A stretch of DNA of 64,000 bases, taken from NCBI GenBank assembly GCA_903904755.1, contig CAIVDV010000073.1:62001-126000 (forward strand). Direction: 5' to 3'. Under the pieces are notes generated by a model. The model did no database searches, was not told the origin of the DNA, and saw nothing but the letters and a program-made list of their open reading frames with translations. Shown here in pieces: positions 1-64,000 of the stretch; positions within the stretch are counted from its first letter, which is position 1, and every line of letters starts with the position of its first letter. The translations under genes and the position numbers were made by a program. The stretch comes from an uncultured Acidobacteriaceae bacterium. Lineage in GTDB: Bacteria; Acidobacteriota; Terriglobia; Terriglobales; Acidobacteriaceae.

Positions 1-1148
1 GACTTCTCGGGGTTGTAGATGGCCCGGGCCTTCTCCTCGTCCGCTCCAAAGGGAGCGAAGAGCTCGTCCACGGTGCGGCCACGCGGGAAGCCGATGTCGG
101 CACTGTTGGCGCCAATCATCACCGGCACCTTGGCCCAGCGGCCACTCGTGATCAGCTCCGCCGGCGACTCATTGACGATAGTCCCGTCAATCATGGGGCC
201 GCTGTAGGTCGTCGCAGCCTGGAACATCGAAGCCATGTTGAGACCATCGACAACCTTGTCCGCCGGCAAAGCACGCAGCGCCGCCAGCCCAGCCTCGGTG
301 GTGTCGTCAATCCCGTTGGCCTTGGCAAAGTTGATGCCCAGCGACTCAGCCGAAGGCGTGCCGTCGGGGCCGGTCTTCGAGAGATATCGCTGGCCCATCA
401 GCATCCCGCGCCCACCGCCAGATTCAACAATGGCGCGCTGAAAGAGTCCCTTGGCCGCCGGTGTGGTAAGCATCGTCAGCACCGACCCGCCACCAGCCGA
501 CTCGCCAAACAGCGTCACCTGCTTGGGGTCGCCCCCAAACGCCGCAACGTTGCGCTGCACCCACTTGAGCGCGGCAATCTGGTCCATGTAGCCGTAGTTG
601 CCGTGCGGCTCCTCCGGGTGCTCCTGCGTGAGTGCCGGGTGCCCAAAGAAGCCGAACCGCCCAACCCGGTAGTTGAAGCTGACAAAGACAATGCCCTGCG
701 CGGCGAAGTGGTTGCCGGCGTAGACCAGCGGCGAGCTGCCGCCGTTCACAAATCCCCCGCCGTAAATCCAAACCATCACCGGCCGCTTCTCGGCAGACGG
801 CGCCGCAGGCCGCCACACATTGGCGTACAGGCAATCCTCACTGGTGCCGGCGCCAAGCGGAGCCGCATCCGAGGGGAACGGCAACTGCGCGCAGTCGGGC
901 TTGTACTGCGTAGCGTCAAGCACGCCGCTCCACGGGGTAACCGGCTGCGGCGCCCTCCAGCGCAGCTCGCCAAGCGGTGCTGCGGCAAAAGGAATCCCCT
1001 TGAAGGCGAGCACGCCGTCCTTTTCAGCCCCCTTCAGCTTGCCGGATTCGATGGTGACCAGGGTGGGCTGCGCGGCGGCGTACACCGTCCCAAACAGGGC
1101 GGCGCTGACGAGGAGAGTGACGGCAAAGACAGATTTCAGATGTCGCAT
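1..1148 (-). CDS. Carboxylesterase type B, secreted; 3' end cut by window edge
   Basis: The first 382 codons of an alpha/beta-hydrolase of the carboxylesterase type B / para-nitrobenzyl esterase family, which hydrolyses carboxylic esters. The N-terminus MRHLKSVFAVTLLVSAALFG is a typical signal peptide ending near residue 24, so the enzyme is probably exported. An oxyanion-hole GGGF motif follows VMVWIYG, and the nucleophile elbow GESAGGGS places the catalytic Ser at about residue 217. The acid and His residues lie beyond the window. The ATG at 1148 is preferred because GGA sits about 8 bases upstream; an in-frame ATG at 1160 has no ribosome site. It is divergent from the ferredoxin-like gene at 1338. 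Family assignment is firm; the substrate is unknown. Confidence 0.9.
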   Translation of the reverse strand, partial: MRHLKSVFAVTLLVSAALFGTVYAAAQPTLVTIESGKLKGAEKDGVLAFKGIPFAAAPLGELRWRAPQPVTPWSGVLDATQYKPDCAQLPFPSDAAPLGAGTSEDCLYANVWRPAAPSAEKRPVMVWIYGGGFVNGGSSPLVYAGNHFAAQGIVFVSFNYRVGRFGFFGHPALTQEHPEEPHGNYGYMDQIAALKWVQRNVAAFGGDPKQVTLFGESAGGGSVLTMLTTPAAKGLFQRAIVESGGGRGMLMGQRYLSKTGPDGTPSAESLGINFAKANGIDDTTEAGLAALRALPADKVVDGLNMASMFQAATTYSGPMIDGTIVNESPAELITSGRWAKVPVMIGANSADIGFPRGRTVDELFAPFGADEEKARAIYNPEK

Positions 1149-1337
1149 AGGTGTGTCCATTTCTACGGACGACAGTGTTACACGGAAAGACCCACGGTAG
1201 GCAAAGCGTTTGTTTCAGAGGTGGAATGCAGAAGGGTTGGCGCTGTGGGCCCAGGCGGAAAAATTGCAAACACGTGTGACGGAAGTCGCAGAATGTCGCT
1301 TCCAGACCCGCTACTCTGCGGACGAGGTGAACCAAAC

Positions 1338-2429
1338 ATGAGCGGCTCAGCAGTCGATGCGGCGGCAGGAAATGCCCGGAAAAACCTGGTCCGCCGGAGC
1401 AGCGCAGACCGCACCCAGCGCGTCCGCCACTGGGCGCAGGGCCTCTTTGTCGCCCTCAATCTCTGGATTGGCGCGCAGTTCTTCCTCTGGGTCCGCTGGA
1501 TGGAGCAGGGTGGCACGGGCACCGGCCTCTCCCGTCCCCCTGGCGTCGACGGCTGGCTCCCCATCGCCGGCCTCATGAATACCCGCTACCTGCTCGCCAC
1601 CGGCGGCGTTCCGGCCATCCACCCCGCCGCCATGTACCTGTTTCTCGGCTTCGTCGGCATCAGCCTGCTCATGAAAAAGGCATTCTGCGCCTGGCTCTGC
1701 CCGGTAGGCACTTTGAGTGAGCAGCTCTGGCGCCTCGGTCGCAAGCTCTTCGGCAGGAACCTCCGCTTTCCCCGCTGGCTTGACGTGGCTCTCCGCGCCG
1801 TCAAGTATCTTCTCCTCGCATTCTTTGGTTGGTTCATCTTCGCCATGACGGCCGATATGCTCGACAGCTTTCTCGCGACCCCCTTCGGCGTGGTGGCCGA
1901 TGTCCGCATGCTCAACTTCTTCCGCGACGTCAGCCTCACCGCGGGCAGCGTTCTCGCGCTCCTGGTGCTCGGCTCCATGGTGGTCGAAAACTTCTGGTGC
2001 CGCTATGCCTGCCCCTACGGAGCCCTGCTGGGCCTCGTCAGCCTGGCCAGCCCGGTCAAGGTCCGCCGCGATGCCGAGGCCTGTATCGACTGCGGCAAAT
2101 GTGCCAAGGTCTGTCCCTCGCAGTTGCCGGTCGATCGGCTCGTCCAGGTCCGCAGTGCGGAGTGCACCGCCTGCCTGGAGTGCGTGGCCGCCTGCCCTGC
2201 CCAGGATGCGCTGAGCTTTGCCCTGCCCCCCCGCACATCCCCCACAGCGGCAGAGCGCTGGCGCGGACGCAAGCTGAGTCCGCTGGTCGTCGCCGGCGTG
2301 CTGGCATACCTCTTTTTGGGCGTGGTACTCCTGGCCCGCGCCACCGACCACTGGCAAACCCATGTCGCGCACGACGCCTACCAGCAAATGGTCAGCCACG
2401 CTCGCCAGGCCAGCCACCCGGCCATTTAG
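1338..2429 (+). CDS. Membrane-bound 4Fe-4S protein (NapH/NosR/CcoG-like polyferredoxin)
   Basis: A 363-residue inner-membrane electron-transfer protein. It has about five hydrophobic segments, two CxxxCP motifs (CAWLCP at about 117 and CRYACP at about 221), and two consecutive ferredoxin-type 4Fe-4S motifs: CIDCGKCAKVCP from about 249 and CTACLECVAACP from about 276. A last membrane helix precedes the C-terminus. This arrangement is that of the NapH/NosR/CcoG group, which move electrons from quinol or help assemble cuproenzymes. A longer open frame extends upstream, but the ATG at 1338 has AGGTGA seven bases before it and gives a sensible start. No nitrate, nitrous-oxide or cytochrome-oxidase partner lies nearby, so the acceptor cannot be named. 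It converges with the metallophosphoesterase, with 9 bp between stops. Confidence 0.82.
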   Translation: MSGSAVDAAAGNARKNLVRRSSADRTQRVRHWAQGLFVALNLWIGAQFFLWVRWMEQGGTGTGLSRPPGVDGWLPIAGLMNTRYLLATGGVPAIHPAAMYLFLGFVGISLLMKKAFCAWLCPVGTLSEQLWRLGRKLFGRNLRFPRWLDVALRAVKYLLLAFFGWFIFAMTADMLDSFLATPFGVVADVRMLNFFRDVSLTAGSVLALLVLGSMVVENFWCRYACPYGALLGLVSLASPVKVRRDAEACIDCGKCAKVCPSQLPVDRLVQVRSAECTACLECVAACPAQDALSFALPPRTSPTAAERWRGRKLSPLVVAGVLAYLFLGVVLLARATDHWQTHVAHDAYQQMVSHARQASHPAI

Positions 2430-2438
2430 CGGGCCGCG

Positions 2439-3524
2439 CTACTTCTTCCGCACAGCCCCGTTCCCGTTAAAGCAGGTGGCCACAAACTCGTCGGTAAACG
2501 TGCCGGGGTTGGCCTCCTGCAGCTCTTTCAGGCCCAGCTCCCGGTACTGGAAGCTGATGGTCGCATCCGGGGCAACCGTGCCCAGCAGGTAGCCGTAAAC
2601 ATGCTCGCGATTGGTGGGGTTGTCCAGGGCTGCATCGGGCAGCAGGTAGCGGTTTGCGCCAGCCGTGCCCACAATCCAGCCGTCCAGCGGCTTGCCCAGC
2701 TTGCGCAGCTCGTCGGTCTCAAAGGCGTGCTCCAGGAAGTAGTGCGAGTGGCTCGCCAGCACATAAACATTCTTGTGCCCATTGTCACGCAGGTTCAGCA
2801 GCAGCTTGTAGACCTCGGCGCCAGACTCCTTCCCCTGGGCGGAGTCGTCCATGGCGTGGATGCTGCCAACGCTCTGGGGCAGCGCCTCATGCATGCCCAG
2901 GACCACGGATTTCACCGACTGGCTATTCAGGTCGCGGTCCAGTACCCCCTTCAGCCATTTCATCTGGTCGGCGTCAAACTGGTCCGGGGAAGCATTGTCC
3001 AGCAGGATGAAGTCCACCGGCCCTTTCAGGAAGTGATAGTAGGCGTGGAGCTTATGGTCAAAGCCGTCGTCGTTCAGGCGGGTGGTCTGCAGCTCCGGCG
3101 TGTTGATCCAGTCGGCAAACTGGATCAGGTACTGGTCGCGGTTGTGGGGCGGGACGAACTCGTGGTTGCCGGTAGCGAGGTACACCGGCGTGGAGCCGAA
3201 GGGCAGCAACTGGTGCAGGATAAAGTCGTCCCAGGCCATCGCGTTGTAGGTGGTTATGCCGGGCCGCTTGCCCGTGCGGTATGGCTCCTGGGCCAGAATG
3301 TCCTCGTCCACGTCATACAGGGCGCGGAAGTCGCCCAGATGCAGGTAGAAGCGGGCCTCGTCCGCGTGGACGCCCCGTGCAATGGCCGGCATCACCACGT
3401 CGCCGCAGTTGCGGGAGTCGCCGGAGACGGCAAACTTCCAGGGGGCGGCGGGTGCCTGGGCAAAAACTGCAACCGGCGCGGCGGACAGGGTGGCGGCAAG
3501 AAGGAGGGAGGCCAAGGCTTTCAT
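2439..3524 (-). CDS. Secreted calcineurin-like metallophosphoesterase
   Basis: A 361-residue exported protein. The signal peptide MKALASLLLAATLSAAPVAV ends near the FAQ at about residue 23. Metal-binding blocks of the calcineurin-like fold are visible in order: SGDSRNCGD, HLGDFRALYD, GNHEF, and SHSHYF near residue 265. The first block has D-x-R instead of the common D-x-H, so one metal site may be altered. The ATG at 3524 follows GGAG with six bases between; the in-frame TTG four codons earlier overlaps that site and is less likely. Substrate unknown: family members act on phosphomonoesters, diesters or nucleotides. Confidence 0.82.
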   Translation of the reverse strand: MKALASLLLAATLSAAPVAVFAQAPAAPWKFAVSGDSRNCGDVVMPAIARGVHADEARFYLHLGDFRALYDVDEDILAQEPYRTGKRPGITTYNAMAWDDFILHQLLPFGSTPVYLATGNHEFVPPHNRDQYLIQFADWINTPELQTTRLNDDGFDHKLHAYYHFLKGPVDFILLDNASPDQFDADQMKWLKGVLDRDLNSQSVKSVVLGMHEALPQSVGSIHAMDDSAQGKESGAEVYKLLLNLRDNGHKNVYVLASHSHYFLEHAFETDELRKLGKPLDGWIVGTAGANRYLLPDAALDNPTNREHVYGYLLGTVAPDATISFQYRELGLKELQEANPGTFTDEFVATCFNGNGAVRKK

Positions 3525-3668
3525 GCGATGCTCCAATTTGAACTGGCCCGCTCAGCCGGCGGGCGCGAAACGTTGTCACTCCAGTATGGAACGCGGAAGC
3601 GGGGCGGCGTGTGAAAAGTGATGGCTCGCTGCAATGGCGGTAATCTGGAAAGAGCGAGGTTTTTAGCC

Positions 3669-3797
3669 ATGAGCGACGGAAGGGAAGAGCGCGAAGAGCG
3701 CGAAAAGCGCCGGGAACTGGAGGACTGGCAGGCCAAACAGGACCGCCTGGACCGCGACCGCCCCGATGAGTGGGAGCCGGAGCGCCGGGAGTCCTGA
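3669..3797 (+). CDS. Small highly charged protein, 42 residues (putative)
   Basis: A short frame beginning MSDGREEREEREKRRELEDW and ending in ERRES. It is almost entirely Glu, Arg, Asp and Lys with two Trp, and would form a charged helix. GAGG lies nine bases upstream of the ATG. It ends 82 bp before gatC in the same direction and may share its promoter. I recognise no family. Charged frames of this size occur by chance in GC-rich DNA, so the call rests only on the ribosome site and the clean start and stop. Confidence 0.35.
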   Translation: MSDGREEREEREKRRELEDWQAKQDRLDRDRPDEWEPERRES

Positions 3798-3879
3798 GGC
3801 GGGCGCAAGGGCCAGTCAGGATGGGGTTGCAAGCTATACTTGGGGTTCAGAGACAACCGTAAACGGAGAGAAACGGCCG

Positions 3880-4203
3880 ATGAGCACAATGGTCACCCTG
3901 GAAGAAGTGGAGCGCGTCGCGGAGCTGGCGAATCTTGAGCTGGCCGCCGACGAAGCTCCTGCGATGCAGCGGGATTTGAACGCGATTCTGGAGTACATCG
4001 AGCAGTTGAACGAGCTGAATACCAAGGGCGTGGAACCGCTTGCCCAGGTCAGTGACCTGCTGGCCAGTGTGGTGGACTCCGGCGACGGAGCCACCCTTCG
4101 GCCCGACGAGCGAACCGGATCGGTGGACCGCGCCAAGGTGATGCGGTCGGCCCCAGAGACCGACGGAGCATTCTTCAAGACGCCAAAGGTCATTGAGCGG
4201 TAA
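3880..4203 (+). CDS. gatC: Asp/Glu-tRNA amidotransferase subunit C
   Basis: GatC, 107 residues, the small wrapping subunit of the GatCAB amidotransferase that converts Glu-tRNA(Gln) and/or Asp-tRNA(Asn) to the amidated forms. The N-terminus VTLEEVERVAELANLEL, the central helix with ILEYIEQLNELNT and the C-terminal APETDGAFFKTPKVIER are typical. The ATG at 3880 follows GGAGAG by nine bases. It precedes gatA by 43 bp in an evident operon. gatB is not in this window. Because tRNA-Gln (32991) and asnS (24121) are both nearby on the chromosome while no glutaminyl-tRNA synthetase is seen here, the main job may be Gln-tRNA formation; that is inference. Confidence 0.96.
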   Translation: MSTMVTLEEVERVAELANLELAADEAPAMQRDLNAILEYIEQLNELNTKGVEPLAQVSDLLASVVDSGDGATLRPDERTGSVDRAKVMRSAPETDGAFFKTPKVIER

Positions 4204-4246
4204 AAGCAGCCGGCAAGAGCCAGGCCCAGGGATAAGGAACAGTCCG

Positions 4247-5710
4247 ATGAGTGAGATTCGAGTGACCGCAGAAAAGCTGGTGGAGAAGCCGCTGACGATA
4301 GCCGAGCTGCGGGCGGCAGTGCAGAGCGGTACCACCAAGGCAGTGGATTTGGCAGAGGGGTATTACGGCCGCATTCAGGCGCACAATCCGCTGCTGAATG
4401 TCTACCTGGCCCTCACCAAAGAGCGCGCGCTCGAGCAGGCGGCCAGGGTCGATGCGGCTGCGGCGAAGGGCGAAACGATTGGAGCCATGGCGGGAATTCC
4501 CGTTGGCATCAAGGATGTGCTGACCATGGACGGCACGGTCACCACGGCGGGCTCAAAGATTCTGGGCGGCTACCGGCCCCCCTATGACGCCACCAGCGTC
4601 AAGCGGCTGGAAGCAGCCGGCGCCGTTCTGCTGGGCAAAATCAACTGCGACGAGTTTGCCATGGGCTCCTCCAACGAGAACTCGGCCTATGGCCCGGTGC
4701 GCAATCCCGTGGATACTGAGCGGGTTCCGGGCGGCTCCAGCGGCGGCTCGGCGGCAGCGGTCGCGGCCAACCTGGCCGTGGCCACGCTCGGCACCGATAC
4801 CGGCGGATCCATCCGCCAGCCGGCCAGCTTCTGCGGCGTGGTGGGCGTGCTGCCCACCTATGGCCGCGTCTCCCGCTATGGGCTCATCGCCTACGCCAGC
4901 TCGCTGGACCGTGTCGGCCCGTTTGCCGCCAACGTGCGCGATGCCGCAGAGATTCTCAGCATTCTGGCTGGCCACGACCCGCACGATGCCACCAGCTCGC
5001 GGCTGCCCGTTGCGGACTACGCTGCCGAGAGCGACAAGGATGTGAAGGGGCTCAAAATCGGAATTCCCGAAGAGTATTTTGGCGAGGGACTGGACCCCGA
5101 AGTTCAGGCGCAGATTGAGAGCGGCATCGACGGCCTGCGCGCGGCTGGGGCTGAAATCAAGAAAATCAGCTTGAAGCACACCCGGTACGCCATTCCCACC
5201 TATTACCTGGTGGCCACGGCAGAGGCCAGCGCAAACCTGGCGCGGTTTGACGGCGTGCGCTTCGGCTATCGTTCGCCGAAGTCAACAAATTTGTCGTCGA
5301 TGTACAAATTGAGCCGGGAGGAAGGCTTCGGCGCTGAGGTCAAGCGCCGCATCCTGCTGGGCACCTATGCGCTGAGCGCGGGCTACTACGAGGCGTACTA
5401 CAAAAAGGCGCAGCAGGTGCGGCGGCTGCTGGCAAACGAGTTTATGGACGCCTTTGCCGGCGTGGACGCAATTGTGACGCCGACTTCCCCCATCCCGCCC
5501 TTCAAGCTGGGCGAGAAAACCGACGATCCCCTCGCGATGTACCTGGCCGATATCTACACCGTCACCGCCTCTCTGGCCGGCATCTGCGGCATCTCTGTTC
5601 CCTGCGGAACCACGGCCGCTGGCCTCCCGGTGGGCATGCAGGTGCTGGGCCCGCACTTTGGCGAGGCCGCGGCCTTCCGCGTCGCGCGCGCAGTAGAGGC
5701 TGCGCAGTAA
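4247..5710 (+). CDS. gatA: Asp/Glu-tRNA amidotransferase subunit A
   Basis: GatA, 487 residues, the glutaminase subunit that releases ammonia from glutamine for GatB. It belongs to the amidase-signature family. The catalytic Lys is in GIPVGIKDVL, the cis-Ser in PGGSSGGSAAAVAA, and the nucleophilic Ser in GTDTGGSIRQPASFCG. Full length for the family. The ATG at 4247 is chosen because AAGGA stands eight bases upstream; the open frame extends further but overlaps gatC. The stop is followed by three perfect 18-bp tandem repeats and a palindromic element rather than a clear terminator. Confidence 0.97.
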   Translation: MSEIRVTAEKLVEKPLTIAELRAAVQSGTTKAVDLAEGYYGRIQAHNPLLNVYLALTKERALEQAARVDAAAAKGETIGAMAGIPVGIKDVLTMDGTVTTAGSKILGGYRPPYDATSVKRLEAAGAVLLGKINCDEFAMGSSNENSAYGPVRNPVDTERVPGGSSGGSAAAVAANLAVATLGTDTGGSIRQPASFCGVVGVLPTYGRVSRYGLIAYASSLDRVGPFAANVRDAAEILSILAGHDPHDATSSRLPVADYAAESDKDVKGLKIGIPEEYFGEGLDPEVQAQIESGIDGLRAAGAEIKKISLKHTRYAIPTYYLVATAEASANLARFDGVRFGYRSPKSTNLSSMYKLSREEGFGAEVKRRILLGTYALSAGYYEAYYKKAQQVRRLLANEFMDAFAGVDAIVTPTSPIPPFKLGEKTDDPLAMYLADIYTVTASLAGICGISVPCGTTAAGLPVGMQVLGPHFGEAAAFRVARAVEAAQ

Positions 5711-5730
5711 GCGCAGCCTCAGGCATCCGA

Positions 5731-5784
5731 AATACCCAATCCCGCGCTAATACCCAATCCCGCGCTAATACCCAATCCCGCGCT
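5731..5784 (+). repeat. Three perfect tandem copies of an 18-bp unit
   Basis: The unit AATACCCAATCCCGCGCT occurs three times without mismatch at 5731-5748, 5749-5766 and 5767-5784, starting 20 bp after the gatA stop. It abuts a palindromic repeat on its right. No coding frame uses it. Confidence 0.95.
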
Positions 5785-5911
5785 GTTTTGTGAAAGGGCA
5801 CGACTTCAGTCGTGCCGCAAATAATTGATAACAAAGGATGGGCTTTAGCCCCTGCATACGGCTGGGGATTGAAAGAATGCCACCTGACGCACTTTTCAGC
5901 AGCCTCTTTAG
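5785..5911 (+). repeat. Palindromic (BIME/REP-like) intergenic repeat, copy 1
   Basis: This holds the palindrome GGCACGACTTCAGTCGTGCC, then TGATAACAAA, a GGGCTTTAGCCC hairpin and a tail with TTTTCAGCAGCCTCTT. A diverged copy in the same orientation lies at 6841-6965, so the two bracket the small secreted gene at 6010. Such composite palindromes are common between genes in Acidobacteriota (general recollection). No ORF is supported here. Confidence 0.8.
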
Positions 5912-6009
5912 TCCATGAGGGATGCCTTTCGCCCCTCGATCTCGCCAAACACCGGCATTGTCAGCAGCCCCCTGGCATTTCCCGCAAAGCTGGCGTAATA
6001 TCTGGGGCA

Positions 6010-6708
6010 ATGAAATCCCCCTATGTGTTTCTCCTTCTGCTGGCTGCGGCCTGTGGCGGATTCGGCGCGACTGCGCGCAAGCCGCATACCGTCGCGCTCG
6101 GGCCGGTGCGACAGGTGGCCTACTCCCAGGCGGGTGACCCGGCAGGGGCGCTGCCGGAGGAAAAACTCCTGCGTACCCGGCCCCTCATTGTCGATGGCCG
6201 CGTGACCGAATGGACCACCGGCGACGCTCACGACGTTACCGACCGCAGCTTTGTGGTGCGGCGGGCGCTCAAGATCAATGACGCCCTGCCGAGCGACAAA
6301 AATGCCGGGAGCCATTGGGTGTGGCAACGGGGGCCATGGCTTCTGGTGGACCGCGCAACCGGGCACGTGACGGCCCTGAAGCTGCCGGACTATGACCCGG
6401 CGGCAAGCCAGGTCTCCTGGTTCCGAGACTATGCGGCCTACTGCGGCGTGACCGCGACGGGCAAAAGCCTCTTTGCTGTGGTGGCGCAGATCTCCCAGCG
6501 CAAGCCGGTACTGGCGAAAAAGCTCGGCGCGTGGGACCCCGAGCACCACCCCGCCCCGGTCTGCGATCTGCCGGAGTGGCAGCGGGAACCTCTGCGGGTC
6601 AGCTTCCACGCTGCGGGCAGGGATGCGGCAAGCTACGACGTGGTAGGCAACTCTGCCGTGCTCGTCGAGGATGATGGCGAAGATGCCGAGCCGGCCACCA
6701 AGCCGTAA
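6010..6708 (+). CDS. Secreted protein of unknown function
   Basis: A 232-residue protein. The N-terminus MKSPYVFLLLLAAACGGFGA is a signal peptide; the LAAAC segment is an imperfect lipobox, so it could be a lipoprotein. The rest is soluble, with aromatic-rich stretches such as NAGSHWVWQRGPWLLVD and SQVSWFRDYAAYCG and an acidic C-terminus (VEDDGEDAEPATKP). I do not recognise a family. The ATG at 6010 places the signal peptide at the very start, although only a weak GGGG precedes it; the open frame extends 66 codons upstream into a palindromic repeat and is unlikely to be translated. It stands alone between two copies of the same repeat. Confidence 0.7.
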   Translation: MKSPYVFLLLLAAACGGFGATARKPHTVALGPVRQVAYSQAGDPAGALPEEKLLRTRPLIVDGRVTEWTTGDAHDVTDRSFVVRRALKINDALPSDKNAGSHWVWQRGPWLLVDRATGHVTALKLPDYDPAASQVSWFRDYAAYCGVTATGKSLFAVVAQISQRKPVLAKKLGAWDPEHHPAPVCDLPEWQREPLRVSFHAAGRDAASYDVVGNSAVLVEDDGEDAEPATKP

Positions 6709-6763
6709 CCGGGATTAGGAATCAGAGATTCACACACTGCTGAAAGACTCGCTTTTGCGGTAG

Positions 6764-6782
6764 GCCGGGGTTTCAACCCGGC
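6764..6782. repeat. Short palindrome after the secreted gene
   Basis: GCCGGG and CCCGGC surround the loop GTTTCAA about 55 bp past the stop at 6708. There is no T-run, so it looks like one of the local palindromic repeats, though it could weakly stop transcription. Confidence 0.5.
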
Positions 6783-6840
6783 GTAAAGCCAACGAAATCG
6801 ATGGCCCTTGCAGGCTGCGGGAAATCGCTGCTTTCAGTGG

Positions 6841-6965
6841 GTTTGTAAAAGGGCAACTTCAGTCGTGCCGTAAATGCCTGATAACAAACGAAGGGCTTCA
6901 GCCCCTGCCTACTGTCGGCACTGGAAATACCGTTCCACAAAGCCATTTTCCAGCAGCGTCTTCAG
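6841..6965 (+). repeat. Palindromic (BIME/REP-like) intergenic repeat, copy 2
   Basis: A diverged copy of the element at 5785-5911 in the same orientation. Shared blocks in order are AAAGGGCA, ACTTCAGTCGTGCCG, TGATAACAAA, GGGCTTCAGCCCCTGC and TTTTCCAGCAGCGTCTT. The left arm of the first palindrome has lost two bases. Confidence 0.75.
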
Positions 6966-7032
6966 CCCCTGCAAACCCTTGGCGACCGGAATACGGATGC
7001 AGAAGGACCATTGCCCCGCCCACCCCTTTTCC

Positions 7033-7401
7033 GTCAAGCCCCCAAATTTCTGCGTACTTGCGAAACCCAACAAAACAACCCACTAAGCCCGCAGGGAAAT
7101 CGAGCCGGCATTGCCGGGAATTTATCCCCAAAGGCGCACAATAGTGGAAGCAATCCTGAGGAGGCCAATCCATGTCACATCAACTCCGTTCCATGACCCC
7201 AACCCCTCATTCCCCCAAAAGCGCGCAAAAAGTCCACAAAAACGGCATGAAACGCCCCAGGTAATTACGCGCTAACATGAATAAAATCATAGATATAAGG
7301 GCCATTTTCCCCCGAAAAACACCCCACCCCCCCCCTTTTGGGTGGTTACCTCCTCAAAAATTGAACGCGAAAAGATGCTTTTCGACGCAATCGCGCCCTG
7401 C
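7033..7401 (-). repeat. Novel intergenic element, copy A (about 370 bp)
   Basis: Read on the minus strand this matches the region 23223-23615 block by block, in the same order and at similar spacing: GCAGGGCG, GGAGGTAACCAC followed by a G-run and GTGGG, GTTAGCG-GT--TTACCT, CCGTTTTTGTG, TTTTGGGGG, TATTGTGCGCCT, and a terminal TTTGGGGGCTTGAC. It lies in the convergent gap between the secreted gene (stop at 6708) and the glycosidase (stop at 7456), co-oriented with and about 55 bp beyond the glycosidase stop. No convincing ORF: a 23-codon minus-strand frame begins at its ATG near the GTTAGCG block, but the substitution pattern against copy B shows no third-position bias. Confidence 0.65.
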
Positions 7402-7455
7402 TGGCAAATCTCGTTCCATCGCCGGCAGAATCGAAAGAATCCCCAAAAAATGAGC

Positions 7456-9267
7456 CTATCGGGTTGTGCCGAGCCCTGCGATGTAGTCGCGCCAAAGCCC
7501 CGCAAGCGCCTTCCACTGCTCCTCGGTCGGCGCTTCCTGGGTCGATTCCGTCTTGCTGATGAAATAAAGCGCCGGAATCCCGATGTGTGGCTGAGCCTGC
7601 ATATAGCTCCACCAGTCGCGGAGGGTGGTCGAGGATGCGTTGTCCGTGTCGACCGTCTGCCAGCCCGAGATGTGGGCGATGCGGGCCCGGAGCTGCATCA
7701 TCTCCGGCACATGCCGCGATCCGTACCAGATATCGTTCAGTCGGGTGAGGTCGCTCGACTCCCGGAACAGCGCATTGACGGTCTGCGTTTCCACCATGGC
7801 GTCGGGCTTGGCTGCATGGGTCTCCGAGTAGAGAATCCACTGGAACCGCCGAACCCACTCGATGCCGACAGCCGGTCCGGTCAGCGGCAGCCCCGGAACT
7901 GCGGGCGCGCCAACCCAATCCTCCTTGAAGCCGTCTACGCCAAGATCCGCCACCAGGTGCCGAATCCGCGGCCGCAGCCACGCCTCGTACCGCGGACTGC
8001 CGACATCCGCCGTGACGCACTTCCCGCCGGCGGTCACGCAGAGGTCGGCGGGCAGTCCCTCCTCATTCGCCAGCGGCACCCACAGCACGACGTGGCGTCC
8101 TTTGGCGTGCTGCGCGGCGATGAAGCCCTTCATGTCGGGCCACTTCCTCTGGTCCACCTCAAAGGTCCCGTACTGGGCCTGCCACTTGTCGTCAATCACG
8201 ATGGTCCCAAAGGGAATCTGGCGCTCTTCCAGCGTTTTGATCCACTGCTCGTAGTTGGCCTGGGTCGCCATCGTGTTGGGGGCACGGCCGAAGGGGCTGG
8301 TTTCCACCGTCTGCTCGGCCCAGCCGCAGAAGATGGGCAGGTGGTGCCAGGCCGCGTCTGATGCGGCGGCAGGCGTAGAGAACCCTTTGGCATCGAGCCA
8401 GGCAGTGTAACCCGCCAGTGCGTCGAGCGCCGAGTGGGCCGGTGCCAGCGACAGCACCGGGGACGCAAACTCCCCATCGAGCTTCCGGTAGCCCTGATAG
8501 TCCACGAAGAAGCTGGCGCCGGCATAGCGGGAGCCAGTGTATTCCAGCGCCGGGAACTGGTACTCGCCGGGTTTGGTGCCGATTCCGACGCCAAGCCACG
8601 CTCCGTCCTCATGAAAGGCCAGGAACAGTGGGGGCGGGGCGAAGATGCCCGTCATCCGCTCAGGCCGGAAGTCCTGGTCCGACTGGGCCTCGCGCCCAAC
8701 CGAGAAGCCCAGGATCTGGGGCATGGCGATGGGGAATTCGTACAGGTTGGCGTGGTTGGGGTTGGGGGCAAAGTAGTGGTCGGCGTAAATGGTTGTGTCC
8801 CAGAGGTGCCCGGGTACTGAGCCGGAACCCCAGCGATCGGAGACGCCGGAGGAGAGGAAGTAGGCGCGGCCGAGGGCGCCGTGGCCGGTGGCGAACTGCT
8901 GGAACTCAATGTGATCGGGAAGGAATCGCCAGACGAAGTGGCGGCTGGACCAGAGGGAGCTGGTCGCGGTGCAGTCTAACTCGGCGATAACCGGGGCCGC
9001 CGATGGTGTCTGGGGTGCACAGGCTACACCAGAAAGCACCTCCTCGGCAGTGGCACTGGCCAGGCCGGAGACGGCGGGAACGACGAAGATGGGTTGGCCG
9101 TCAAGGTGGATGGTGAGCCTGGGTGGCGTTCCGGCATCCAGTTGAACGGAATACGTGGCGGCCGTCAGCATGAACGGCCGCTCAGGCCGGGACTGGAGAG
9201 ATTGGGCGGAGAGGGGAAGGGCGGCAGCGGCGATGAAAAGGCTTACAAGTACGCGAAAGACGGACAT
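7456..9267 (-). CDS. Secreted glycoside hydrolase, GH31-like alpha-glycosidase
   Basis: A 603-residue exported enzyme. The signal peptide MSVFRVLVSLFIAAAALPLS ends at SAQ. An N-terminal beta-rich domain is followed by a TIM-barrel region with IVIDDKWQAQYGTFEVD, WPDMKGFIAAQHAKGRHVVL and DLGVDGFKEDWVG. The last resembles the GH31 catalytic GxDGFKxDxGE segment, with the Asp of KEDW a candidate catalytic residue. A C-terminal HIGIPALYF segment ends the barrel. Family members cleave alpha-glucosides or alpha-xylosides; GH36-like activity cannot be excluded. The ATG at 9267 follows AGGAG at 11 bases; an upstream in-frame extension of 28 codons lacks a signal sequence. The + strand composition switches from C-rich to G-rich inside this gene. 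Confidence 0.75.
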   Translation of the reverse strand: MSVFRVLVSLFIAAAALPLSAQSLQSRPERPFMLTAATYSVQLDAGTPPRLTIHLDGQPIFVVPAVSGLASATAEEVLSGVACAPQTPSAAPVIAELDCTATSSLWSSRHFVWRFLPDHIEFQQFATGHGALGRAYFLSSGVSDRWGSGSVPGHLWDTTIYADHYFAPNPNHANLYEFPIAMPQILGFSVGREAQSDQDFRPERMTGIFAPPPLFLAFHEDGAWLGVGIGTKPGEYQFPALEYTGSRYAGASFFVDYQGYRKLDGEFASPVLSLAPAHSALDALAGYTAWLDAKGFSTPAAASDAAWHHLPIFCGWAEQTVETSPFGRAPNTMATQANYEQWIKTLEERQIPFGTIVIDDKWQAQYGTFEVDQRKWPDMKGFIAAQHAKGRHVVLWVPLANEEGLPADLCVTAGGKCVTADVGSPRYEAWLRPRIRHLVADLGVDGFKEDWVGAPAVPGLPLTGPAVGIEWVRRFQWILYSETHAAKPDAMVETQTVNALFRESSDLTRLNDIWYGSRHVPEMMQLRARIAHISGWQTVDTDNASSTTLRDWWSYMQAQPHIGIPALYFISKTESTQEAPTEEQWKALAGLWRDYIAGLGTTR

Positions 9268-9728
9268 TGGATGGTGGCTCCTGCGGGACGAGGTCATGGT
9301 ACGAGCCGGGGAAGGGGGCTGTCCAACGATATTTGGTGCCGGATGCAGCACAGGCAGGGCAAGTTTGGGCCAATCTTCGTGCGGGTTTGCTAGACTGATT
9401 GCGGCGCTCCGTGCCGACGTGATTCCTCCTAAGTCTTGGGGGAGAGCGTTCAGTGCGGCCGGCGTCCTACAAAAATAGGGTGTCGAAAAGGAAGCAGAGG
9501 GCGGTCAGGCTGCTCTGGAAGCTTTCGGGGTCGTCGGGCAAGATGGACGGCTGCGGGGGCGGAACAGGGAAGAGCGGCAGGGCAGGCAAGCTCGCAGATG
9601 GCCGAATGCCTGAGTCAGGCTGACCATTCCCGGAGACAGAACAATATTGAAGCAGGCAGGCGGCCGGAGACAGCGGCGTGTTTGCGCCATTCAGGCTGAA
9701 GAGCCTGACAGGCAGAAGAAGGATTGGC
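9268..9728. other. Divergent intergenic region between the glycosidase and yajC
   Basis: About 460 bp with no supported gene. It must hold the promoters of two divergent units. If transcription begins near 9403, yajC would have a leader of roughly 320 nt. The track from 9480 contains GGAAGCAG, reminiscent of part of the SRP RNA loop, but the matching CAGG strand is missing, so I do not call an RNA gene. Confidence 0.5.
9388..9396 (+). promoter_or_regulatory. Possible extended -10 promoter for yajC-secD-secF
   Basis: TGCTAGACT matches an extended -10 (TGnTAnAnT with one change). TTGGGC lies about 20 bases upstream, too far for a good -35. It faces yajC. Based on sequence resemblance only. Confidence 0.3.
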
Positions 9729-10052
9729 GTGTTGACGACAGTTGCAGCAGTGTTCGTGGCAGGACCGGGATTCGGGCAGCGCGGCGGATTATCGCTGGCG
9801 TTACCCCTGTTGATGATCGGTGTTGTGTACTTTATGATGATCCGGCCCCAGCAGAGAAAGCAGAAGGCCTGGAACGATATGCTGTCGCAGCTGAAGGCGG
9901 GCGACAAGATCACCACGGTGGGCGGCATCCGCGGCACCATTCTCAGCCTGAAGGATGACACATTGATTGTTCGTGTTGCCCCGGACGGCATCAAGATTGA
10001 GGTTGTGAAGAGCGCCATTGCCGCCGTCACCACCCAGGAAGAAGGCAAGTAG
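9729..10052 (+). CDS. yajC: Preprotein translocase accessory subunit YajC
   Basis: YajC, 107 residues, a single-span inner-membrane protein that binds SecDF. The hydrophobic segment LSLALPLLMIGVVYFMMI is followed by the family signature RPQQRKQKAW, then GDKITTVGGIRGTI and DGIKIEVVKSAI. The GTG at 9729 has AAGGA about seven bases upstream. A GTG at 9678 would add 17 basic residues and has no better site. It leads yajC-secD-secF with a 39-bp gap to secD, the classic order, but tgt and queA are not upstream as in many bacteria. Confidence 0.9.
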   Translation: MLTTVAAVFVAGPGFGQRGGLSLALPLLMIGVVYFMMIRPQQRKQKAWNDMLSQLKAGDKITTVGGIRGTILSLKDDTLIVRVAPDGIKIEVVKSAIAAVTTQEEGK

Positions 10053-10091
10053 CCCGAGCAGGCAACTGCGAGTGGCCCAGACACGAACACC

Positions 10092-11720
10092 ATGAAGAAA
10101 AACCTGAGAAACAAGATTGCACTGATTTTCGGCATCCTGCTGGTCTTCCTCTACGGGACCTTTTTCGGCTTTGACGCTCCGAAGTTTGGAGAGAGCCTGA
10201 ACAAGCAGTTGACCGAGCACATTCACCTCGGCCTTGACCTTCGTGGCGGCGCTCACCTGATTCTTCAGGTGGTTGTGAAGGACGCGATCAACGCTGAGAC
10301 CGATAACACGGTGGCCCGGATCCAGCAGGACTTCCAGACGGCGAAGCTGACGCTGAGCAACGTGCTGAAGCCGAATCCGGATGCTCCGCAGACGATTCAG
10401 GTGACGGGCACGGATCCTGCGAAGTCGACCGAGGTTCGCGATGAGCTGACGACGCGCTTTGGCACCGAGTATGACGTGCACAGTGGCGGCGACAACAGCT
10501 GGACGCTGACGATTAAGCCGACTGTGCTGGCCGAGCTGGAGTCGAAGGCTGTGGATCAGTCGATTGAGACGATTCGCGACCGCGTGGACAAGCTGGGTGT
10601 GAGCGAGCCGGTGATTCAGAAGTACGGCCTGGGCGAGAACCAGATTCTGGTGGAGTTGCCGGGCATCGACAACCTGGATCAGGTGAAGGACATCATTCAA
10701 TCCACCTCGCGGCTGGAAGTGCATGAAGTGGCTTCGAACAGCGCGAGCGGTTTTGCAACCGAGGCTGAAGCGCTGGCGAGCGTGAACGGTGTTCTGCCTC
10801 CGGATGAGGTGATGCTGCACGGCGACAGCCAGGGATCCTCTGCCGACAACTCGGACCACATCTTTATTGTGAAGCGGGTCTCGATTGTGGGTGGCAAGGA
10901 CTTCCGCGACGCCTCAGCGATTGGCGCGAACGACATGGGCCGGCAGGGAGTGAACTTTGTGCTGACCAATGCGGGCGGGGAACGCTTCTACGACTACACC
11001 AGCACGCACGTGGGCAGCTACATGGCGATTACGCTGGGTGACCGCGTGAAGAACGTGGCTGTGATCAAGTCGGCGATTCGTGACCAGGGCCAGATTGAAG
11101 GCCAGTTCTCCAAGGACCAGATTGACGCGCTGAGCTTTACGCTGCGCACCGGCGCACTGCCGGCGACAATTCTGCCAATTGAACAGCGGACCGTGGGCGC
11201 GAGCCTGGGTGCGGACTCGATTCGCCAGGGCGTGATCGCGGCGATTGTGGGCATGGTGGCTGTTATGGCCTTCATGCTGTTCTACTACCGAGGATCGGGC
11301 ATCAACGCGGACTTGGCGTTGATTTTGAACCTGGTGATCCTGCTTGGCTTCATGGGCTTCAGCCATGCAACTCTGACGCTGCCGGGCATTGCTGGTGTGA
11401 TTCTGACGATTGGTATGGGCGTTGACTCGAACGTGCTGATATTCGAACGCATCCGGGAAGAGCTGAGGGCGGGCAAGGGATCAGCGCAGAGTGTGGAACA
11501 GGGCTTTGCTCATGCGTGGATCACGATTGTGGATACGCACGTTACGACAATTGTGTCGGCTGCGATTCTGTTCATCTTTGGCACCGGACCGGTGAAGGGC
11601 TTCGCGACAACGCTGGTCTTCGGTCTGCTGGCGAACCTGTTTACGGCTGTCTTTGTCTCCCGTGTGATTTTCGACTCACACCTGGAGAACAAGACGGTGG
11701 GAGCGAAGCTCTCGATTTAG
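10092..11720 (+). CDS. secD: Protein translocase subunit SecD
   Basis: SecD, 542 residues. It uses the proton-motive force to pull translocating proteins out of SecYEG. There is a first membrane helix at about 8-28, then HLGLDLRGGAHLIL, a large periplasmic P1 region, and a C-terminal block of five helices from about residue 375. The latter includes GADSIRQGVIAAIVGMVAV, GVILTIGMGVDSNVLIFERI and the export-family loop around AWITIVDTHVTTIV. The start ATG has only a weak ribosome site. It lies 69 bp before secF. Codons in this block favour G- and T-ending forms. Confidence 0.97.
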   Translation: MKKNLRNKIALIFGILLVFLYGTFFGFDAPKFGESLNKQLTEHIHLGLDLRGGAHLILQVVVKDAINAETDNTVARIQQDFQTAKLTLSNVLKPNPDAPQTIQVTGTDPAKSTEVRDELTTRFGTEYDVHSGGDNSWTLTIKPTVLAELESKAVDQSIETIRDRVDKLGVSEPVIQKYGLGENQILVELPGIDNLDQVKDIIQSTSRLEVHEVASNSASGFATEAEALASVNGVLPPDEVMLHGDSQGSSADNSDHIFIVKRVSIVGGKDFRDASAIGANDMGRQGVNFVLTNAGGERFYDYTSTHVGSYMAITLGDRVKNVAVIKSAIRDQGQIEGQFSKDQIDALSFTLRTGALPATILPIEQRTVGASLGADSIRQGVIAAIVGMVAVMAFMLFYYRGSGINADLALILNLVILLGFMGFSHATLTLPGIAGVILTIGMGVDSNVLIFERIREELRAGKGSAQSVEQGFAHAWITIVDTHVTTIVSAAILFIFGTGPVKGFATTLVFGLLANLFTAVFVSRVIFDSHLENKTVGAKLSI

Positions 11721-11789
11721 TGGAATTGGCAGTAAGCCGCTGGTGGCGTGAGGGGTACGCAAAATGCTCCACACGCTCAAAAGCCAGCA

Positions 11790-12767
11790 ATGGAAGGCGA
11801 AGGAATCGTGGAACTTTTTGGCAAAGTAAACATCGACTGGCTCGGGAAAAAGTGGTACTTCCTGGGCTTCTCCCTGATTTTCAGCGTGGCGGGCATCATT
11901 GCGATGAGCCTGACCTACGCAAAGACCGGCAGCCCGGTGCCTCTGGGCGTCGACTTCCGCGGCGGCACCGAGGTGCAGATTACCTTTGCGTCGGTGCCGG
12001 ACGTGAACCAGGTGCGCCAGGCCATTGACGCGGCGGGTATCAAGGACGCCAAGATTGTGGGCTATGACGCGCCGGAGAAGCATGAGTTGCTGGTGAGCCT
12101 GCCGGAGCAGACAGATGCGACGGTGGACACCGGGCGCAAGCAGATTCAGGACGCGCTGACGAACAGCTATAACAACAAGATTGTGAGCCTAAGCGTGCAG
12201 GCTGTTGGACCCACAGTGGGCAAACAGTTGGAAAAGCAGGCGGGCCTGGCGACCCTATACTCGCTGGTGGGCATGCTGATCTACCTTTGGTTCCGCTTCG
12301 AGTTGATTTATGGCGTAGCGGCGGTGGTCGCAGTCTTCCACGACACGCTGATTACGGTCGGCTTCTTTGCGCTGACCAAACAGGAAATCAGCCTGACGGT
12401 GATTGCAGCAATTCTGACCCTGGTAGGCTACTCGATGAACGACACGATTGTCGTCTTTGACCGTATCCGAGAGAACCTGCGCCTGACCCGCAAGGAGGTG
12501 CTGACGGAGGTAGTGAACCGCAGCATCAACCAGACGCTGAGCAGGACCGTGCTGACGTCAGGACTCACGTTCCTGACGGTTCTGGCGCTGTATCTGTTTG
12601 GCGGCGAGGTGCTGCACGGCTTCAGCTTTGCGCTGGTGGTGGGTATTCTGATCGGCACCTATTCGTCCATCGCTGTGGCGGCGCCAATGCTGGTGGCGTA
12701 CCAGGATTGGCGTGGAGCGAAGGGCAAGGCTGCGGTGTTGCCGGCGGCCAAGCGAACGAAGAAGTAA
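11790..12767 (+). CDS. secF: Protein translocase subunit SecF
   Basis: SecF, 325 residues, partner of SecD in the RND-like proton-driven export motor. It shows IDWLGKKWYFLGFSLIFSV, the family motif GVDFRGGTEVQITF, then five C-terminal helices with VGYSMNDTIVVFDRIRENLR. The ATG at 11790 is used; a GTG at 11808 with GAAGGA just before it (giving VELFGKVNIDWLG) is an equally plausible start and resembles the usual SecF N-terminus. It ends with a basic tail and is followed by a strong hairpin. Confidence 0.95.
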   Translation: MEGEGIVELFGKVNIDWLGKKWYFLGFSLIFSVAGIIAMSLTYAKTGSPVPLGVDFRGGTEVQITFASVPDVNQVRQAIDAAGIKDAKIVGYDAPEKHELLVSLPEQTDATVDTGRKQIQDALTNSYNNKIVSLSVQAVGPTVGKQLEKQAGLATLYSLVGMLIYLWFRFELIYGVAAVVAVFHDTLITVGFFALTKQEISLTVIAAILTLVGYSMNDTIVVFDRIRENLRLTRKEVLTEVVNRSINQTLSRTVLTSGLTFLTVLALYLFGGEVLHGFSFALVVGILIGTYSSIAVAAPMLVAYQDWRGAKGKAAVLPAAKRTKK

Positions 12768-12776
12768 ACACATGGA

Positions 12777-12800
12777 AAGACAGCCCTTCGGGGCTGTCTT
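12777..12800 (+). terminator. Hairpin after secF
   Basis: AAGACAGCCC and GGGCTGTCTT form a perfect 10-bp stem with a TTCG tetraloop, 9 bp past the secF stop. There is no long T-run, so termination strength is uncertain. Confidence 0.75.
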
Positions 12801-12993
12801 CCGGGTGATTGTGAAAACGATTAACAGGATTTTGCACCATTTCTGCACCATGTTTTGCGCGGGGGCGGGTCATCTGATATAGGTGGAAGGCACCCAAAAT
12901 TGGCCCAGAATAGAACCTGAAAAAAGCCGGGAACAAAATTCTGACCTGCGGTGTCTAAAGTGAAAGAAACCAATACGAAGTTTGAGGTCGGCC

Positions 12994-13704
12994 ATGTTTG
13001 AAGATTCAACATTTGAGTCAGGCGGAAGAATCAAGACCAAGACCGGAAGATGGATGGTCTTCACCTTCTGGCTTTGCGCCTCGGTTTTGATCGTGATGAT
13101 CATTATTCCGTTGATTAACTACGAAGCCCTGCCGCAAACCGCCATGGCCACGCTGCTGGTTGCGCCGCCGCCGCCGCCGCCGCCGCCACCGCCACCGCCG
13201 CCGGAGGTTCATGTGGTGCAGGTGAAGCCCCAGATGATCAACAATCAGCTGACGGCACCAACCAAGATCCCGAAGAACATCATGCAGGTAACGGAAAAGG
13301 AAGCTCCGGTTGCGAGCTTTGGCGTTGCGGGCATGGAAGGTCTGGGTGGTGGAAACGCGATGGGCAGCATGTTCTCTGGCGCCCCGAAGCCTGTTGTGAA
13401 GGCTGAAGCCCCGAAGAAGATTGCCATCAGCTCTGGTGTTGCAACTGGTCTGCTGCTGCAGAAGGTACAGCCGGTATATCCCGCGATTGCCAAGGCGGCG
13501 CGTGTGTCCGGTACTGTGGTTCTGCAGGCGACGATTTCCAAGTCCGGCACGATTGAAAACCTTCGCGTAGTGAGTGGCCCGGCCATGCTGCAGCAGGCAG
13601 CGATGGACGCGGTACGCAACTGGCGCTATAAGCCGTATTTGCTGAACGGTGACCCCGTTGAAGTGGATACGCAAGTCAATGTGATCTTCAGCCTGGGCGG
13701 CTGA
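12994..13704 (+). CDS. TonB-family energy transducer
   Basis: A 236-residue TonB-like protein that would transmit ExbB/ExbD proton energy to outer-membrane receptors. There is a cytoplasmic N-terminus, a membrane helix at about 19-42, then 13 consecutive prolines at 58-70 encoded by near-pure CCG/CCA codons. A linker follows, then a C-terminal TonB domain with VQPVYPAIAKAARVSGTVVL, a GTIENLRVVSGPAMLQQAA stretch and WRYKPYLLNGDPVEV. The ATG at 12994 has GAGG eight bases upstream. It heads the tonB-exbB-exbD-exbD-TPR cluster (gap 141 bp to exbB). The Pro tract replaces the long Pro-Glu/Pro-Lys spacer of E. coli TonB. Confidence 0.93.
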   Translation: MFEDSTFESGGRIKTKTGRWMVFTFWLCASVLIVMIIIPLINYEALPQTAMATLLVAPPPPPPPPPPPPPEVHVVQVKPQMINNQLTAPTKIPKNIMQVTEKEAPVASFGVAGMEGLGGGNAMGSMFSGAPKPVVKAEAPKKIAISSGVATGLLLQKVQPVYPAIAKAARVSGTVVLQATISKSGTIENLRVVSGPAMLQQAAMDAVRNWRYKPYLLNGDPVEVDTQVNVIFSLGG

Positions 13705-13845
13705 GATACGTCCGGGTGAATCCTGCCACGGTGGGGTTCACTTCGTAAACCAATGGCCTGAATGTGTGCCCGACCCGGACGCATTCCCAGCTTGTAGCAC
13801 GGCAATAAGCAGTTCAAAACAAGACTCCCTAGGAGGAACGATTCA

Positions 13846-14580
13846 GTGATTCTCGCTCAGTTTGCACATCTCACTTCGCAGGCGGCCAACCTGGCCATGT
13901 TTGACGATCAGCCGGTTGACTTCAGCCTTTTGGGCCTTTGGGCCCACATGGGATACTTCGCCAAGGGTATCGCCGTTGTTCTGTTCATCATGTCGATCTG
14001 GTCGCTGGCCGTTATGATCGACCGTTACCTGTACTTCTCCGCAGCCCGGAAGCAGTCGCGTGAATTTGCTCCGAAGGTTGCCGGCGCGCTGAAGGACAGC
14101 AAGCTGGACGAAGCAATCAAGATTGCTGATCGCAGCAAGAAGTCCCACCTGGCTGAAGTTGTCCAGGCTGGCCTGCAGGAATTCAAGAGCGTCGGTGGCG
14201 CGGTGAACGAAGAAACAATCGCCAGCGCAGAGCGTGCTCTCGAGCGTGCGGAAGCCATCGTTCACGCGAAGCTGAAGCGGGGCCTTTCGGTTCTGGCAAC
14301 GGTCGGCGCGACTGCTCCGTTCGTTGGTCTGCTCGGTACCGTTATGGGTATCTTGAACGCCTTCCAGCAGATTGCAGTCCAGAAGAGCTCTGGTATCGGC
14401 GCGGTAGCCGGCGGTATCTCGGAAGCTCTGGTCACGACCGCATTCGGTCTGCTCGTCGCAATCCCGGCGGTTATGACCTTCAACTACTTCAGCGGTCGCG
14501 TTGAGGCCTTTGACGTTGAGATGGACAACTCCTCGAGCGAACTGGTCGACTACTTCATCAAGCAGAGCCACAAGCGCTAA
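13846..14580 (+). CDS. exbB: MotA/TolQ/ExbB proton channel protein
   Basis: A 244-residue ExbB/TolQ-family subunit with three membrane segments. The first is GYFAKGIAVVLFIMSIWSLAV at about 37-57. A cytoplasmic loop follows, then GLSVLATVGATAPFVGLLGTVMGI with the family-specific TxxxxGLLGTVxGI pattern and EALVTTAFGLLVAIPAVMTF. The start is GTG at 13846 behind a strong AGGAGG at nine bases. TolQ and ExbB are hard to separate by sequence, but linkage to tonB supports ExbB. Confidence 0.93.
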   Translation: MILAQFAHLTSQAANLAMFDDQPVDFSLLGLWAHMGYFAKGIAVVLFIMSIWSLAVMIDRYLYFSAARKQSREFAPKVAGALKDSKLDEAIKIADRSKKSHLAEVVQAGLQEFKSVGGAVNEETIASAERALERAEAIVHAKLKRGLSVLATVGATAPFVGLLGTVMGILNAFQQIAVQKSSGIGAVAGGISEALVTTAFGLLVAIPAVMTFNYFSGRVEAFDVEMDNSSSELVDYFIKQSHKR

Positions 14581-14725
14581 CATTGTGGTCCTAGCCCCAA
14601 GCTGAGCGAGTCTTGTTTCAACCGGCAGAGGGAGTATCCCTCCCCTGCCGGTCCTTCCAAGGCCAGCGATAAAGCGACGGGCACGAAGAAAGACCGATTC
14701 AATCTCAAAGGCGTGGAGCATAGAC

Positions 14726-15160
14726 ATGGGAATTTCAGTACGCAACGAAGGCGCCAAGATCAACTCCAATATCAACGTGACCCCGATGGTGGACGTGATG
14801 CTGGTGCTGTTGATCATCTTCATGGTCATCACTCCGATGCTCCAGAACAAGGTCAACATTGATCTGGCCAAGACCGACAATCCGACAGCGATGCCCGACG
14901 CGGATAAAGAAGACGCGATTGTGGTAGCGGTGACGCGTGACGGAACCTTTTATCTGGGCCAAGAGAAGATTGCACCGAGCAATCTTGGACCGACGGTACG
15001 CGACAGGCTCGCGGACAAGCCGGGCAAAGAGATTTACGTTCGTGCCGACTCACGGGCTCGGTTCCTGGACGTAGAAAACGCGATTGACGATGTCCGCACG
15101 GCGGGCGTTGACACGGTAGGCCTGTTGACGGAAAAGCGGCAGACCCCGGGAGCGCAGTAA
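14726..15160 (+). CDS. exbD: ExbD/TolR biopolymer transport protein, first copy
   Basis: A 144-residue ExbD/TolR subunit. A short cytoplasmic N-terminus leads to NVTPMVDVMLVLLIIFMVIT, which carries the Asp needed for proton transfer in this family. A periplasmic domain with IYVRADSRARFLDVENAIDD follows. GGAG lies seven bases before the ATG. It is 145 bp after exbB and 56 bp before a second exbD. The two ExbD proteins share only the membrane segment and the C-terminal fold. Confidence 0.94.
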   Translation: MGISVRNEGAKINSNINVTPMVDVMLVLLIIFMVITPMLQNKVNIDLAKTDNPTAMPDADKEDAIVVAVTRDGTFYLGQEKIAPSNLGPTVRDRLADKPGKEIYVRADSRARFLDVENAIDDVRTAGVDTVGLLTEKRQTPGAQ

Positions 15161-15216
15161 CCTGTGGGTCAAGTGCACCAGATGGACCAAGTGGGACAAA
15201 TTCAGGAGCAAATACT

Positions 15217-15654
15217 ATGGCAATGACATCGGGTAGTTCCGGCGGCATTAACTCGGATATCAACGTGACCCCGCTCATCGACGTACTGCTGGTGCTGCTG
15301 ATCATCTTCATGGTGATTGTGCCGGTAACGCCGAAGGGCCTGGATGCGCTGGTTCCTCAGCCGCCGAAGAATCCGCAGCAGCAAGACAACAGCGATCGAA
15401 CGATTGTTGTGCAGGTTATTCAGGCAGGCACATCGAACCGTGCTACCTACAAGATTAACCAGGATGATGTGAACAAGGTGGATTTGCAGGCTCGTCTGAC
15501 GACGATCTTCCAGAACCGCGCCGAGCGCATCATGTTTGTGAAGGGTGACGACGACGTGAATTTTGCTCTGGTCGCCGATGTGATCGATATCGGTCATGCG
15601 GCTGGTGTGGACCACGTTGGCATCATGACCCCGAAGATTCAGGCAGGACAATAA
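15217..15654 (+). CDS. exbD: ExbD/TolR biopolymer transport protein, second copy
   Basis: A 145-residue ExbD/TolR subunit. NVTPLIDVLLVLLIIFMVIV is the membrane helix with the conserved Asp. The periplasmic part begins with a Pro/Gln-rich stretch (PQPPKNPQQQDN) and continues with RIMFVKGDDDVNFALVADVI and AGVDHVGIMTPKI. CAGGAG is eight bases upstream of the ATG. Paired exbD genes behind exbB are frequent in Acidobacteriota (general recollection); the two may form a mixed dimer in one motor. Confidence 0.94.
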   Translation: MAMTSGSSGGINSDINVTPLIDVLLVLLIIFMVIVPVTPKGLDALVPQPPKNPQQQDNSDRTIVVQVIQAGTSNRATYKINQDDVNKVDLQARLTTIFQNRAERIMFVKGDDDVNFALVADVIDIGHAAGVDHVGIMTPKIQAGQ

Positions 15655-15832
15655 GGGCGAAGCCCTGCAATTTGTGGGGTAAGTCATACAGGACCGATCT
15701 CGCGGTGGACTGCCGCGGGACAGCCGCAGGAAAGCAAACAAAGGCCGACTGAGATGCAAGATTGGCGGCGGCCGCGCGGGGGACACCAGGCGCGATAAAC
15801 CTGGCGACGACTCGAAGGAGAAGGAAACGCAT

Positions 15833-16669
15833 ATGAATCGACTCGCACGTCTGCCGGTAGTTGCGGCTGCCCTAGTCGCCATGATGGTCCCGATGATTGG
15901 CTGCAACAAGCTTATTGCCCGTGATCATCTGAACAAGGGTGTGGAAGCCTTCAAAGCTGGCAAAATTGAGGCCGCAATCAACCAGTTCCAGCAGGCAACT
16001 CAGCAAGATCCTCAGCTGGCGGTTGCGAAGAACTACCTGGCCGCAGCTCTCTCGCAGAATGTGGTCCAGGGTCTGACTACGCCGGACAATGTGAAGACCG
16101 CAATGGATGCGATTGGCATCTACAAGCAGGTTGTAGCCGCAAATCCGAATGACGTGGTCAGTCTGAAGGGTATCGCCGCACTGTACTTCAGCATCAAGAA
16201 GATGCAGGAAGCGGAAGACTGGCAGAAGAAGGTTCTGCAGGTTGACCCGAAGGATCCGGAAGCCGCCTACACGATTGGCGTCATCGACTGGACCCAGGCC
16301 CATGAGAATGCGCTGAAGATTTTTTCGCCGGAAGGTATCACGGACGACGGCAAAGGCAACGTGAAGATGAAGAAGAATGTCTGCGAAGCGATCAAGGCGC
16401 AGAACGGTCCTCTCGTCGAAGAAGGCTTGAAGTATCTCAATCAGGCCGTTGCGAACCGTCCGAACTATGATGATGCCATGTCGTATGTGAACCTGATCTA
16501 TCGCCGCAAGGCGGACGTGGATTGCGGCAACGCTAACGACGTCGCGGCCGATGTGAAGCAGGCCGATGACTGGGCAGCCAAGGCAATGGGTATCCGCAAG
16601 GAGAACGAAGCCAAGAAGGACAAGGGCCCACAGGGCATTACGATGGATGCCAACGGGAACATGCAGTAA
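15833..16669 (+). CDS. TPR-repeat lipoprotein of the TonB/Exb cluster
   Basis: A 278-residue predicted lipoprotein. The signal peptide ends in a MIGCNK lipobox, placing Cys at about residue 24. It then has tetratricopeptide helices such as HLNKGVEAFKAGKIEAAINQ, KNYLAAALSQN and EAEDWQKKVLQVDPKDPEAA, and a later helix pair with DDAMSYVNLIYRRKADVDCG. AAGGAGAAGGAAA precedes the ATG. It follows the second exbD by 178 bp and is followed by a strong hairpin, so it likely closes the operon. A scaffold role linking the motor to envelope proteins is inferred from position. Confidence 0.85.
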   Translation: MNRLARLPVVAAALVAMMVPMIGCNKLIARDHLNKGVEAFKAGKIEAAINQFQQATQQDPQLAVAKNYLAAALSQNVVQGLTTPDNVKTAMDAIGIYKQVVAANPNDVVSLKGIAALYFSIKKMQEAEDWQKKVLQVDPKDPEAAYTIGVIDWTQAHENALKIFSPEGITDDGKGNVKMKKNVCEAIKAQNGPLVEEGLKYLNQAVANRPNYDDAMSYVNLIYRRKADVDCGNANDVAADVKQADDWAAKAMGIRKENEAKKDKGPQGITMDANGNMQ

Positions 16670-16692
16670 ATCTTCCTCAGCGTCCCGCTAGA

Positions 16693-16722
16693 AAACAGGC
16701 TCCCGTCCGCGGGGGCCTGTTT
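16693..16722 (+). terminator. Rho-independent-like hairpin after the TPR lipoprotein gene
   Basis: AAACAGGC-CCCG pairs with CGGGGGCCTGTTT around a short loop about 24 bp past the stop; it ends in TTTG rather than a long T-run. It marks the end of the tonB-exb cluster. Confidence 0.75.
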
Positions 16723-17064
16723 GCATGTATACACTCCGAAATGCCCGCCTCAGGTCGGCTGGGAAGCGAAGCTCTTAGAGCGTGCCGCTAAGCAGCTATT
16801 CCTGAGCCATGAGGTGTGTGGGGGAGGGTACAAATAGAGCGGTGGAACAGCCAGAGGGAGGAACCACCGGCAAGGGTCTGAGATGCCGGCTCGGGATAGC
16901 TTGGCGAGCTCTTGTAGCCCCGCGGCGACTCTCAGGCAGCGGCCAATCACCTTAGACTGGAGCGGAGAGCCCAGGACGGCGAGAACTCTTCAGGCGGCAC
17001 AGCCATGAAATCAAAGGTAACGCCACCGATGAGGTGGTTCTCAGTCCATCACCCAACTGACTGA
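16723..17064. other. Intergenic region without a recognised feature
   Basis: About 340 bp between the convergent TPR and prolyl-isomerase genes. I see a 19-codon frame near 17006 but no ribosome site and no similarity, and no repeat or RNA motif I can support. Confidence 0.5.
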
Positions 17065-18156
17065 TTAGTGGGCTCCATCCTTCAAGAGCTGCTCCGCAAG
17101 GTAGTTGTGGATTTTGGTATCGTCGCGGAGCATCTCGTAATAGGCATTCTGCAGCAATTGGGCGTGGTTATTGTGCAGGAAGAGCCGGATGCGTTGCTGA
17201 GTGCGCGGGTCGGTGAGGTCTCCCTGGCCGGCAGGCCGTTTCTCAATCAGCTCATATATTCCATAACCAACAACCTTGCGGATATTTCCCTGCGCCTCGA
17301 AAATCGGCATGGAATCAGTGAATTGACCAGCTTTGAGCTTGGATACCGCGGTGAACACATCCGGCTCTTCGGTCTTGAATGGCGACTCAAGGATGAAGCC
17401 CATGTCGCCGCCATTTGCACTGGTCTGCGCATCCTCAGAGAAGTTCGAGGCCACGGAGGAGAAGCTCTCACCGCTATCGAGGCGGTTGCGGAGCATCTGC
17501 ACTTTCTTGCGGGCCTCAGCGTCGTTGCCCGCCTTGTTCCCCTGCAAGTTATTAACTTCCTTGGAGGGAGCATTGGAGACAACGATGCGTGCGAGGTGGT
17601 ACTCAGGCTCGATCAGGTTGAACTCGGTCTTGTGCTGATCGTAGTAACCCTTGATCTCGGCATCCGTGATGTTGATGCGGGATTCTATCTCTTTGTTAAT
17701 GAGCTTGTTCTTGGTGAGGGCGCGGCGGATGTCGCGGCGAACATCGTCGATGGTCATACTGCGGTCTTTGAGTTGGCGGTTGAACTCCTCCTGAGTGGAG
17801 AGCGCCTTCATCTCTGTAATCTTCGCATCCACTTCTTCGTCGGTGGCAACGAGCTTTAGTTTCTCGGCGCGTTGTTGGAGGATCTCGTCGTCAATCAGGC
17901 TCGAGAGGAGGCGCAACCGCTGGATCCCGATCTCTTCTTTTGAGAGGGTCTGGCCGGTGTCGCCGATGCTCTGCTTGTAGAATCGGTCGACCTCAGAAGC
18001 AAGGATCTGTTTGCTGTTTACGGTTGCGATGACATCGGAGGGCGGGGACTGGTGGCAACCTGCCAGGCAGAGAGCCAAAAGGCCAACGGCACTCGCGGAA
18101 CTGAAAGGAAGCACTGAGGAAATGACGTAAGGAATCGCGCGACGTGGTTTGAACAC
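17065..18156 (-). CDS. Peptidyl-prolyl cis-trans isomerase lipoprotein (SurA/PpiC type)
   Basis: A 363-residue exported foldase. The signal sequence ends in LLALCLAGCHQ, a lipobox, so it is probably lipid-anchored. A SurA-like N-terminal helical region (residues about 50-170, DVIATVNSKQILASEVDRFY) is followed by a parvulin domain with EYHLARIVVS, FSSVASNFSEDAQTSANGGD, MGFILESPF and VVGYGIYELIEKR. Parvulins catalyse proline isomerisation in secreted proteins. The GTG at 18156 is chosen because it puts the signal peptide first and has a G-rich site upstream; a longer frame overlaps the upstream gene. It lies 76 bp after the thioredoxin-fold gene in the same direction, suggesting a folding operon. 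Confidence 0.88.
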   Translation of the reverse strand: MFKPRRAIPYVISSVLPFSSASAVGLLALCLAGCHQSPPSDVIATVNSKQILASEVDRFYKQSIGDTGQTLSKEEIGIQRLRLLSSLIDDEILQQRAEKLKLVATDEEVDAKITEMKALSTQEEFNRQLKDRSMTIDDVRRDIRRALTKNKLINKEIESRINITDAEIKGYYDQHKTEFNLIEPEYHLARIVVSNAPSKEVNNLQGNKAGNDAEARKKVQMLRNRLDSGESFSSVASNFSEDAQTSANGGDMGFILESPFKTEEPDVFTAVSKLKAGQFTDSMPIFEAQGNIRKVVGYGIYELIEKRPAGQGDLTDPRTQQRIRLFLHNNHAQLLQNAYYEMLRDDTKIHNYLAEQLLKDGAH

Positions 18157-18232
18157 CCTAATACCCCCGGGGCGATTTTCCACCCCAATCACCAGAATAA
18201 ACCCAGCCGGTTTGGAAGCGAAGCTTCCCGGG

Positions 18233-19168
18233 CTACTTACCGATTGGAGCGGCCTGCGTAGCTGTGGCGGCGGGCGGAGGCTCCTCGCCAACAGCGCGCA
18301 AAGCGCGGTCAATTGCTGCCCAAACCTGCTCAACTGGAACTGCACCATAAATGTGTTCGCCGCCGACGTAGAGTGAGGGCGTGCCTTCGATTCCGAGGCT
18401 TTCAGCCTCGTGCATGGAGGCACGAACGGAGGACTCGTCCTGCTTGGCGATGCAGGCGGAAAGCAGCGCAGCATCGAGCTTGAAAATGCGTCCCTGCTCC
18501 TGTGCGATGCGGTCAAGAGCGGCATCGCTGTTGGCAACATTGCGGTCTGGGCCCGTCACCTCCTGGCCGTGCGAGTGGAGATAGTCAACATAACCCCAGT
18601 AGGCGTGGCCATTTTGTGCGGCGATGCAATTGGAATCTATGGCAGCATGCAAGGCCCAGGGGTGAATCTCTACGAGCGGGTCATCTTTATAAATGAAGCG
18701 AACCTTGTCCTTGTAGCGCTCGAGGGTATCGGGGAAAAGCTGGGTGTGCATGCGGGCGCAATAAGGGCACTCAAGATCGTCGAAATTGATGACGGTAACC
18801 TTTGCGTTGGGGTTACCACGGACGGGACGGGCATCGACGGGGATGTGCTGGGCGGGAATGTTGGTGAGGTCGTAGCTCTCCAGGTGGGCCAGGGTCTTGT
18901 TGTCCTTGGCGATGAGGAAGTCCACTGAACTCACTCTTCCGGAGCGGGAGAGGGCCACAGTCAGGGTGTCGTATCCGGGAAATGCGCTCGTCTTCCGGGA
19001 GGTGATTTTGAAGTCCATGTCTGCGGGGACGTTGAACTGGCCGCGTACGAGAATCTCGATCTGGCGGGAGAGTGCGGGATCGGCGATTGAGGAGTCCTGT
19101 GCCTTGCAACCGACCGAAGAAACCAGGAGAAGAGCAAAAATCAGGGGAATGAAACGTCCGACACGCAA
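18233..19168 (-). CDS. DsbA-like thioredoxin-fold lipoprotein
   Basis: A 311-residue exported protein. The signal peptide ends LVSSVGCKA, a lipobox. After an N-terminal domain of about 100 residues comes a DsbA-type fold: VTVINFDDLECPYCARMH carries the CPYC redox pair, a helical insertion follows, and GIEGTPSLYVGG supplies the cis-Pro. It would oxidise or isomerise disulfides outside the cytoplasm. The TTG at 19168 has AAAGGTGG eight bases upstream; the TTG at 19186 sits directly on a GAGGA and is less likely. The C-terminus is Ala/Pro/Thr-rich. It is divergent from the S9 peptidase and upstream of the PpiC foldase. Confidence 0.87.
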   Translation of the reverse strand: MRVGRFIPLIFALLLVSSVGCKAQDSSIADPALSRQIEILVRGQFNVPADMDFKITSRKTSAFPGYDTLTVALSRSGRVSSVDFLIAKDNKTLAHLESYDLTNIPAQHIPVDARPVRGNPNAKVTVINFDDLECPYCARMHTQLFPDTLERYKDKVRFIYKDDPLVEIHPWALHAAIDSNCIAAQNGHAYWGYVDYLHSHGQEVTGPDRNVANSDAALDRIAQEQGRIFKLDAALLSACIAKQDESSVRASMHEAESLGIEGTPSLYVGGEHIYGAVPVEQVWAAIDRALRAVGEEPPPAATATQAAPIGK

Positions 19169-19367
19169 GCAGAACCACCTTTCCAATCCTCACATTATTG
19201 CAGGCGCAAGCGGAAGAAAGCAGTAAAAACCAGGCAAGTGAGAGATCCTGCACCCCTGAAGCGAACGCCGGAGAGGCGGAAAGAAGGATTGAGACAAGGT
19301 CTGATCCAGAAAAAAGGAAGCTGATGGAACCCTGCCAAAGATATATGCGGAGTGCTAATCTCTGCAC

Positions 19368-21455
19368 ATGTGGACGTCTAAGATCGTGAAGCGTGAATTG
19401 CTCGCCCTTGCAGTTGTTGGCGCGCTTGCCCTAACCCTCACTCCCGCATCGGCACAATCACCCATGACGGGGAAGCGGGCCATTACCCTTGATGATTTGA
19501 CGCGGATCGGACGAGTTGGGAATCCGGTGCTGTCTCCAGACGGGGCTTGGGTGCTGTACACAGTGAGCCGGATGGATGCGAAAGACGACAAGAGCCTGAG
19601 CGTCCTTTGGATGGTGAGGTGGGATGGTACGGGAGCGACGCAACTGACCTATGGGAAGGATGGCGTGAGCAACCCAGCCTTCAGCCCGGATGGGAAGTAC
19701 ATCTCCTTCGTCTCGACCCGGCCTGGGAAGGCGAAGGGTTCTCAGGTCTGGGTGCTGAACCGGCTCGGCGGGGAAGCTGACCAACTGACCGGCGTGACGG
19801 ACCAGGACCTGAACGGGTATGCGTGGTCTCCTGACAGCAAGCGGCTGTTGCTGACTCTGGAACCGAAGGGCGAGCCGGACGCAGAAGAAGGGAAGCCCCC
19901 GGCTCCCCCGAAGCCGTACGTGATTGACCGTTATCACTTCAAACAAGATATTCAGGGCTACCTGAGGAATGACGCGCACCAGGCGCTGTATCTGCTAGAT
20001 CTGGCAACGAAGAAGCTGGAGAAGCTGACAACCGATAAGGGCGTGGATGAGGAGGATGGCGCTTGGTCTCCGGATGGGAAGTGGATTGCGTTCAGCAGCA
20101 ATCATGATCCCGACCCGGACCGGAGCCTGAACACGGATGTGTATGTGGTGGAAGCGAAGCCTGGCAGCACGGCGAAGCGACTGACTACTCAAAAGGGCCC
20201 TGATGGGGGGCGCCTGGCGTGGTCGCCGGATTCCAAGCAGATCGCGTATACGGAGGGGAAGACGGTGGAGCTGCTGGCCTACAACCAAGCGAAGCCGGCG
20301 GTGGTGACGCTGGAGGGCAAGGTGATTTACCCGGCTGCGAAACTGGATCGGAGTGTCTCACAGCCATGTTTTACCCGTGAGGAGAAGTTGGTGTATCTCG
20401 TGATGGATGACCGGTCGCACTATCCGGCAGTGCTGAATGAAGGTGGCGCGGAGAGGTTGATTGCCGAGGCGGGAGCGGTCTCGAGCATGGAGTGCGTGGC
20501 CGGGCACATTGTGGTGACGCGGAGCGATGATACGCATGTAGGTGAGGTGTTTGCCCTGGAGGGCAAGAGCCTGCGGCAGTTGAGCCATGCGAATGATGAT
20601 TTGCTGGCTGAACTCACGCTGGCCCCAACGGAAGACTTTGCCAGCAAGAGCAAGGACGGGACGGAGGTGCACGGTCTGCTGACCAAGCCGTTGGGATGGA
20701 AGGCTGGCGACAAGGTGCCTACGATCCTGTTCATCCACGGTGGCCCGAACGGCGAGGACGAGCACGGGTTTGCGTTTGAAAGGCAGTACTTTGCCGCGCA
20801 TGGGTACGCCGAGATTAATGTGAACTACCGGGGCAGCGCCGGCCGCGGACAGGACTACGCCAAGGCCATTTTTGCCGATTGGGGCGATCTGGAAGTGGTG
20901 GATCTGCTTGGAGGTGTGGACGAAGTGGTGAAGATGGGGGTGGCGGACCCGGCGAACCTGGCGATTGGCGGATGGAGCTATGGGGGCATCCTGACCGACT
21001 ACACTACGGCGACGGATGGGCGGTTCAAGGCGGCAATCAGCGGAGCGGGCTCGGCTGCGCCGCTGAGCTACTACGGGGCGGACCAGTACATCCTGCAGTA
21101 TGACTACGAGCTGGGGGTGCCGTGGAAGGCGGAAAATTTGAAGCTGTATCTGAAGCTGAGCTACCCGCTGCTGGAGGCCGACAAGCGGATGCACACACCG
21201 ACTTTGTATATGGGCGGGACAAGTGACTTCAATGTGCCGATAATCGGCGGGGAACAGCTATACCAGGCGCTGAAGGCCCTGCAAGTGCCAACGGAGCTGG
21301 TAGTGTATCCGGGGCAGTTTCATGGATTCACAAAGCCGAGCTTCATACGGGACCGATATGAGCGGTGGTTGGCGTGGTACGACCACTACTGCAAGGGACT
21401 GGATGTGCCTGCCACGCCGGTGGAGAAGCCAGCGAAAGCCCCCGAAGCGAAGTAG
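19368..21455 (+). CDS. Secreted S9-family serine peptidase (prolyl oligopeptidase / acylaminoacyl peptidase type)
   Basis: A 695-residue exported peptidase. A signal peptide ends in TPASAQ. A seven-bladed propeller of PD40-type repeats follows (for example NPVLSPDGAWVLYTVS, NPAFSPDGKYISFVS, DGAWSPDGKWIAFSS). The C-terminal alpha/beta-hydrolase has an HGGPNGE oxyanion region, the nucleophile in GGWSYGG at about Ser537, Asp at about 620 (GTSDFN) and His at about 652 (GQFHGF), so the triad is complete. S9C enzymes remove acylated or dipeptidyl residues from short peptides. It stands between the divergent thioredoxin gene and lipA. Confidence 0.93.
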   Translation: MWTSKIVKRELLALAVVGALALTLTPASAQSPMTGKRAITLDDLTRIGRVGNPVLSPDGAWVLYTVSRMDAKDDKSLSVLWMVRWDGTGATQLTYGKDGVSNPAFSPDGKYISFVSTRPGKAKGSQVWVLNRLGGEADQLTGVTDQDLNGYAWSPDSKRLLLTLEPKGEPDAEEGKPPAPPKPYVIDRYHFKQDIQGYLRNDAHQALYLLDLATKKLEKLTTDKGVDEEDGAWSPDGKWIAFSSNHDPDPDRSLNTDVYVVEAKPGSTAKRLTTQKGPDGGRLAWSPDSKQIAYTEGKTVELLAYNQAKPAVVTLEGKVIYPAAKLDRSVSQPCFTREEKLVYLVMDDRSHYPAVLNEGGAERLIAEAGAVSSMECVAGHIVVTRSDDTHVGEVFALEGKSLRQLSHANDDLLAELTLAPTEDFASKSKDGTEVHGLLTKPLGWKAGDKVPTILFIHGGPNGEDEHGFAFERQYFAAHGYAEINVNYRGSAGRGQDYAKAIFADWGDLEVVDLLGGVDEVVKMGVADPANLAIGGWSYGGILTDYTTATDGRFKAAISGAGSAAPLSYYGADQYILQYDYELGVPWKAENLKLYLKLSYPLLEADKRMHTPTLYMGGTSDFNVPIIGGEQLYQALKALQVPTELVVYPGQFHGFTKPSFIRDRYERWLAWYDHYCKGLDVPATPVEKPAKAPEAK

Positions 21456-21561
21456 GGAACGTTGAGCCGGGCAGAACCGCCGGCTGACTGGGTGCAAGGG
21501 GCGCTCAAATGTGATTCGCCCTGCCTGAGCCGGGCACAAAGCGCGGCACTACAATGGAGAG

Positions 21562-22482
21562 ATGGAACTTGTCCAGATAGAGGCGGCGAGGAAGGCACCG
21601 GCACCGAAGCCGGAGTGGCTGAAGGCGCGTGCGCCGATGGGCGAGAACTATCACGAGCTGAAGCGGCTGGCACGGGGCAAGGGTCTGCATACGGTTTGTG
21701 AGAGCGCGCAGTGCCCGAATATTGGGGAGTGCTGGCAGCACAAGACGGCGACGTTCATGCTGCTGGGGAACCTGTGCACGCGACGGTGCGGCTTCTGCGC
21801 GGTGCCGAAGGGGAAGCCCGAGCCGATCGACTGGGACGAGCCTCGTCGCGTGGCCGAGGCGGTTGCCGACCTCGGGTTGAAGCATGCCGTGATTACCAGT
21901 GTGAACCGGGATGACGATTTGCTCGGGGGAGCGCGGATTTTTGCTCAGGTCATTGAGCAGATTCGGAAGATTGCGCCAGGCTGCCGCGTGGAAGTGCTGA
22001 TTCCGGATTTTCAGGGGAATGAGGAGGCGATTCGGACCGTGGTGGAAGCGCGGCCGGAGGTGCTGAACCACAATACTGAGAGTGTGCCCCGGCTGTACCG
22101 TGCGGTGCGGATAGGGGCGCGGTACGAGCGGACGCTGCGGTTGCTGGAGTATGCGAAGGAGCTAAACCCGGCCGGGATCACGAAATCCGGCGTGATGGTC
22201 GGCCTTGGCGAAGAGACGCATGAGCTGCTGTCTGTGTTCCGGGACCTGGCGGCGGTTGGTTGCGACATTCTGACGGTAGGGCAGTATCTGCGGCCGAGCC
22301 GGAATCACCTGCCGATGGCGCGGATCTACACGCCGCGGGAGTTTGCGGAGTTGAAGGCGGAGGCGATGCAGATGGGCTTCCGGCATGTGGAGTCGGGCCC
22401 GCTGGTGCGGTCAAGCTACCATGCGCATGAGCAGGCGGCGAGTACCGGGTTGGTCGCGGGCGCGGGTGTGGCGACAATTTAG
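21562..22482 (+). CDS. lipA: Lipoyl synthase
   Basis: LipA, 306 residues, a radical-SAM enzyme that inserts two sulfurs into octanoyl groups on lipoate-dependent proteins. Both clusters are visible: the auxiliary CxxxxCxxxxxC (Cys46, 51 and 57 in CESAQCPNIGEC) and the radical-SAM CxxxCxxC (Cys72, 76, 79 in CTRRCGFC). The C-terminal GPLVRSSYHAHEQA carries the RSSY motif whose Ser ligates the auxiliary cluster. The start at 21562 gives the normal length, although GGAGAG touches the ATG. lipB is not adjacent. Confidence 0.97.
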   Translation: MELVQIEAARKAPAPKPEWLKARAPMGENYHELKRLARGKGLHTVCESAQCPNIGECWQHKTATFMLLGNLCTRRCGFCAVPKGKPEPIDWDEPRRVAEAVADLGLKHAVITSVNRDDDLLGGARIFAQVIEQIRKIAPGCRVEVLIPDFQGNEEAIRTVVEARPEVLNHNTESVPRLYRAVRIGARYERTLRLLEYAKELNPAGITKSGVMVGLGEETHELLSVFRDLAAVGCDILTVGQYLRPSRNHLPMARIYTPREFAELKAEAMQMGFRHVESGPLVRSSYHAHEQAASTGLVAGAGVATI

Positions 22483-22536
22483 TAGAATTACTTTGGCATT
22501 TTGGTCCGGACTGGACCGAAGGAAGAGAGAACAATC

Positions 22537-23124
22537 ATGGCTCCATCGTTTATGGCCTCCCATGCCGTGCTGAAGGAAGTGCACGGGGATTTGCGCCGCC
22601 GCATGGACAAGGCGGTCAGCGATTTTCAACATCATCTGGTGTCTCTGCGGACGGGCCGGGCGACGGCTGCGCTGCTGGAGAATGTCCGGGTGGACTACTA
22701 CGGGACCTCTACGCCGCTGAATCAGGTGGCGCAGGTGACGGCTCCTGAGGCGAACCTGATTGTGGTTGCGCCGTGGGATGCGGGTTTGGTGAAGGAGATT
22801 GAGAAGGTGCTGCGCATGCCGGAGCACGGTTTCAATCCGCAGAGCGACGGTCGGCAACTGCGTGTGCCGATTCCGGCGATGACGGAAGAGCGCCGCCGGG
22901 ATGTGGTGAAGCAGTTGAACAAGCAGCTTGAGGACCACAAGACCGCGCTGCGCAACGTTCGCCGGGACGGGAACGATGCGTTGAAGAAGCTGGCCAAGGA
23001 CAAGAAGGTGAGCGAAGACGAAGAGAAGCGCGCCCAGGACGAAGTGCAGGCGATGCTGAACGACGAGATTCGCCGGATGGAAGAACTGGCCAAGAAGAAG
23101 GAAGCCGACATCATGCAGATTTAG
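22537..23124 (+). CDS. frr: Ribosome recycling factor
   Basis: RRF, 195 residues; with EF-G it splits post-termination ribosomes. The family pattern is clear: LRTGRATAALLENVRVDYYG at about 36-55, TPLNQVAQVTAPE, IPAMTEERRRDVVKQLNKQ and the C-terminal KKKEADIMQI. About ten residues of extra N-terminus (APSFMASHAVLKEV) precede the usual start. The ATG at 22537 follows GGAAGAGAG. The usual neighbours pyrH and tsf are absent; here it follows lipA by 54 bp and ends at a good terminator. Confidence 0.97.
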   Translation: MAPSFMASHAVLKEVHGDLRRRMDKAVSDFQHHLVSLRTGRATAALLENVRVDYYGTSTPLNQVAQVTAPEANLIVVAPWDAGLVKEIEKVLRMPEHGFNPQSDGRQLRVPIPAMTEERRRDVVKQLNKQLEDHKTALRNVRRDGNDALKKLAKDKKVSEDEEKRAQDEVQAMLNDEIRRMEELAKKKEADIMQI

Positions 23125-23173
23125 GGGTCAGGGGTCAGTGACCAATGATCAGGGATTGATGATTTGAGACGAG

Positions 23174-23204
23174 GGCCATCCGGTTGGGTGGCCTTTTTCT
23201 TTTT
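23174..23204 (+). terminator. Rho-independent terminator after frr
   Basis: GGCCATCC pairs with GGGTGGCC (one G-T pair) around GGTT and is followed by TTTTTCTTTTT, 49 bp past the stop. Confidence 0.9.
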
Positions 23205-23222
23205 GCGTTTTGGGGGTTGACG

Positions 23223-23615
23223 GCAGGGCGAAATCTGGTTGCGATGCCGGAATGTTTGATGCGTTTTTTGGGGAGGTAACCACTTCAAAAAGGGGGGGTG
23301 GGTATCTTTTTGGGCTTTTCTGACTCCTATGTGGTTGATGGGGTGGACGTTAGCGGGTGGTTACCTAGTCCATCTTGTACCGTTTTTGTGCGCTTTCTGC
23401 GCGTTTTTGGGGGGAGATGTGCCGGGAGAGTTGCGAATCCCATCCCCCGAAAGCGGGAGATTGGGCACCCGGAATGAGGTCTGCCCTTTCAACTGCGTAC
23501 CCTATTGTGCGCCTATCGGGGGAAATTATCGGCAAGGGTGGGGTGGGATTTTGGGTGGTGTATGTGGTTGGATTTGCGGGGGTTGGGTGCGGCGGGGGAA
23601 GGTTTGGGGATTGAC
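23223..23615 (+). repeat. Novel intergenic element, copy B (about 390 bp)
   Basis: Homologous block by block to copy A (7033-7401, minus strand). It starts at GCAGGGCG, has GGGAGGTAACCAC then a G-run and GTGGG near 23271-23302, GTTAGCGGGTGGTTACCT near 23350, CCGTTTTTGTGCGC, GCGCGTTTTTGGGGGG, TATTGTGCGCCTATCGGGGG near 23504, and ends with TTTGGGGATTGAC at 23603-23615. AGGTAACCAC and GTGGTTACCT are perfect 10-bp inverted repeats about 75 bp apart. It is co-oriented with frr, begins about 20 bp after its terminator and lies in the convergent frr/asnS gap. A 112-codon frame inside it is not matched in copy A, which has stops. Confidence 0.65.
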
Positions 23616-23762
23616 AGGAGCAGCAGGTTGGCCGCGGCTGCGCCGCGGTAGCAAGTCAGCAGGTTAGCGGATAGAGCTCGATTGGTGGCTTATGGGAGGG
23701 TGAGGTCGGTGGGTGGTTGCTCCCCGGTGGCAAGCGCCAGATGTCGATGCGTGGGAATCGGA

Positions 23763-23855
23763 TAGGCGCCGTCCCTACGGGACTCCGTGGAGGTGTGGGT
23801 GGGTATACCCAGCGTTGAAACGCTGGGCTAAGGTACGCTGCGCCTACGGCGCGGG
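23763..23855. repeat. Composite palindromic repeat
   Basis: Several short palindromes in a row: CCCTACGGGACTCCGTGG, CCCAGCGTTGAAACGCTGGG (23808-23827) and TGCGCCTACGGCGCGG. This has the look of a dispersed intergenic repeat; only one copy is inside the window. Confidence 0.6.
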
Positions 23856-23920
23856 TTTGGGGCTTTCGGGGTTGGGTTGGCGGGTCGATGGGGGAAATGC
23901 AGGTCCTTCGACTCGCTGCG

Positions 23921-23967
23921 CTCGCTCAGGATGACCCATCTTAGTTATGGCTCGCTCAGGATGACCC
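23921..23967. repeat. 17-bp direct repeat
   Basis: CTCGCTCAGGATGACCC occurs at 23921-23937 and 23951-23967, period 30 bp, within the non-coding gap before asnS. Confidence 0.8.
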
Positions 23968-24059
23968 CCTCCAGAGTGGCGGAGCTGGCGGGTTAGCGGA
24001 GCCAAGGGGGTTCGAGCTGCGCTCGAATGCGGCGTGTGGTTGGGGGGGGAGTGGTAACT

Positions 24060-24085
24060 CCCCGGTCTCAGAAGCGAGACCGGGG
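24060..24085 (-). terminator. Hairpin downstream of asnS
   Basis: CCCCGGTCTC and GAGACCGGGG form a perfect 10-bp stem with a six-base loop, about 35 bp beyond the asnS stop on the minus strand. There is no T-run, so it may be a palindromic repeat used as an RNA end rather than an intrinsic terminator. Confidence 0.5.
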
Positions 24086-24120
24086 GCACCAGGAGTGTTT
24101 TTACCATTGCGGGCGATTTG

Positions 24121-25464
24121 CTATGGGAAGATGCGGTTGAGGGTGCGGGCGAAGGGGATGGTTTCGCGGACGTGGTCGAGGCCGCAGATCCAGGCGACGG
24201 CGCGTTCGATGCCCATGCCGAAGCCGGAGTGGGGAACGGAGCCGTAGCGGCGGAGGTCGAGGTACCACTGGAAGGCGTCCATGGGGAGGTTGTGGGCCTC
24301 GATGCGGGATTTGAGGAGTTCGTAGGAGTCGACGCGCTGGCTGCCGCCGATGATTTCGCCATAGCCTTCGGGGGCGAGGACGTCGACGCACATGGCGTAC
24401 CTGGGGTTTTCGGGGTCGGGCTGCATGTAGAAGGCTTTGACGTCGGCTGGGTAGCGGTGGACCATGACGGGGCGGTCGAACTGGTTGGAGAGCCAGGTTT
24501 CGTCGGGGGAGCCGAAGTCGTTGCCGTACTCGAAGGGGTTCTCGAGGATGCCGTCTTTGTGGGCCTGATTGAGCATTTCGGCGGCCTTGTCGTAGGAGAG
24601 ACGGGGGAAGGGCGCCTGGATGGCTTCGAGTTTGGTGACGTCGCGGCCGATGGCTTCGAGCTCGGGGCGGCGGTTTTTGAGGACGCACTGGACGATGTGG
24701 GAGAGGAAGTTTTCGGCGAGTTCGAGGAGGCCGTCGAGGTCGCAGTAGGCGACTTCCGGCTCGATCATCCAGAACTCGGTGAGGTGGCGGCGGGTTTTGG
24801 ATTTCTCAGCCCGGAAGGTTGGGCCGAAGCTGTAGACCTTGCCGAGGGCGAGGGCGGTGGACTCGATATAGAGCTGGCCGGACTGGGTGAGGAAGGCTTC
24901 TTCGCCGAAGTAGTCGACGGGAAAGAGGGTGGAGGTGCCTTCGCAGGCGGCGGGGGTGAGGATGGGCGGGTCAGTGCGGATGAAGCCGTTGGTGTCGAAG
25001 TATTCGGCGGCAGCGCGCATGATTTCAGCGCGGATGCGGAGGATGGCTGCCTGGCGGTTGGAGCGGACCCAGAGGTGGCGGCGCTCCATGAGGAACTCGA
25101 CGCCGTGGTCTTTGGGGGTGATGGGGTAGGGGTCTTCCTCGGAGATGCGCTGGACGACCTGGAGGGCTTCGATATCGAGCTCGTAGCCGCCGTGGGCGCG
25201 CTTGTCGGCACGGACCTTGCCGGTGACGATGACGGAGGACTCCTGGGTGAGGCCCTTGAGGGCTTCAAAGAGCTCGGCTGAGACGCCGGCCTTGTGGGCT
25301 ACGCCCTGGATGATGCCGGTGCCGTCGCGAAAGATGGGGAAGAGGAGCTTGCCGGACTCGCGGAGGTTGTAGAGCCAGCCGCGGAGGGTGACGGAGGCGC
25401 CCTCGTGCTTGCCAATGGAGTCGATTGTGGTGATGGGGGCAGAGATTGGGGAGGAATCGGGCAT
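24121..25464 (-). CDS. asnS: Asparaginyl-tRNA synthetase
   Basis: AsnRS, 447 residues, class IIb. The N-terminal OB anticodon-binding domain (about 10-110) includes [18 protein letters not shown]. The catalytic core shows motif 1 around [20 protein letters not shown], motif 2 [20 protein letters not shown], and motif 3 [15 protein letters not shown] near the C-terminus. The TPAACEG segment and overall pattern favour Asn over Asp or Lys enzymes. The ATG at 25464 has AAGGA eight bases upstream; the frame extends further without a ribosome site. The enzyme implies that Asn-tRNA can be made directly here, leaving GatCA mainly for Gln-tRNA. Confidence 0.96.
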
Positions 25465-25703
25465 TCCGTGGTTCCTTTCCGACCGTGAGCCGGGCGGGCG
25501 AAGCGCGAGGCGCACCCGGGCGGTACGGATACAGGATAGCGCGGGAGGGGGAAGGGGGAGTTGTGATGCAGGTTACCAGCGGGTGAGTCTTTTCTAACCA
25601 AGTGGGGTTGGGTGGCCGATGGGATGAGTAGATGCCAATCTGCGGGGTGAGATTTCTCCAATGCGGATGGGTGTTGAGATTTGTTGCGATGAGGATGCGA
25701 GCC

Positions 25704-28700
25704 ATGCGGAAGACCCCTTTGAGTGTGATGGTGATGTGTGCGGCGCTGATGCTGCCGTGGATTGGAGTGAGCCAGACGGTGCCGGCGCGGGTGGTGATGG
25801 CGGTGAACAACCAGGATGTGGTGACGCTGGCGGGGAATGTGCCAGCGCGGGCGCTGCCGGAGTATGACCAGGGTCAGGTGAGCGGGGAGACGCGGCTGGA
25901 GCGGATGGTGCTGGTGCTGGCGCCGAGTGCGGAGCAGCAGGCGGAGCTGGATGCGCTGACGGAGTCGCAGATGGATGCGGCATCGCCGATGTACAAGGTT
26001 TGGCTGACGCCTGAGGAGTATGGGCGTCGGTTTGGGGTGGCGGATGCGGATGTGGCGAAGGTGAGGGGGGGGCTGCGGGGGATGGGATTCCAAGTGGAGC
26101 CGGTGGCTGCGGGGCGCAGGATGCTGGTATTTAGTGGCACGGCGGCGCAGGTGGGCGAGGCGTTCCATGTGGAACTGCATCGTTACCGGGTGGATGGGGA
26201 GGAGCATGTGGCGAACAGCCAGGACCCGCAGGTTCCGCGGGCGCTGGCGCCGGTGGTTGCGGGGGTGCTGTCTCTGCATGACTTCCGGAAGGCGTCGCAG
26301 ATTGCGAGCAAGCGGGCGGTAGCGGGGAAGGGTGGCGCTGTATCGCCGGAGTATACGCAGGGGAGCACGCATTATCTGTTTCCGGCGGATTTTGCGACGA
26401 TTTACGACGTGAATCCGGTGTACAGCGCGGGCACGACGGGTACTGGGACGACGATTGCGATTGTGGGGCGGAGCAACATCAATTTGTCGGATGTCTCGGG
26501 CTTCAGGAGTTTTGCGGGATTGACGGCGAACCAGCCGGCGATTGTGCTGGATGGCGCGAATCCGGGAATGGTGTCGGGCGATCAGGATGAGGCGACGCTG
26601 GATGTGGAGTGGTCTGGCGCGGTGGCTCCGGCGGCGACGGTGAAGCTGGTGGTTGCCGGGTCGACGGCGACGACGGATGGCGTGGATTTGAGCGCCGGGT
26701 ACATTGTGAACAACAAGGTTGCGCCGGTGATGAGCACGAGTTTTGGGCAGTGCGAGTCGAATCTGGGAGCGACCGAGGTGAATTTTTACAACAGCTTGTG
26801 GCAGCAGGCGGCGAGCGAGGGGATCAGCGTGTTTGTGTCCTCGGGCGACAGCGGTGCGGCGGGCTGTGAGGGTGGCGGGTCGGCAAGCGGGAGCGTTGCC
26901 GGCGTGAACGGGCTGTGCAGCTCGCCGTACTCGACTTGCGTGGGGGGTACGGAGTTCAACGATGCGACGGGGAACTGGTGGGCGGCGTCGAATGGCACGG
27001 GTAGCGGGTCGGCGCTGAGCTATATCCCGGAGATGGTGTGGAACGAGAGCGCGTCGAATGGCGGATCGGGGCTGTGGGCCTCGGGTGGCGGGGTGAGCAA
27101 GGTGTTCCCGCAGCCGGCGTGGCAGCAGCAGATTCAGGGAGCGAACGGGAGCGGGATGCGGACGGTGCCGGATGTCTCGCTGACGGCGTCGTCGCATGAC
27201 GGATACCTGGTTTGCGAGAACGGGTCGTATTACATTTTTGGCGGGACATCGGCTTCTTCGCCGTCGTTTGCCGGACTGATGGCGCTGGCGGTGCAGAAGG
27301 CGGGGGGCAGTGGGCAGGGGAACGCGAATCCGACGCTGTATCAGATGCTGGTGAAGACGAATCCCTTCCATGCGACGCCGAAGGGGAGCAACAGCGTGCC
27401 GGGGGTGCAGGGATTTACGGCTGGGGGTGCGGCGTATAACCTGGCGACCGGGTTGGGCTCAGTGGATGCGAAGGTGCTGGTGACGAACTGGCCGAATGGG
27501 GGGAGCACGGGGACGCCGGCGGGCTTTGCGATGACGAGTGCGGCGACGAGCGAGAGTGTGCTGCCGGGCAAGAGCGCGAGCCTGACGTTGAGCTTGACCG
27601 GGCAGGGCGGCTTTACCGGAAGTGTGCAACTGACGGCGAAGGCTCCGACGGGAGTGACGGTGACGATGAACCCGACGAGCGTGAAGCCAGGGCAGACGTC
27701 TACGGTGACGATTGCGGTGGCGACGAGCGCGACGCCGGGCAGCGGCACGGTGGTGGTGACGGGAGTTTCCGGAGCCTTGACAAGCACGCTCAGCGAGCCG
27801 TTGACGGTGCTGGCGCCGCCGACGCTGGCGATTGCGGCGGGTTCGACGAGCGCAACGCTGGTGGCGGGGAAGACGACGACCATCCCGGTGACGGTGACGA
27901 CGGGAGGCAGCTTTACGGGAGCGGTGGCGCTGACGGCGAGCGGCTTGCCGGCAGGTGTAACGGCGAAATGGAGCGTGGGGAGCTTTAGTGCCGGCGCGGC
28001 GACGACCTCAACGACGCTGACGCTGACGGCGACGACGACGGCGACGCTGGGTAACTCAACGTTGACGCTGAGTGCGAGCGGAGACGGGCTGAGCGCGAGT
28101 GGCAAGGTTGGGCTGACGGTGACTCCGGCTCCGGCGATTACGATGGCGCTGGGTGCGACGAGCCTGACCATGAACTCGACGGCAACGGCGACGCTGCTGG
28201 CGAAGGTGACGCTGGTGGGCGGGGTTTCTCCGACGTTGCCAAGCGGTGCGGTGTTTACGGTGACGGGTTTGCCGGCGGGTGTGACGGGTGCGTGGAGTGC
28301 GGCGGCGCTGGTAAATGGCCAGGTGCAGTCGACGCTGACGCTGACGGGCAGCAGTGCGGCACGGATTTGCAAGCCGACGCTGTCGATTGGTGTGGCGGTG
28401 ACGGATGCGGCAAGCGCGGTGGTGTACAAGGGGACCGGGAGCGTGGCGCTGAGCGTGACGATGACGCCTGCGCTGACGCTGACGGTGGCGAATGCGTCTC
28501 TGACGGTGGTGAAGGGCAAGACGGTGACGGACGCTGTTTCGATTACGACTGGAGGGAGCTTTTGCACGGCGGTGACGCTGAGTGTGACGGGGCTGCCGAC
28601 GGGAGTGACGGCGAGCTGGACTCCGGCATCGGTGAGCCCGAGCGGAACGAACGGGACGGGCAGCTCGACGCTGACGCTGACGGCCAGCTCGACGGCGGCT

Positions 28701-28808
28701 GCCGCTACGGCTACGGTGACGGTGAAGGCCACCGGCGGCGGGGTGACGGCGACCAGTGCCGTGACGCTGACTGTGGCAACAACGGCGAGCGTGAAGCAGG
28801 GCTTCTAG
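25704..28808 (+). CDS. Sedolisin (S53, pro-kumamolisin) with C-terminal Ig-like repeats
   Basis: A 1034-residue secreted acid-active serine-carboxyl peptidase. The signal peptide ends near GVSQT. The pro-domain runs from about 25 to 210 (LERMVLVLAPSAEQQAELDA, SPMYKVWLTPEEYGRRFG). In the catalytic domain, DEATLDVEW carries the Glu and Asp of the triad, SSGDSGAAGC the oxyanion Asp, and GGTSASSPSFAG the Ser at about 516. ATGLGSVD near 610 fits the calcium loop. About 400 residues of Ser/Thr/Val/Gly-rich beta repeats follow, each with a variant of GLPAGVTASWSP; these look like four to five Ig-like modules. There is no sorting motif. GAGGA lies eight bases before the ATG. Confidence 0.93.
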   Translation: MRKTPLSVMVMCAALMLPWIGVSQTVPARVVMAVNNQDVVTLAGNVPARALPEYDQGQVSGETRLERMVLVLAPSAEQQAELDALTESQMDAASPMYKVWLTPEEYGRRFGVADADVAKVRGGLRGMGFQVEPVAAGRRMLVFSGTAAQVGEAFHVELHRYRVDGEEHVANSQDPQVPRALAPVVAGVLSLHDFRKASQIASKRAVAGKGGAVSPEYTQGSTHYLFPADFATIYDVNPVYSAGTTGTGTTIAIVGRSNINLSDVSGFRSFAGLTANQPAIVLDGANPGMVSGDQDEATLDVEWSGAVAPAATVKLVVAGSTATTDGVDLSAGYIVNNKVAPVMSTSFGQCESNLGATEVNFYNSLWQQAASEGISVFVSSGDSGAAGCEGGGSASGSVAGVNGLCSSPYSTCVGGTEFNDATGNWWAASNGTGSGSALSYIPEMVWNESASNGGSGLWASGGGVSKVFPQPAWQQQIQGANGSGMRTVPDVSLTASSHDGYLVCENGSYYIFGGTSASSPSFAGLMALAVQKAGGSGQGNANPTLYQMLVKTNPFHATPKGSNSVPGVQGFTAGGAAYNLATGLGSVDAKVLVTNWPNGGSTGTPAGFAMTSAATSESVLPGKSASLTLSLTGQGGFTGSVQLTAKAPTGVTVTMNPTSVKPGQTSTVTIAVATSATPGSGTVVVTGVSGALTSTLSEPLTVLAPPTLAIAAGSTSATLVAGKTTTIPVTVTTGGSFTGAVALTASGLPAGVTAKWSVGSFSAGAATTSTTLTLTATTTATLGNSTLTLSASGDGLSASGKVGLTVTPAPAITMALGATSLTMNSTATATLLAKVTLVGGVSPTLPSGAVFTVTGLPAGVTGAWSAAALVNGQVQSTLTLTGSSAARICKPTLSIGVAVTDAASAVVYKGTGSVALSVTMTPALTLTVANASLTVVKGKTVTDAVSITTGGSFCTAVTLSVTGLPTGVTASWTPASVSPSGTNGTGSSTLTLTASSTAAAATATVTVKATGGGVTATSAVTLTVATTASVKQGF

Positions 28809-28827
28809 TGCAAGGGGAGCGGTGCGG

Positions 28828-28855
28828 AAAGACCCTGCCTTTGGGCAGGGTCTTT
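28828..28855. terminator. Bidirectional-type terminator after the sedolisin
   Basis: AAAGACCCTGCC and GGCAGGGTCTTT form a perfect 12-bp stem with a TTTG loop, ending in TTTCTG on the + strand and with A's on the other side. It lies between convergent genes and could serve both. Confidence 0.85.
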
Positions 28856-28882
28856 CTGTGTTGGGAGGGATGGCGCGGCGGC

Positions 28883-29704
28883 TTATGGGAGGAGGGCGAA
28901 GGCGTCGCGGATGCGGGCTTCCAGGACGGGGTGGGTATCGTCGAGGGTTTTGGCGATTTCCAGGACGGCGACGGGGACGCTGGCGTGTTTTGCGAGCAGG
29001 TCGAAGGTGGCGGGCCAGTCGATGGAGCCCTGCCCGGGCCAGAGGTGTTCGTCGCGGAAGCCGTTGTTGTCGTGGACGTGGAGGGAGCCGATGCGCGGGC
29101 CGAGGGTGAGGATTGCCTCCCGGATGCCGACGGTGATATTGGCGTGGCCGAGGTCGAGGCAGACGCCGATGCGGTCGAGGTGGCCGGCGTTGAGGATCTG
29201 GATGAGGTGCTCGGGGGTGGTGGGGTCGCTGGTGAGGTTTTCGGCGAGGATGCGGACGCCGAGGGGAGTGGCGAAGGCGTCGAGGTGCTCGAGGGCGGTG
29301 AGGCCGTGCTCGAGGGTGCGGGGCGACCAGGTGTCTTCCTTGTCGCCGAGGTGGACGACGAGGTTGTGGAAGTGGAGGTACTCAGCGGTTTCGAGGGCGC
29401 GCTTGACCTCGTCCATGGCGTCGATGCGGTGACTTTTGTCGGGATGGATGAGGTTGACCATGGGTGCGCCGGCGCGGCCCATCTCGTAGTCGGGAAAGAG
29501 GGGGGCATGCATGGACCAGGGGAAGACGGGGCTGGAGGCGAACCATGCGGCGATTTCGTGGACGTGCTCGCGGCTGGTGTAGTCGAAGTGCTGGCGGGCA
29601 GCAAAGATTTCGACGGCCTGTGCGCCGGACCGCTCGGCCAGGTCAAGCAGGCCGGGATGGAGGCGTTCCTTGAGGAAGAGGTGAGTCGAAAGGCAGTGCT
29701 GCAT
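28883..29704 (-). CDS. Sugar phosphate isomerase/epimerase family protein (xylose-isomerase-like TIM barrel)
   Basis: A 273-residue AP-endonuclease-2 superfamily barrel. Metal-binding pattern residues are visible: the H in PWSMHAPLF, LVVHLG, the E in VRILAENL, the D and H in IGVCLDLGHANI, HVHD near 215, and a late E in AVLEIA. Members isomerise or epimerise sugars, inositols or hydroxypyruvate. The exact substrate cannot be told. It has no signal peptide, so it is cytoplasmic. It lies 127 bp downstream of gamma-glutamyltransferase in the same direction; whether they are co-transcribed is unclear. Confidence 0.8.
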   Translation of the reverse strand: MQHCLSTHLFLKERLHPGLLDLAERSGAQAVEIFAARQHFDYTSREHVHEIAAWFASSPVFPWSMHAPLFPDYEMGRAGAPMVNLIHPDKSHRIDAMDEVKRALETAEYLHFHNLVVHLGDKEDTWSPRTLEHGLTALEHLDAFATPLGVRILAENLTSDPTTPEHLIQILNAGHLDRIGVCLDLGHANITVGIREAILTLGPRIGSLHVHDNNGFRDEHLWPGQGSIDWPATFDLLAKHASVPVAVLEIAKTLDDTHPVLEARIRDAFALLP

Positions 29705-29831
29705 GGCTTGGTATCCCCCGAGGCGCCGAAGATCGGGCCCGATACCTCATTTTCGCACTGAAGCGCGTGCAAAACCTGCGGGGGTGTGAACCATGCGGGT
29801 ACCCGGAGGGGGATTCAGGGTGCGACTGGGG

Positions 29832-31637
29832 CTAGTATCCGGCTGCTTTCCCGTAATGGTCGCGGTGGTCCTGGCCGCCGAGGAGGTCGCCGGTTTTGGG
29901 GTCGATGGCGATGCATTCGCCGTTGGACCAGAAGCCGGAGCCGAAGATGTCGCCCTTGGATTGGAACGAGTATCCCATGCGGGCGAGGGCCTGGCGGGTG
30001 GCGAGTGGGAAGCCGGGTTCGAGGTTGAGGACATCGGGGAGGAACTGGTGGTGGAAGCGGGGAGCGTCGACGGCCTGCTGGATGTTGAGGCCGCCCTGGG
30101 AGGCGGAGAGGAAGATGTTGGCGACGGTGGTGATGATGCGGGGGCCACCGGGGGAGCCGAGGACAAAGCGGAGTTTGCCGTCTTCGAGAACGATGGTGGG
30201 GGTCATGGCGGAGAGGGGACGCTTGCGTGGTGCGATGGCATTGGCGGGGGCCTGGATGAGGCCGAACATGTTGGGTTGGCCGAGGGCGGTGGTGAAGTCG
30301 TCCATTTCGTCGTTGAGAAGGAAGCCAAGGGAGGGCGAGGTGACCGAGGAGCCGTAGTCGTTGTTGAGGGTGGTGGTGAGGGCGACGGCGTTGCCTTCGG
30401 AGTCGACGACGGAGAGGTGGGTGGTTTCGGGGGATTCATGACGCTGGCCGGCGGAGCTGGGTGCTGGGGGGAGGAAGCCGGCGGGGCGGGTGAGGGAGGC
30501 GGAGGGTGTGGCCTTGTCGGAGATTCCGGCGCGCCATGCGTCAGCGTAGGCGGTGGAGGTGAGCTGGGCGACGGGGATGGGGTTGTAGTCGGGATCGCCG
30601 AGGTAGTCGGAACGGTCCATGAAGGCGCGTCGGTAGGTCTCGGTGATGAGGTGGATCCACTGGGGGGAGCGGTCGCCGAGTTTGGCGAGGTCGTAGGGGG
30701 CGAGGATATTGAGGGCGGTGAGGAGGACGACGCCGCCGGAGCTGGGCGGTGGCGCGCTGAGGACGGTGAAGTTGCGGTAGGTGCCGGAGACGGGTGTGCG
30801 CTCGACGACCTGGTATTGGGCGAGGTCCTTGAGAGTGATGAGGCCACCGCCCTGCTTGATGTCCTGGACGAGTTCCTGGGCGAGGGTGCCGTGGTAGAAG
30901 TCGTCGGGGTTGGCGGCGATGCGGCGAAGGGTGCGGGCGAGGAGGGGCTGGCGGAAGAGTTCGCCGGGCTTGTAGAAGTTGCCGTCGCGCTGGAAGATGT
31001 GGCGGGAGACGGGGAATTGGGTGAGGTCGGAGTCGTGCATCTCCTCGGCCTCGTCGGCGGAGAGGAGGAAGCCTTCTTCCGCGAGGCGGATGGCGGGCTG
31101 GGCGAGGCGGGAGAAGGGGAGGCGGCCGTAGTGGCGTGCGGCGTATGCCATGCCGGCGACGGAGCCGGGGGTGCCGATGGCGCGGTAGCCGAGGACGCTG
31201 CCACGGAGGTCTGATTCGGGAAGGACCTTGCCGCTGGCATCGAGATACATGTCGGCGGTGGCGGCGAGGGGGGCCTGCTCGCGGTAGTCGAGAAAGGTGG
31301 ATTTGCCATCGTGGGAGCGGATGAGCATGAATCCGCCGCCGCCGAGGTTGCCGGCGATGGGGTGGACGACGGCGAGGGCGAGCTCGGTGGCGACTGCGGC
31401 GTCGATGGCATTGCCGCCGGCCTGGAGGACTTCAAGGCCGGCATCGGAGGCGAGGTGGTGGACGCTGACGACCATGCCGTGATGGGCGCGGGTGGGCTGC
31501 TGTGTACGCCAGGGGAGGCCGGGGCGGGCGGTGGGGGCCTTGGGCAGGGCGGTCTGGGCCGAGACGGCGAGCGGGGCGAGGGCAAGGGGGGCCAGAGAGA
31601 GGGCGGCGAGAGCGAGAGTAAGGTGGCGTCGCATCAT
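29832..31637 (-). CDS. ggt: Gamma-glutamyltransferase, exported proenzyme
   Basis: A 601-residue Ntn-hydrolase that splits glutathione and other gamma-glutamyl compounds outside the cytoplasm. The signal peptide (MMRRHLTLALAALSLAPLAL) ends at VSAQ. The large-subunit signature GNAIDAAVATELALAVVHP and NLGGGGFMLI are present. Self-cleavage should occur before Thr405 in ETTHLSVVD, which becomes the nucleophile. The small-subunit motif SPGGPRIITTV and a C-terminal GDLLGGQDHRDHYGKAAGY complete the fold. Two adjacent ATGs (31637, 31634) are possible; neither has a strong ribosome site. It is divergent from ispE. Confidence 0.94.
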   Translation of the reverse strand: MMRRHLTLALAALSLAPLALAPLAVSAQTALPKAPTARPGLPWRTQQPTRAHHGMVVSVHHLASDAGLEVLQAGGNAIDAAVATELALAVVHPIAGNLGGGGFMLIRSHDGKSTFLDYREQAPLAATADMYLDASGKVLPESDLRGSVLGYRAIGTPGSVAGMAYAARHYGRLPFSRLAQPAIRLAEEGFLLSADEAEEMHDSDLTQFPVSRHIFQRDGNFYKPGELFRQPLLARTLRRIAANPDDFYHGTLAQELVQDIKQGGGLITLKDLAQYQVVERTPVSGTYRNFTVLSAPPPSSGGVVLLTALNILAPYDLAKLGDRSPQWIHLITETYRRAFMDRSDYLGDPDYNPIPVAQLTSTAYADAWRAGISDKATPSASLTRPAGFLPPAPSSAGQRHESPETTHLSVVDSEGNAVALTTTLNNDYGSSVTSPSLGFLLNDEMDDFTTALGQPNMFGLIQAPANAIAPRKRPLSAMTPTIVLEDGKLRFVLGSPGGPRIITTVANIFLSASQGGLNIQQAVDAPRFHHQFLPDVLNLEPGFPLATRQALARMGYSFQSKGDIFGSGFWSNGECIAIDPKTGDLLGGQDHRDHYGKAAGY

Positions 31638-31832
31638 GTTGTGTGGGAAAAGGATAGCGCGAGCGGGATGAGGGGCGGGAGGAGGATTTTTGGAATTTGC
31701 GAGAGGAGGGTAGATGAGTGGGGAGAAGTAGCCGATAAGCGGAAGGGCGGGGGGTATCCTGTGCCGGGCTGGGAGCCTGGCGGAAAGGGAAACGGGAGCG
31801 ACGGGCAACGGAGTCGCTACAATATCTGAGAT

Positions 31833-32927
31833 ATGCCGACGACGGTACGTTCACACGCGAAGATCAACCTGGGGCTGGGGATAGGTGCGCCGAGGGCGGA
31901 TGGGTTCCACAGCCTGTCGACGGTGTACCAGACGCTGGCGTTGCACGACCTGGTGCGGGTGACGGCGCGGCCGGCGGCGGTGACCGAGATCCGGATGAGC
32001 GCGAGCGATGCGCGGGTGCCGACGGACCACAGGAACACGGCGTGGAAGATGGTGGAGATGGCTCTGGAAGCGCTGAAGATCCATGCCGAGGTGGAAGTCC
32101 ACATTGAGAAGCGGCTGCCGGTGCAGGGCGGAATGGGCGCCGGGAGTGCGAATGCGGTGGCGGCGCTGGTTGGGCTGGAGGCGGAGCTGGCGGCGCATTT
32201 GCCGGGCAGGCAGGCAGGAGGGCGGGGGCTGCGGGGGAGTTTTTCCGCGCTGGCGTATGAACTGGAGAGCGCGGCATGGGGTGCGGAGCGGCTGCGGCTG
32301 GCGGAGCGGGTGGGCAGCGATGTGCCGCTGTTCCTGGTGGGTGGCACGGTGCTGGGGCTGGATCGGGGGCAGCAGGTGTTTCCGCTGCCGGACATTGAGC
32401 CGACGTGGTGCGTGGTGGCGGTGCCGGAGGTAGGGGTGTCGACGCCGCAGGCCTTCCGGGACTGGGATATGGTGTGTGCCGGGGATGGTTTGACCCAGTC
32501 GGCAAGTACAGATAAACTAAATGAGTTGAGTCGCGTCTTTGCAAGCGCCCTTTCGGGAGCGGAGTTCTTCTGGAGCTCTGAGGCAACGGCAGGCTCCTCC
32601 GGTGTCCTTCCCGGAATTGGGGAGGACCTGGCCGGACCGAGAGTGTCCGCGCTTGTCCGCACCGGGATAGCGAACGACTTTGAACGAGTTGTTTTTCCGC
32701 AATATCCCCTTTTGAGTGCAATCAAGCGTACGCTCGCGGCCACCGGTACATCGGAGGCGTCGCTGTATGCTGCTTTGTCCGGGTCCGGCTCGGCAGTCTT
32801 TGGCCTTTACCGGGGCCTGAGACATGCGAAAGCAGCCTGCCAGCGACTGGAGGCGGCTGGGGTGACGAGCTTGTTGACACGTACCCTGCCGCGCTTGGCC
32901 TACTGGCGGGAAATGCTTCAAAAATAA
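31833..32927 (+). CDS. ispE: 4-diphosphocytidyl-2-C-methyl-D-erythritol kinase
   Basis: IspE, 364 residues, the GHMP kinase of the non-mevalonate isoprenoid route. AKINLGL near the start and the ATP loop LPVQGGMGAGSANAVAAL at about 93-110 are diagnostic, and GSDVPLFL and SGSGSAVFGLY complete the family motifs. It is longer than the usual 280-310 residues because of an extra stretch around residues 220-270 (TQSASTDKLNELSRVFASAL and the following Ser/Gly-rich part). Codon use also changes there, from almost all G-ending to mixed. The ispE-tRNA-prs-rplY-pth order is seen in other bacteria. Confidence 0.93.
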   Translation: MPTTVRSHAKINLGLGIGAPRADGFHSLSTVYQTLALHDLVRVTARPAAVTEIRMSASDARVPTDHRNTAWKMVEMALEALKIHAEVEVHIEKRLPVQGGMGAGSANAVAALVGLEAELAAHLPGRQAGGRGLRGSFSALAYELESAAWGAERLRLAERVGSDVPLFLVGGTVLGLDRGQQVFPLPDIEPTWCVVAVPEVGVSTPQAFRDWDMVCAGDGLTQSASTDKLNELSRVFASALSGAEFFWSSEATAGSSGVLPGIGEDLAGPRVSALVRTGIANDFERVVFPQYPLLSAIKRTLAATGTSEASLYAALSGSGSAVFGLYRGLRHAKAACQRLEAAGVTSLLTRTLPRLAYWREMLQK

Positions 32928-32990
32928 GGCAGTTGACAGCAGTGCGGGGAAGGGATGAGTCTTTCTGCGCGGTAGCAGCGGCCGGTATGT

Positions 32991-33064
32991 TGGGCGATCG
33001 ACTAACGGTAGGTCAAGTGCCTTTGACGCACTCAGTCCAGGTTCGAATCCTGGTCGCCCAGCCA
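32991..33064 (+). tRNA. tRNA-Gln (UUG), CCA encoded
   Basis: The acceptor TGGGCGA pairs with TCGCCCA, followed by discriminator G and an encoded CCA. The anticodon stem AGTGC/GCACT closes the loop CTTTGAC, giving anticodon TTG. The T arm CCAGG-TTCGAAT-CCTGG is perfect and the D arm GAC/GTC is short. It sits between ispE and prs. Confidence 0.95.
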
Positions 33065-33195
33065 GCACTCTTCGGGCAGCGTACTTGCTGTGGAGGGGGG
33101 CTGGGGCAGGGGGAAGAGGGATACCCGCGAGGGGTTCGTCTTTCCGAGGGAAAAGCAGGCAGCCAAAGCCAACCAGCTTGGAAGGAGCTATGCAG

Positions 33196-34248
33196 ATGAG
33201 CACGGAAGAGACGAAAGTGACAGTGGACGAGACGGCCCTGGCCGAGAGCGCGAAATCGAAGGAAGCAAAGTTGCCCGCGGAGCGCAAGCGCAGCCGCAGT
33301 CTGAGCGACGACCGTAGCTTCAAGCTGTTCAGCGGAACGGCGAATCGCGCGTTGGCGGATGAGATTGCCGGATTTTTGGGCGTGAAGGTGGGCGAGAGCA
33401 AGCTGCAGCGGTTTGCTGACGGCGAGGTTTACTTCCAGTTGCTGGAGAACGTGCGCGGCGCGGATGTGTTTCTGGTGCAGCCGACGTGCTTCCCTGTGGA
33501 CCAGCATCTGCTGGAACTGCTGATTATGATTGACGCGCTGAAGCGGGCTTCGGCAAAGCGGATTACTGCGGTGGTTCCGTATTACGGGTATGCGCGCCAG
33601 GACCGCAAGGACAGGCCGCGTGTGGCGATCAGCGCGAAGCTGATTGCGGATTTGCTGACGACGGCGGGGGCGCACCGGGCGCTGTTTGTGGACCTTCATG
33701 CGGCGCAGATTCAGGGATTTTTCAATATTCCCTGCGACCACTTGTTTGCGAGCCCGGTGCTGGTATCGCATTTCCGGGAGCTGAACCTGCCGAATTTGAC
33801 GGTGGTTTCTCCGGATGCGGGCGGCGTGGAGCGGGCGCGGTTTTTTGCGACGAAGATGGGCGCGCCGATGGCGATTGTGGACAAGCGGCGTACGGACATG
33901 AACGTGGCCGAAGTGATGAACGTGATTGGCGACGTTCGCGGGCGGACGTGCCTGGTGATTGACGACATTGTGGACACGGCAGGAACGCTGGTGAAGACGG
34001 TGGACGCGCTGCTGGCCAATGGCGCGGCGAGCGTACATGCGTGCGCGAGTCATGCTGTGCTGAGCGGACCGGCGATTGAGCGGATTGCCGCCAGCCGGAT
34101 GGAGCAGCTGGTGGTGACGAACACGATTCCGCTGCGGGAAGCGGCACAGAAGGTGCCGAAGATCAAGGTGCTGTCAATTGCGGGGCTGCTGGGCGCGGCG
34201 ATTGAGAGCATCCACATGGAGACCAGCGTGAGCAGCCTGTTCAATTAG
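33196..34248 (+). CDS. prs: Ribose-phosphate pyrophosphokinase (PRPP synthetase)
   Basis: A 350-residue class I enzyme making PRPP from ribose 5-phosphate and ATP. FKLFSGTANRALADEIA, RFADGEVYFQL, the ATP-contact region YYGYARQDRKDRPRVAISAK, and the PRPP loop VIDDIVDTAGTL near 254 are all present. About 40 extra residues of charged, low-complexity sequence precede the usual N-terminus. The ATG at 33196 is eight bases after GAAGGAG; an ATG at 33190 is too close. It is 131 bp downstream of tRNA-Gln and 155 bp before rplY. Confidence 0.96.
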   Translation: MSTEETKVTVDETALAESAKSKEAKLPAERKRSRSLSDDRSFKLFSGTANRALADEIAGFLGVKVGESKLQRFADGEVYFQLLENVRGADVFLVQPTCFPVDQHLLELLIMIDALKRASAKRITAVVPYYGYARQDRKDRPRVAISAKLIADLLTTAGAHRALFVDLHAAQIQGFFNIPCDHLFASPVLVSHFRELNLPNLTVVSPDAGGVERARFFATKMGAPMAIVDKRRTDMNVAEVMNVIGDVRGRTCLVIDDIVDTAGTLVKTVDALLANGAASVHACASHAVLSGPAIERIAASRMEQLVVTNTIPLREAAQKVPKIKVLSIAGLLGAAIESIHMETSVSSLFN

Positions 34249-34403
34249 GCAGCGCGGGTTGAGAGAGTTTTGGAGTTTTGGTGGCAGGCGGAAGTGAGAG
34301 CCTGCTGCGGAATGCAACCAGGGTGGCGAGCCACCCCGCACAAAGGGAGCGCCAACTGACGGAGATTCCGTGAGCGCGTGCCCGAGAGAGAAATGAGACG
34401 GTA

Positions 34404-35051
34404 ATGGCTTTTGATGTATTGGTAGCAACGCCCCGTGTGGGCAAGTTCAACAAGAATGCGGCACGGCGCGTGCGCGTGGCCGGCAAGATTCCCGCAGTGA
34501 TTTATGGCGCGGGTCAGGAATCGGTTGCCGTGGAGCTGGATCCGAAGGCGGTTCTTCGGATTCTGCATTCGGAGTCGGGCCACAACTCGATTTTTGATGT
34601 GGAGATTGGCGGCAAGGACAAGGCGAAGGCGATGATTGTGGATTGGCAGTATGAGCCGATTCGCGACACGCTGTTGCATGTGGATTTGAAGCGGATTGCG
34701 CTGGACAAGCTGATGCAACTGAGCGTTCGTGTGAAGCTGATTGGCATTCCGGTTGGCGTGAAGGCGCAGGGCGGAATTCTGGACCAGGTTATGCGTGAGG
34801 TTGAAGTTGAGTGCCTTCCCGCGGATATTCCGAGCCACATTGACATCGACATTTCAGAGCTGGGCCTGCATGGCGTGATTCGCGTGAGCGATCTGCCGCA
34901 CACGGGTTCGGTGAAGTTCCTTTCGGCGGAAGACGCGACGGTAGCGCATGTGGTTTCGATTCGCGCCGAAGCTGAGCCGGCTGCTGAAGGCGGTCCTGCG
35001 GAGCCGGAAGTGGCGAAGAAGGGCAAGCCTGAGGCCGAGGCCAAGAAGTAA
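34404..35051 (+). CDS. rplY: 50S ribosomal protein L25 (Ctc/TL5 type)
   Basis: A 215-residue long-form L25, which binds 5S rRNA through its N-terminal domain (residues about 1-95: GKFNKNAARRVRVAGKIPAV, HNSIFDVEI). A Ctc-type beta domain follows (GILDQVMREVEVECLPADIP, HIDIDISELGLH). The C-terminus is an Ala/Glu/Pro/Lys tail (EAEPAAEGGPAEPEVAKKGK). It lies between prs and pth as in many genomes, and is followed by pth after 15 bp. Confidence 0.95.
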   Translation: MAFDVLVATPRVGKFNKNAARRVRVAGKIPAVIYGAGQESVAVELDPKAVLRILHSESGHNSIFDVEIGGKDKAKAMIVDWQYEPIRDTLLHVDLKRIALDKLMQLSVRVKLIGIPVGVKAQGGILDQVMREVEVECLPADIPSHIDIDISELGLHGVIRVSDLPHTGSVKFLSAEDATVAHVVSIRAEAEPAAEGGPAEPEVAKKGKPEAEAKK

Positions 35052-35066
35052 GAGTTGGCTGACGCG

Positions 35067-35705
35067 ATGCAAGTGCCGGGAAACCAGCCGAGCCCACGGA
35101 CCGGGCCGTATCTGGTGGTGGGTTTGGGCAATCCCGGCCCAGAGTATGTATGGACGCCGCACAATGCGGGGTTCATGGCGATTGACCGAATCGCCCAGCA
35201 GTCCGGAGTTGTGGTACAGAACCGCAGGTGCAAGGCGGTAACGGCCACAATCCGGATTGGGGGGCGGGAAGTGATTCTGGCGAAGCCGGAGACCTTCATG
35301 AACCTGAGCGGGCTATCGGTATCCGCGCTGGTGAAGGAATTTGGCGCAGGGCCACAGCTTGAGAACCTGATCGTGCTGTATGACGAGCTGGATCTGGGGC
35401 TGGGTACCATCAAGATTCGGGAGAGGGGCAGTGCGGCGGGCCACAACGGGGCACGCAGCATTATCAGTTCTCTCGGGACCAGTGAGTGGTTGCGGATTCG
35501 GATTGGGGTGGGGCACGATTTGCCTGCCGAAGCGATAGCAGCCGGGGCCAAACGGAGAGGCGGCAAGGATTACTTGCTGGAGCCGATGCGGAAGGCAGAT
35601 CTGGTGGTGATGGACGAGGTTCTGGACCGGGTAGCGACGGCGGTGAGACGGGTGGTGGAAGAGGGCCCGGCAGTTGCGATGAACGAGTTTAACCGCAAGG
35701 TGTAA
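35067..35705 (+). CDS. pth: Peptidyl-tRNA hydrolase
   Basis: Pth, 212 residues, recycles peptidyl-tRNA dropped from ribosomes. YLVVGLGNPGPEY begins the fold; the catalytic His is in TPHNAGFMAID; KPETFMNLSG and the GHNGARSIISSLGTSEWLRI segment are typical. The ATG at 35067 is used; an in-frame TTG at 35055 would add four residues. A short insertion (AGAKRRGGKDYLLEPM) lies near residue 165. The 15-bp spacing to rplY suggests one transcript. Confidence 0.95.
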   Translation: MQVPGNQPSPRTGPYLVVGLGNPGPEYVWTPHNAGFMAIDRIAQQSGVVVQNRRCKAVTATIRIGGREVILAKPETFMNLSGLSVSALVKEFGAGPQLENLIVLYDELDLGLGTIKIRERGSAAGHNGARSIISSLGTSEWLRIRIGVGHDLPAEAIAAGAKRRGGKDYLLEPMRKADLVVMDEVLDRVATAVRRVVEEGPAVAMNEFNRKV

Positions 35706-35873
35706 GGCAAGGGTTTGAGTTTTCCGGAGGCGCGCCGGGGCAGGGCAAAACGGCCAGCAAGACGGCCGGCGGGGCGCAACCCGGGGGACCAGAAAGCAAG
35801 AGCAAGGCCGCGACGGGTTCTGAGGAACCGGCGGGAAGGCTGAAGCGCAAGCGACAGCGGAAAGAGTCAAGAA

Positions 35874-36344
35874 ATGGAACGTTTGTATGAGGTAATGTTC
35901 ATCGTCCGCCCGGATGTGGTGGAAGAGGAGCTGGACAAGCTGGTTGCGGGTTTTGAAGCGACCGTGACGAACGGTGGCGGCGCGATCAAGTCGAGCGAGA
36001 AGATGGGCCGTCGCAAGCTGGCCTACACGGTTCGCAAGTTCAACGACGGCAACTATGTTCTGCTGACCATTTCGGCCAACGGGCCAGTGGTGCACGAGCT
36101 GGAGCGTCGTCTGCGCGTGACGGAGCCTGTGATCAAGTTCATCACGGTTCGCATTGACGAAGAAGAGAAGCGTGTGGCGAAGGCGAAGGCGAAGCGCGGC
36201 GTGCGGAACAGCAACAAGCCGGCACCTGCGCCGGCACCGGCACCTGTGGTTGAGGCTCCTGCAGCGGCACCGGTTGCGGTTGCGGAAGCAGCGCCAGTGG
36301 TTGCGGATGCGGAAGCTGCTGCGACTGAAGCGGTTAACGCCTAA
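35874..36344 (+). CDS. rpsF: 30S ribosomal protein S6 with an Ala/Pro-rich C-terminal tail
   Basis: S6, 156 residues. The ferredoxin-like core is residues about 1-97 ([57 protein letters not shown]). After a basic stretch comes a tail of about 50 residues made mostly of Ala, Pro, Val and Glu. S6 binds S18 on the small-subunit platform. It heads rpsF-rpsR-rplI; ssb, often between rpsF and rpsR, is absent. The 168-bp leader could hold the known S6:S18 feedback site, but I cannot confirm its structure. Confidence 0.96.
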
Positions 36345-36433
36345 CGAATTCAGGCTGCCGAGCAGCCGCAACCGGTGTTGGGCGGGGCCGTATGGGCACC
36401 GAAGCCAAGCCGAACGAAGAAAAGGAAAACAGC

Positions 36434-36769
36434 ATGTCTGACGAGATTCAGGTAAAAGCTCCCGAAGCAGCCGCACCGGCGGCTCCGCAGCAGGGTGGTG
36501 GTGGCCGTCCTTCTGGTCCGCGTCCTGCGGGTGGCCCTGGTGGCCGCGGCAAGTTCTTTCGCCGCAAGAAGGTCTGCAAGTTCTGCACGGAAAAGATTGA
36601 TGCGATTCCGTATCGCGATGTTCGCCTGCTGCAGGGATTTGTGGCCGAGCGAGGCAAGATTGTGCCCCGGCGTTTGACGGGAGTCTGCACGACGCACCAG
36701 CGCCGGTTGACCCGCGCCATCAAGCAGGCGCGCAACATCGCTCTGCTGCCCTTTGCGACGCACCACTAG
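36434..36769 (+). CDS. rpsR: 30S ribosomal protein S18 with a Pro/Gly-rich N-terminal tail
   Basis: S18, 111 residues. The conserved part starts near residue 40 ([12 protein letters not shown]) and includes IDYRDV-like [20 protein letters not shown], then [34 protein letters not shown] plus the later Cys and His form a possible zinc site. About 38 residues of Ala/Pro/Gly precede it. The ATG at 36434 follows AAAGGAAAAC. It lies 89 bp after rpsF. Confidence 0.96.
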
Positions 36770-36895
36770 GAAGCTGGCGGTACAAACGATTGCTGCGGAG
36801 GCGCGGCGGTTTTGCTGGAGCTGGCCCTGGGATGGGCGAGGGAAGGCAGAGAGACCGTGGCGCTCAAGTCCGCCTGAAAGACTGGAGAATTTCCC

Positions 36896-37369
36896 ATGGA
36901 AGTGATTCTGAAAGAAGATATTGCCACACTGGGCAACCGCGGAGACGTGGTGAAGGTGGCTGAAGGCTACGGCCGGAACTATCTGCTGCCCCGCAAGCTG
37001 GCGTTGCAGGCGACGGCGCAGAACAAGGCCGTCATCGAGCAGATGAAGTCGTCCGCGGCTCGTCGTTCGGCGTCGGAAAAGGCGCTGGCCGAGGGCGTTG
37101 CGGCACAACTGGCTCCTGTGGAGCTGACCTTTACCCGCAAGACGGGCGAGAACGGACACCTGTTTGGTTCTGTGACCTCGGCCGACATTGCGCACGAGCT
37201 GGAAGCCAAGGGCTTTGAAGTGGACCGCCGCAAGATTCAGCTGGCGGAGCCGTTGAAGGCACTGGGCGAAGTAACGGTTGCCATCAAGCTGCACCGCGAA
37301 GTGACCGCACAGGTCAAGGTTGTGGTGGTTGCGGAAGTGGAAGAAGCGACCGAAGCGGCAGCCGAGTAA
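36896..37369 (+). CDS. rplI: 50S ribosomal protein L9
   Basis: L9, 157 residues. The N-terminal rRNA-binding domain MEVILKEDIATLGNRGDVVK followed by VAEGYGRNYLLPRKLAL is a textbook L9 signature. A connecting helix and a C-terminal domain with NGHLFGSVTSADIAHELEAK follow. GGAG stands eight bases before the ATG. It ends the ribosomal trio and is followed by a strong hairpin with a T-run. Confidence 0.97.
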   Translation: MEVILKEDIATLGNRGDVVKVAEGYGRNYLLPRKLALQATAQNKAVIEQMKSSAARRSASEKALAEGVAAQLAPVELTFTRKTGENGHLFGSVTSADIAHELEAKGFEVDRRKIQLAEPLKALGEVTVAIKLHREVTAQVKVVVVAEVEEATEAAAE

Positions 37370-37392
37370 GCCAAGGCAAGAGAGAAGCAGAC

Positions 37393-37439
37393 AAAGGGCG
37401 GACCGCTCAACGCGCAGGCGTTGGGAGGTTCGCCTTTTT
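37393..37439 (+). terminator. Rho-independent terminator after rplI
   Basis: AAAGGGCG-GACC-CTCAACGC pairs with GCGTTGGG-AGGTT-CGCC around GCAG and ends in TTTTT. It also faces the end of the ABC ATPase gene on the other strand. Confidence 0.85.
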
Positions 37440-37456
37440 GCGTTTGGGGAGGATTG

Positions 37457-38311
37457 TCAGGCGTGCTGGAGGGTAGCGAGGGGATGGGAGCGGTCGGTGC
37501 GCATGGTGGGGACGGCGGCGAGGAGGGACTGGGTGTAGGGGTGGGTGGGGTGGTGTAGGACGTGGGCGGTGGGACCTTCCTCCACGACGAGGCCGCCGCG
37601 CATGACGGCGACGCGGTCAGAGGCCTGATTGGCGACCTGGCTGACGACGGCGAGGTCGTGGCTGGTGAAGAGGATGGCGAGCGAGTGTTCGCGGCGGAGG
37701 CGGGCGAGGAGGTCGAGTATCTGGGCCTGGACGGTGACATCGAGGGCTGTGGTTGGCTCGTCTGCAATGAGCAGGTCGGGGCGATGTAGGAGGGCCATGG
37801 CGATGAGGATGCGCTGGCGCTGGCCGCCGGAGAACTGGTGGGGGTAGTCGCGGAGGCGGCGCTCGGGGTCGGGTAGGGCGACTTCTTCGAGGGCGGCGAT
37901 GGCGCGTTGGCGGAGTTCGCGGCGAGTGAGGGCGGGCTGGTGGGCTTGCAGGCCTTCGGTAAGCTGGCGGCCGATGGTCATGACGGGGTTGAGGGCGGTC
38001 ATGGGCTCCTGAAAGACCATGGCGATTTCGCGGCCGCGGAGGGTGCGCCAGAGGTGGGCTGGCTGGCCGAGGAGTTCGCGGCCCTGCCAGAGGATGGAGC
38101 CGGAGACCTGTGCCGGGGGGCCGAGGAGACCGAGGATAGCGAGTGAGGAGACGCTTTTGCCGGAGCCGGATTCGCCGACGAGGCCGAGGACCTGGCCGGG
38201 GGCGAGGGAGAGGCTGATGCCGTGAACGACCTGAGAGGCGGCGAAGGAGATGCGGAGGTCGCGCAGAGCGAGGAGGGGGGTGCTGGAATTCGGGTTGGCG
38301 GCAGTGGCCAT
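37457..38311 (-). CDS. Oligopeptide/dipeptide-type ABC transporter ATP-binding protein
   Basis: A 284-residue ATPase of the DppD/OppD class. Walker A GESGSGKS is at 46-53, the Q-loop is in [11 protein letters not shown], the signature is FSGGQRQR, Walker B is [12 protein letters not shown], and the switch His is in SHDLAVVSQ. The [12 protein letters not shown] segment near the C-terminus is typical of the peptide importer subfamily. No permease, binding protein or DppF partner lies nearby, so it is an orphan in this window and must work with subunits encoded elsewhere, or have another role. Start ATG 38311. Confidence 0.88.
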
Positions 38312-38443
38312 GGCCCCATGCTACGGCATTGGGGGCGGGGTGCTGGAGTAGGGCGGGGGTTGATATAAAGGTTGGGCTGCGATAGCTGGGTCTTGCAGGG
38401 GTGTCTGCGGGGACTTGTTAATTTTGCCGCTGAGGATATGCCG

Positions 38444-39778
38444 ATGTTTGCTGGGAATGCGCGAAAGCTGATGGTTGCTGGTGTTGTGGTGTTGGCTGTT
38501 GGCCAGGGATGGGCGCAGAGTGCTGCGCCGGTGGCGAAGGCGGCGGATACGGTTGTGATGGCGAGTCCGGAGGCGGTGGGGTTTGACGGGAAGAGGCTGG
38601 GGAATCTGCACGCGGTGATGCAGGCGACGGTGGATGCGCATACGCTGGCGGGCGGGATTACCGTGGTGGCGCGGCACGGCAAGGTGGTGGATTACCAGAC
38701 CTACGGCTACCGGGATGCGGAGGCGAAGGTGGCGATGACGAAGGACACGATTTTCCGCGTGTATTCGATGTCAAAGCCGATTACTGGCGTGGGGATGATG
38801 ATTCTGTATGAGCAGGGGAAGTGGTTGCCGACGGACCCAATTGCGAAGTATCTGCCGGAGTTTGCCGGGGTGATGGTGTATGCGGGGACGAATGCGGATG
38901 GAACGGTGAAGCTGGAGGCACCGGAGCATGCGCCGACAATTGGGGAGCTGATGACGCATACGGCGGGGCTGACATATGGGCTTTTCGGAGCGACGCCGGT
39001 GGACAAGATGTATCGGGATGCTGCTCCGCTGCAGGCGAAGAGCTGCGACGAGTTTGTGGGGAAGCTGGCGAAGTTGCCGCTGCTGTACCAGCCGGGGAAG
39101 CAGTGGGTGTACTCGGTGAGCATGGATGTGGAGGGTTGCCTGATTGAGCGGATCAGCGGCGAGTGGTTTGGGGAGTTCCTGCGGAAGAATCTGTTTGAGC
39201 CGCTTGGGATGAAGGATACGGGCTTTGTGGTACCGGCGGAGAAGATTGCGCGGCTGACGCAAGCCTATGACAGCGATGCGAGCGGGCAGATGCAAGTGGT
39301 GAAGAATGCGGTGGCAGCGCGGGAGGCAGCAATGAAGGATCCGGGGTTTGAGAGCGGCGGCGGCGGGTTGTTCTCGACTGCGGAGGATTATCTGAAATTT
39401 GCGGAGATGCTGTCGCATGGAGGAGCGTTTGGCGGGAAGCGGATATTGTCGCCGGCGACAGTAAAGCTGATGACGACGAATCATCTGCGGGATGAGCTGA
39501 TGACGGGGCAGTGGTCGATTGGGGCGATGCGGATGCGGCCGGGATTCGGGTATGGGTATAACGGGGCGGTGGTGACGGAGCCGGGGATGGCGCAGTTGCC
39601 GGAGGGGAAGGGGACGTATCTGTGGGATGGTGCGGCGGGGACGTGGTTCTGGGTGGATCCGACGAATGACGTGGTGGTGGTGGGGATGATTCAGCGGCGG
39701 CTGGATGCGTATTGCCCGCCGGTGGAGTGGGAGAGCCGGGCGGCGGTGTATGGGGCACTGGTGGATCCGGCGAAGTAG
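38444..39778 (+). CDS. Secreted serine hydrolase, class C beta-lactamase-like
   Basis: A 444-residue exported protein of the beta-lactamase/D-Ala-D-Ala-carboxypeptidase/esterase superfamily. The signal peptide ends at VGQGWAQ. The nucleophile motif SxxK is in VYSMSKPITGVG (about residue 109-112), YSV at about 226 takes the place of YxN, and the late WDGAAGTWFWVDPTN fits the third motif region. TIGELMTHTAGLTYGLFG is characteristic. Many members are esterases, so antibiotic resistance should not be assumed. The ATG at 38444 has GAGGA seven bases upstream. Its stop codon directly abuts the stop of the convergent thioredoxin gene. Confidence 0.88.
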   Translation: MFAGNARKLMVAGVVVLAVGQGWAQSAAPVAKAADTVVMASPEAVGFDGKRLGNLHAVMQATVDAHTLAGGITVVARHGKVVDYQTYGYRDAEAKVAMTKDTIFRVYSMSKPITGVGMMILYEQGKWLPTDPIAKYLPEFAGVMVYAGTNADGTVKLEAPEHAPTIGELMTHTAGLTYGLFGATPVDKMYRDAAPLQAKSCDEFVGKLAKLPLLYQPGKQWVYSVSMDVEGCLIERISGEWFGEFLRKNLFEPLGMKDTGFVVPAEKIARLTQAYDSDASGQMQVVKNAVAAREAAMKDPGFESGGGGLFSTAEDYLKFAEMLSHGGAFGGKRILSPATVKLMTTNHLRDELMTGQWSIGAMRMRPGFGYGYNGAVVTEPGMAQLPEGKGTYLWDGAAGTWFWVDPTNDVVVVGMIQRRLDAYCPPVEWESRAAVYGALVDPAK

Positions 39779-40255
39779 CTAGCGGGCGGACGGCTCAGCG
39801 AGAAGGGTCTTGATTCTGGCTTCGAGGGCGGGGAGGTCGGTTGCGCCTTCGAGGCGGGCGCGGATGCGGCCGCGGCGGTCGATGAGGTAGGTGACGGGAA
39901 GGCCGAGGACTCCGCCGTAGAGGCGGCCGAGGCGGGCGTCGCCCATGAGGATGGGGTAGTTCCAGTGCATTTTGGGGGCGAGGGCGCGGACTGGGGTGTC
40001 GTCGTCGTCCATGGAGACGCCGAGGACGCGGAGGCCCTGGGAGCTGTAAGCCTGTTGCCACTGGACGAAGCGGGGCATCTCTTCCTCGCACGGGCCGCAC
40101 CAGGTGGCCCAGAAGTTGAGCAGGATGACCGAGCCGCGGAGTTGGGCGAGATGGACGGGAGGGCCGGAGAGGGCCGGGCGGGAGAAGTCAGGGGCGGGTT
40201 TGGGTGCGGGGATGAGGAGGAGGAAGAAGAGGAGAGAGCGGGAGAGGTGGGGCAT
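39779..40255 (-). CDS. TlpA/ResA-like thiol-disulfide oxidoreductase
   Basis: A 158-residue exported thioredoxin-fold protein. The start [18 protein letters not shown] is a signal or anchor. It has [20 protein letters not shown], the redox motif [15 protein letters not shown] at about residues 47-61, the insert typical of TlpA/ResA, and the cis-Pro in [15 protein letters not shown]. Such proteins reduce disulfides, often in cytochrome c maturation. The ribosome site at the ATG is weak. It is followed by no gap to the convergent hydrolase gene, and lies 91 bp after the rhodanese gene in the same direction. Confidence 0.88.
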
Positions 40256-40346
40256 GGCCTGATCTCGGGGGATATGTTTCCCCACTCATTCGGCAAAGAG
40301 GGCCGAATGAGTGGGGCATGCGAACGGATGGCACGCAAACGGATGG

Positions 40347-40820
40347 CTAGTGGGCCGGCTCAACGGGGTAGCCCTTCTGGGCCCAGTCCTGACCGAAGTT
40401 CTGGGAGATGTGGAGGACCTTTACGTTGGTGAAGCCGAGGGCGTGGAGCTTCTGGAAAGCGGGGGCGATGTTTGGGCAGCGCTCCCAGGGGCAGCAGCCA
40501 CAGTAGAGGACGATGGCGGTGTTGCGGGGGAGTTTTGCAACGCGCTGGGCGAGTGCGTCGGGTGGGGCGGCAGGGCCGAAGAACTCCGAACCGGGGATGT
40601 GGGACTCGGCAAAGAGGACTTTGGAGCCTACCTGGAGGATGAGGGGCTTGGCGGCGGAGCCGTGAAGGATGGTATTGAGGTCGAGGGGTTCAATCTGGAT
40701 GGCGGAGTCGAGCTTGAGGGCGGTGCCGGACTGGGCGTGTGCTGCGGGAGCTGCGGGTAGGCAGCAGATTGCCGCGCCGAGGAGCACGGCTGCGAGACGA
40801 GGAAGCGAATGGGATGCCAC
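40347..40820 (-). CDS. Exported rhodanese-like domain protein
   Basis: A 157-residue exported protein. The signal peptide ends in APAAHAQ. The rhodanese fold shows LILQVGSKVLFAESHIPGSE and the active-site loop VLYCGCCPWERCPNIAPAF, whose first Cys is the candidate sulfur carrier; the loop has four Cys, more than usual. The C-terminal GQDWAQKGYPVEPA is typical. The GTG at 40820 is chosen because AAAGGTGG lies five bases upstream; a GTG three codons earlier overlaps that site. With the neighbouring TlpA-like and 40845 genes it may form an exported redox/sulfur set. Confidence 0.85.
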   Translation of the reverse strand: MASHSLPRLAAVLLGAAICCLPAAPAAHAQSGTALKLDSAIQIEPLDLNTILHGSAAKPLILQVGSKVLFAESHIPGSEFFGPAAPPDALAQRVAKLPRNTAIVLYCGCCPWERCPNIAPAFQKLHALGFTNVKVLHISQNFGQDWAQKGYPVEPAH

Positions 40821-40844
40821 GGGAACCACCTTTATTGGCGAGAG

Positions 40845-41240
40845 CTATTTTAGTTTGAGGTCGATGGTGAGCTGCTTGCGGGAGTCAAAGGAGCTGACGG
40901 TGCGGATGGGGCCCTTGCGATCTGCCTTCTCGGCCCAGATTTCGTAGTCGTCTACCATGCCGATTTGGACGAACTGGTAGGTTCCGTCGGCGGTGGAGGA
41001 GAAGCTGCGGAGGCTGCGGGTCTTGAGATTTTTGAGGAAGACGGTGGCCTCGGAGACAGGCTTGCCGTGCTCGTCGAAGACGCGGCCGATGATGTTGCGC
41101 TGCCCGAGGTTCTGGGCCTGGGCGGCGGGCGTAAGGGAAAGAGAGCGCGAGAGATAGGCGGGCAGGGGGGCCAGGAGAGCCAGGAACAGCAGGGCAGCGA
41201 TGCGACGCCGGGCCGGGGAAATGGCAGTGGTGAAGGTCAC
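40845..41240 (-). CDS. Exported carboxypeptidase-regulatory-like domain protein
   Basis: A 131-residue protein with a signal/anchor (ARRRIAALLFLALLAPLPAY) and one CarboxypepD_reg/transthyretin-like beta domain: IIGRVFDEHGKPVSEATVFL, then SSTADGTYQFVQIG and DYEIWAEK. Similar domains head large TonB receptors in this phylum, but here it stands alone. The GTG start overlaps the TGA of the upstream zinc-ribbon gene by the shared GTGA, so translation is probably coupled. Role unknown. Confidence 0.83.
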   Translation of the reverse strand: MTFTTAISPARRRIAALLFLALLAPLPAYLSRSLSLTPAAQAQNLGQRNIIGRVFDEHGKPVSEATVFLKNLKTRSLRSFSSTADGTYQFVQIGMVDDYEIWAEKADRKGPIRTVSSFDSRKQLTIDLKLK

Positions 41241-41440
41241 TCTTCGTCCTCTTCTTCTTCGTTCAGGAATTCGTCATCGTCGTCATCGTCGTACTCATCA
41301 TCAACACGGGTGAGCTGCAAAAGTTCCGTGGCGACGATCTCAAATTCGGTTCCGCACTCGTCGCAGGGGATGATGTCGCCTTCTACGACCTCATCTTCCT
41401 CGATGTCGAGAGGGTTTTCACATTCCGGACACGTATGCAT
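41237..41440 (-). CDS. LysW-like zinc-ribbon protein with a poly-acidic tail
   Basis: A 67-residue protein. Cys4/Cys7 (CPEC) and Cys26/Cys29 (CDEC) form a small zinc ribbon, separated by a Glu/Asp-rich stretch (DIEEDEVVEGDII) exactly as in LysW, the amino-group carrier of lysine and arginine synthesis in Thermus and archaea. The C-terminus is a long Asp/Glu run ending in EEEEDEE rather than the EDWGE of LysW, though the last residue is still Glu. No lysX, lysZ or lysJ lies nearby. It is translationally coupled to the next gene. A carrier, chaperone or metal-binding role are all open. Confidence 0.8.
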   Translation of the reverse strand: MHTCPECENPLDIEEDEVVEGDIIPCDECGTEFEIVATELLQLTRVDDEYDDDDDDEFLNEEEEDEE

Positions 41441-41589
41441 AGGTTACTCCTTTGCTGGCACCGGCGCAGGATTAGGATGAGAGGAACGCGCGGTGCGACT
41501 TCGCTAGTTTTGACGCAGAAGGTGGGGAAGGTCAAGCGGCAGGGAGCGCGATTTTTTAGAATAGCCAAAGATTTTTGGGGGAGAAGCGG

Positions 41590-42984
41590 ATGAATCTTCG
41601 ATGGGCGTTGGTTGGGGTGGTGCTGGCTGCGGGTTGCGGGCTGGCTGTGGCGCAGGCGGATTATGCGCTGGCGGGTGCGGCGATGCCGGCTGCGCCGGGG
41701 GATGCGGAGATTCGGGCGGCACTGAGCCGGGTATCTGCCGAGCGGATTCGGGGAACGGTGGAGAGGCTGGTGAAGTTTGGGAACCGGAGCACGCTGAGCA
41801 GCGTGGAGCCGGATTTGCCGGCGGGGACGGGGGTGACGGCGGCGGCGGAGTGGATTTACGGGCAGTTTGAGGAGATTGGGAAGGGCTGCGGCGGGTGCCT
41901 GGAGGTGAAGCGGGACAGCTTTGTGAAAGAGCCGGGGCGGCGGGTGGCGAAGCCGACTCCGTTGACGAATGTGTACGCGGTGCTGCGGGGGAGCGATCCG
42001 GTGGCGGCGAAGCGGATGTACCTGGTGACGGGGCACTATGACTCGCGGGCCAGCAGGAACGAGGATACGCATGGTGCGGCGCCGGGGGCCAATGATGATG
42101 CGAGCGGGGTGGCGGTGAGCCTGGAGACGGCGCGTGTGCTGGCGGGGCTGAAGCTGCCGGCGACGCTGGTGTTTGTGGCAGTGGCGGGCGAGGAACAGGG
42201 GCTGTATGGATCGGGACACCTGGCGGAGCTGGCGAAGAAAGAAGGCTGGGAGCTGGAGGGGGTGCTGAACAACGACATTGTGGGCGGGAATACGACGCCG
42301 GGAGATACGCTGCAGCGGAAGGATGTGGTGCGGGTATTCAGCGAGGGGGTGAGTTCGACGGTGACACCGGAGCAGATGCGGAGGCTGCTGGCGCTGGGGC
42401 AGATGGAGGATGGGCCGAGCCGGGAGCTTGCGCGGGCGGTGGCGGATGTGGCGCGGAGCTATTTTGGGGATGGCAGCTTTCAGCCAGTGCTGGAGACGCG
42501 GCCGGACCGGTATCTGCGGGGCGGGGACCATTTGAGCTTCAACGAGCAGGGGTTTACGGCGGTGCGGCTGACGGAGTGGCGGGAGGATTTCCACCATCAG
42601 CACCAGGATGTGCGGGTGGAGGGTGGGGTTCAGTTTGGGGACTTGCCGCAGTATGTGGACTACGAGTATGTGGCGCGGGTGGCGAGGCTGAATGCGGCGA
42701 CGCTGGTGACGCTGGCGAAGGGGGCTGGGGTGCCGACGGAGGTGAAGCTGAAGACGGATGACCTGGAGAATACGACGACGCTGACGTGGAAGGCTCCGGC
42801 GAGCCCGGTGGCGGGGTATCACTACGAGGTGGTGTGGCGGGAGACGACGGCGGCGGATTGGCAGCGGGTGCTGGAGGTTGAGGGCGAGAAGGAGACGGTG
42901 ACCGTGCCGGTGAGCAAGGACAACGTGATTTTTGGAGTGCGAACGGTTGTGGACGGGCATCGCGGGATTGCGGTGGCGCCGTAG
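41590..42984 (+). CDS. Secreted M28-family zinc peptidase
   Basis: A 464-residue exported aminopeptidase-like enzyme. The signal peptide ends at GLAVAQA. Metal-site residues appear in order: His149 and its following Asp in VTGHYDSRAS, Asp in PGANDDASGV, the catalytic Glu pair in VAGEEQGLYGS near 200, Asp in LNNDIVGG, and His in HLSFNEQGF near 320. The last 85 residues (TTTLTWKAPASPVAGYHYEV) resemble a fibronectin-III-like domain. M28 enzymes release N-terminal residues from peptides. The ATG at 41590 follows GGGGGAG by eight bases. Nearly every codon ends in G. Confidence 0.92.
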   Translation: MNLRWALVGVVLAAGCGLAVAQADYALAGAAMPAAPGDAEIRAALSRVSAERIRGTVERLVKFGNRSTLSSVEPDLPAGTGVTAAAEWIYGQFEEIGKGCGGCLEVKRDSFVKEPGRRVAKPTPLTNVYAVLRGSDPVAAKRMYLVTGHYDSRASRNEDTHGAAPGANDDASGVAVSLETARVLAGLKLPATLVFVAVAGEEQGLYGSGHLAELAKKEGWELEGVLNNDIVGGNTTPGDTLQRKDVVRVFSEGVSSTVTPEQMRRLLALGQMEDGPSRELARAVADVARSYFGDGSFQPVLETRPDRYLRGGDHLSFNEQGFTAVRLTEWREDFHHQHQDVRVEGGVQFGDLPQYVDYEYVARVARLNAATLVTLAKGAGVPTEVKLKTDDLENTTTLTWKAPASPVAGYHYEVVWRETTAADWQRVLEVEGEKETVTVPVSKDNVIFGVRTVVDGHRGIAVAP

Positions 42985-43070
42985 CTTCCCCGAATGGGAA
43001 TGGTGAGGCGGGGAGTGAGTTTGCGGGCGATGACATGGGGAGCGGGGAGGGTTTAGTCTCTGAGGTAGAT

Positions 43071-43880
43071 ATGGCCAGTCAGATACAGCTTGGATTGCCG
43101 GATTTCAGCGGAGCGACGCGGAAGCTGGTGTTGTGGAACGTGGGCGCGTACTTTGCGCTGCTGCTGGCCACGACGGCCGGGCTGGTGGGGATTGGTCCGG
43201 TGCTGGCGCACCTTGGGCTGTTTCCGCCGAATGTGCTGAGGGGCGAACTGTGGCAGGTGGTGACGTACAGCTTTGTGCATCCGGGGTTCCGGGGGGCGCT
43301 GTGGGATTTGCTGAGCCTGTGGATGATTGGCGGGCTGCTGGAGAGCTATCACGGGGGGCGCTGGCTGAACGGGCTGTATGCCGCGAGCGTGCTGGGAACC
43401 GCGGTGGCGGCGCTGGGGCTGTATGCTGCCGGGGCGACTGGCGGTGGTGCCGGAGCGGTGACGGGATGCCTGGGGGGAACGTTTGGACTGCTGGTGGCGG
43501 TGGGTCTGCTGCATGGGGATCTGGAGTTTCTGCTGCTGTTTGTGGTGCGGGTGAAGGCCAAGTACCTGGCGGCAATTTATGTGCTGGTGGTGCTGGCGAT
43601 GCTGTTTGGGGAGCAGAAGTTCTATGCGTTTGCATGGCTGGGCGGCGCGGCGGGCGGCTGGCTGTGGGTGAAGTTTGCGCCGCGGCGGGGACTGGGCTGG
43701 AGCGTGAGCGAGAGCTGGTACGGGGTGCGGAACCGGTACTACCGGTGGAAGCGGCGGCGGGCGGCGGCGAAGTTCCAGGTGTACATGCGCAAGCAGGGGC
43801 GGACGATGCGGTTTGACGGGCACGGGCACCTGATTGACGAAGACCAGTACGATCCGAACGACCCGACGAAGTGGAATTGA
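43071..43880 (+). CDS. Rhomboid-family membrane protein lacking the catalytic Ser and His (pseudoprotease)
   Basis: A 269-residue protein with six hydrophobic segments arranged as in rhomboid proteases. LWQVVTYSFVHPGFRGALWD matches the TM2 region, and GGTFGLLVAVGLL matches the segment after the active site. The GxSG motif reads GCLG, with Leu134 at the nucleophile position. The TM6 motif expected as AHLGG reads AWLGG, with Trp189 in place of His. A soluble C-terminus follows (RYYRWKRRRAAAKFQVYMRK) that ends in IDEDQYDPNDPTKWN. It cannot be a standard rhomboid peptidase; a substrate-binding or chaperone role is inferred. The ATG at 43071 follows TGAGG. Confidence 0.8.
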   Translation: MASQIQLGLPDFSGATRKLVLWNVGAYFALLLATTAGLVGIGPVLAHLGLFPPNVLRGELWQVVTYSFVHPGFRGALWDLLSLWMIGGLLESYHGGRWLNGLYAASVLGTAVAALGLYAAGATGGGAGAVTGCLGGTFGLLVAVGLLHGDLEFLLLFVVRVKAKYLAAIYVLVVLAMLFGEQKFYAFAWLGGAAGGWLWVKFAPRRGLGWSVSESWYGVRNRYYRWKRRRAAAKFQVYMRKQGRTMRFDGHGHLIDEDQYDPNDPTKWN

Positions 43881-43885
43881 GAGAA

Positions 43886-43917
43886 GGGGACGTAGGGACA
43901 TAGGGACAAGGGACTGG
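43886..43917 (+). repeat. GGGAC-type short repeat after the rhomboid-like gene
   Basis: GGGGACGTAGGGACATAGGG and the next bases repeat GGGAC four times. A longer relative lies at 46450-46487 at the end of fabD. Confidence 0.65.
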
Positions 43918-44069
43918 GTTGAGCTGCGCTTGACAGCGGGAGACGCTTATTTGGGTTCGAGGATGCCGGCGCAGGTCTCGGACACGGTTTGTAGACTCCG
44001 TGGCGATGGCGCAGAATCATAGTAGCGAAGTAAGGGACGATGCGGAATTGAGTTGAATGAGGAGTCCCG

Positions 44070-45468
44070 GTGGAATCTGGGTGGAGTGGGGTATTGGGTT
44101 GGCTGCGGCGCGGCTGGGAGCTGTTTCTGCGGCGATTGCCGAGTGAGCGGCAGCGATTGCTGGCGGTGACGATACTGGCAGGCGGGCTGTGCGGGCTGGC
44201 GGCGGTGGCGTTTCACCTAACGATCGGGTGGTGCGAGTCGCTGATGATTGACCGTGCCAATGCGGCGGCGGGGAATGCGTGGATTTGGTGGACGATTTTG
44301 AGCCCGGCGCTGGGCGGGGTGGCGGTTGGGGTGGGGCTGACATACCTGGCACCGGCTGCGGCGGGGAGCGGGATTCCGCAGGTGAAGGTGGCGTTTGCGC
44401 TGCGGAATGGTCTGGTTACGGTGCGGGAGACGGTGGGGAAGTTTTTCCTGTGCGCCTTGCAGATTGGGTCAGGGGCATCGCTGGGGCTGGAAGGGCCGAC
44501 GGTGCAGATATGCGCAGGGGTGAGCAGCATGCTGGCGCGGGCGGCGGGGCTGGGGCCGGTGAACCAGCGGCGGCTGACGTCGGTGGGAATGGCGGCGGGG
44601 ATTGCGGCGGCGTTCAATGCGCCGATTGCGGCGATTACGTTCACGCTGGAAGAGCTGATTGGGGATCTGGACCAGACGATGCTGACAGGGGTTATTGTGG
44701 CGTCGGCACTGTCGGCGGTGATTGAGCACACGATATTGGGGAAGAACACAGTTTTCCATGTGAACCGGCAGTATGAGTTGGGGAATTCTTCGTCTCTGGT
44801 GTGGTACGCATTGCTGGGTGTTCTGGCGGCGGTGGTATCGGTGAGTTTTACCGGGTCGCTGCTGTGGTTGCGGCTGCGGTTTCGGGGTTGGACGGGGATA
44901 CCGAAGTGGGTGCAGCCGGGGATGGGTGGACTGGCGACGGGATGCCTGGCGGTGGCGGGATTTGCGCTGTTCCACCTGAACGGGATTGCCGGGGACCCTT
45001 ACAAGACGCTGACGCTGGCGTTGTCGGGTGCGCTGGGAGCGCTGCCGGTGACGGCGATGGTGGGCTTTTGCGTGCTGAAGCTGCTGGCGACGGTTTTCTC
45101 GTACTCGAGCGGGGGATCGGGGGGGGATTTTTGCGCCGTCGCTGTTCATGGGCGCGATGCTGGGCGGGGCGGTGGGGTATCTGGACGTGGCGGTGTTTCA
45201 CCATTCGTCGGATGCGATAGGGGCGTTTGCGGTGGTGGGGATGGGGGCGGTGTTTGCGGGCGTGGTGCGGGCACCGATGACGTCGGTGCTGATTGTGTTT
45301 GAGATGACGGGCGGGTATGGGCTGGTGCTGCCGCTGATGATTGCGAATATGACGGCGTTTGCGCTGGCGCGGCATTGGGAGAAGGTGTCGATTTACGAGG
45401 CTCTGCTGGCGCAGGACGGGATTGACTTGCATGCTGCGGAGCCGGTGGCGGAGCTGGCGGTGGGGTGA
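44070..45468 (+). pseudogene. ClC-family chloride channel/transporter, interrupted by a +1 frameshift in a G8 run
   Basis: A voltage-gated chloride-channel family protein split between two frames. The first part (GTG 44070 behind GAGGAG) carries GSGIPQVKVAF, the gating-Glu motif SLGLEGPTVQ and a C-terminal family stretch up to VFSYSSGGSG. At 45119-45126 there are eight G's; with seven the frame continues GGIFAPSLFMGAMLGG, the conserved GxFxP block, to the stop at 45468. Removing one base gives exactly 466 codons. As read, translation runs on in the wrong frame to a stop at 45302. It could be a decayed gene, a sequencing error, or a slippage-prone contingency site. Confidence 0.85.
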
Positions 45469-45509
45469 TCGCAAATCTGGGCGGAAAATCGCGTAAAATC
45501 ACGGATGGT

Positions 45510-46472
45510 ATGACGACTAAGAAGATTGCGTTTTTGTTTCCTGGCCAGGGTTCCCAGACGGTGGGAATGGGCCGTGCTTTGGCTGAGGCGTTTCCGGTGG
45601 CTGCGGCTACCTTTGAGGAGGCGGATGATGCGCTGGGATTTGCGCTGAGCCGAGTCTTCCTGGATGGGCCGGAAGAGGAGTTGCGGCTGACGGAGAATAC
45701 GCAGCCGGCGATTTTGACGGTGAGTGTGGCGGCGTGGCGGGTGTTGGCGGAGCATGGCGTAAGGCCGGCGCTGGCGGCTGGGCATTCCCTGGGAGAGTGG
45801 TCGGCCCATGTTGCGTCGGGGACGCTGAGCTTTGCTGATGCCGTGCGGGCGGTGAAGGCACGCGGTGCGGCGATGCAGCGGGCAGTTCCGGCGGGCGAGG
45901 GCGCGATGGCTGCGGTGCTGGCGCTGCCGGCGGAGCAGATTGCCGAAGCGTGCGCAGAAGCGGCGACGGCGACGGGGAAGGTGGTATCGGCGGCGAACTT
46001 CAACTCGCCGGACCAGACGGTGATTTCCGGCGCGGTGGCTGCGGTGGAGAAGGCTGCGGAACTGGTGAAGGAGCGGGGAGCGCGCAAGGTGGTGATGCTG
46101 CCGGTGAGCGCGCCGTTCCATTGTGCGCTGATGCAGCCGGCACAGGAGGCTGTGGCCAAGTTTCTGGATGGGCTGACACTGGGTGAGCCGGGGATTCCGG
46201 TGGCGGCGAATGTGAGTGGCGGGCTGCTGACGAGTTCTGCCGCGGCGAAGCAGGCGCTGATTGAGCAGGTGACCGGGACGGTTCGTTGGGTGGGATGCGT
46301 GCAGGCGCTGGTGGGTGCGGGCGCGGAGATTTTTGTGGAGGTTGGGCCTGGGAAGGTGCTGACCGGGCTGATGCGGCAGATTGACCGGGGGCAGAAGTGC
46401 GTGAATGTGGAGGATCCGGGGAGTTTGGAGAAGGCGCTGGCGGAGATCAGGGACGTAGGGACCAAGGACTAG
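45510..46472 (+). CDS. fabD: Malonyl-CoA-acyl carrier protein transacylase
   Basis: FabD, 320 residues, loads malonate on ACP for fatty-acid synthesis. IAFLFPGQGSQTVGMG starts the fold, the nucleophile Ser93 is in GHSLGEWSA, the catalytic His is in PVSAPFHCALM, and VSAANFNSPDQTVISG and VEVGPGKVLTGL are family motifs. The usual neighbours fabH, fabG and acpP are absent. The ATG at 45510 has a weak site. The last residues RDVGTKD and the stop are encoded by a GGGAC-type repeat, so the C-terminus may be repeat-derived. Confidence 0.95.
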   Translation: MTTKKIAFLFPGQGSQTVGMGRALAEAFPVAAATFEEADDALGFALSRVFLDGPEEELRLTENTQPAILTVSVAAWRVLAEHGVRPALAAGHSLGEWSAHVASGTLSFADAVRAVKARGAAMQRAVPAGEGAMAAVLALPAEQIAEACAEAATATGKVVSAANFNSPDQTVISGAVAAVEKAAELVKERGARKVVMLPVSAPFHCALMQPAQEAVAKFLDGLTLGEPGIPVAANVSGGLLTSSAAAKQALIEQVTGTVRWVGCVQALVGAGAEIFVEVGPGKVLTGLMRQIDRGQKCVNVEDPGSLEKALAEIRDVGTKD

Positions 46473-46487
46473 GGACGTAGGGACTGG
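46450..46487 (+). repeat. GGGAC-type short repeat spanning the fabD stop
   Basis: Repeats of GGGACGTA and related units, including two copies of AGGGACGTAGGGAC separated by 18 bp. The TAG that ends fabD lies inside it. Related to 43886-43917. Confidence 0.65.
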
Positions 46488-46514
46488 AGCGCCCGGGATA
46501 TTGTTCGAGATAAG

Positions 46515-46542
46515 AAAAGCCGCCTGGGTGGGCGGCTTTTTT
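46515..46542 (+). terminator. Rho-independent terminator after fabD
   Basis: AAAAGCCGCC and GGCGGCTTTTTT form a strong stem with a short loop and a T-run, 43 bp past the stop. Confidence 0.9.
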
Positions 46543-46579
46543 GTGTCTGGGGTGCGTGAAGGAGATCTGGACTGGCCGG

Positions 46580-47077
46580 TTAGCGGTCGAGGGAGAGTTC
46601 GCGGGGAGAGAAGCCGATGGTGTGGGTTTTGTGGTCGTAGATGAGGAAGAGTGGGCGGGACTTTCGTTGGTTCATCATGGAGGCGACGATGAGGTCGTTG
46701 CCGAAGATGCGTGCGGCGACGACCTGGTGGCTGGTGATGGTGCCGTAGTCGTTTTCCTGGCTGTTTTGGCCGAAAGCGGCCTCAAAGCGGTCGTAGGGGA
46801 AGGGGAAGTCGGCGGGGTGTTTTTCCCAGCCGGGGTCGTTGACCCAGAGGGCGTATGCGGCTTTTAGGTCGTTGGATTCGACGGTATGGAGGAAGCGGTC
46901 GACGGCGCGCTGGCCCTGCCAGTAGGTGTACCAGTTCCAGGGTGCTTCGAGGGGGTGGCCGACGACGAACCAGGTGAGGATGAAGAGGAAGACGAAGCCA
47001 CCGAGGAAACCGTAGCCCATGATTTGGCGACGGCGGGTTTTTTCAGCATCGAACTTGGGAGCGTCGAGCAGGGTCAT
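46580..47077 (-). CDS. Single-span membrane protein of unknown function
   Basis: A 165-residue protein. A basic N-terminus (DAEKTRRRQIMGYG) leads to one membrane helix, FLGGFVFLFILTWFVVG, at about 24-41. The outer domain contains RAVDRFLHTVESNDLKAAYA and a short beta-rich C-terminus (VVAARIFGNDLIVASMMNQR). The shape recalls small DUF4878/NTF2-like outer domains, in which a helix pair precedes a sheet, but I cannot assign a family. AAGGA lies about ten bases before the ATG. It is alone between the fabD terminator and ddl. Confidence 0.72.
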   Translation of the reverse strand: MTLLDAPKFDAEKTRRRQIMGYGFLGGFVFLFILTWFVVGHPLEAPWNWYTYWQGQRAVDRFLHTVESNDLKAAYALWVNDPGWEKHPADFPFPYDRFEAAFGQNSQENDYGTITSHQVVAARIFGNDLIVASMMNQRKSRPLFLIYDHKTHTIGFSPRELSLDR

Positions 47078-47218
47078 TGTGGTGGGGTCCTTCTGGAGTG
47101 GACATTGGGTAGTGGTCAGGCCGAACGGTGGGCTGGATTCAGGAAGTGAAGGGCACTACTACTACAGACAACGGCGGGGGCGAAAGTGTTCCCGCAAAGC
47201 GATGATTTTGCGGGGAAA

Positions 47219-48364
47219 TCAGCCCTCGTAGGAGAAAGAGGTGCGGGCGCGCTCGGTGTGGCGCTCGATGGCGAGCTCGATGAGGGTGGTGATGAGGTTG
47301 GTGTAGGAGAGCCCTGTGGCCTGCCAGAGCTTGGGGTACATGGAGATGGAGGTGAAGCCTGGGAGGGTATTGACCTCATTGAGGTAGATGCGGCGACGTC
47401 CGTCTGGCTCCATGAGGAAGTCGACGCGGGCGAGGCCGGCGAGGTCGCAGGCGCGGAATGCGTCGACGGCCATGGCGCGGATGGTTTTGGACTCGGCGGG
47501 GGTGAGCTTGGCGGGGATGATGGGGACGGAGCCCTCGGCGAGGTATTTGTCCTCGTAATCGTAGAACTCCTTGCCGGGGATGATTTCGCCGACGACGGAG
47601 GCTTTGGGATTGTCGTTGCCGAGGACGGCGACTTCGAGCTCGCGGGCTTTCTTGGAAGCGCCGGAGCGGCCGGAGCCGTGGACGCCCTGCTCGATGACGA
47701 GTTTGCGGTCGAATTTGGCGGCGAGGGTGAGGGCGGGCGAGAGTTCCTTGCGGTTGTGTGCCTTGGAGATGCCGACGGAGGAGCCGAGGTTGGCGGGTTT
47801 GACGAAGAGGGGGTATTTGAGGTCGGCCTCGATGCGGGAGATGGTTTTGCGGGGGGAGGCTTCCCACTGGGAGCGGAGGACGGTGACGTGCTTGACGATG
47901 GGGAGTTTGGCTGCGAGGAAGAGGCGCTTCATGGCGTCTTTGTCCATGCCGGAGGCGGATCCGAGTACGCCGGAGCCGACGTAGGCCATGTCGGCGAGCT
48001 CAAAGAGTCCCTGGATGGTGCCGTCTTCGCCGAAGGTTCCGTGGAGGACGGGGAAGACGACATCGATGGGGCCGGCGGGGCCGAGGGAAGCGGCGTGGCT
48101 GGTGAGGGAGCTGACGGAAGCGGAGGGGGGCGCGGTGACAGCTTCGGAGGCCGCTTCGGAGGCTGCGGGGACGGGAGCGCCGGTGAGCAGGGCGGAGGCG
48201 CTGGGGCCGGTGAGCCACTGGCCGGACTTGGAGATGCCGATGGGGATGACCTGGAATTTTTTGCGGTCGATTGCCTTGAGGATCGAGGCGGCGGATTTGA
48301 GGGAGACTTCGTGTTCGCCGGAGCGCCCGCCGAAGAGGATGCCGATACGGAGTTTCTTAGCCAT
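47219..48364 (-). CDS. ddl: D-alanine--D-alanine ligase
   Basis: Ddl, 381 residues, joins two D-Ala for peptidoglycan precursors. LRIGILFGGRSGEHEVSLKS is the N-terminal signature, HGTFGEDGTIQGLFEL follows, KPANLGSSVGISK contacts ATP, and the metal/ATP end is LARVDFLM with LNEVNTLPGFTSISMYPKL. It is somewhat longer than many Ddl because of an Ala/Ser/Pro-rich insertion around residues 73-102 (APVPAASEAASEAVTAPPSA). The ATG at 48364 gives the standard N-terminus. It does not sit in a mur/fts cluster. Confidence 0.95.
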   Translation of the reverse strand: MAKKLRIGILFGGRSGEHEVSLKSAASILKAIDRKKFQVIPIGISKSGQWLTGPSASALLTGAPVPAASEAASEAVTAPPSASVSSLTSHAASLGPAGPIDVVFPVLHGTFGEDGTIQGLFELADMAYVGSGVLGSASGMDKDAMKRLFLAAKLPIVKHVTVLRSQWEASPRKTISRIEADLKYPLFVKPANLGSSVGISKAHNRKELSPALTLAAKFDRKLVIEQGVHGSGRSGASKKARELEVAVLGNDNPKASVVGEIIPGKEFYDYEDKYLAEGSVPIIPAKLTPAESKTIRAMAVDAFRACDLAGLARVDFLMEPDGRRRIYLNEVNTLPGFTSISMYPKLWQATGLSYTNLITTLIELAIERHTERARTSFSYEG

Positions 48365-48480
48365 CAGGATGATTTTAGACCTGATGGCTGGGGTGGAGGT
48401 TGGCGGGGGCGGCACCTGCTGCTTCGGAGGCGGAAGAGTCTCCCAACCAGGGGATTACCGGGCATCGTGCCAGTGAGGCT

Positions 48481-49995
48481 TCAGGTGATTTGAGGTTGAC
48501 TAGCCGGGCCTGCTGCGGCCCGCCTGTTGTTCCACTGAGAGGCAGCGATGAGTAATCCTGCCAGGGGAATGGTCCAAATCACTCGAGCCTGATAGCGGGC
48601 AAAGAAGTCAGAGACACCGCCGCAGATGAGGGCATTTCCGACCACCAGGGCAAGAGTCCAAAGTCCCCCGAGAGCGAGTTCCCGGTGCAACCGCGAGGGA
48701 CGCCGCAAGGATGAAAACAGAATCCATGCCGCGAATGCGCTAACCGCGAGGGAGAAGAAGGTGCTCACCGCTTGTTCAGGCCAGGCATTTTGGAAGGCGG
48801 GGCTGGCTTGAATTTTTGCGATGACAGGTTCGGGAAACGTCAGCTGCATCTGGAGTTTTTCTCCGGAGTTGTAGGAGAACTCCGAGAGGGGAAAATGGAG
48901 CAACTCTCTGCCCGCATTTCTGAGGATGCTTGCAGCTAATCCGAGAGGGTCAAAGCGTGCGACGGCAAGGAAGAGGCGGATTTGTTCGTTACTAATTCTC
49001 CGACGAGTTTCGTAGCCGGCGGTTTCATAGGCAGAACATTCAGGTGCAGCACAATACATGAAGTCTTGCGAAGTGAGTGGGTACTTACTTACAAACTTAC
49101 AAGCGGCAAATTGATTTTGCGGGCAAGTTTGTTTGAGGTATTGTGTGCCGGGGCCATCGGCGATAAGTCTTGCTTCGAGCAGGGGGAAACGCAGGGGTTC
49201 CTGATGCGTGACTTTCTGAATTCCGAGGGCTATTGCCTTCTGCGTAACGAGCGCGCAGAGGATAGCCGCGGCAATTGTGAAGCATGCAGAGCGGTTGCTC
49301 CAGTTGCGTCGGAGGAGGTTGACTGCGGATGCTGTGACGAGGGCCAATCCGCCGAGCATCCACAGGCTGTCGTGGGAGAGAAAGCACCACAGCAAGAGCG
49401 CGAACCAAAGGGATGTGGAGCGAGGGGATGATTTCGTGGTGGTGCTGAGGAGGACTGCCATGGAGAACAGGGCGATGCCTGCGTAGACGTCAGGCATGAG
49501 GAAAGAGGCGTAAAAGCCGGCGTCGGAGGTGAGCGCCAAGGCGACGGACAGGGGCAGGATCCAGCGCCACACTGGAAGTCCTATGTGTCTTAAAATCAGA
49601 GCGATAAATGTGACGACGCTGAGTGATTGGAGAAAAACGGTGAGCCAGAAACCTGAAGGCGAGCCGATGTAGAGGAGTGTGCCCCAGAAGACGGATCGAC
49701 CAAGCATGATGCCTTTAAGTTTCATGTCGGACAGGCTTCGGGAGCGCGAGAGGGCCACGTTGTGCAGGGCGTCATCGTCCTTTGCGGGCTGGCCGGCAGT
49801 TGGATCATCGGAGGTCCAATCTGTGTGGTGGTGGAGGATTTTTGCGAGGGCGGAGTCTTCGGTGCGCATATAGGATCGGGTGTCGGTATAGAAGAAAGGG
49901 CCGTGATTCATCCATGCCGGCCAGAGCAGGACCGAGACGGCAGATGCGATGAGGAGGAGCCGTCCAAGGAAGATCCAATAGTTTACCGGTCTCAT
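48481..49995 (-). CDS. Polytopic membrane protein of unknown function
   Basis: A 504-residue protein with roughly ten membrane helices in two blocks and a Cys-containing outer loop between them (LKQTCPQNQFAACKF and MYCAAPECSAYE). The N-terminal loop FFYTDTRSYMRTEDSALAK sits where lipid-linked glycosyltransferases of the GT-C type keep acidic residues, but I see no clear family signature. AAAGGA is ten bases upstream of the ATG. Its codons are much more mixed and its GC lower than both neighbours, which suggests transfer or relaxed expression. It is a single-gene unit. Confidence 0.7.
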   Translation of the reverse strand: MRPVNYWIFLGRLLLIASAVSVLLWPAWMNHGPFFYTDTRSYMRTEDSALAKILHHHTDWTSDDPTAGQPAKDDDALHNVALSRSRSLSDMKLKGIMLGRSVFWGTLLYIGSPSGFWLTVFLQSLSVVTFIALILRHIGLPVWRWILPLSVALALTSDAGFYASFLMPDVYAGIALFSMAVLLSTTTKSSPRSTSLWFALLLWCFLSHDSLWMLGGLALVTASAVNLLRRNWSNRSACFTIAAAILCALVTQKAIALGIQKVTHQEPLRFPLLEARLIADGPGTQYLKQTCPQNQFAACKFVSKYPLTSQDFMYCAAPECSAYETAGYETRRRISNEQIRLFLAVARFDPLGLAASILRNAGRELLHFPLSEFSYNSGEKLQMQLTFPEPVIAKIQASPAFQNAWPEQAVSTFFSLAVSAFAAWILFSSLRRPSRLHRELALGGLWTLALVVGNALICGGVSDFFARYQARVIWTIPLAGLLIAASQWNNRRAAAGPASQPQIT

Positions 49996-50379
49996 ATGAC
50001 ACCGTCCTTTCTGTCCAAAGAGATGAGCCTGAATTCTGCGGGCTGAGGTTATTGTTCTGCTGGGAGGTTTATGTCGAGTCAGGTTTTCGAGGTTGAATCA
50101 AGTTATCTGAAGATAGGAGGGCTTGCTGGAATGAGGGGATTGTAACTTAGGGAAGTTGATAGCGGGGATAAAGTTTGCGATTGAGGGAACGGGCGTGATG
50201 CGAGGGATGTGCTCGATTTGGTCTTAGGGGCGGGCAGATAGAAAGACAGGCAGGCAGGCGCAACCCGACCGGCCCGCGTGTGCATGCGGGCGGTTTTGGG
50301 GTTCCTGGCTGCGGATTCTGAAGGAGGGGGAACTCCGGCGGAAGGGAGGGGGAGCGCGGGGGAGACTGGGGACGGGGAG
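49996..50379. other. Intergenic region between the membrane protein and arginase
   Basis: About 380 bp. It holds a CAGG tandem stretch near 50248-50257 and an imperfect GC hairpin at 50268-50296 (GCCCGC and GCGGGC, then GGTTTTGG). No ORF with a credible ribosome site was found. Confidence 0.5.
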
Positions 50380-51321
50380 CTAGAGGATTTTTTTGCCGAA
50401 GGCGGAGCAGGCGAGTTCGACGGCGAGTTCGGCGGTGGAGTTTCGCTGGTCGAGGATGGGGTTGACTTCGACGATTTCGAAGGAGACCATGCCGCCGTGG
50501 TCGGCGATGAGTTCCATGGCGAGGTGGGCTTCGCGGTAGGTTGCTCCGCCGCGGACGGCGGTGCCGACACCGGGGGCGTGTTCGGGGTCAATCCAGTCCA
50601 TATCGAGGGAGACGTGGAAGCCGGCGGTGCCGTCGGAGATGATTTCGAGAGCTTCCTGCATGACGGTGCGGAGGCCGCGCTCGTCGATGTCGCGCATGGT
50701 GTATACGCCGCGGACTCCGGCGGCGTGGAGGTTGGCGCGCTCGTGGGCGTCAATGGAGCGGACGCCGAGGACGACGGTGTTTTCGGGGGAGACTTTGGGG
50801 AGGTAGTCGAAGATGCGGGCGAGGGGGGAGAGTCCGGAGTCTGTGCCGAGGCCGGTGAGTGCGGCGAGGGGCATGCCGTGGACGTTGCCGGAGGGTGAGG
50901 TGGCGGGGGTGTTGATGTCAGAGTGTGCGTCGAGCCAGAGGAGGCCGAGCTTTTGGGCGTGTTGGTGGAAGTAGTGGCTGACGCCGGAGACGGAGCCGGC
51001 GGCGAGGGAGTGGTCACCGCCGAGGATGAGGGGTGTGAGTCCCTGTTTCATGGCGTCGGAGACGGCCTGGGCGGTGCGTGTGCAGGTGTCAGCGATTTCG
51101 GTGAGGAATCGGGCGTTGGAGGCGCCGGCAGGCTGGGTTTCAGCGATTTCAACGCGGACATTGCCGCCGTCGGAGACTTCGTGACCGAGTGCTTCGAGGT
51201 GGGCTTCCAGGCCGGCGACGCGGAGGGCGGAGGGGCCCATGTCGACGCCGCGGCGGGAAGCGCCGAGGTCGAGGGGGACGCCGAGAATGCGGATGCGGCG
51301 GGGGGCGGAAGCGAGAGGCAT
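50380..51321 (-). CDS. rocF: Arginase
   Basis: A 313-residue ureohydrolase converting arginine to ornithine and urea. The manganese ligands are in LGGDHSLAAG, LLWLDAHSDINTP (DAHSD) and SLDMDWIDPEHAPG (DMDWID). IRILGVPLDLGASRRGVDMG is the N-terminal signature, and SFEIVEVNP precedes the C-terminus. The pattern with PSGNVHGMPLA favours arginase over agmatinase or formimidoylglutamase. The ATG at 51321 follows AGGAG by about nine bases; a 50-codon upstream extension lacks a site and is skewed in composition. No other urea-cycle genes are adjacent. Confidence 0.93.
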   Translation of the reverse strand: MPLASAPRRIRILGVPLDLGASRRGVDMGPSALRVAGLEAHLEALGHEVSDGGNVRVEIAETQPAGASNARFLTEIADTCTRTAQAVSDAMKQGLTPLILGGDHSLAAGSVSGVSHYFHQHAQKLGLLWLDAHSDINTPATSPSGNVHGMPLAALTGLGTDSGLSPLARIFDYLPKVSPENTVVLGVRSIDAHERANLHAAGVRGVYTMRDIDERGLRTVMQEALEIISDGTAGFHVSLDMDWIDPEHAPGVGTAVRGGATYREAHLAMELIADHGGMVSFEIVEVNPILDQRNSTAELAVELACSAFGKKIL

Positions 51322-51536
51322 GGGAGGGGCTCCTGGGCGCGGGCCTGAGTAGAGGCCGATGCGGTCGGAACCTATTAGAGCAGATTGTGGAGGGAGTGGG
51401 AACGGGGAGGAGCGAGGGTATGGCTGGTAAGTGTGATGGGGATGTGAGGGGAGTTGTATAGAAAGGCTCAAGAAATCCGATATAGGGTGTAAAGTAAAGT
51501 TGCCCGGGATTGAATGAGAGAGCCTTCTTTCTGACG

Positions 51537-53837
51537 ATGTTGACGTGGAAGCGAGCTTACGTTGTGGTGCTGTTGGCGATGTGCCAGGTGATGCTGGCGC
51601 AGGGTCACGCGGTGTTGCGCCATGTGCGTGAGGTGACGATCCTTACGAATGCCGAGGCTTCGGCCGGGATTCCTGTTGATATCACTGCGACGGTGACAGC
51701 GGTTCAGCCGCAGGACGCGAACCTGTTTTTGGAAGAGGACGGGGTTGGCGTCTATGTGGATTTTGGCAAGGTGATTGGTCTGAAAGCTGGAGACGTGGTG
51801 CATGTGGTTGGGAAGACGGCGCCGAGTTTTCATCCCCAGATTGAGCCGACCGAGGTGACATTTCTGTCGCACGGGAAGCTGCCGCGTCCGGTACTGGCCA
51901 AAGAAGAGGATCTGATAGAGGCGAAGTTGGACTCGACGCTGGTGACGGTGAGCGGGCACATTCTTTCGGCGACGCTGGATGATGAGAAGCCGATTCCTGG
52001 ACTGCGGTTCCAGATGCAGATTGCCGATGGGATTGTAGAAGGGGTCGTAATCGACTCCGGCAGTCTGCAGGAAGATGACCTGATTGATGCGGATGTGACG
52101 ATTACCGGTGTAGCGGGCGGAGCGTTTGACAGCAAGTTGCAGATGGCCGGGATTTGGCTGGATGTGCAGGACCAGACCCTGGTGCATATCGACAAGAAGC
52201 CGGCGTCGAACCCGTGGGCGCAACCGAGTGTTCCGATTGATCAGGTGATTTATGCGTATCGGCATGGATCGGAAAGCCATCGGGTGCGGGTTGCAGGGGT
52301 GATGACTTACTACGAGCCGGGAACAGTGGCTGTGGTTGAGGCGAATGGGCTTTCGATTTTGATTGGAACGGGGACGACGACGCCGCTGTTGCCGGGGACG
52401 ATGGTGGAGGTAACCGGGTTTCCTGAGGTGACGGACGACAGCATGTGGTTGAACCACGCGCAGCTTCGTTCGATGGCGAAGGTTGCCCCGATTGCTGCGA
52501 AGCCGGTGACGTTTGAAGAGGTATCGCAGGGCAAAGATGCGTATGGCCTGATTTCGATGGAAGGCACGGTGGTGGCCGAGGTCCGGGATGCGCGGGTAGA
52601 CCTGTTTGTGCTGGAGAGCGAGGGGCGGCTGTTTGCGGCGACGCTGAGGCACCTGGGGACGGACACAGCGCAGAAGCCCTCGACGGTATGGGTGCCGAAG
52701 GTGGGCAGCCGGGTGCGGGTTTCGGGCGTGTGTTTTGTGGACGTGGGGAATCATTGGCGGGACCGGTTGTGGTTTACGCTGCGGATGCGGGATTTCAGCG
52801 ATCTGGTTCTGGTGGCACCGCCGCCGTTCTGGTCGTTGCAGCGGCTGATGGTGATTGTGACGGTGCTGCTGGTGGCGGTGCTGTTTGCGGTGGCGTGGGT
52901 GTGGGCTCTGCGGCGGCGGGTGCGGCAGCAGACGGTGGTGCTGGCGCGGAAGAGCAAGGAAGAAGCGCAGCGGGAACGCCGGATGACGGCGGCGGAGAAG
53001 CAGCGGAGCCGGGTGTTGGAGATGATCAGCGGTACGGCAACGCTGGCGGAGATCAAGACGGCGATTTTGGAGATGGTGTCCGCCAGGCTGGCAGGGGCGG
53101 ATTGCTGGTTTGAGCTGCTGGGAGAGGGTCACGGCGAGGCGCGGGAGGAAGGCGTGGTTGCCGTTCCGGTGCTGGCGCGGGATGGGATGGTGCAGGGGCG
53201 GCTGCTGGCAAAGCCGACGAAGTTCCTTTCGAGCGAAGTGGATGTGCCAGCGACGCTGAATGTGGGCGCGCGGCTGGCTTCGCTGGCGATGGATACGCGC
53301 CGGCTGTTGGAGGATTTGCGGCGGCAGTCAGAGACGGATTTGCTGACGGGAATTGCGAACCGGTTTGTGATGGAGCGTGAGCTGGAGGCGATGCTGCTGA
53401 AGGCGAACCACCAGGGAACGACCTTTGGGCTGATTTACGTGGACCTGGATTACTTCAAGCAGGTGAACGACCAGTATGGGCACCGAACGGGCGATTTGTA
53501 TCTGCAGGCGGTGTCGCAGCGGATGAAGGCGCAGTTACGGGGTGGGGATTTGCTGGCGCGCATTGGCGGCGACGAGTTTGTGGCGCTGACGCCGGTGTTG
53601 CATGTGCGGGAAGATGCCGAGGAGATTGCACACCGGCTGAAACACTGCTTTGACGAGCCGTTTGAGATTGAGGGTGCGGTGATTCGGGGTTCAGCGAGCG
53701 TGGGTCTGGCGGTGTATCCGGAGGATGGGTCGAGCAAGGAAGCGCTGCAGCGGGCTGCGGACACGGCGATGTACGCCGGCAAGCAGGAGCGGCGGAGCGC
53801 GCGGGTTTACTCGATACGGGATGTTGGGCGGCGGTAG
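51537..53837 (+). CDS. Membrane diguanylate cyclase with a periplasmic OB-fold-like sensor
   Basis: A 766-residue protein. A signal/anchor (MLTWKRAYVVVLLAMCQVML) precedes a periplasmic region of about 400 residues in which OB-like beta-barrel units recur (VDITATVTAVQPQDANLFLE; VRVAGVMTYYEPGTVAVVEA; GTVVAEVRDARVDLFVLESE). A membrane helix at about 437-460 and a coiled segment follow, then a GAF-like stretch (about 500-600) and a GGDEF domain with an intact GGDEF at 677-681 and an RxxD inhibitory site (RGGD, 668-671). It should make cyclic di-GMP and be product-inhibited. The ATG at 51537 is used; a TTG at 51510 is possible. No EAL domain. Confidence 0.9.
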   Translation: MLTWKRAYVVVLLAMCQVMLAQGHAVLRHVREVTILTNAEASAGIPVDITATVTAVQPQDANLFLEEDGVGVYVDFGKVIGLKAGDVVHVVGKTAPSFHPQIEPTEVTFLSHGKLPRPVLAKEEDLIEAKLDSTLVTVSGHILSATLDDEKPIPGLRFQMQIADGIVEGVVIDSGSLQEDDLIDADVTITGVAGGAFDSKLQMAGIWLDVQDQTLVHIDKKPASNPWAQPSVPIDQVIYAYRHGSESHRVRVAGVMTYYEPGTVAVVEANGLSILIGTGTTTPLLPGTMVEVTGFPEVTDDSMWLNHAQLRSMAKVAPIAAKPVTFEEVSQGKDAYGLISMEGTVVAEVRDARVDLFVLESEGRLFAATLRHLGTDTAQKPSTVWVPKVGSRVRVSGVCFVDVGNHWRDRLWFTLRMRDFSDLVLVAPPPFWSLQRLMVIVTVLLVAVLFAVAWVWALRRRVRQQTVVLARKSKEEAQRERRMTAAEKQRSRVLEMISGTATLAEIKTAILEMVSARLAGADCWFELLGEGHGEAREEGVVAVPVLARDGMVQGRLLAKPTKFLSSEVDVPATLNVGARLASLAMDTRRLLEDLRRQSETDLLTGIANRFVMERELEAMLLKANHQGTTFGLIYVDLDYFKQVNDQYGHRTGDLYLQAVSQRMKAQLRGGDLLARIGGDEFVALTPVLHVREDAEEIAHRLKHCFDEPFEIEGAVIRGSASVGLAVYPEDGSSKEALQRAADTAMYAGKQERRSARVYSIRDVGRR

Positions 53838-53855
53838 GGCACGTATCCTGACAGG

Positions 53856-54593
53856 GTGACGGAAGAAGTGGAAAAGCTGAATAAGGGTGTGGCTGCGGCC
53901 AACGTCGCTGAGCCGGGTGCTGTCCGCAAGGGCTGGGTGCGGCGGGCGGTGGTGTGGACTGCGGTGGCGGTAGCGGGAGTATGGCTGCTGGCGGTGGTGC
54001 TGCTGGTGGTGATGAAATGGGTGGACCCGCCGACGACGATGGTGCAGATGGAGCGGCGGGTGCAGGGGTGGTTTGGGGCGAAGCCGTATGAGAAGCAGCA
54101 GACATGGGAGCCGCTGGGCCAGATTTCGCCGCAGTTGCAGCATGCGGTGATTTCGTCCGAAGATGGGCGGTTCTATATGCACCACGGGTTTGACTGGGAG
54201 GCGATCCAGAAGGACGCGGAGAAGGATATGGAAGGCGGGCGGCTGCGGGGCGGGTCGACGATTACGCAGCAATTGGTGAAGAATCTGTTTTTTGGGACGG
54301 GGCGGAGCTGGGTGCGGAAGGGTGCAGAGACGACGCTGGTTCCGGTGGCGGAGGTGGTGCTGGGCAAGCAGCGGATTTTGGAGATTTACCTGAACGTGGT
54401 GGAGTGGGGGCCGGGGGTGTACGGGGCAGAGGCGGCGTGCCGGAACTGGGACCGTGTGAGCGCGAAGGCGGTGAGCCGGGATGAGGCGGCGCGGCTGGCG
54501 GCGATATTGCCGGCGCCGAGGAAGCGGCATCCGGAGCGGATGAACGGGTACAGCGGGATTATCCTGGAGCGGATGCGGCAGGTGGGTTGGTAG
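53856..54593 (+). CDS. mtgA: Monofunctional peptidoglycan glycosyltransferase
   Basis: MtgA, 245 residues, a GT51 enzyme that polymerises lipid II. A membrane helix at about 33-53 is followed by the five GT51 motifs: AVISSEDGRFYMHHGFDWEA with the catalytic Glu, GGSTITQQLVKNLFF, RKGAETTLVPVAEVVLGK, ILEIYLNVVEWGPGVYGAEA, and RDEAARLAAILPAP. There is no transpeptidase domain. The GTG start at 53856 lies 18 bp after the cyclase stop, so they may be co-transcribed. Confidence 0.95.
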   Translation: MTEEVEKLNKGVAAANVAEPGAVRKGWVRRAVVWTAVAVAGVWLLAVVLLVVMKWVDPPTTMVQMERRVQGWFGAKPYEKQQTWEPLGQISPQLQHAVISSEDGRFYMHHGFDWEAIQKDAEKDMEGGRLRGGSTITQQLVKNLFFGTGRSWVRKGAETTLVPVAEVVLGKQRILEIYLNVVEWGPGVYGAEAACRNWDRVSAKAVSRDEAARLAAILPAPRKRHPERMNGYSGIILERMRQVGW

Positions 54594-54785
54594 GGGGCCT
54601 GCGACGAGATTCGGGCTGGCGGAGCGGGCGGGCTGACCTGGCGCATGTGTGGTTAACCTGAGGCGGTGTTAGAATTTGGCGATTCCCGGAAGATTCCTGC
54701 GCTGTACGGCAATTCCGGGGATTTCTGCATTGGTGCAGTTCCAGCACTGGTGCGGGGTGGGGACGGAACTCCCTTTGGAGACAGT

Positions 54786-56831
54786 ATGAATCGCACTTTT
54801 GCGTGCATTGCCCTGGTTGTTTTGCTTGCGGTGCCGGTAGTTGGCCAAACTGCGTCGCAGGCGACGCTGCCGTATTCGCCGAGCCTTGATGTGACATCGA
54901 TGGACAAGAGCGTGGACCCGTGCGTGGACTTGTATGCGTATGCCTGCGGTGGGTGGCAGAAGAAGAACCCGATTCCTGCGGATCAGACTTCGTGGGAAGT
55001 GTATTCGAAGCTGTACCAGGACAACCTGAAGTTTCTGCGCGGGATTCTGGAAGAAGCGGCTGCGGCGAAGACGGGACGGAACAAGGTGACGCAGGAGGTT
55101 GGGGACTTCTACGGCGCGTGCATGGATGAAGCTGCGGCGGACCGGCGCGGGGCGGAGGCGATACGGCCGCAACTGGATGCGATTGCGGGGATGGCTTCTG
55201 TGAAGGATATTGCGCCGATGACGGCGCGTGTGATTTTGCCGTTTGGGCGAACGCTGCTGTTTGGCGCGGGTTCTGAGCAGGACCCGGACAACTCTGAGCA
55301 GGTGATTGCGGATCTTGACCAGGGCGGGCTTGGGTTGCCGGACCGCAGCTATTACACGAAGGATGATGCCAAGTCGCAGGAGATTCGGGCGCGGTATCTG
55401 GTGCATGTGCAGGCGGTGTTTGAGCTGCTGGGGGATACGGCGGAGGTAGCGAAGAAGAACGCCGATGCGGTGATGGGGATGGAGACAGCGCTGGCGAAGG
55501 CAAGCTGGACGCGTGTGGAGCAGCGCAACCCGTACAACCTGAAGAACAAGATGTCGATGGCTGAGTTGGAGACGCTGGCGCCGGGGTTTGACTGGAAGAG
55601 CTACTATCGCGAGGCGCGGTATCCGCAGTTTGCGGTGGTGAACGTGGACGCGCCGAAGTTTTACAAGCAGGTGAGCGAGGCGCTGACGACGGAGCCGCTG
55701 GAGAACTGGAAGACGTATTTCCGCTTCCATGTTGCGGATGCTTATTCGCCGTTTCTGTCGAAGGCTTTTGCGGATGAGAATTTTGGCTTTTATCGAGCGT
55801 ATCTGCGTGGTGCGAAGGCGCAGCAGCCGCGATGGCGGCAGTGTGTGCAGCATACGGACTTCAACCTGAGCGATGCGCTGGGTCAGGCTTATGTGGCGAA
55901 GGTGTTTTCGCCGGAGTTGAAGGCTGCGGCGCTGGATATGGTGGACCGGATTGAAGGTTCGATGCGGGAGCGGATTGCGCAACTGGACTGGATGAGCCCG
56001 CAGACGAAAGAGCAGGCGCTGGTGAAGCTGAATGCGATTCGGAACAAGATTGGGTATCCGGACAAGTGGCGGGATTACTCGTCGATTGCGATTTCGCCGA
56101 CGGATTTTGCGGGGGATATGGAACGGACGGGGGCGTTTGAGTGGCACCGGCAGATCAACAAGATTGGCAAGCCGGTGGACCACGGGGAGTGGATGATTTC
56201 TGCGGCGACGGTGGATGCGTACTACGACGCACAGATGAATGACATCAACTTTCCGGCCGGGGTGCTGCAGCCGCCGATTTACGACCGCAAGATGGATGAT
56301 GCGCCGAACTACGGGGACACGGGCGGCACGATTGGGCACGAGCTGACGCATGGGTTTGATGACGAGGGGAGCCAGTATGACGCGAAGGGCAACCTGAAGG
56401 AGTGGTGGACGAAGGAAGACCGCGCGAAGTTTGAGGCGCGGACGCAGTGCGTGGACGACCAGTATTCGTCGTATGTGGCTGTGGAGGATGTGCACCTGAA
56501 CGGGAAGTTGACGCTGGGCGAGAATGTGGCGGATCTGGGGGGGGAGATACTGGCGTTTCTGGCGTGGCAGAGCAAGACGAAGGATATGAATCTGCAGCCG
56601 GTGGATGGGCTGACGCCAGAGCAGCGGTTCTTTGTGGGCTATGCGCAGTGGGACTGCGCGAACGAGCGCCCGGATGATTTGCGGGTGCGCGCGGCGACCG
56701 ATCCTCATTCGCCGGCGAAGTTCCGGATTAACGGGGTGGTGGTGAATATGCCGGAGTTTGCGAAGGCGTTTGGTTGCAAGGCGGGGCAGCCGATGGTGCG
56801 GACGGAGGCGCAGAGGTGCAGGGTTTGGTAA
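54786..56831 (+). CDS. Secreted M13-family zinc metallopeptidase (neprilysin-like)
   Basis: A 681-residue exported peptidase. The signal peptide ends near VVGQTA. The N-terminal M13 domain begins VDPCVDLYAYACGGWQKKNP. The catalytic part carries the zinc motif HELTH at 518-522 (GTIGHELTHGFDDEG), the third ligand Glu579 in GENVADLGG, and the end CRVW, the usual CxxW terminus. Neprilysin-type enzymes cut small peptides before hydrophobic residues. The ATG at 54786 has GGAG five bases upstream; the frame is open further but would precede the signal peptide. A strong hairpin follows. Confidence 0.95.
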   Translation: MNRTFACIALVVLLAVPVVGQTASQATLPYSPSLDVTSMDKSVDPCVDLYAYACGGWQKKNPIPADQTSWEVYSKLYQDNLKFLRGILEEAAAAKTGRNKVTQEVGDFYGACMDEAAADRRGAEAIRPQLDAIAGMASVKDIAPMTARVILPFGRTLLFGAGSEQDPDNSEQVIADLDQGGLGLPDRSYYTKDDAKSQEIRARYLVHVQAVFELLGDTAEVAKKNADAVMGMETALAKASWTRVEQRNPYNLKNKMSMAELETLAPGFDWKSYYREARYPQFAVVNVDAPKFYKQVSEALTTEPLENWKTYFRFHVADAYSPFLSKAFADENFGFYRAYLRGAKAQQPRWRQCVQHTDFNLSDALGQAYVAKVFSPELKAAALDMVDRIEGSMRERIAQLDWMSPQTKEQALVKLNAIRNKIGYPDKWRDYSSIAISPTDFAGDMERTGAFEWHRQINKIGKPVDHGEWMISAATVDAYYDAQMNDINFPAGVLQPPIYDRKMDDAPNYGDTGGTIGHELTHGFDDEGSQYDAKGNLKEWWTKEDRAKFEARTQCVDDQYSSYVAVEDVHLNGKLTLGENVADLGGEILAFLAWQSKTKDMNLQPVDGLTPEQRFFVGYAQWDCANERPDDLRVRAATDPHSPAKFRINGVVVNMPEFAKAFGCKAGQPMVRTEAQRCRVW

Positions 56832-56857
56832 AGCGAGGCGCACTGCGAGAGCAACCG

Positions 56858-56885
56858 AAAACCCCCGAGGATGGCTCGGGGGTTT
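56858..56885 (+). terminator. Terminator hairpin after the M13 peptidase
   Basis: AAAACCCCCGAG and CTCGGGGGTTT enclose GATGG, 26 bp past the stop; it ends in TTT and could also act on the opposite strand. Confidence 0.85.
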
Positions 56886-56989
56886 CTGTTTGCGACGCGA
56901 TCAGGATGCATTGAAGTCCAGGCAGGCCCAGACGTGGCGGTTGCAAATGCTCGAGCGGAATGCGCGGCCTCTCCGCTGGTGGCTTAGCG

Positions 56990-59884
56990 TCAGTCGTTGT
57001 CCTCGTCGCCGGAGTACTTTTTTGCGGCTTTGAGGAAGGGTGCGGGCATGAGGACGCGGAGTTCGCCGGGGTATGGGCGAGTCCAGCCGGTGGTGGAGTA
57101 CCAGGTGATGTGGTTGAGGAAGTTGGGGTCGACAGAGTCAGCCTTGTCGTATTTGCCTTTCATGACGGCGGCGGTTGCCTTGAACCAGGCCTTCTGGATG
57201 GGGGTGAGGAGGGCGACATTTTCGGGCAGGCCGGGGCCCTGGTTGAGGGGGATGACGGCGTCGAGGTGGTCAAAGGGGGTGAGGTCCGGGGTGTTCTGGA
57301 AGGCGTCAAAGATGGGAGAAGCGACGAGGTCGAACTGGGTGAGGGGCCTCATGCCGAGGATGTTTTCGATGGTGCGGTTGATGTTTTCGGCGGTGTATGT
57401 GGTGTGGATGGCCTTGCCCTGCCCGGGGGCCTGGGCGGGGACGGTGTATGGACTGATGATGTAGACGGGCTGGCGATGGCCGTCAACATGGTCGGCACCG
57501 CCCTGGGAATCATCTTCTTCGACAAAGATGGTGGACTGCGCCCAGAGTTTGCTGTGGCTGATGGCTTCGACGATGCGGCCGAGTGCGAGGTCGTTGTCTG
57601 CCTGGAAGTTGATGGGCAGGGGAAGACCTTTTGAGGTGCCTGCGGTGTGGTCGTTGGGGAGCCAGAGGATGGTGAGGTTGGGGACCTGATTGGCGGCTTC
57701 GAGGCGATGGAAGTCGCGAATGAAGTAGTCGGCGCGGAACTGGTCAGGGATGTCGAGGTTAAAGGGCGGGAAGTGGGGGTCCATGATGCGGGCGGCTGAG
57801 GGGATGGACGAGGTGACGCTGACGACATCGTTGGGGACGAGGGGGCCGGTGCAACTGGAGGCGGGGGCCTTGCCTTCGTTGCAGAGAGTGGTGGCGTAGA
57901 AGTCGGTCCAGGTGTAGGGGGATCCGTCGGGTTTGTGCCGGGTGGTGACTCCGCTGCTCCACTCGCCGTAGAGCTTTGCTGATTTGCCTGCGGCTTCGGC
58001 GGCGGACCAGAGGAAGCCTTTGGGGGTGTAGGTGAGGGCATCGTCGGCGTCTCCGCCGGGGTAGGAGCGAATCCAGTCGGGGGAGAGGATGTCGTTGGAG
58101 TAGAAGGAGCCGGACATGCCGATCCAAGGGTGGCCGTCGGCGGACTGGCGGCTGGGCGCGTAGACATTGTCGAGGAGGGGGAAGCGGCGGACGATGGCGT
58201 GCTGATTGGGCAGGGCTGAGGCGAAGAGGGCGAGTTCAGGGGAGCCGTTGCCCCAGGTGACGTCGCCAAGCATCTGGTCGTAGGTGCGGTTCTCTTTGAC
58301 GATGAGGAAAACGTACTTGATGAGCGAGGGCTCGCCGATGTGCTGGGGAATGGCGACGGGGGCGGCGTGGGGGTTGATGTACTCCGGGCCGACGGCGATG
58401 TTGGTGGTGAGGTCCCAGTGGTTGTTGGCAAAGACCTGTTTGCTCCAGCGGGCAAGCTGGGCGGCGTTGGGCTCGGGGATGAGGTTGATGACGCCGGTAT
58501 CAGCGTGGGTGTTGAAGCCGGTGACGCCGTTGGTGGTGGTGGAGGTGCCGCGGGAGCCGAGGCCCTTGTCGTCGGCGATGACGAGCTGGCGGGTGGTGTT
58601 GTCCGAGGCGATGGAGGTGGGGAAGTATGCGGTGGGGATGTAGCCGAGGACGGGGTGTGCGTCGCGGCCCTGGAGGTTGACGACGGCGATGGCGTTGGCC
58701 TGGCCGAGCGTGACGTAGGCTTTGCCGTCGGGGGTGACGGTGACGGCGTTGGGGCCTGAGCCGAAGATGCCGCCGGCGATGGGTACGCTGAGGCTGATGG
58801 TGCGGGTGACGGTGTTGGTGGCGAGGTCGATGAGGGAGAGGCTGTCACTGTAGGCGTTGGCGACGTAGAGGGTGGAGCCGGAGATGGCCATGCCGGCGGG
58901 GTGGAGGCCGACGGGGATGGACTTGACCTCTTTGCGGGTGGTGAGGTCGACGACTGAGACGGTGCCGGAGAGGGTGAAGGCGTCTTTGGGGTCGGCGACG
59001 ATGGGGGTGCCATCGGAGAGGTTGGTGAAGTCGCCTGGGGCGGAAGGGCGGCCGCCCTCGTTGCTGACGTATGCGAAGTTGCCGTGGACGAGGACGGAGT
59101 TGGGGGCGTTGCCGACGGGGATTTGGGCGATGAGCCTGGCGGGGGATGCGGTGAGGTCGAGGACGCCGAGGGTGTTGGCGACGTTGAGTGCGACGTAAGC
59201 GCGGGTTTGATCCTGGGAGAAGGCGATGCCGCCGGGGTTGATGGCCTTGGCGTCGTAGTAGGTGCGGCCGTCGGCGGGAGGCTCAGGCAGGGCGATTTGC
59301 TGGGGGTTGCTGAGGAGGCCGGTTTGGGGGCTGACCTGGGCGAGGACGACGTGGTTGTCATCCTGGCTAAAGAGGAGGCGGGTGCCGTCAGAGGAGTAGG
59401 TGATGCCGGTGAAGGAGCCGGGGCTTTTGTCTTTTGCGGAGTCGGGGCCAGTGGGAGCGAAGTGCTGAAGGACCTCGCCGGTGGTGGTGTTGAGGAGAAT
59501 GACCGGCTGCGCGGAACCCATGAGGAGGACTGCCGCAGTGTGGGTGGCGCGATTGGGGTTGAGGGCGACGGATTTGGCGCGGACGGGTGCGCCGAGTTCG
59601 ATGACCTTGCCGGCGGGTGTCAGCGTCTGATTGGTGGACGCGACGATGGAGCCGTCCTGCTGTGGGCCGACGGTGCGGCTGGGGCTGTCGGCGACGGAGG
59701 TGCCGCGGGTGGCAGCGTCTCCGCTGGCGGTGCCGACGATGTCGATTTTGGAGAGGGCTACCTTGGGGTCGGAGGCGGGCTGCTGGCTGTGCGCGGCCTG
59801 GGCGAAAGCCAGGAGAGTGGCGACGAGCAGGCAGGCGGAGACGGAAGGCAAGGTGCGGGCCGCAGAGCGAGAGATCCGACGCAT
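56990..59884 (-). CDS. YncE-like beta-propeller fused to an alkaline-phosphatase-superfamily phosphoesterase
   Basis: A 964-residue exported protein. The signal peptide (MRRISRSAARTLPSVSACLL) ends near AAHSQ. Residues about 60-480 are a propeller with repeats such as NTLGVLDLTASPARLIAQIP, GTVSVVDLTTRKEVKSIPVG and DSLSLIDLATNTVTRTISLS. Residues about 500-930 are a phosphoesterase-type domain: IKYVFLIVKENRTYDQMLGD, then VPNLTILWLPNDHTAG, IFVEEDDSQGGADHVDGHRQ and YIISPY, in which Asp and His are candidate metal ligands. The same two-domain layout is known in Acidobacteriota; the substrate is not. The ATG at 59884 follows AAAGG by about eight bases. Confidence 0.88.
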   Translation of the reverse strand: MRRISRSAARTLPSVSACLLVATLLAFAQAAHSQQPASDPKVALSKIDIVGTASGDAATRGTSVADSPSRTVGPQQDGSIVASTNQTLTPAGKVIELGAPVRAKSVALNPNRATHTAAVLLMGSAQPVILLNTTTGEVLQHFAPTGPDSAKDKSPGSFTGITYSSDGTRLLFSQDDNHVVLAQVSPQTGLLSNPQQIALPEPPADGRTYYDAKAINPGGIAFSQDQTRAYVALNVANTLGVLDLTASPARLIAQIPVGNAPNSVLVHGNFAYVSNEGGRPSAPGDFTNLSDGTPIVADPKDAFTLSGTVSVVDLTTRKEVKSIPVGLHPAGMAISGSTLYVANAYSDSLSLIDLATNTVTRTISLSVPIAGGIFGSGPNAVTVTPDGKAYVTLGQANAIAVVNLQGRDAHPVLGYIPTAYFPTSIASDNTTRQLVIADDKGLGSRGTSTTTNGVTGFNTHADTGVINLIPEPNAAQLARWSKQVFANNHWDLTTNIAVGPEYINPHAAPVAIPQHIGEPSLIKYVFLIVKENRTYDQMLGDVTWGNGSPELALFASALPNQHAIVRRFPLLDNVYAPSRQSADGHPWIGMSGSFYSNDILSPDWIRSYPGGDADDALTYTPKGFLWSAAEAAGKSAKLYGEWSSGVTTRHKPDGSPYTWTDFYATTLCNEGKAPASSCTGPLVPNDVVSVTSSIPSAARIMDPHFPPFNLDIPDQFRADYFIRDFHRLEAANQVPNLTILWLPNDHTAGTSKGLPLPINFQADNDLALGRIVEAISHSKLWAQSTIFVEEDDSQGGADHVDGHRQPVYIISPYTVPAQAPGQGKAIHTTYTAENINRTIENILGMRPLTQFDLVASPIFDAFQNTPDLTPFDHLDAVIPLNQGPGLPENVALLTPIQKAWFKATAAVMKGKYDKADSVDPNFLNHITWYSTTGWTRPYPGELRVLMPAPFLKAAKKYSGDEDND

Positions 59885-60083
59885 GATGGAGCCTTTCTGA
59901 AGTGGTGCGGAGGTCAGCGGGTCGGGGGAGACAACTGGGAGTGTGCCGCGAGCGTGCCCCCGCAAACAAACCAAGGATACACAGACAGTGTGAATCTCTG
60001 GTTTGCTTCGCAGGGGAGCTGGGTTTTCTGAGGATGGTATAAGGGCGGAAACCGGGAGCAGAGAGATGCAGGGGGAGGAGAGC

Positions 60084-60200
60084 TAGCGCATTTCAGGAAA
60101 TACTGTGGTCTCGCAGCATCGGTTCGGTGTGGCCTTTCCTTGATAGAAAGGCCACGCGATATTCTGCTGGTCGGTCCAGACCTTTTCCTAAAATGCTCTA
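60084..60200. mobile_element. 117-bp imperfect palindromic element (MITE-like)
   Basis: The left arm starts TAGCGCATTTCAGGAAA and the right arm, read in reverse complement, starts TAGAGCATTTTAGGAAAA. Both arms run about 55 bp to the centre, where GTGGCCTTTC and GAAAGGCCAC form a perfect 10-bp stem around CTTGATA (60129-60155). It carries no gene. Its right end contains the TAG stop of the alkylhydroperoxidase-like gene. The shape is that of a non-autonomous mobile palindrome; insertion has not been shown. Confidence 0.6.
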
Positions 60201-60833
60201 GCGGGAAGAGTTTGCCTCATAGAGCGCGAGGAGGCCCTGGGAGGGTAGTCCGAAGGCGTTTGCCACGCGGTTGAAGGTGGCAAAGAGGGCGACAATGTGT
60301 ACGGCTTCCGCGGCCTGGGCATCGGTCCAGCCGGTGAAGGTGAGGGCTTCAATATCGGAGCGCTGGATGGATTGCGAATCCTGATTGACCTTGTTGGCGA
60401 AGGTGAGAAGGGCGCGGTCGGCGGGAGTGACGGCGGGGGAAGCCAGGTCAGCGTAGCGAAGCGCATCGATGAGTCCGAGGGAGCCGCCCTGCATACGGAG
60501 GAAGCAGGCGTGGCTGTCGGCGCAATATGGGCATTGGTTCTGGAAGGAGATGAAGGTGGCGAGCATCTCCTTGTCGCGGCGGGTGAGGTGTCCGTCGGCG
60601 AAGAGGAGGCTCTCAGAGAGGCCCATCATGTGGCGCAGCAGGGGTGGGTTGGTGGCGAAGCACTTGAGAATGCCGGGGACGGTGGGTCGGCCAAAGTGCT
60701 GGCGGAAGTGATCGTAAAGGGCGGCGACTTCAGGGGATGCGTGGTCTTCCTCGACGATGGGGAGATTGGCAGAGCCCGCCGGGGAAGCGGGCCTGCCAAG
60801 GCGGGCCAGGTGTTGATATTCGGGTACGGACAA
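60198..60833 (-). CDS. AhpD/carboxymuconolactone-decarboxylase-like protein
   Basis: A 211-residue all-helical protein of the alkylhydroperoxidase-D superfamily. The redox-site motif NQCPYCADSHACFLR places Cys101, Cys104 and His108 as in peroxide-reducing members. A second family helix (WTDAQAAEAVHIVALFATFN) lies near the C-terminus. It starts with TTG at 60833, eight bases after AGGAG, 28 bp downstream of the TonB receptor stop, so the two are one operon. A longer open frame runs back through the receptor gene in another phase and is not real. The stop codon comes from a palindromic element. Confidence 0.85.
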   Translation of the reverse strand: MSVPEYQHLARLGRPASPAGSANLPIVEEDHASPEVAALYDHFRQHFGRPTVPGILKCFATNPPLLRHMMGLSESLLFADGHLTRRDKEMLATFISFQNQCPYCADSHACFLRMQGGSLGLIDALRYADLASPAVTPADRALLTFANKVNQDSQSIQRSDIEALTFTGWTDAQAAEAVHIVALFATFNRVANAFGLPSQGLLALYEANSSR

Positions 60834-60845
60834 GAAGCCCTCTCC

Positions 60846-60873
60846 TGTTAGAAGTCGATTGTTAGAAGTCGAT
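60846..60873 (-). repeat. Perfect 14-bp tandem duplication over the receptor stop codon
   Basis: TGTTAGAAGTCGAT occurs twice back to back (60846-60859 and 60860-60873). On the coding strand each copy reads as Ile-Asp-Phe-stop, so the C-terminal residues and stop of the TonB receptor have a duplicate just downstream in another frame. Confidence 0.9.
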
Positions 60874-63800
60874 GCGAGCGGCGAACTGGAAGGCGCGAGG
60901 CCCGCCGGAGCCGAAGAATCCGCCGGCAGTGCTGACGGCTGAGTAGAAGTTCTGCTGGACGGTTTGCGCAGGGACCGGTGGGGGACCGGCCTGTGCGGGC
61001 TGGTATGGGCCGATGGAGATGTTGCGGCCGGCGTAGTTGGTTTTGCTGGAGCCGCGGATGTTGGTTTCGTTGAAGAGGTTGAAGGCCTCTCCGGTGAGGC
61101 TGAGGGTGGCGCGGTCATGGAAGTGGATGGCCTTTTTGAGGCGCAGGTCGAGAGAGCTGAAGGGGCTGAAGAAGTTAATGTTGGCGGGGACATGCTGTAG
61201 GGTTCCTCCGGCGAGGCATGGGAAGGTGCCGGGGCAGGCGGGCAGGGCGTTCCAGCGGTCGATGACGGCGTTGAGCTGGTTGCTGTTTTTGACTTCGCGG
61301 CCGATGGCGTTGCGGGGCAGAAGCGGTAGCCGCGAGCCGCTGGCGCCGGAGTTGTTTGCGGTTCCGGGGAGGAAGGTGTCTGCCGGGACGCCGGAGCCGA
61401 AGGTGTAGATGGGCGCGAGGGAGAGGCCCCAGGGGAGTTGAGCCTCGCCGAAGAGGGTGATGCGATGGCGCTCGTCGGTGACGGCGTAGCCCTTTTCGCG
61501 GTGGAGGTCGTTGATGCCTTCGACGAGATCGACCTGCTCAGTGGATGAGGATGCGAGCTGGTCATCGTCAGAGTAGTCAAAGGTTTTGGAGAGGGTGTAG
61601 CTGACGTTGTACTGATAGCCGATGCGGCCGATTTTGGAGGGACGGTGCTCAAGGCTGGCGATGAGGCCGTCGTACCAGGACTTGGCCTGGGACTGGAGGA
61701 GGCTGATGTTGTCAGAGATTCCGCTGAGGGGGTCGGTGATGATGCAGGGTTGGTTGCTGCCAGGGCAGTTGATGTAGGGGGACGTGGAGTCAGAGCTGCG
61801 GAGGAAGTGGCTGATGATCTGGCGGGTGGCGAAGACGTGGAGCGCGTCGGCAGAGAGGAGCCAGTTGCCTGCCTGCTGCTGGAGGCCGAGGGAGAACTGC
61901 TGATAGAGCGGGTGGTGGGAGTTGGGGCCCATGGCGAGGATGCCGACGCCGCCTGTCTGGTGGGGGCCGCTGAAAGGGCTGGCGAGGTTTGGGCTGCCCT
62001 CGACGAAGGCACCCATTGGTGCGAAGCATGCGCCGAGGCTGGGGCCGCCGGGGACGTAGGGCGAGGTGCACTGAGAGCCACCGTACTGGGTGACGGTGAG
62101 TGCGCGGTCGTTCTGGACGAGGTCTTCAGCGCCGGCCTCAAGGATGATGCGGTCGTAGTAGATGCCGTAGCCGCCGCGGAGGACGGTTTTGCCCTTGCCG
62201 CCCAGGTTGTAGACGAAGCCGATGCGGGGGGAGAAGTCCTTCTTGTCAGGGGACTTCTTCAGGTTGATGACGTTTGCCATCCAGGTGCAGGGCTTGGTGG
62301 GCTGCGTAGTCAGGTTGGGGCAGGGGTTGTGCTCGCTGGAGTTGCCGGTGAGGTTGGAGTCGTACTCCCAGCGAAGGCCGAGGTTGAGGGTGAGGTTGGG
62401 ACGGACGCGCCAGTCGTCCTGGACGTAGCCGGCGAGGTAGCTGTCGTAAACGGTGGGGATGGGCACGGGAACGACGGGGGCGCTGCTTTTGAGGGCGACT
62501 GCGATGGGGATATCGAGGTCGTTGACCTGGCCATCGCCATTGAGGTCGGCAAAGCCGAAGTCGGTGGTGAGGATGACGGTGCCGGTGCCGAAGACGTTGA
62601 TTTCGCCGTGGGCGGTGTAGTGCTGGAACTCTGCACCGAGGTGGAGGGTGTGCTTGCCGAGGTTCCATGCGAGGGCGTCGCGGAGCTGGAAGCGGTCAAG
62701 GTGGGTGGCCTGGGGGAGGTTGAAGTTTTCGCCGTCGGCGAGGTCAGGGAATATGAGCTCGTTGGTGAGGCTGAGCTGGGGATTGGTGGTAGGGGCGTTG
62801 GCCGGGTAGGGCGGGATGTTGTTGAAGAAGTTGTCGTAGTGGAAGGTGAGGTCGTTGACGCGGTTGGTGGAGAGGACGCTGTTGAGTCCGACGACGACGG
62901 AGTTGAAGCGGTTGAGAGAGTTCTGGCGCTCGGCTGCGGAGAAGGCGGGGGTGCTTTGGGAGGGGGTTGCCTCAGCCGTGTCTGTAGAGCGGTTGAAGGA
63001 GTAGCGGGCCATGAGGCTGTTGTGCTGGTTCAGCTTAACATCGATGCGCGAGGACCAGAGGGCATCGCGGAGGGGTGCGGGGGCGGAGGTGTTGAGGATG
63101 GAGAAGTTTGTGAAGTCACGAGCGCCGGTTTGCAGGGAGGCGTTCTGGTCGCGGTACTCGGCAGAGGTGAACCACCAGGCGCGGTCTTTGGCGAGCGGGC
63201 CGCCGAAGGAGAGGCCGTATTGTTCGCGGTCAAAGGGCGGAGTGGGCAGGCTGCGGTTGAAGGTGGCGGGGAGGGCCTGAAGGTTGCGGTTGCGTTCAAA
63301 GAGGAATGCCGAGCCGTGGAAGCGATTGCCGCCGGATTTGGTGACGATGTTGACGATGGAGTTTCCGGAGCGTCCGACCTCTGCGGTGAAGCGTCCGGTG
63401 GCGATTTGGAATTCCTGGACGGAGTCTTCGGGGAAGTTGGCGAGGGTGCCGCCGACGACTTCGTCGTTGTTGTCGCCGCCATCTACGGTGATGTTGCCAC
63501 CACGGCCAAAGCCGCCGGCGGAGCTGACCTCAAGGGTGTTGGTCTTGGTGGGGTCAAAGGTTGGTGCGGGGCGATTGCCGGGGATGAGATAGGCGAGTTC
63601 GAGGAAGTTGCGGCCGTTGAGGGGGATGCTGTCGATGGTTTGGGAGGTGATTTCGCCCTGCAGCATGGACTGGGTTTCTTCCACGCCGACGGTGGAGGCA
63701 TTGACTTCAACGGTTGCGCCGGCACTGGCGACCTGGAAGCGTGCGTCGACGGTGGTAGCGCGGCCGGCCTGGATTTCGACGGACTTGAAGAGACGGTCAG

Positions 63801-64000
63801 CGAAGCCGGGCTGCTGGATTTTGAGGGAATAGGCTCCGGCCGGCAAGTCAGAGATGGCATAGAGGCCGCTGGAGTTGGTGACGGTGTCGCGCTGGGTTCC
63901 CTGGGCGATGCTGGTGACGCTGATGTGCGCGCCGATGACGACGGCGTCCCTGGGGTCGGTGACGAGGCCGTTGATGGTACCGGTTGGAATCTGGGAGTGA
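60862..64000 (-). CDS. TonB-dependent outer-membrane receptor with an N-terminal carboxypeptidase-regulatory-like domain; 5' end cut by window edge
   Basis: At least 1045 residues; the start lies beyond the window. The visible N-terminus is a CarboxypepD_reg domain (TINGLVTDPRDAVVIGAHIS, NSSGLYAISDLPAGAYSLKI). A plug domain follows (SIPLNGRNFLELAYLIPGNR, ITVDGGDNNDEVVGGTLANF, GNSIVNIVTKSGGNRFHGSA), then a long beta-barrel region ending RAFQFAARIDF, with a terminal Phe as is usual for outer-membrane proteins. Such oversized receptors are abundant in Acidobacteriota and probably import glycans or peptides using the TonB/Exb motor encoded at 13-16.7 kb. The ligand is unknown. It is followed at 28 bp by the AhpD-like gene. 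Confidence 0.93.
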   Translation of the reverse strand, partial: HSQIPTGTINGLVTDPRDAVVIGAHISVTSIAQGTQRDTVTNSSGLYAISDLPAGAYSLKIQQPGFADRLFKSVEIQAGRATTVDARFQVASAGATVEVNASTVGVEETQSMLQGEITSQTIDSIPLNGRNFLELAYLIPGNRPAPTFDPTKTNTLEVSSAGGFGRGGNITVDGGDNNDEVVGGTLANFPEDSVQEFQIATGRFTAEVGRSGNSIVNIVTKSGGNRFHGSAFLFERNRNLQALPATFNRSLPTPPFDREQYGLSFGGPLAKDRAWWFTSAEYRDQNASLQTGARDFTNFSILNTSAPAPLRDALWSSRIDVKLNQHNSLMARYSFNRSTDTAEATPSQSTPAFSAAERQNSLNRFNSVVVGLNSVLSTNRVNDLTFHYDNFFNNIPPYPANAPTTNPQLSLTNELIFPDLADGENFNLPQATHLDRFQLRDALAWNLGKHTLHLGAEFQHYTAHGEINVFGTGTVILTTDFGFADLNGDGQVNDLDIPIAVALKSSAPVVPVPIPTVYDSYLAGYVQDDWRVRPNLTLNLGLRWEYDSNLTGNSSEHNPCPNLTTQPTKPCTWMANVINLKKSPDKKDFSPRIGFVYNLGGKGKTVLRGGYGIYYDRIILEAGAEDLVQNDRALTVTQYGGSQCTSPYVPGGPSLGACFAPMGAFVEGSPNLASPFSGPHQTGGVGILAMGPNSHHPLYQQFSLGLQQQAGNWLLSADALHVFATRQIISHFLRSSDSTSPYINCPGSNQPCIITDPLSGISDNISLLQSQAKSWYDGLIASLEHRPSKIGRIGYQYNVSYTLSKTFDYSDDDQLASSSTEQVDLVEGINDLHREKGYAVTDERHRITLFGEAQLPWGLSLAPIYTFGSGVPADTFLPGTANNSGASGSRLPLLPRNAIGREVKNSNQLNAVIDRWNALPACPGTFPCLAGGTLQHVPANINFFSPFSSLDLRLKKAIHFHDRATLSLTGEAFNLFNETNIRGSSKTNYAGRNISIGPYQPAQAGPPPVPAQTVQQNFYSAVSTAGGFFGSGGPRAFQFAARIDF

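Follow-up and report, generated by a model that had tools for sequence, protein, structure and literature searches.

Palindrome-associated elements derived from IS200/IS605 have neither terminal inverted repeats nor a target duplication and are moved in trans, and the repeat family described here likewise has no target duplication and no clear terminal inverted repeats. REPINs are described as small units, pairs of inverted REP palindromes, and RAYTs as tyrosine transposases (PMC3116915). As that account presents the REPIN/RAYT system, our family resembles it in combining many short non-autonomous copies with a solitary full-length gene that has the same flanking sequence, in forming lineage-specific variants, and in having a mechanism that is inferred rather than shown (PMC3116915). 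In this genome (G000; 4.22 Mb in 83 contigs), one intact gene stands alone, bordered by the repeat that makes up the dispersed copies. Unlike the REPINs of the same source (PMC3116915), however, the units here are about 300-380 bp and are not palindrome pairs, with a longer inverted partner in just 7 of 19 copies, and, unlike a RAYT, neither the partner protein, P0001, nor its relatives have a significant match in Pfam, NCBIfam or PHROGs, and there is no fold match. Promoter-carrying MITEs, for example the Correia elements, are characterized as short, internally deleted and intergenic, with promoter-like sequence, all of which applies here, but our family differs from MITEs of this type, as far as that source describes them, in having no clear terminal inverted repeats, no target-site duplication and no parent transposase (PMC10969869). 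A full-length unit with the same ends, as expected of a MITE-style parent, was found, and its protein matches no transposase family. We class the family neither as MITE nor as REPIN, since it lacks a target duplication and clear terminal inverted repeats, and since its partner protein is no recognised transposase. Finally, Acido-Lenti-1 RNA (RF01687) is reported as a dispersed short element of Acidobacteria (PMC2864571), from whose published description our element differs in sequence, and Rfam does not match the element itself.

Two window copies and the family in this genome

The window, the whole stretch of 64,000 nucleotides that was analysed, holds two copies of the element, annotated initially at 7033-7401 and 23223-23615. 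In blastn of both copies against the whole window (E < 1e-3), the matches were to themselves and to each other only, the two copies sharing a 149-bp block of 69% identity (E = 5e-12) and a 42-bp block (E = 7e-4). The sequence model R2, built from an alignment (A5) that includes the 7033 copy (L018) and excludes the 23223 copy (L001), retrieved the latter with 76.3 bits and E = 1.2e-22 (match at 23294-23535, minus strand). The two copies are at the positions given in the initial annotation and have the blocks listed there in common, in the same order. That both copies lie between convergent genes also held, but the strands, given as minus for copy 1 and plus for copy 2, are reversed when the element is read along its promoter-like box: copy 1 is then on the plus strand (about 7028-7362) and copy 2 on the minus strand (about 23263-23620).

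7028-7362, plus strand: short-form copy 1 of the element, read along Box 1 (R1 match G000:C73:69031-69339, plus strand, equal to window 7031-7339)
7111-7142, plus strand: Box 1 of copy 1, promoter-like, TTGCCGGGAATTTATCCCCAAAGGCGCACAAT (1-mismatch pattern search, R2 alignment and the letters)
7172-7264, plus strand: leftover 30-codon ORF MSHQLRSMTPTPHSPKSAQKVHKNGMKRPR in copy 1, out of the gene frame at its end (translation)
7322-7335, plus strand: C-run of copy 1, previously noted as a G-run on the other strand (the letters)
7342-7353, minus strand: GGAGGTAACCAC block at the element 3´ end of copy 1 (the letters and blastn)
7456-9351, minus strand: gene adjoining copy 1, glycoside hydrolase family 31
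22501-23124, plus strand: gene adjoining copy 2, frr
23263-23620, minus strand: short-form copy 2 of the element, read along Box 1 (R1 match G000:C73:85286-85617, minus strand, equal to window 23286-23617)
23272-23283, plus strand: GGAGGTAACCAC block, the 3´ end of copy 2 in element sense (exact match)
23504-23535, minus strand: Box 1 of copy 2, TTGCCGATAATTTCCCCCGATAGGCGCACAAT (1-mismatch pattern search and the letters)
24121-25515, minus strand: gene adjoining copy 2, class II aminoacyl-tRNA synthetase

The ends of copy 1 were taken from alignments and from the extents of all-against-all homology. Its GGAGGTAACCAC block imperfectly repeats, in inverted orientation, the AGGTAATTAC stretch near 7259-7268 (plus strand), and the 30-codon ORF is probably not a real gene. 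Two further features lie nearby: a short stretch near copy 1 (6842-6910) matches two places in the related genome G011, and a second dispersed repeat with many other matches in G000 lies beside copy 2 (23736-23967) and contains an Acido-Lenti-1 RNA match at 23808-23853.

Blastn of copy 2 against G000 gave 53 matches. With R1, a sequence model from 19 copies, 41 matches were obtained at E <= 0.01, located at 39 loci (two loci take two matches each), so the blocks do co-occur elsewhere in the genome, contrary to the outcome that would have refuted the initial observation. These loci comprise one intact gene (C71), one frameshifted gene (C11) and 37 short copies, 28 of them near-full (match length 297-381 bp) and nine partial (126-271 bp). 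Read in box sense, the element has TGTCAA and C-rich sequence at its 5´ end, followed by Box 1, TTGCnnnnAATTA-N10-GCGCACAAT, then a spacer, an A-rich stretch with GCACAAAAACGC and AGGTAACCACC, the C-run and, near the 3´ end, an GGTTACCTCC block. Box 1 and the C-run are 222-249 bp apart in the 19 measured copies of G000, and about 186-241 bp apart in most of the G011 and G010 copies that were sampled. On either side, homology between copies runs no more than about 25 bp beyond the modelled core, giving sharp outer ends; the exceptions are L133, L135, L140 and L143, which have ~125 bp more in common on the 3´ side. On their 5´ side, many copies (for example L002, L007, L010, L008 and L029) adjoin arrays of degenerate tandem repeats whose units resemble AGCGGAGTT or GGGGTCA. 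Seven loci are at contig edges. The 3´ end of the element is closer to a gene than the 5´ end (medians 87.5 vs 211.5 bp at 28 loci, p = 0.001, with L160, L163, L165 and L167 left out of the test).

The invariant bases of Box 1 are T2 G3 C4, A28 and T32, together with AA9-10 and T12 of the spacer. The box may be a promoter, in which TTGC would resemble a -35 box and xAxxxT, roughly 20 bp away, a -10 box. Because a -35/-10 spacing of about 20 bp is long for a sigma-70 promoter, we only infer this function. A short peptide gene was considered and rejected: a start codon is present in the spacer of 13 of 20 anchored copies, but only 4 of 12 start-bearing short copies (L005, L006, L009, L010) stay in the gene frame, which is about chance, and the consensus of sampled G011 and G010 copies has no start codon. 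Since the gene frame is lost in most short copies, peptide production is thought unlikely.

A full-length gene unit with the same ends

The intact unit on C71 consists of Box 1, a 160-codon ORF (P0001) and, downstream, the stop codon, the C-run and the 3´ block. The unit on C11 is a frameshifted relative inside the same ends, in which two overlapping frames each match part of P0001. Both the intact gene and this pseudogene thus have the ends of the short copies, which retain the upstream box of the gene and its 3´ end (tail codons and C-run) without its middle. Consistent with this, tblastn with P0001 detected its last ~30 residues at 13 short loci; each match is weak singly (E 0.015-0.64), but each falls at the expected place.

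Relatives of P0001 (E <= 0.001) were found in 14 of 100 genomes, namely in 13 of the 15 that belong to the genus (counting G000) and in a single genome from another genus, G049, where the relative lies 42 bp downstream of a phage-integrase-family gene (L241:8680-9737). A further relative in G176 (genus g9) has Box 1 77 bp upstream of its start. Despite its short-element matches, G001 has no homologue at E <= 0.001. The named records of these relatives are Acidobacteriaceae metagenome-assembled genomes, one of them labelled Terracidiphilus. The third codon position differs most, or equals the first, in all five comparisons, a pattern of modest contrast that would be expected for a conserved protein. 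AlphaFold2 predicted a four-helix core at residues 49-130 with a pLDDT of about 96 (whole model 81.5, pTM 0.59). P0001 is no recognised transposase: no significant match was obtained in Pfam, NCBIfam, PHROGs, PADLOC or PDB sequences, the best sub-threshold library matches being to single members (E 0.012-0.14), and a fold search against the PDB and viral models gave nothing at E <= 0.001. Plasmid and phage records likewise gave nothing at E <= 0.01.

Distribution and amplification in the lineage

R1 matched seven other genomes of the genus (G011 38, G010 25, G002 17, G009 7, G001 6, G004 5 and G012 3) and gave zero matches in the other seven; as the model was built from G000 copies, counts outside G000 are lower bounds. 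The boxes come in the same order in the G011 and G010 copies sampled, and the sequence between them is particular to those genomes. Across 150 genomes of the family, R2 found matches in six (15 candidates scored per genome), while Box 1 with fixed spacing and one mismatch allowed was present in 13: 22 times in G000, 39 times in G011, 3-11 times each in G022, G136, G176 and G195 (genus g9) and G134 and G174 (g3), and once each in five more. The reversed Box 1, used as a control, occurred once in all 150 genomes and in neither G000 nor G011. A C-run follows some g9 copies of Box 1 after about 70-130 bp (L279, L281, L289, L294, L296), and in g3 Box 1 is followed by other sequence. Box 1, which recurs in other Acidobacteriaceae genera, is thus older and wider than the short element of the genus. 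At L272, L285, L286, L293 and L295, in g3 and g9, one or more CTGTGAAACTGTGAC-like motifs follow Box 1; these loci are perhaps another element with the same box. We also noted three tandem Box 1 copies about 190 bp apart in G022 (C2:18250-18662), as well as, in two genera, the element or Box 1 just upstream of a murA-like EPSP-synthase-family gene, at L004 (start of G000:C65; called by Pfam) and at L284 (G174; called by sequence resemblance).

In a tree of 38 sampled copies, the 11 G000 copies formed one clade (support 0.86), and those of G011 and G010 were not monophyletic. The 3´ end of the G000 gene is most like the G000 short copies (mean score 38.6 vs 25.5 and 16.4) and that of the G010 gene most like the G010 copies (25.8 vs 17.7 and 8.8); the G011 gene is similar both to G000 copies (37.9) and to those of its own genome (34.3), and the G002 gene resembles none. 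Of four loci compared for empty sites, one was clean and one, the frr copy, compatible. At the clean site, the dnaA-adjacent copy L140, five sister species retain both neighbours, have no element and are 532-571 bp shorter between the same flanking matches. The extra DNA is longer than the element, so the event involved not only the element, and other sequence came along or nearby. At frr, no R1 match lies between the neighbours in any of the 10 genomes that have both on one contig, where other DNA of about 2 kb or more fills the place. For the copy at C9:169893 the left flank was not found, and the neighbours of window copy 1 were not linked, which left both loci uninformative. Given the single G000 clade and the absence of L140 from five sister species, the family has been amplified in this lineage.

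No target-site duplication was detected in 28 copies (mean longest direct repeat 5.07 vs 5.13 for shuffled partners, with the ends uncertain by some bases). In the same number of copies, the left end scored higher against the reverse-complemented right end than after shuffling (mean local score 11.0 vs 9.4, sd 0.34; 0 of 100 shuffles as high), yet the best score, 17, amounts to only a few base pairs. The lack of target duplication and the weak terminal inverted repeats argue against a classical DDE-transposase MITE.

Origin of the short copies and alternative readings

Taken together, we regard the family as probably a non-autonomous mobile element that arose from a gene unit, was amplified in this lineage, lies scattered through the genome and works in the manner of REPIN/RAYT or MITE systems. 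A non-autonomous repeat was among the readings first proposed for the two copies, and it is borne out by the 39 loci, their sharp ends, the lineage clade, the orthologous site that is empty in five sister species and the ends shared with the gene. As these ends are common to gene and short copies, the latter look like copies emptied of the gene and multiplied within the genome. In the simplest reading of the sequences, a parent unit made up of Box 1, start codon, the 160-codon P0001 ORF, stop codon, C-run and 3´ block would have undergone internal deletion, giving short copies that kept both ends and that would then have multiplied into intergenic DNA as short elements. Weighing against this reading are the missing target-site duplication, the lack of clear terminal inverted repeats and of a recognised transposase, the single clean empty site among four loci with its surplus of DNA, the G011 and G010 copies that are not monophyletic, the divided resemblance of the G011 gene and the isolated G002 gene, and the short-element matches of G001, a genome where P0001 has no homologue at E <= 0.001.

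The best-placed alternative is a multi-copy gene family for a small RNA of about 190-250 bp, transcribed from Box 1, ending at the C-run and kept for its RNA function. Although the spacer drifts, Box 1 and the C-run keep their distance from each other, which speaks for such a gene, but recent amplification also predicts constant length; the most conserved bases of Box 1 sit at the positions of -35 and -10 boxes, but at the long spacing described above. A structured RNA, another of the readings first proposed, was not supported. Rfam gave no match over either copy at the gathering score; relaxing the cutoff to E <= 5 gave nothing over copy 1 and, over copy 2, a single fluoride riboswitch match of 11 bits, at chance level. 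RNAalifold predicted no consensus pair for the G000 copies in gene sense, and z scores were only -1.7 and -0.7 for the all-species alignments and -1.5 and -0.7 for G011. The G010 set gave a mild signal (z -3.1 and -2.2), which is a reason to look again, but a conserved RNA fold across the family is not convincing, and we consider the small RNA reading unlikely.

Decay in place, in which the full-length gene was duplicated many times and most of the paralogues became relics, would account for the intact and frameshifted full-length copies and for the gene tail recognisable in many short copies. Independent decay, however, would produce varied deletions, and the short copies have the same missing middle, near-equal length, often the same junction sequence, and form one clade; other species also have short elements, with different sequence between the boxes. 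We therefore judge this reading very unlikely.

Sites bound by a nucleoid or regulatory protein, with AGGTAACCAC and its inverted partner as the candidate operator, are more improbable still: AGGTAAC half-sites do recur, and in 7 of the 19 near-full copies with AGGTAAC a perfect inverted partner (>= 7 nt) lies downstream, but 12 of 19 have no such partner, and conservation extends well beyond the size of a binding site, into remnants of the gene.

That the element is a structured RNA or a terminator tied to convergent junctions, as the position of both window copies suggested, is barely credible, as the 31 copies scored divide into 12 convergent, 14 tandem and 5 divergent placements, with the tandem ones (8 against and 6 along the element) showing no orientation preference, so that convergent placement is no rule of the family. 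Neighbours were called with a codon-usage gene finder; 32 of the 39 loci had one on each side, and L163, whose own gene counted as a neighbour, was left out. Convergent placement is enriched (12 of 31 copies vs 9 of 50 window junctions; p = 0.009, tested as 12 of 32), but this may merely reflect long gaps, since convergent junctions make up three of the six window gaps of >= 350 bp, and two of these are the copies themselves.

Returning to a mobile element derived from the P0001 gene unit, the sharp ends common to the gene and the short copies suggest that something acts on the ends. Spread would have been transposition-like, with a mover that reads these shared ends. By analogy with REPIN/RAYT, as far as that system is described in PMC3116915, transposition in trans appears the most likely route, and candidate movers are P0001 itself, a resident transposase or a phage-type recombinase. 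In the boldest version, which we hold to be quite unlikely, P0001 would found a family of small helical proteins unlike any known transposase and, together with Box 1 and the C-run end, would propagate both its own gene unit and dozens of emptied copies, as an undescribed kind of mobile element across the Acidobacteriaceae.

A search of open-licence PubMed Central found nothing on this element, and as far as this literature and the libraries searched show, the family is new. If our reading is right, the Acidobacteriaceae have small mobile elements of their own making, a family overlooked by common annotation because no curated family in the libraries searched is matched by either the DNA or the protein. 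With every copy, an intergenic region would gain a promoter-like box and a C-run, and the partner gene, which is solitary and conserved in 13 of 15 genomes of the genus, would allow a direct approach to the question of how such repeats spread when no transposase can be recognised.
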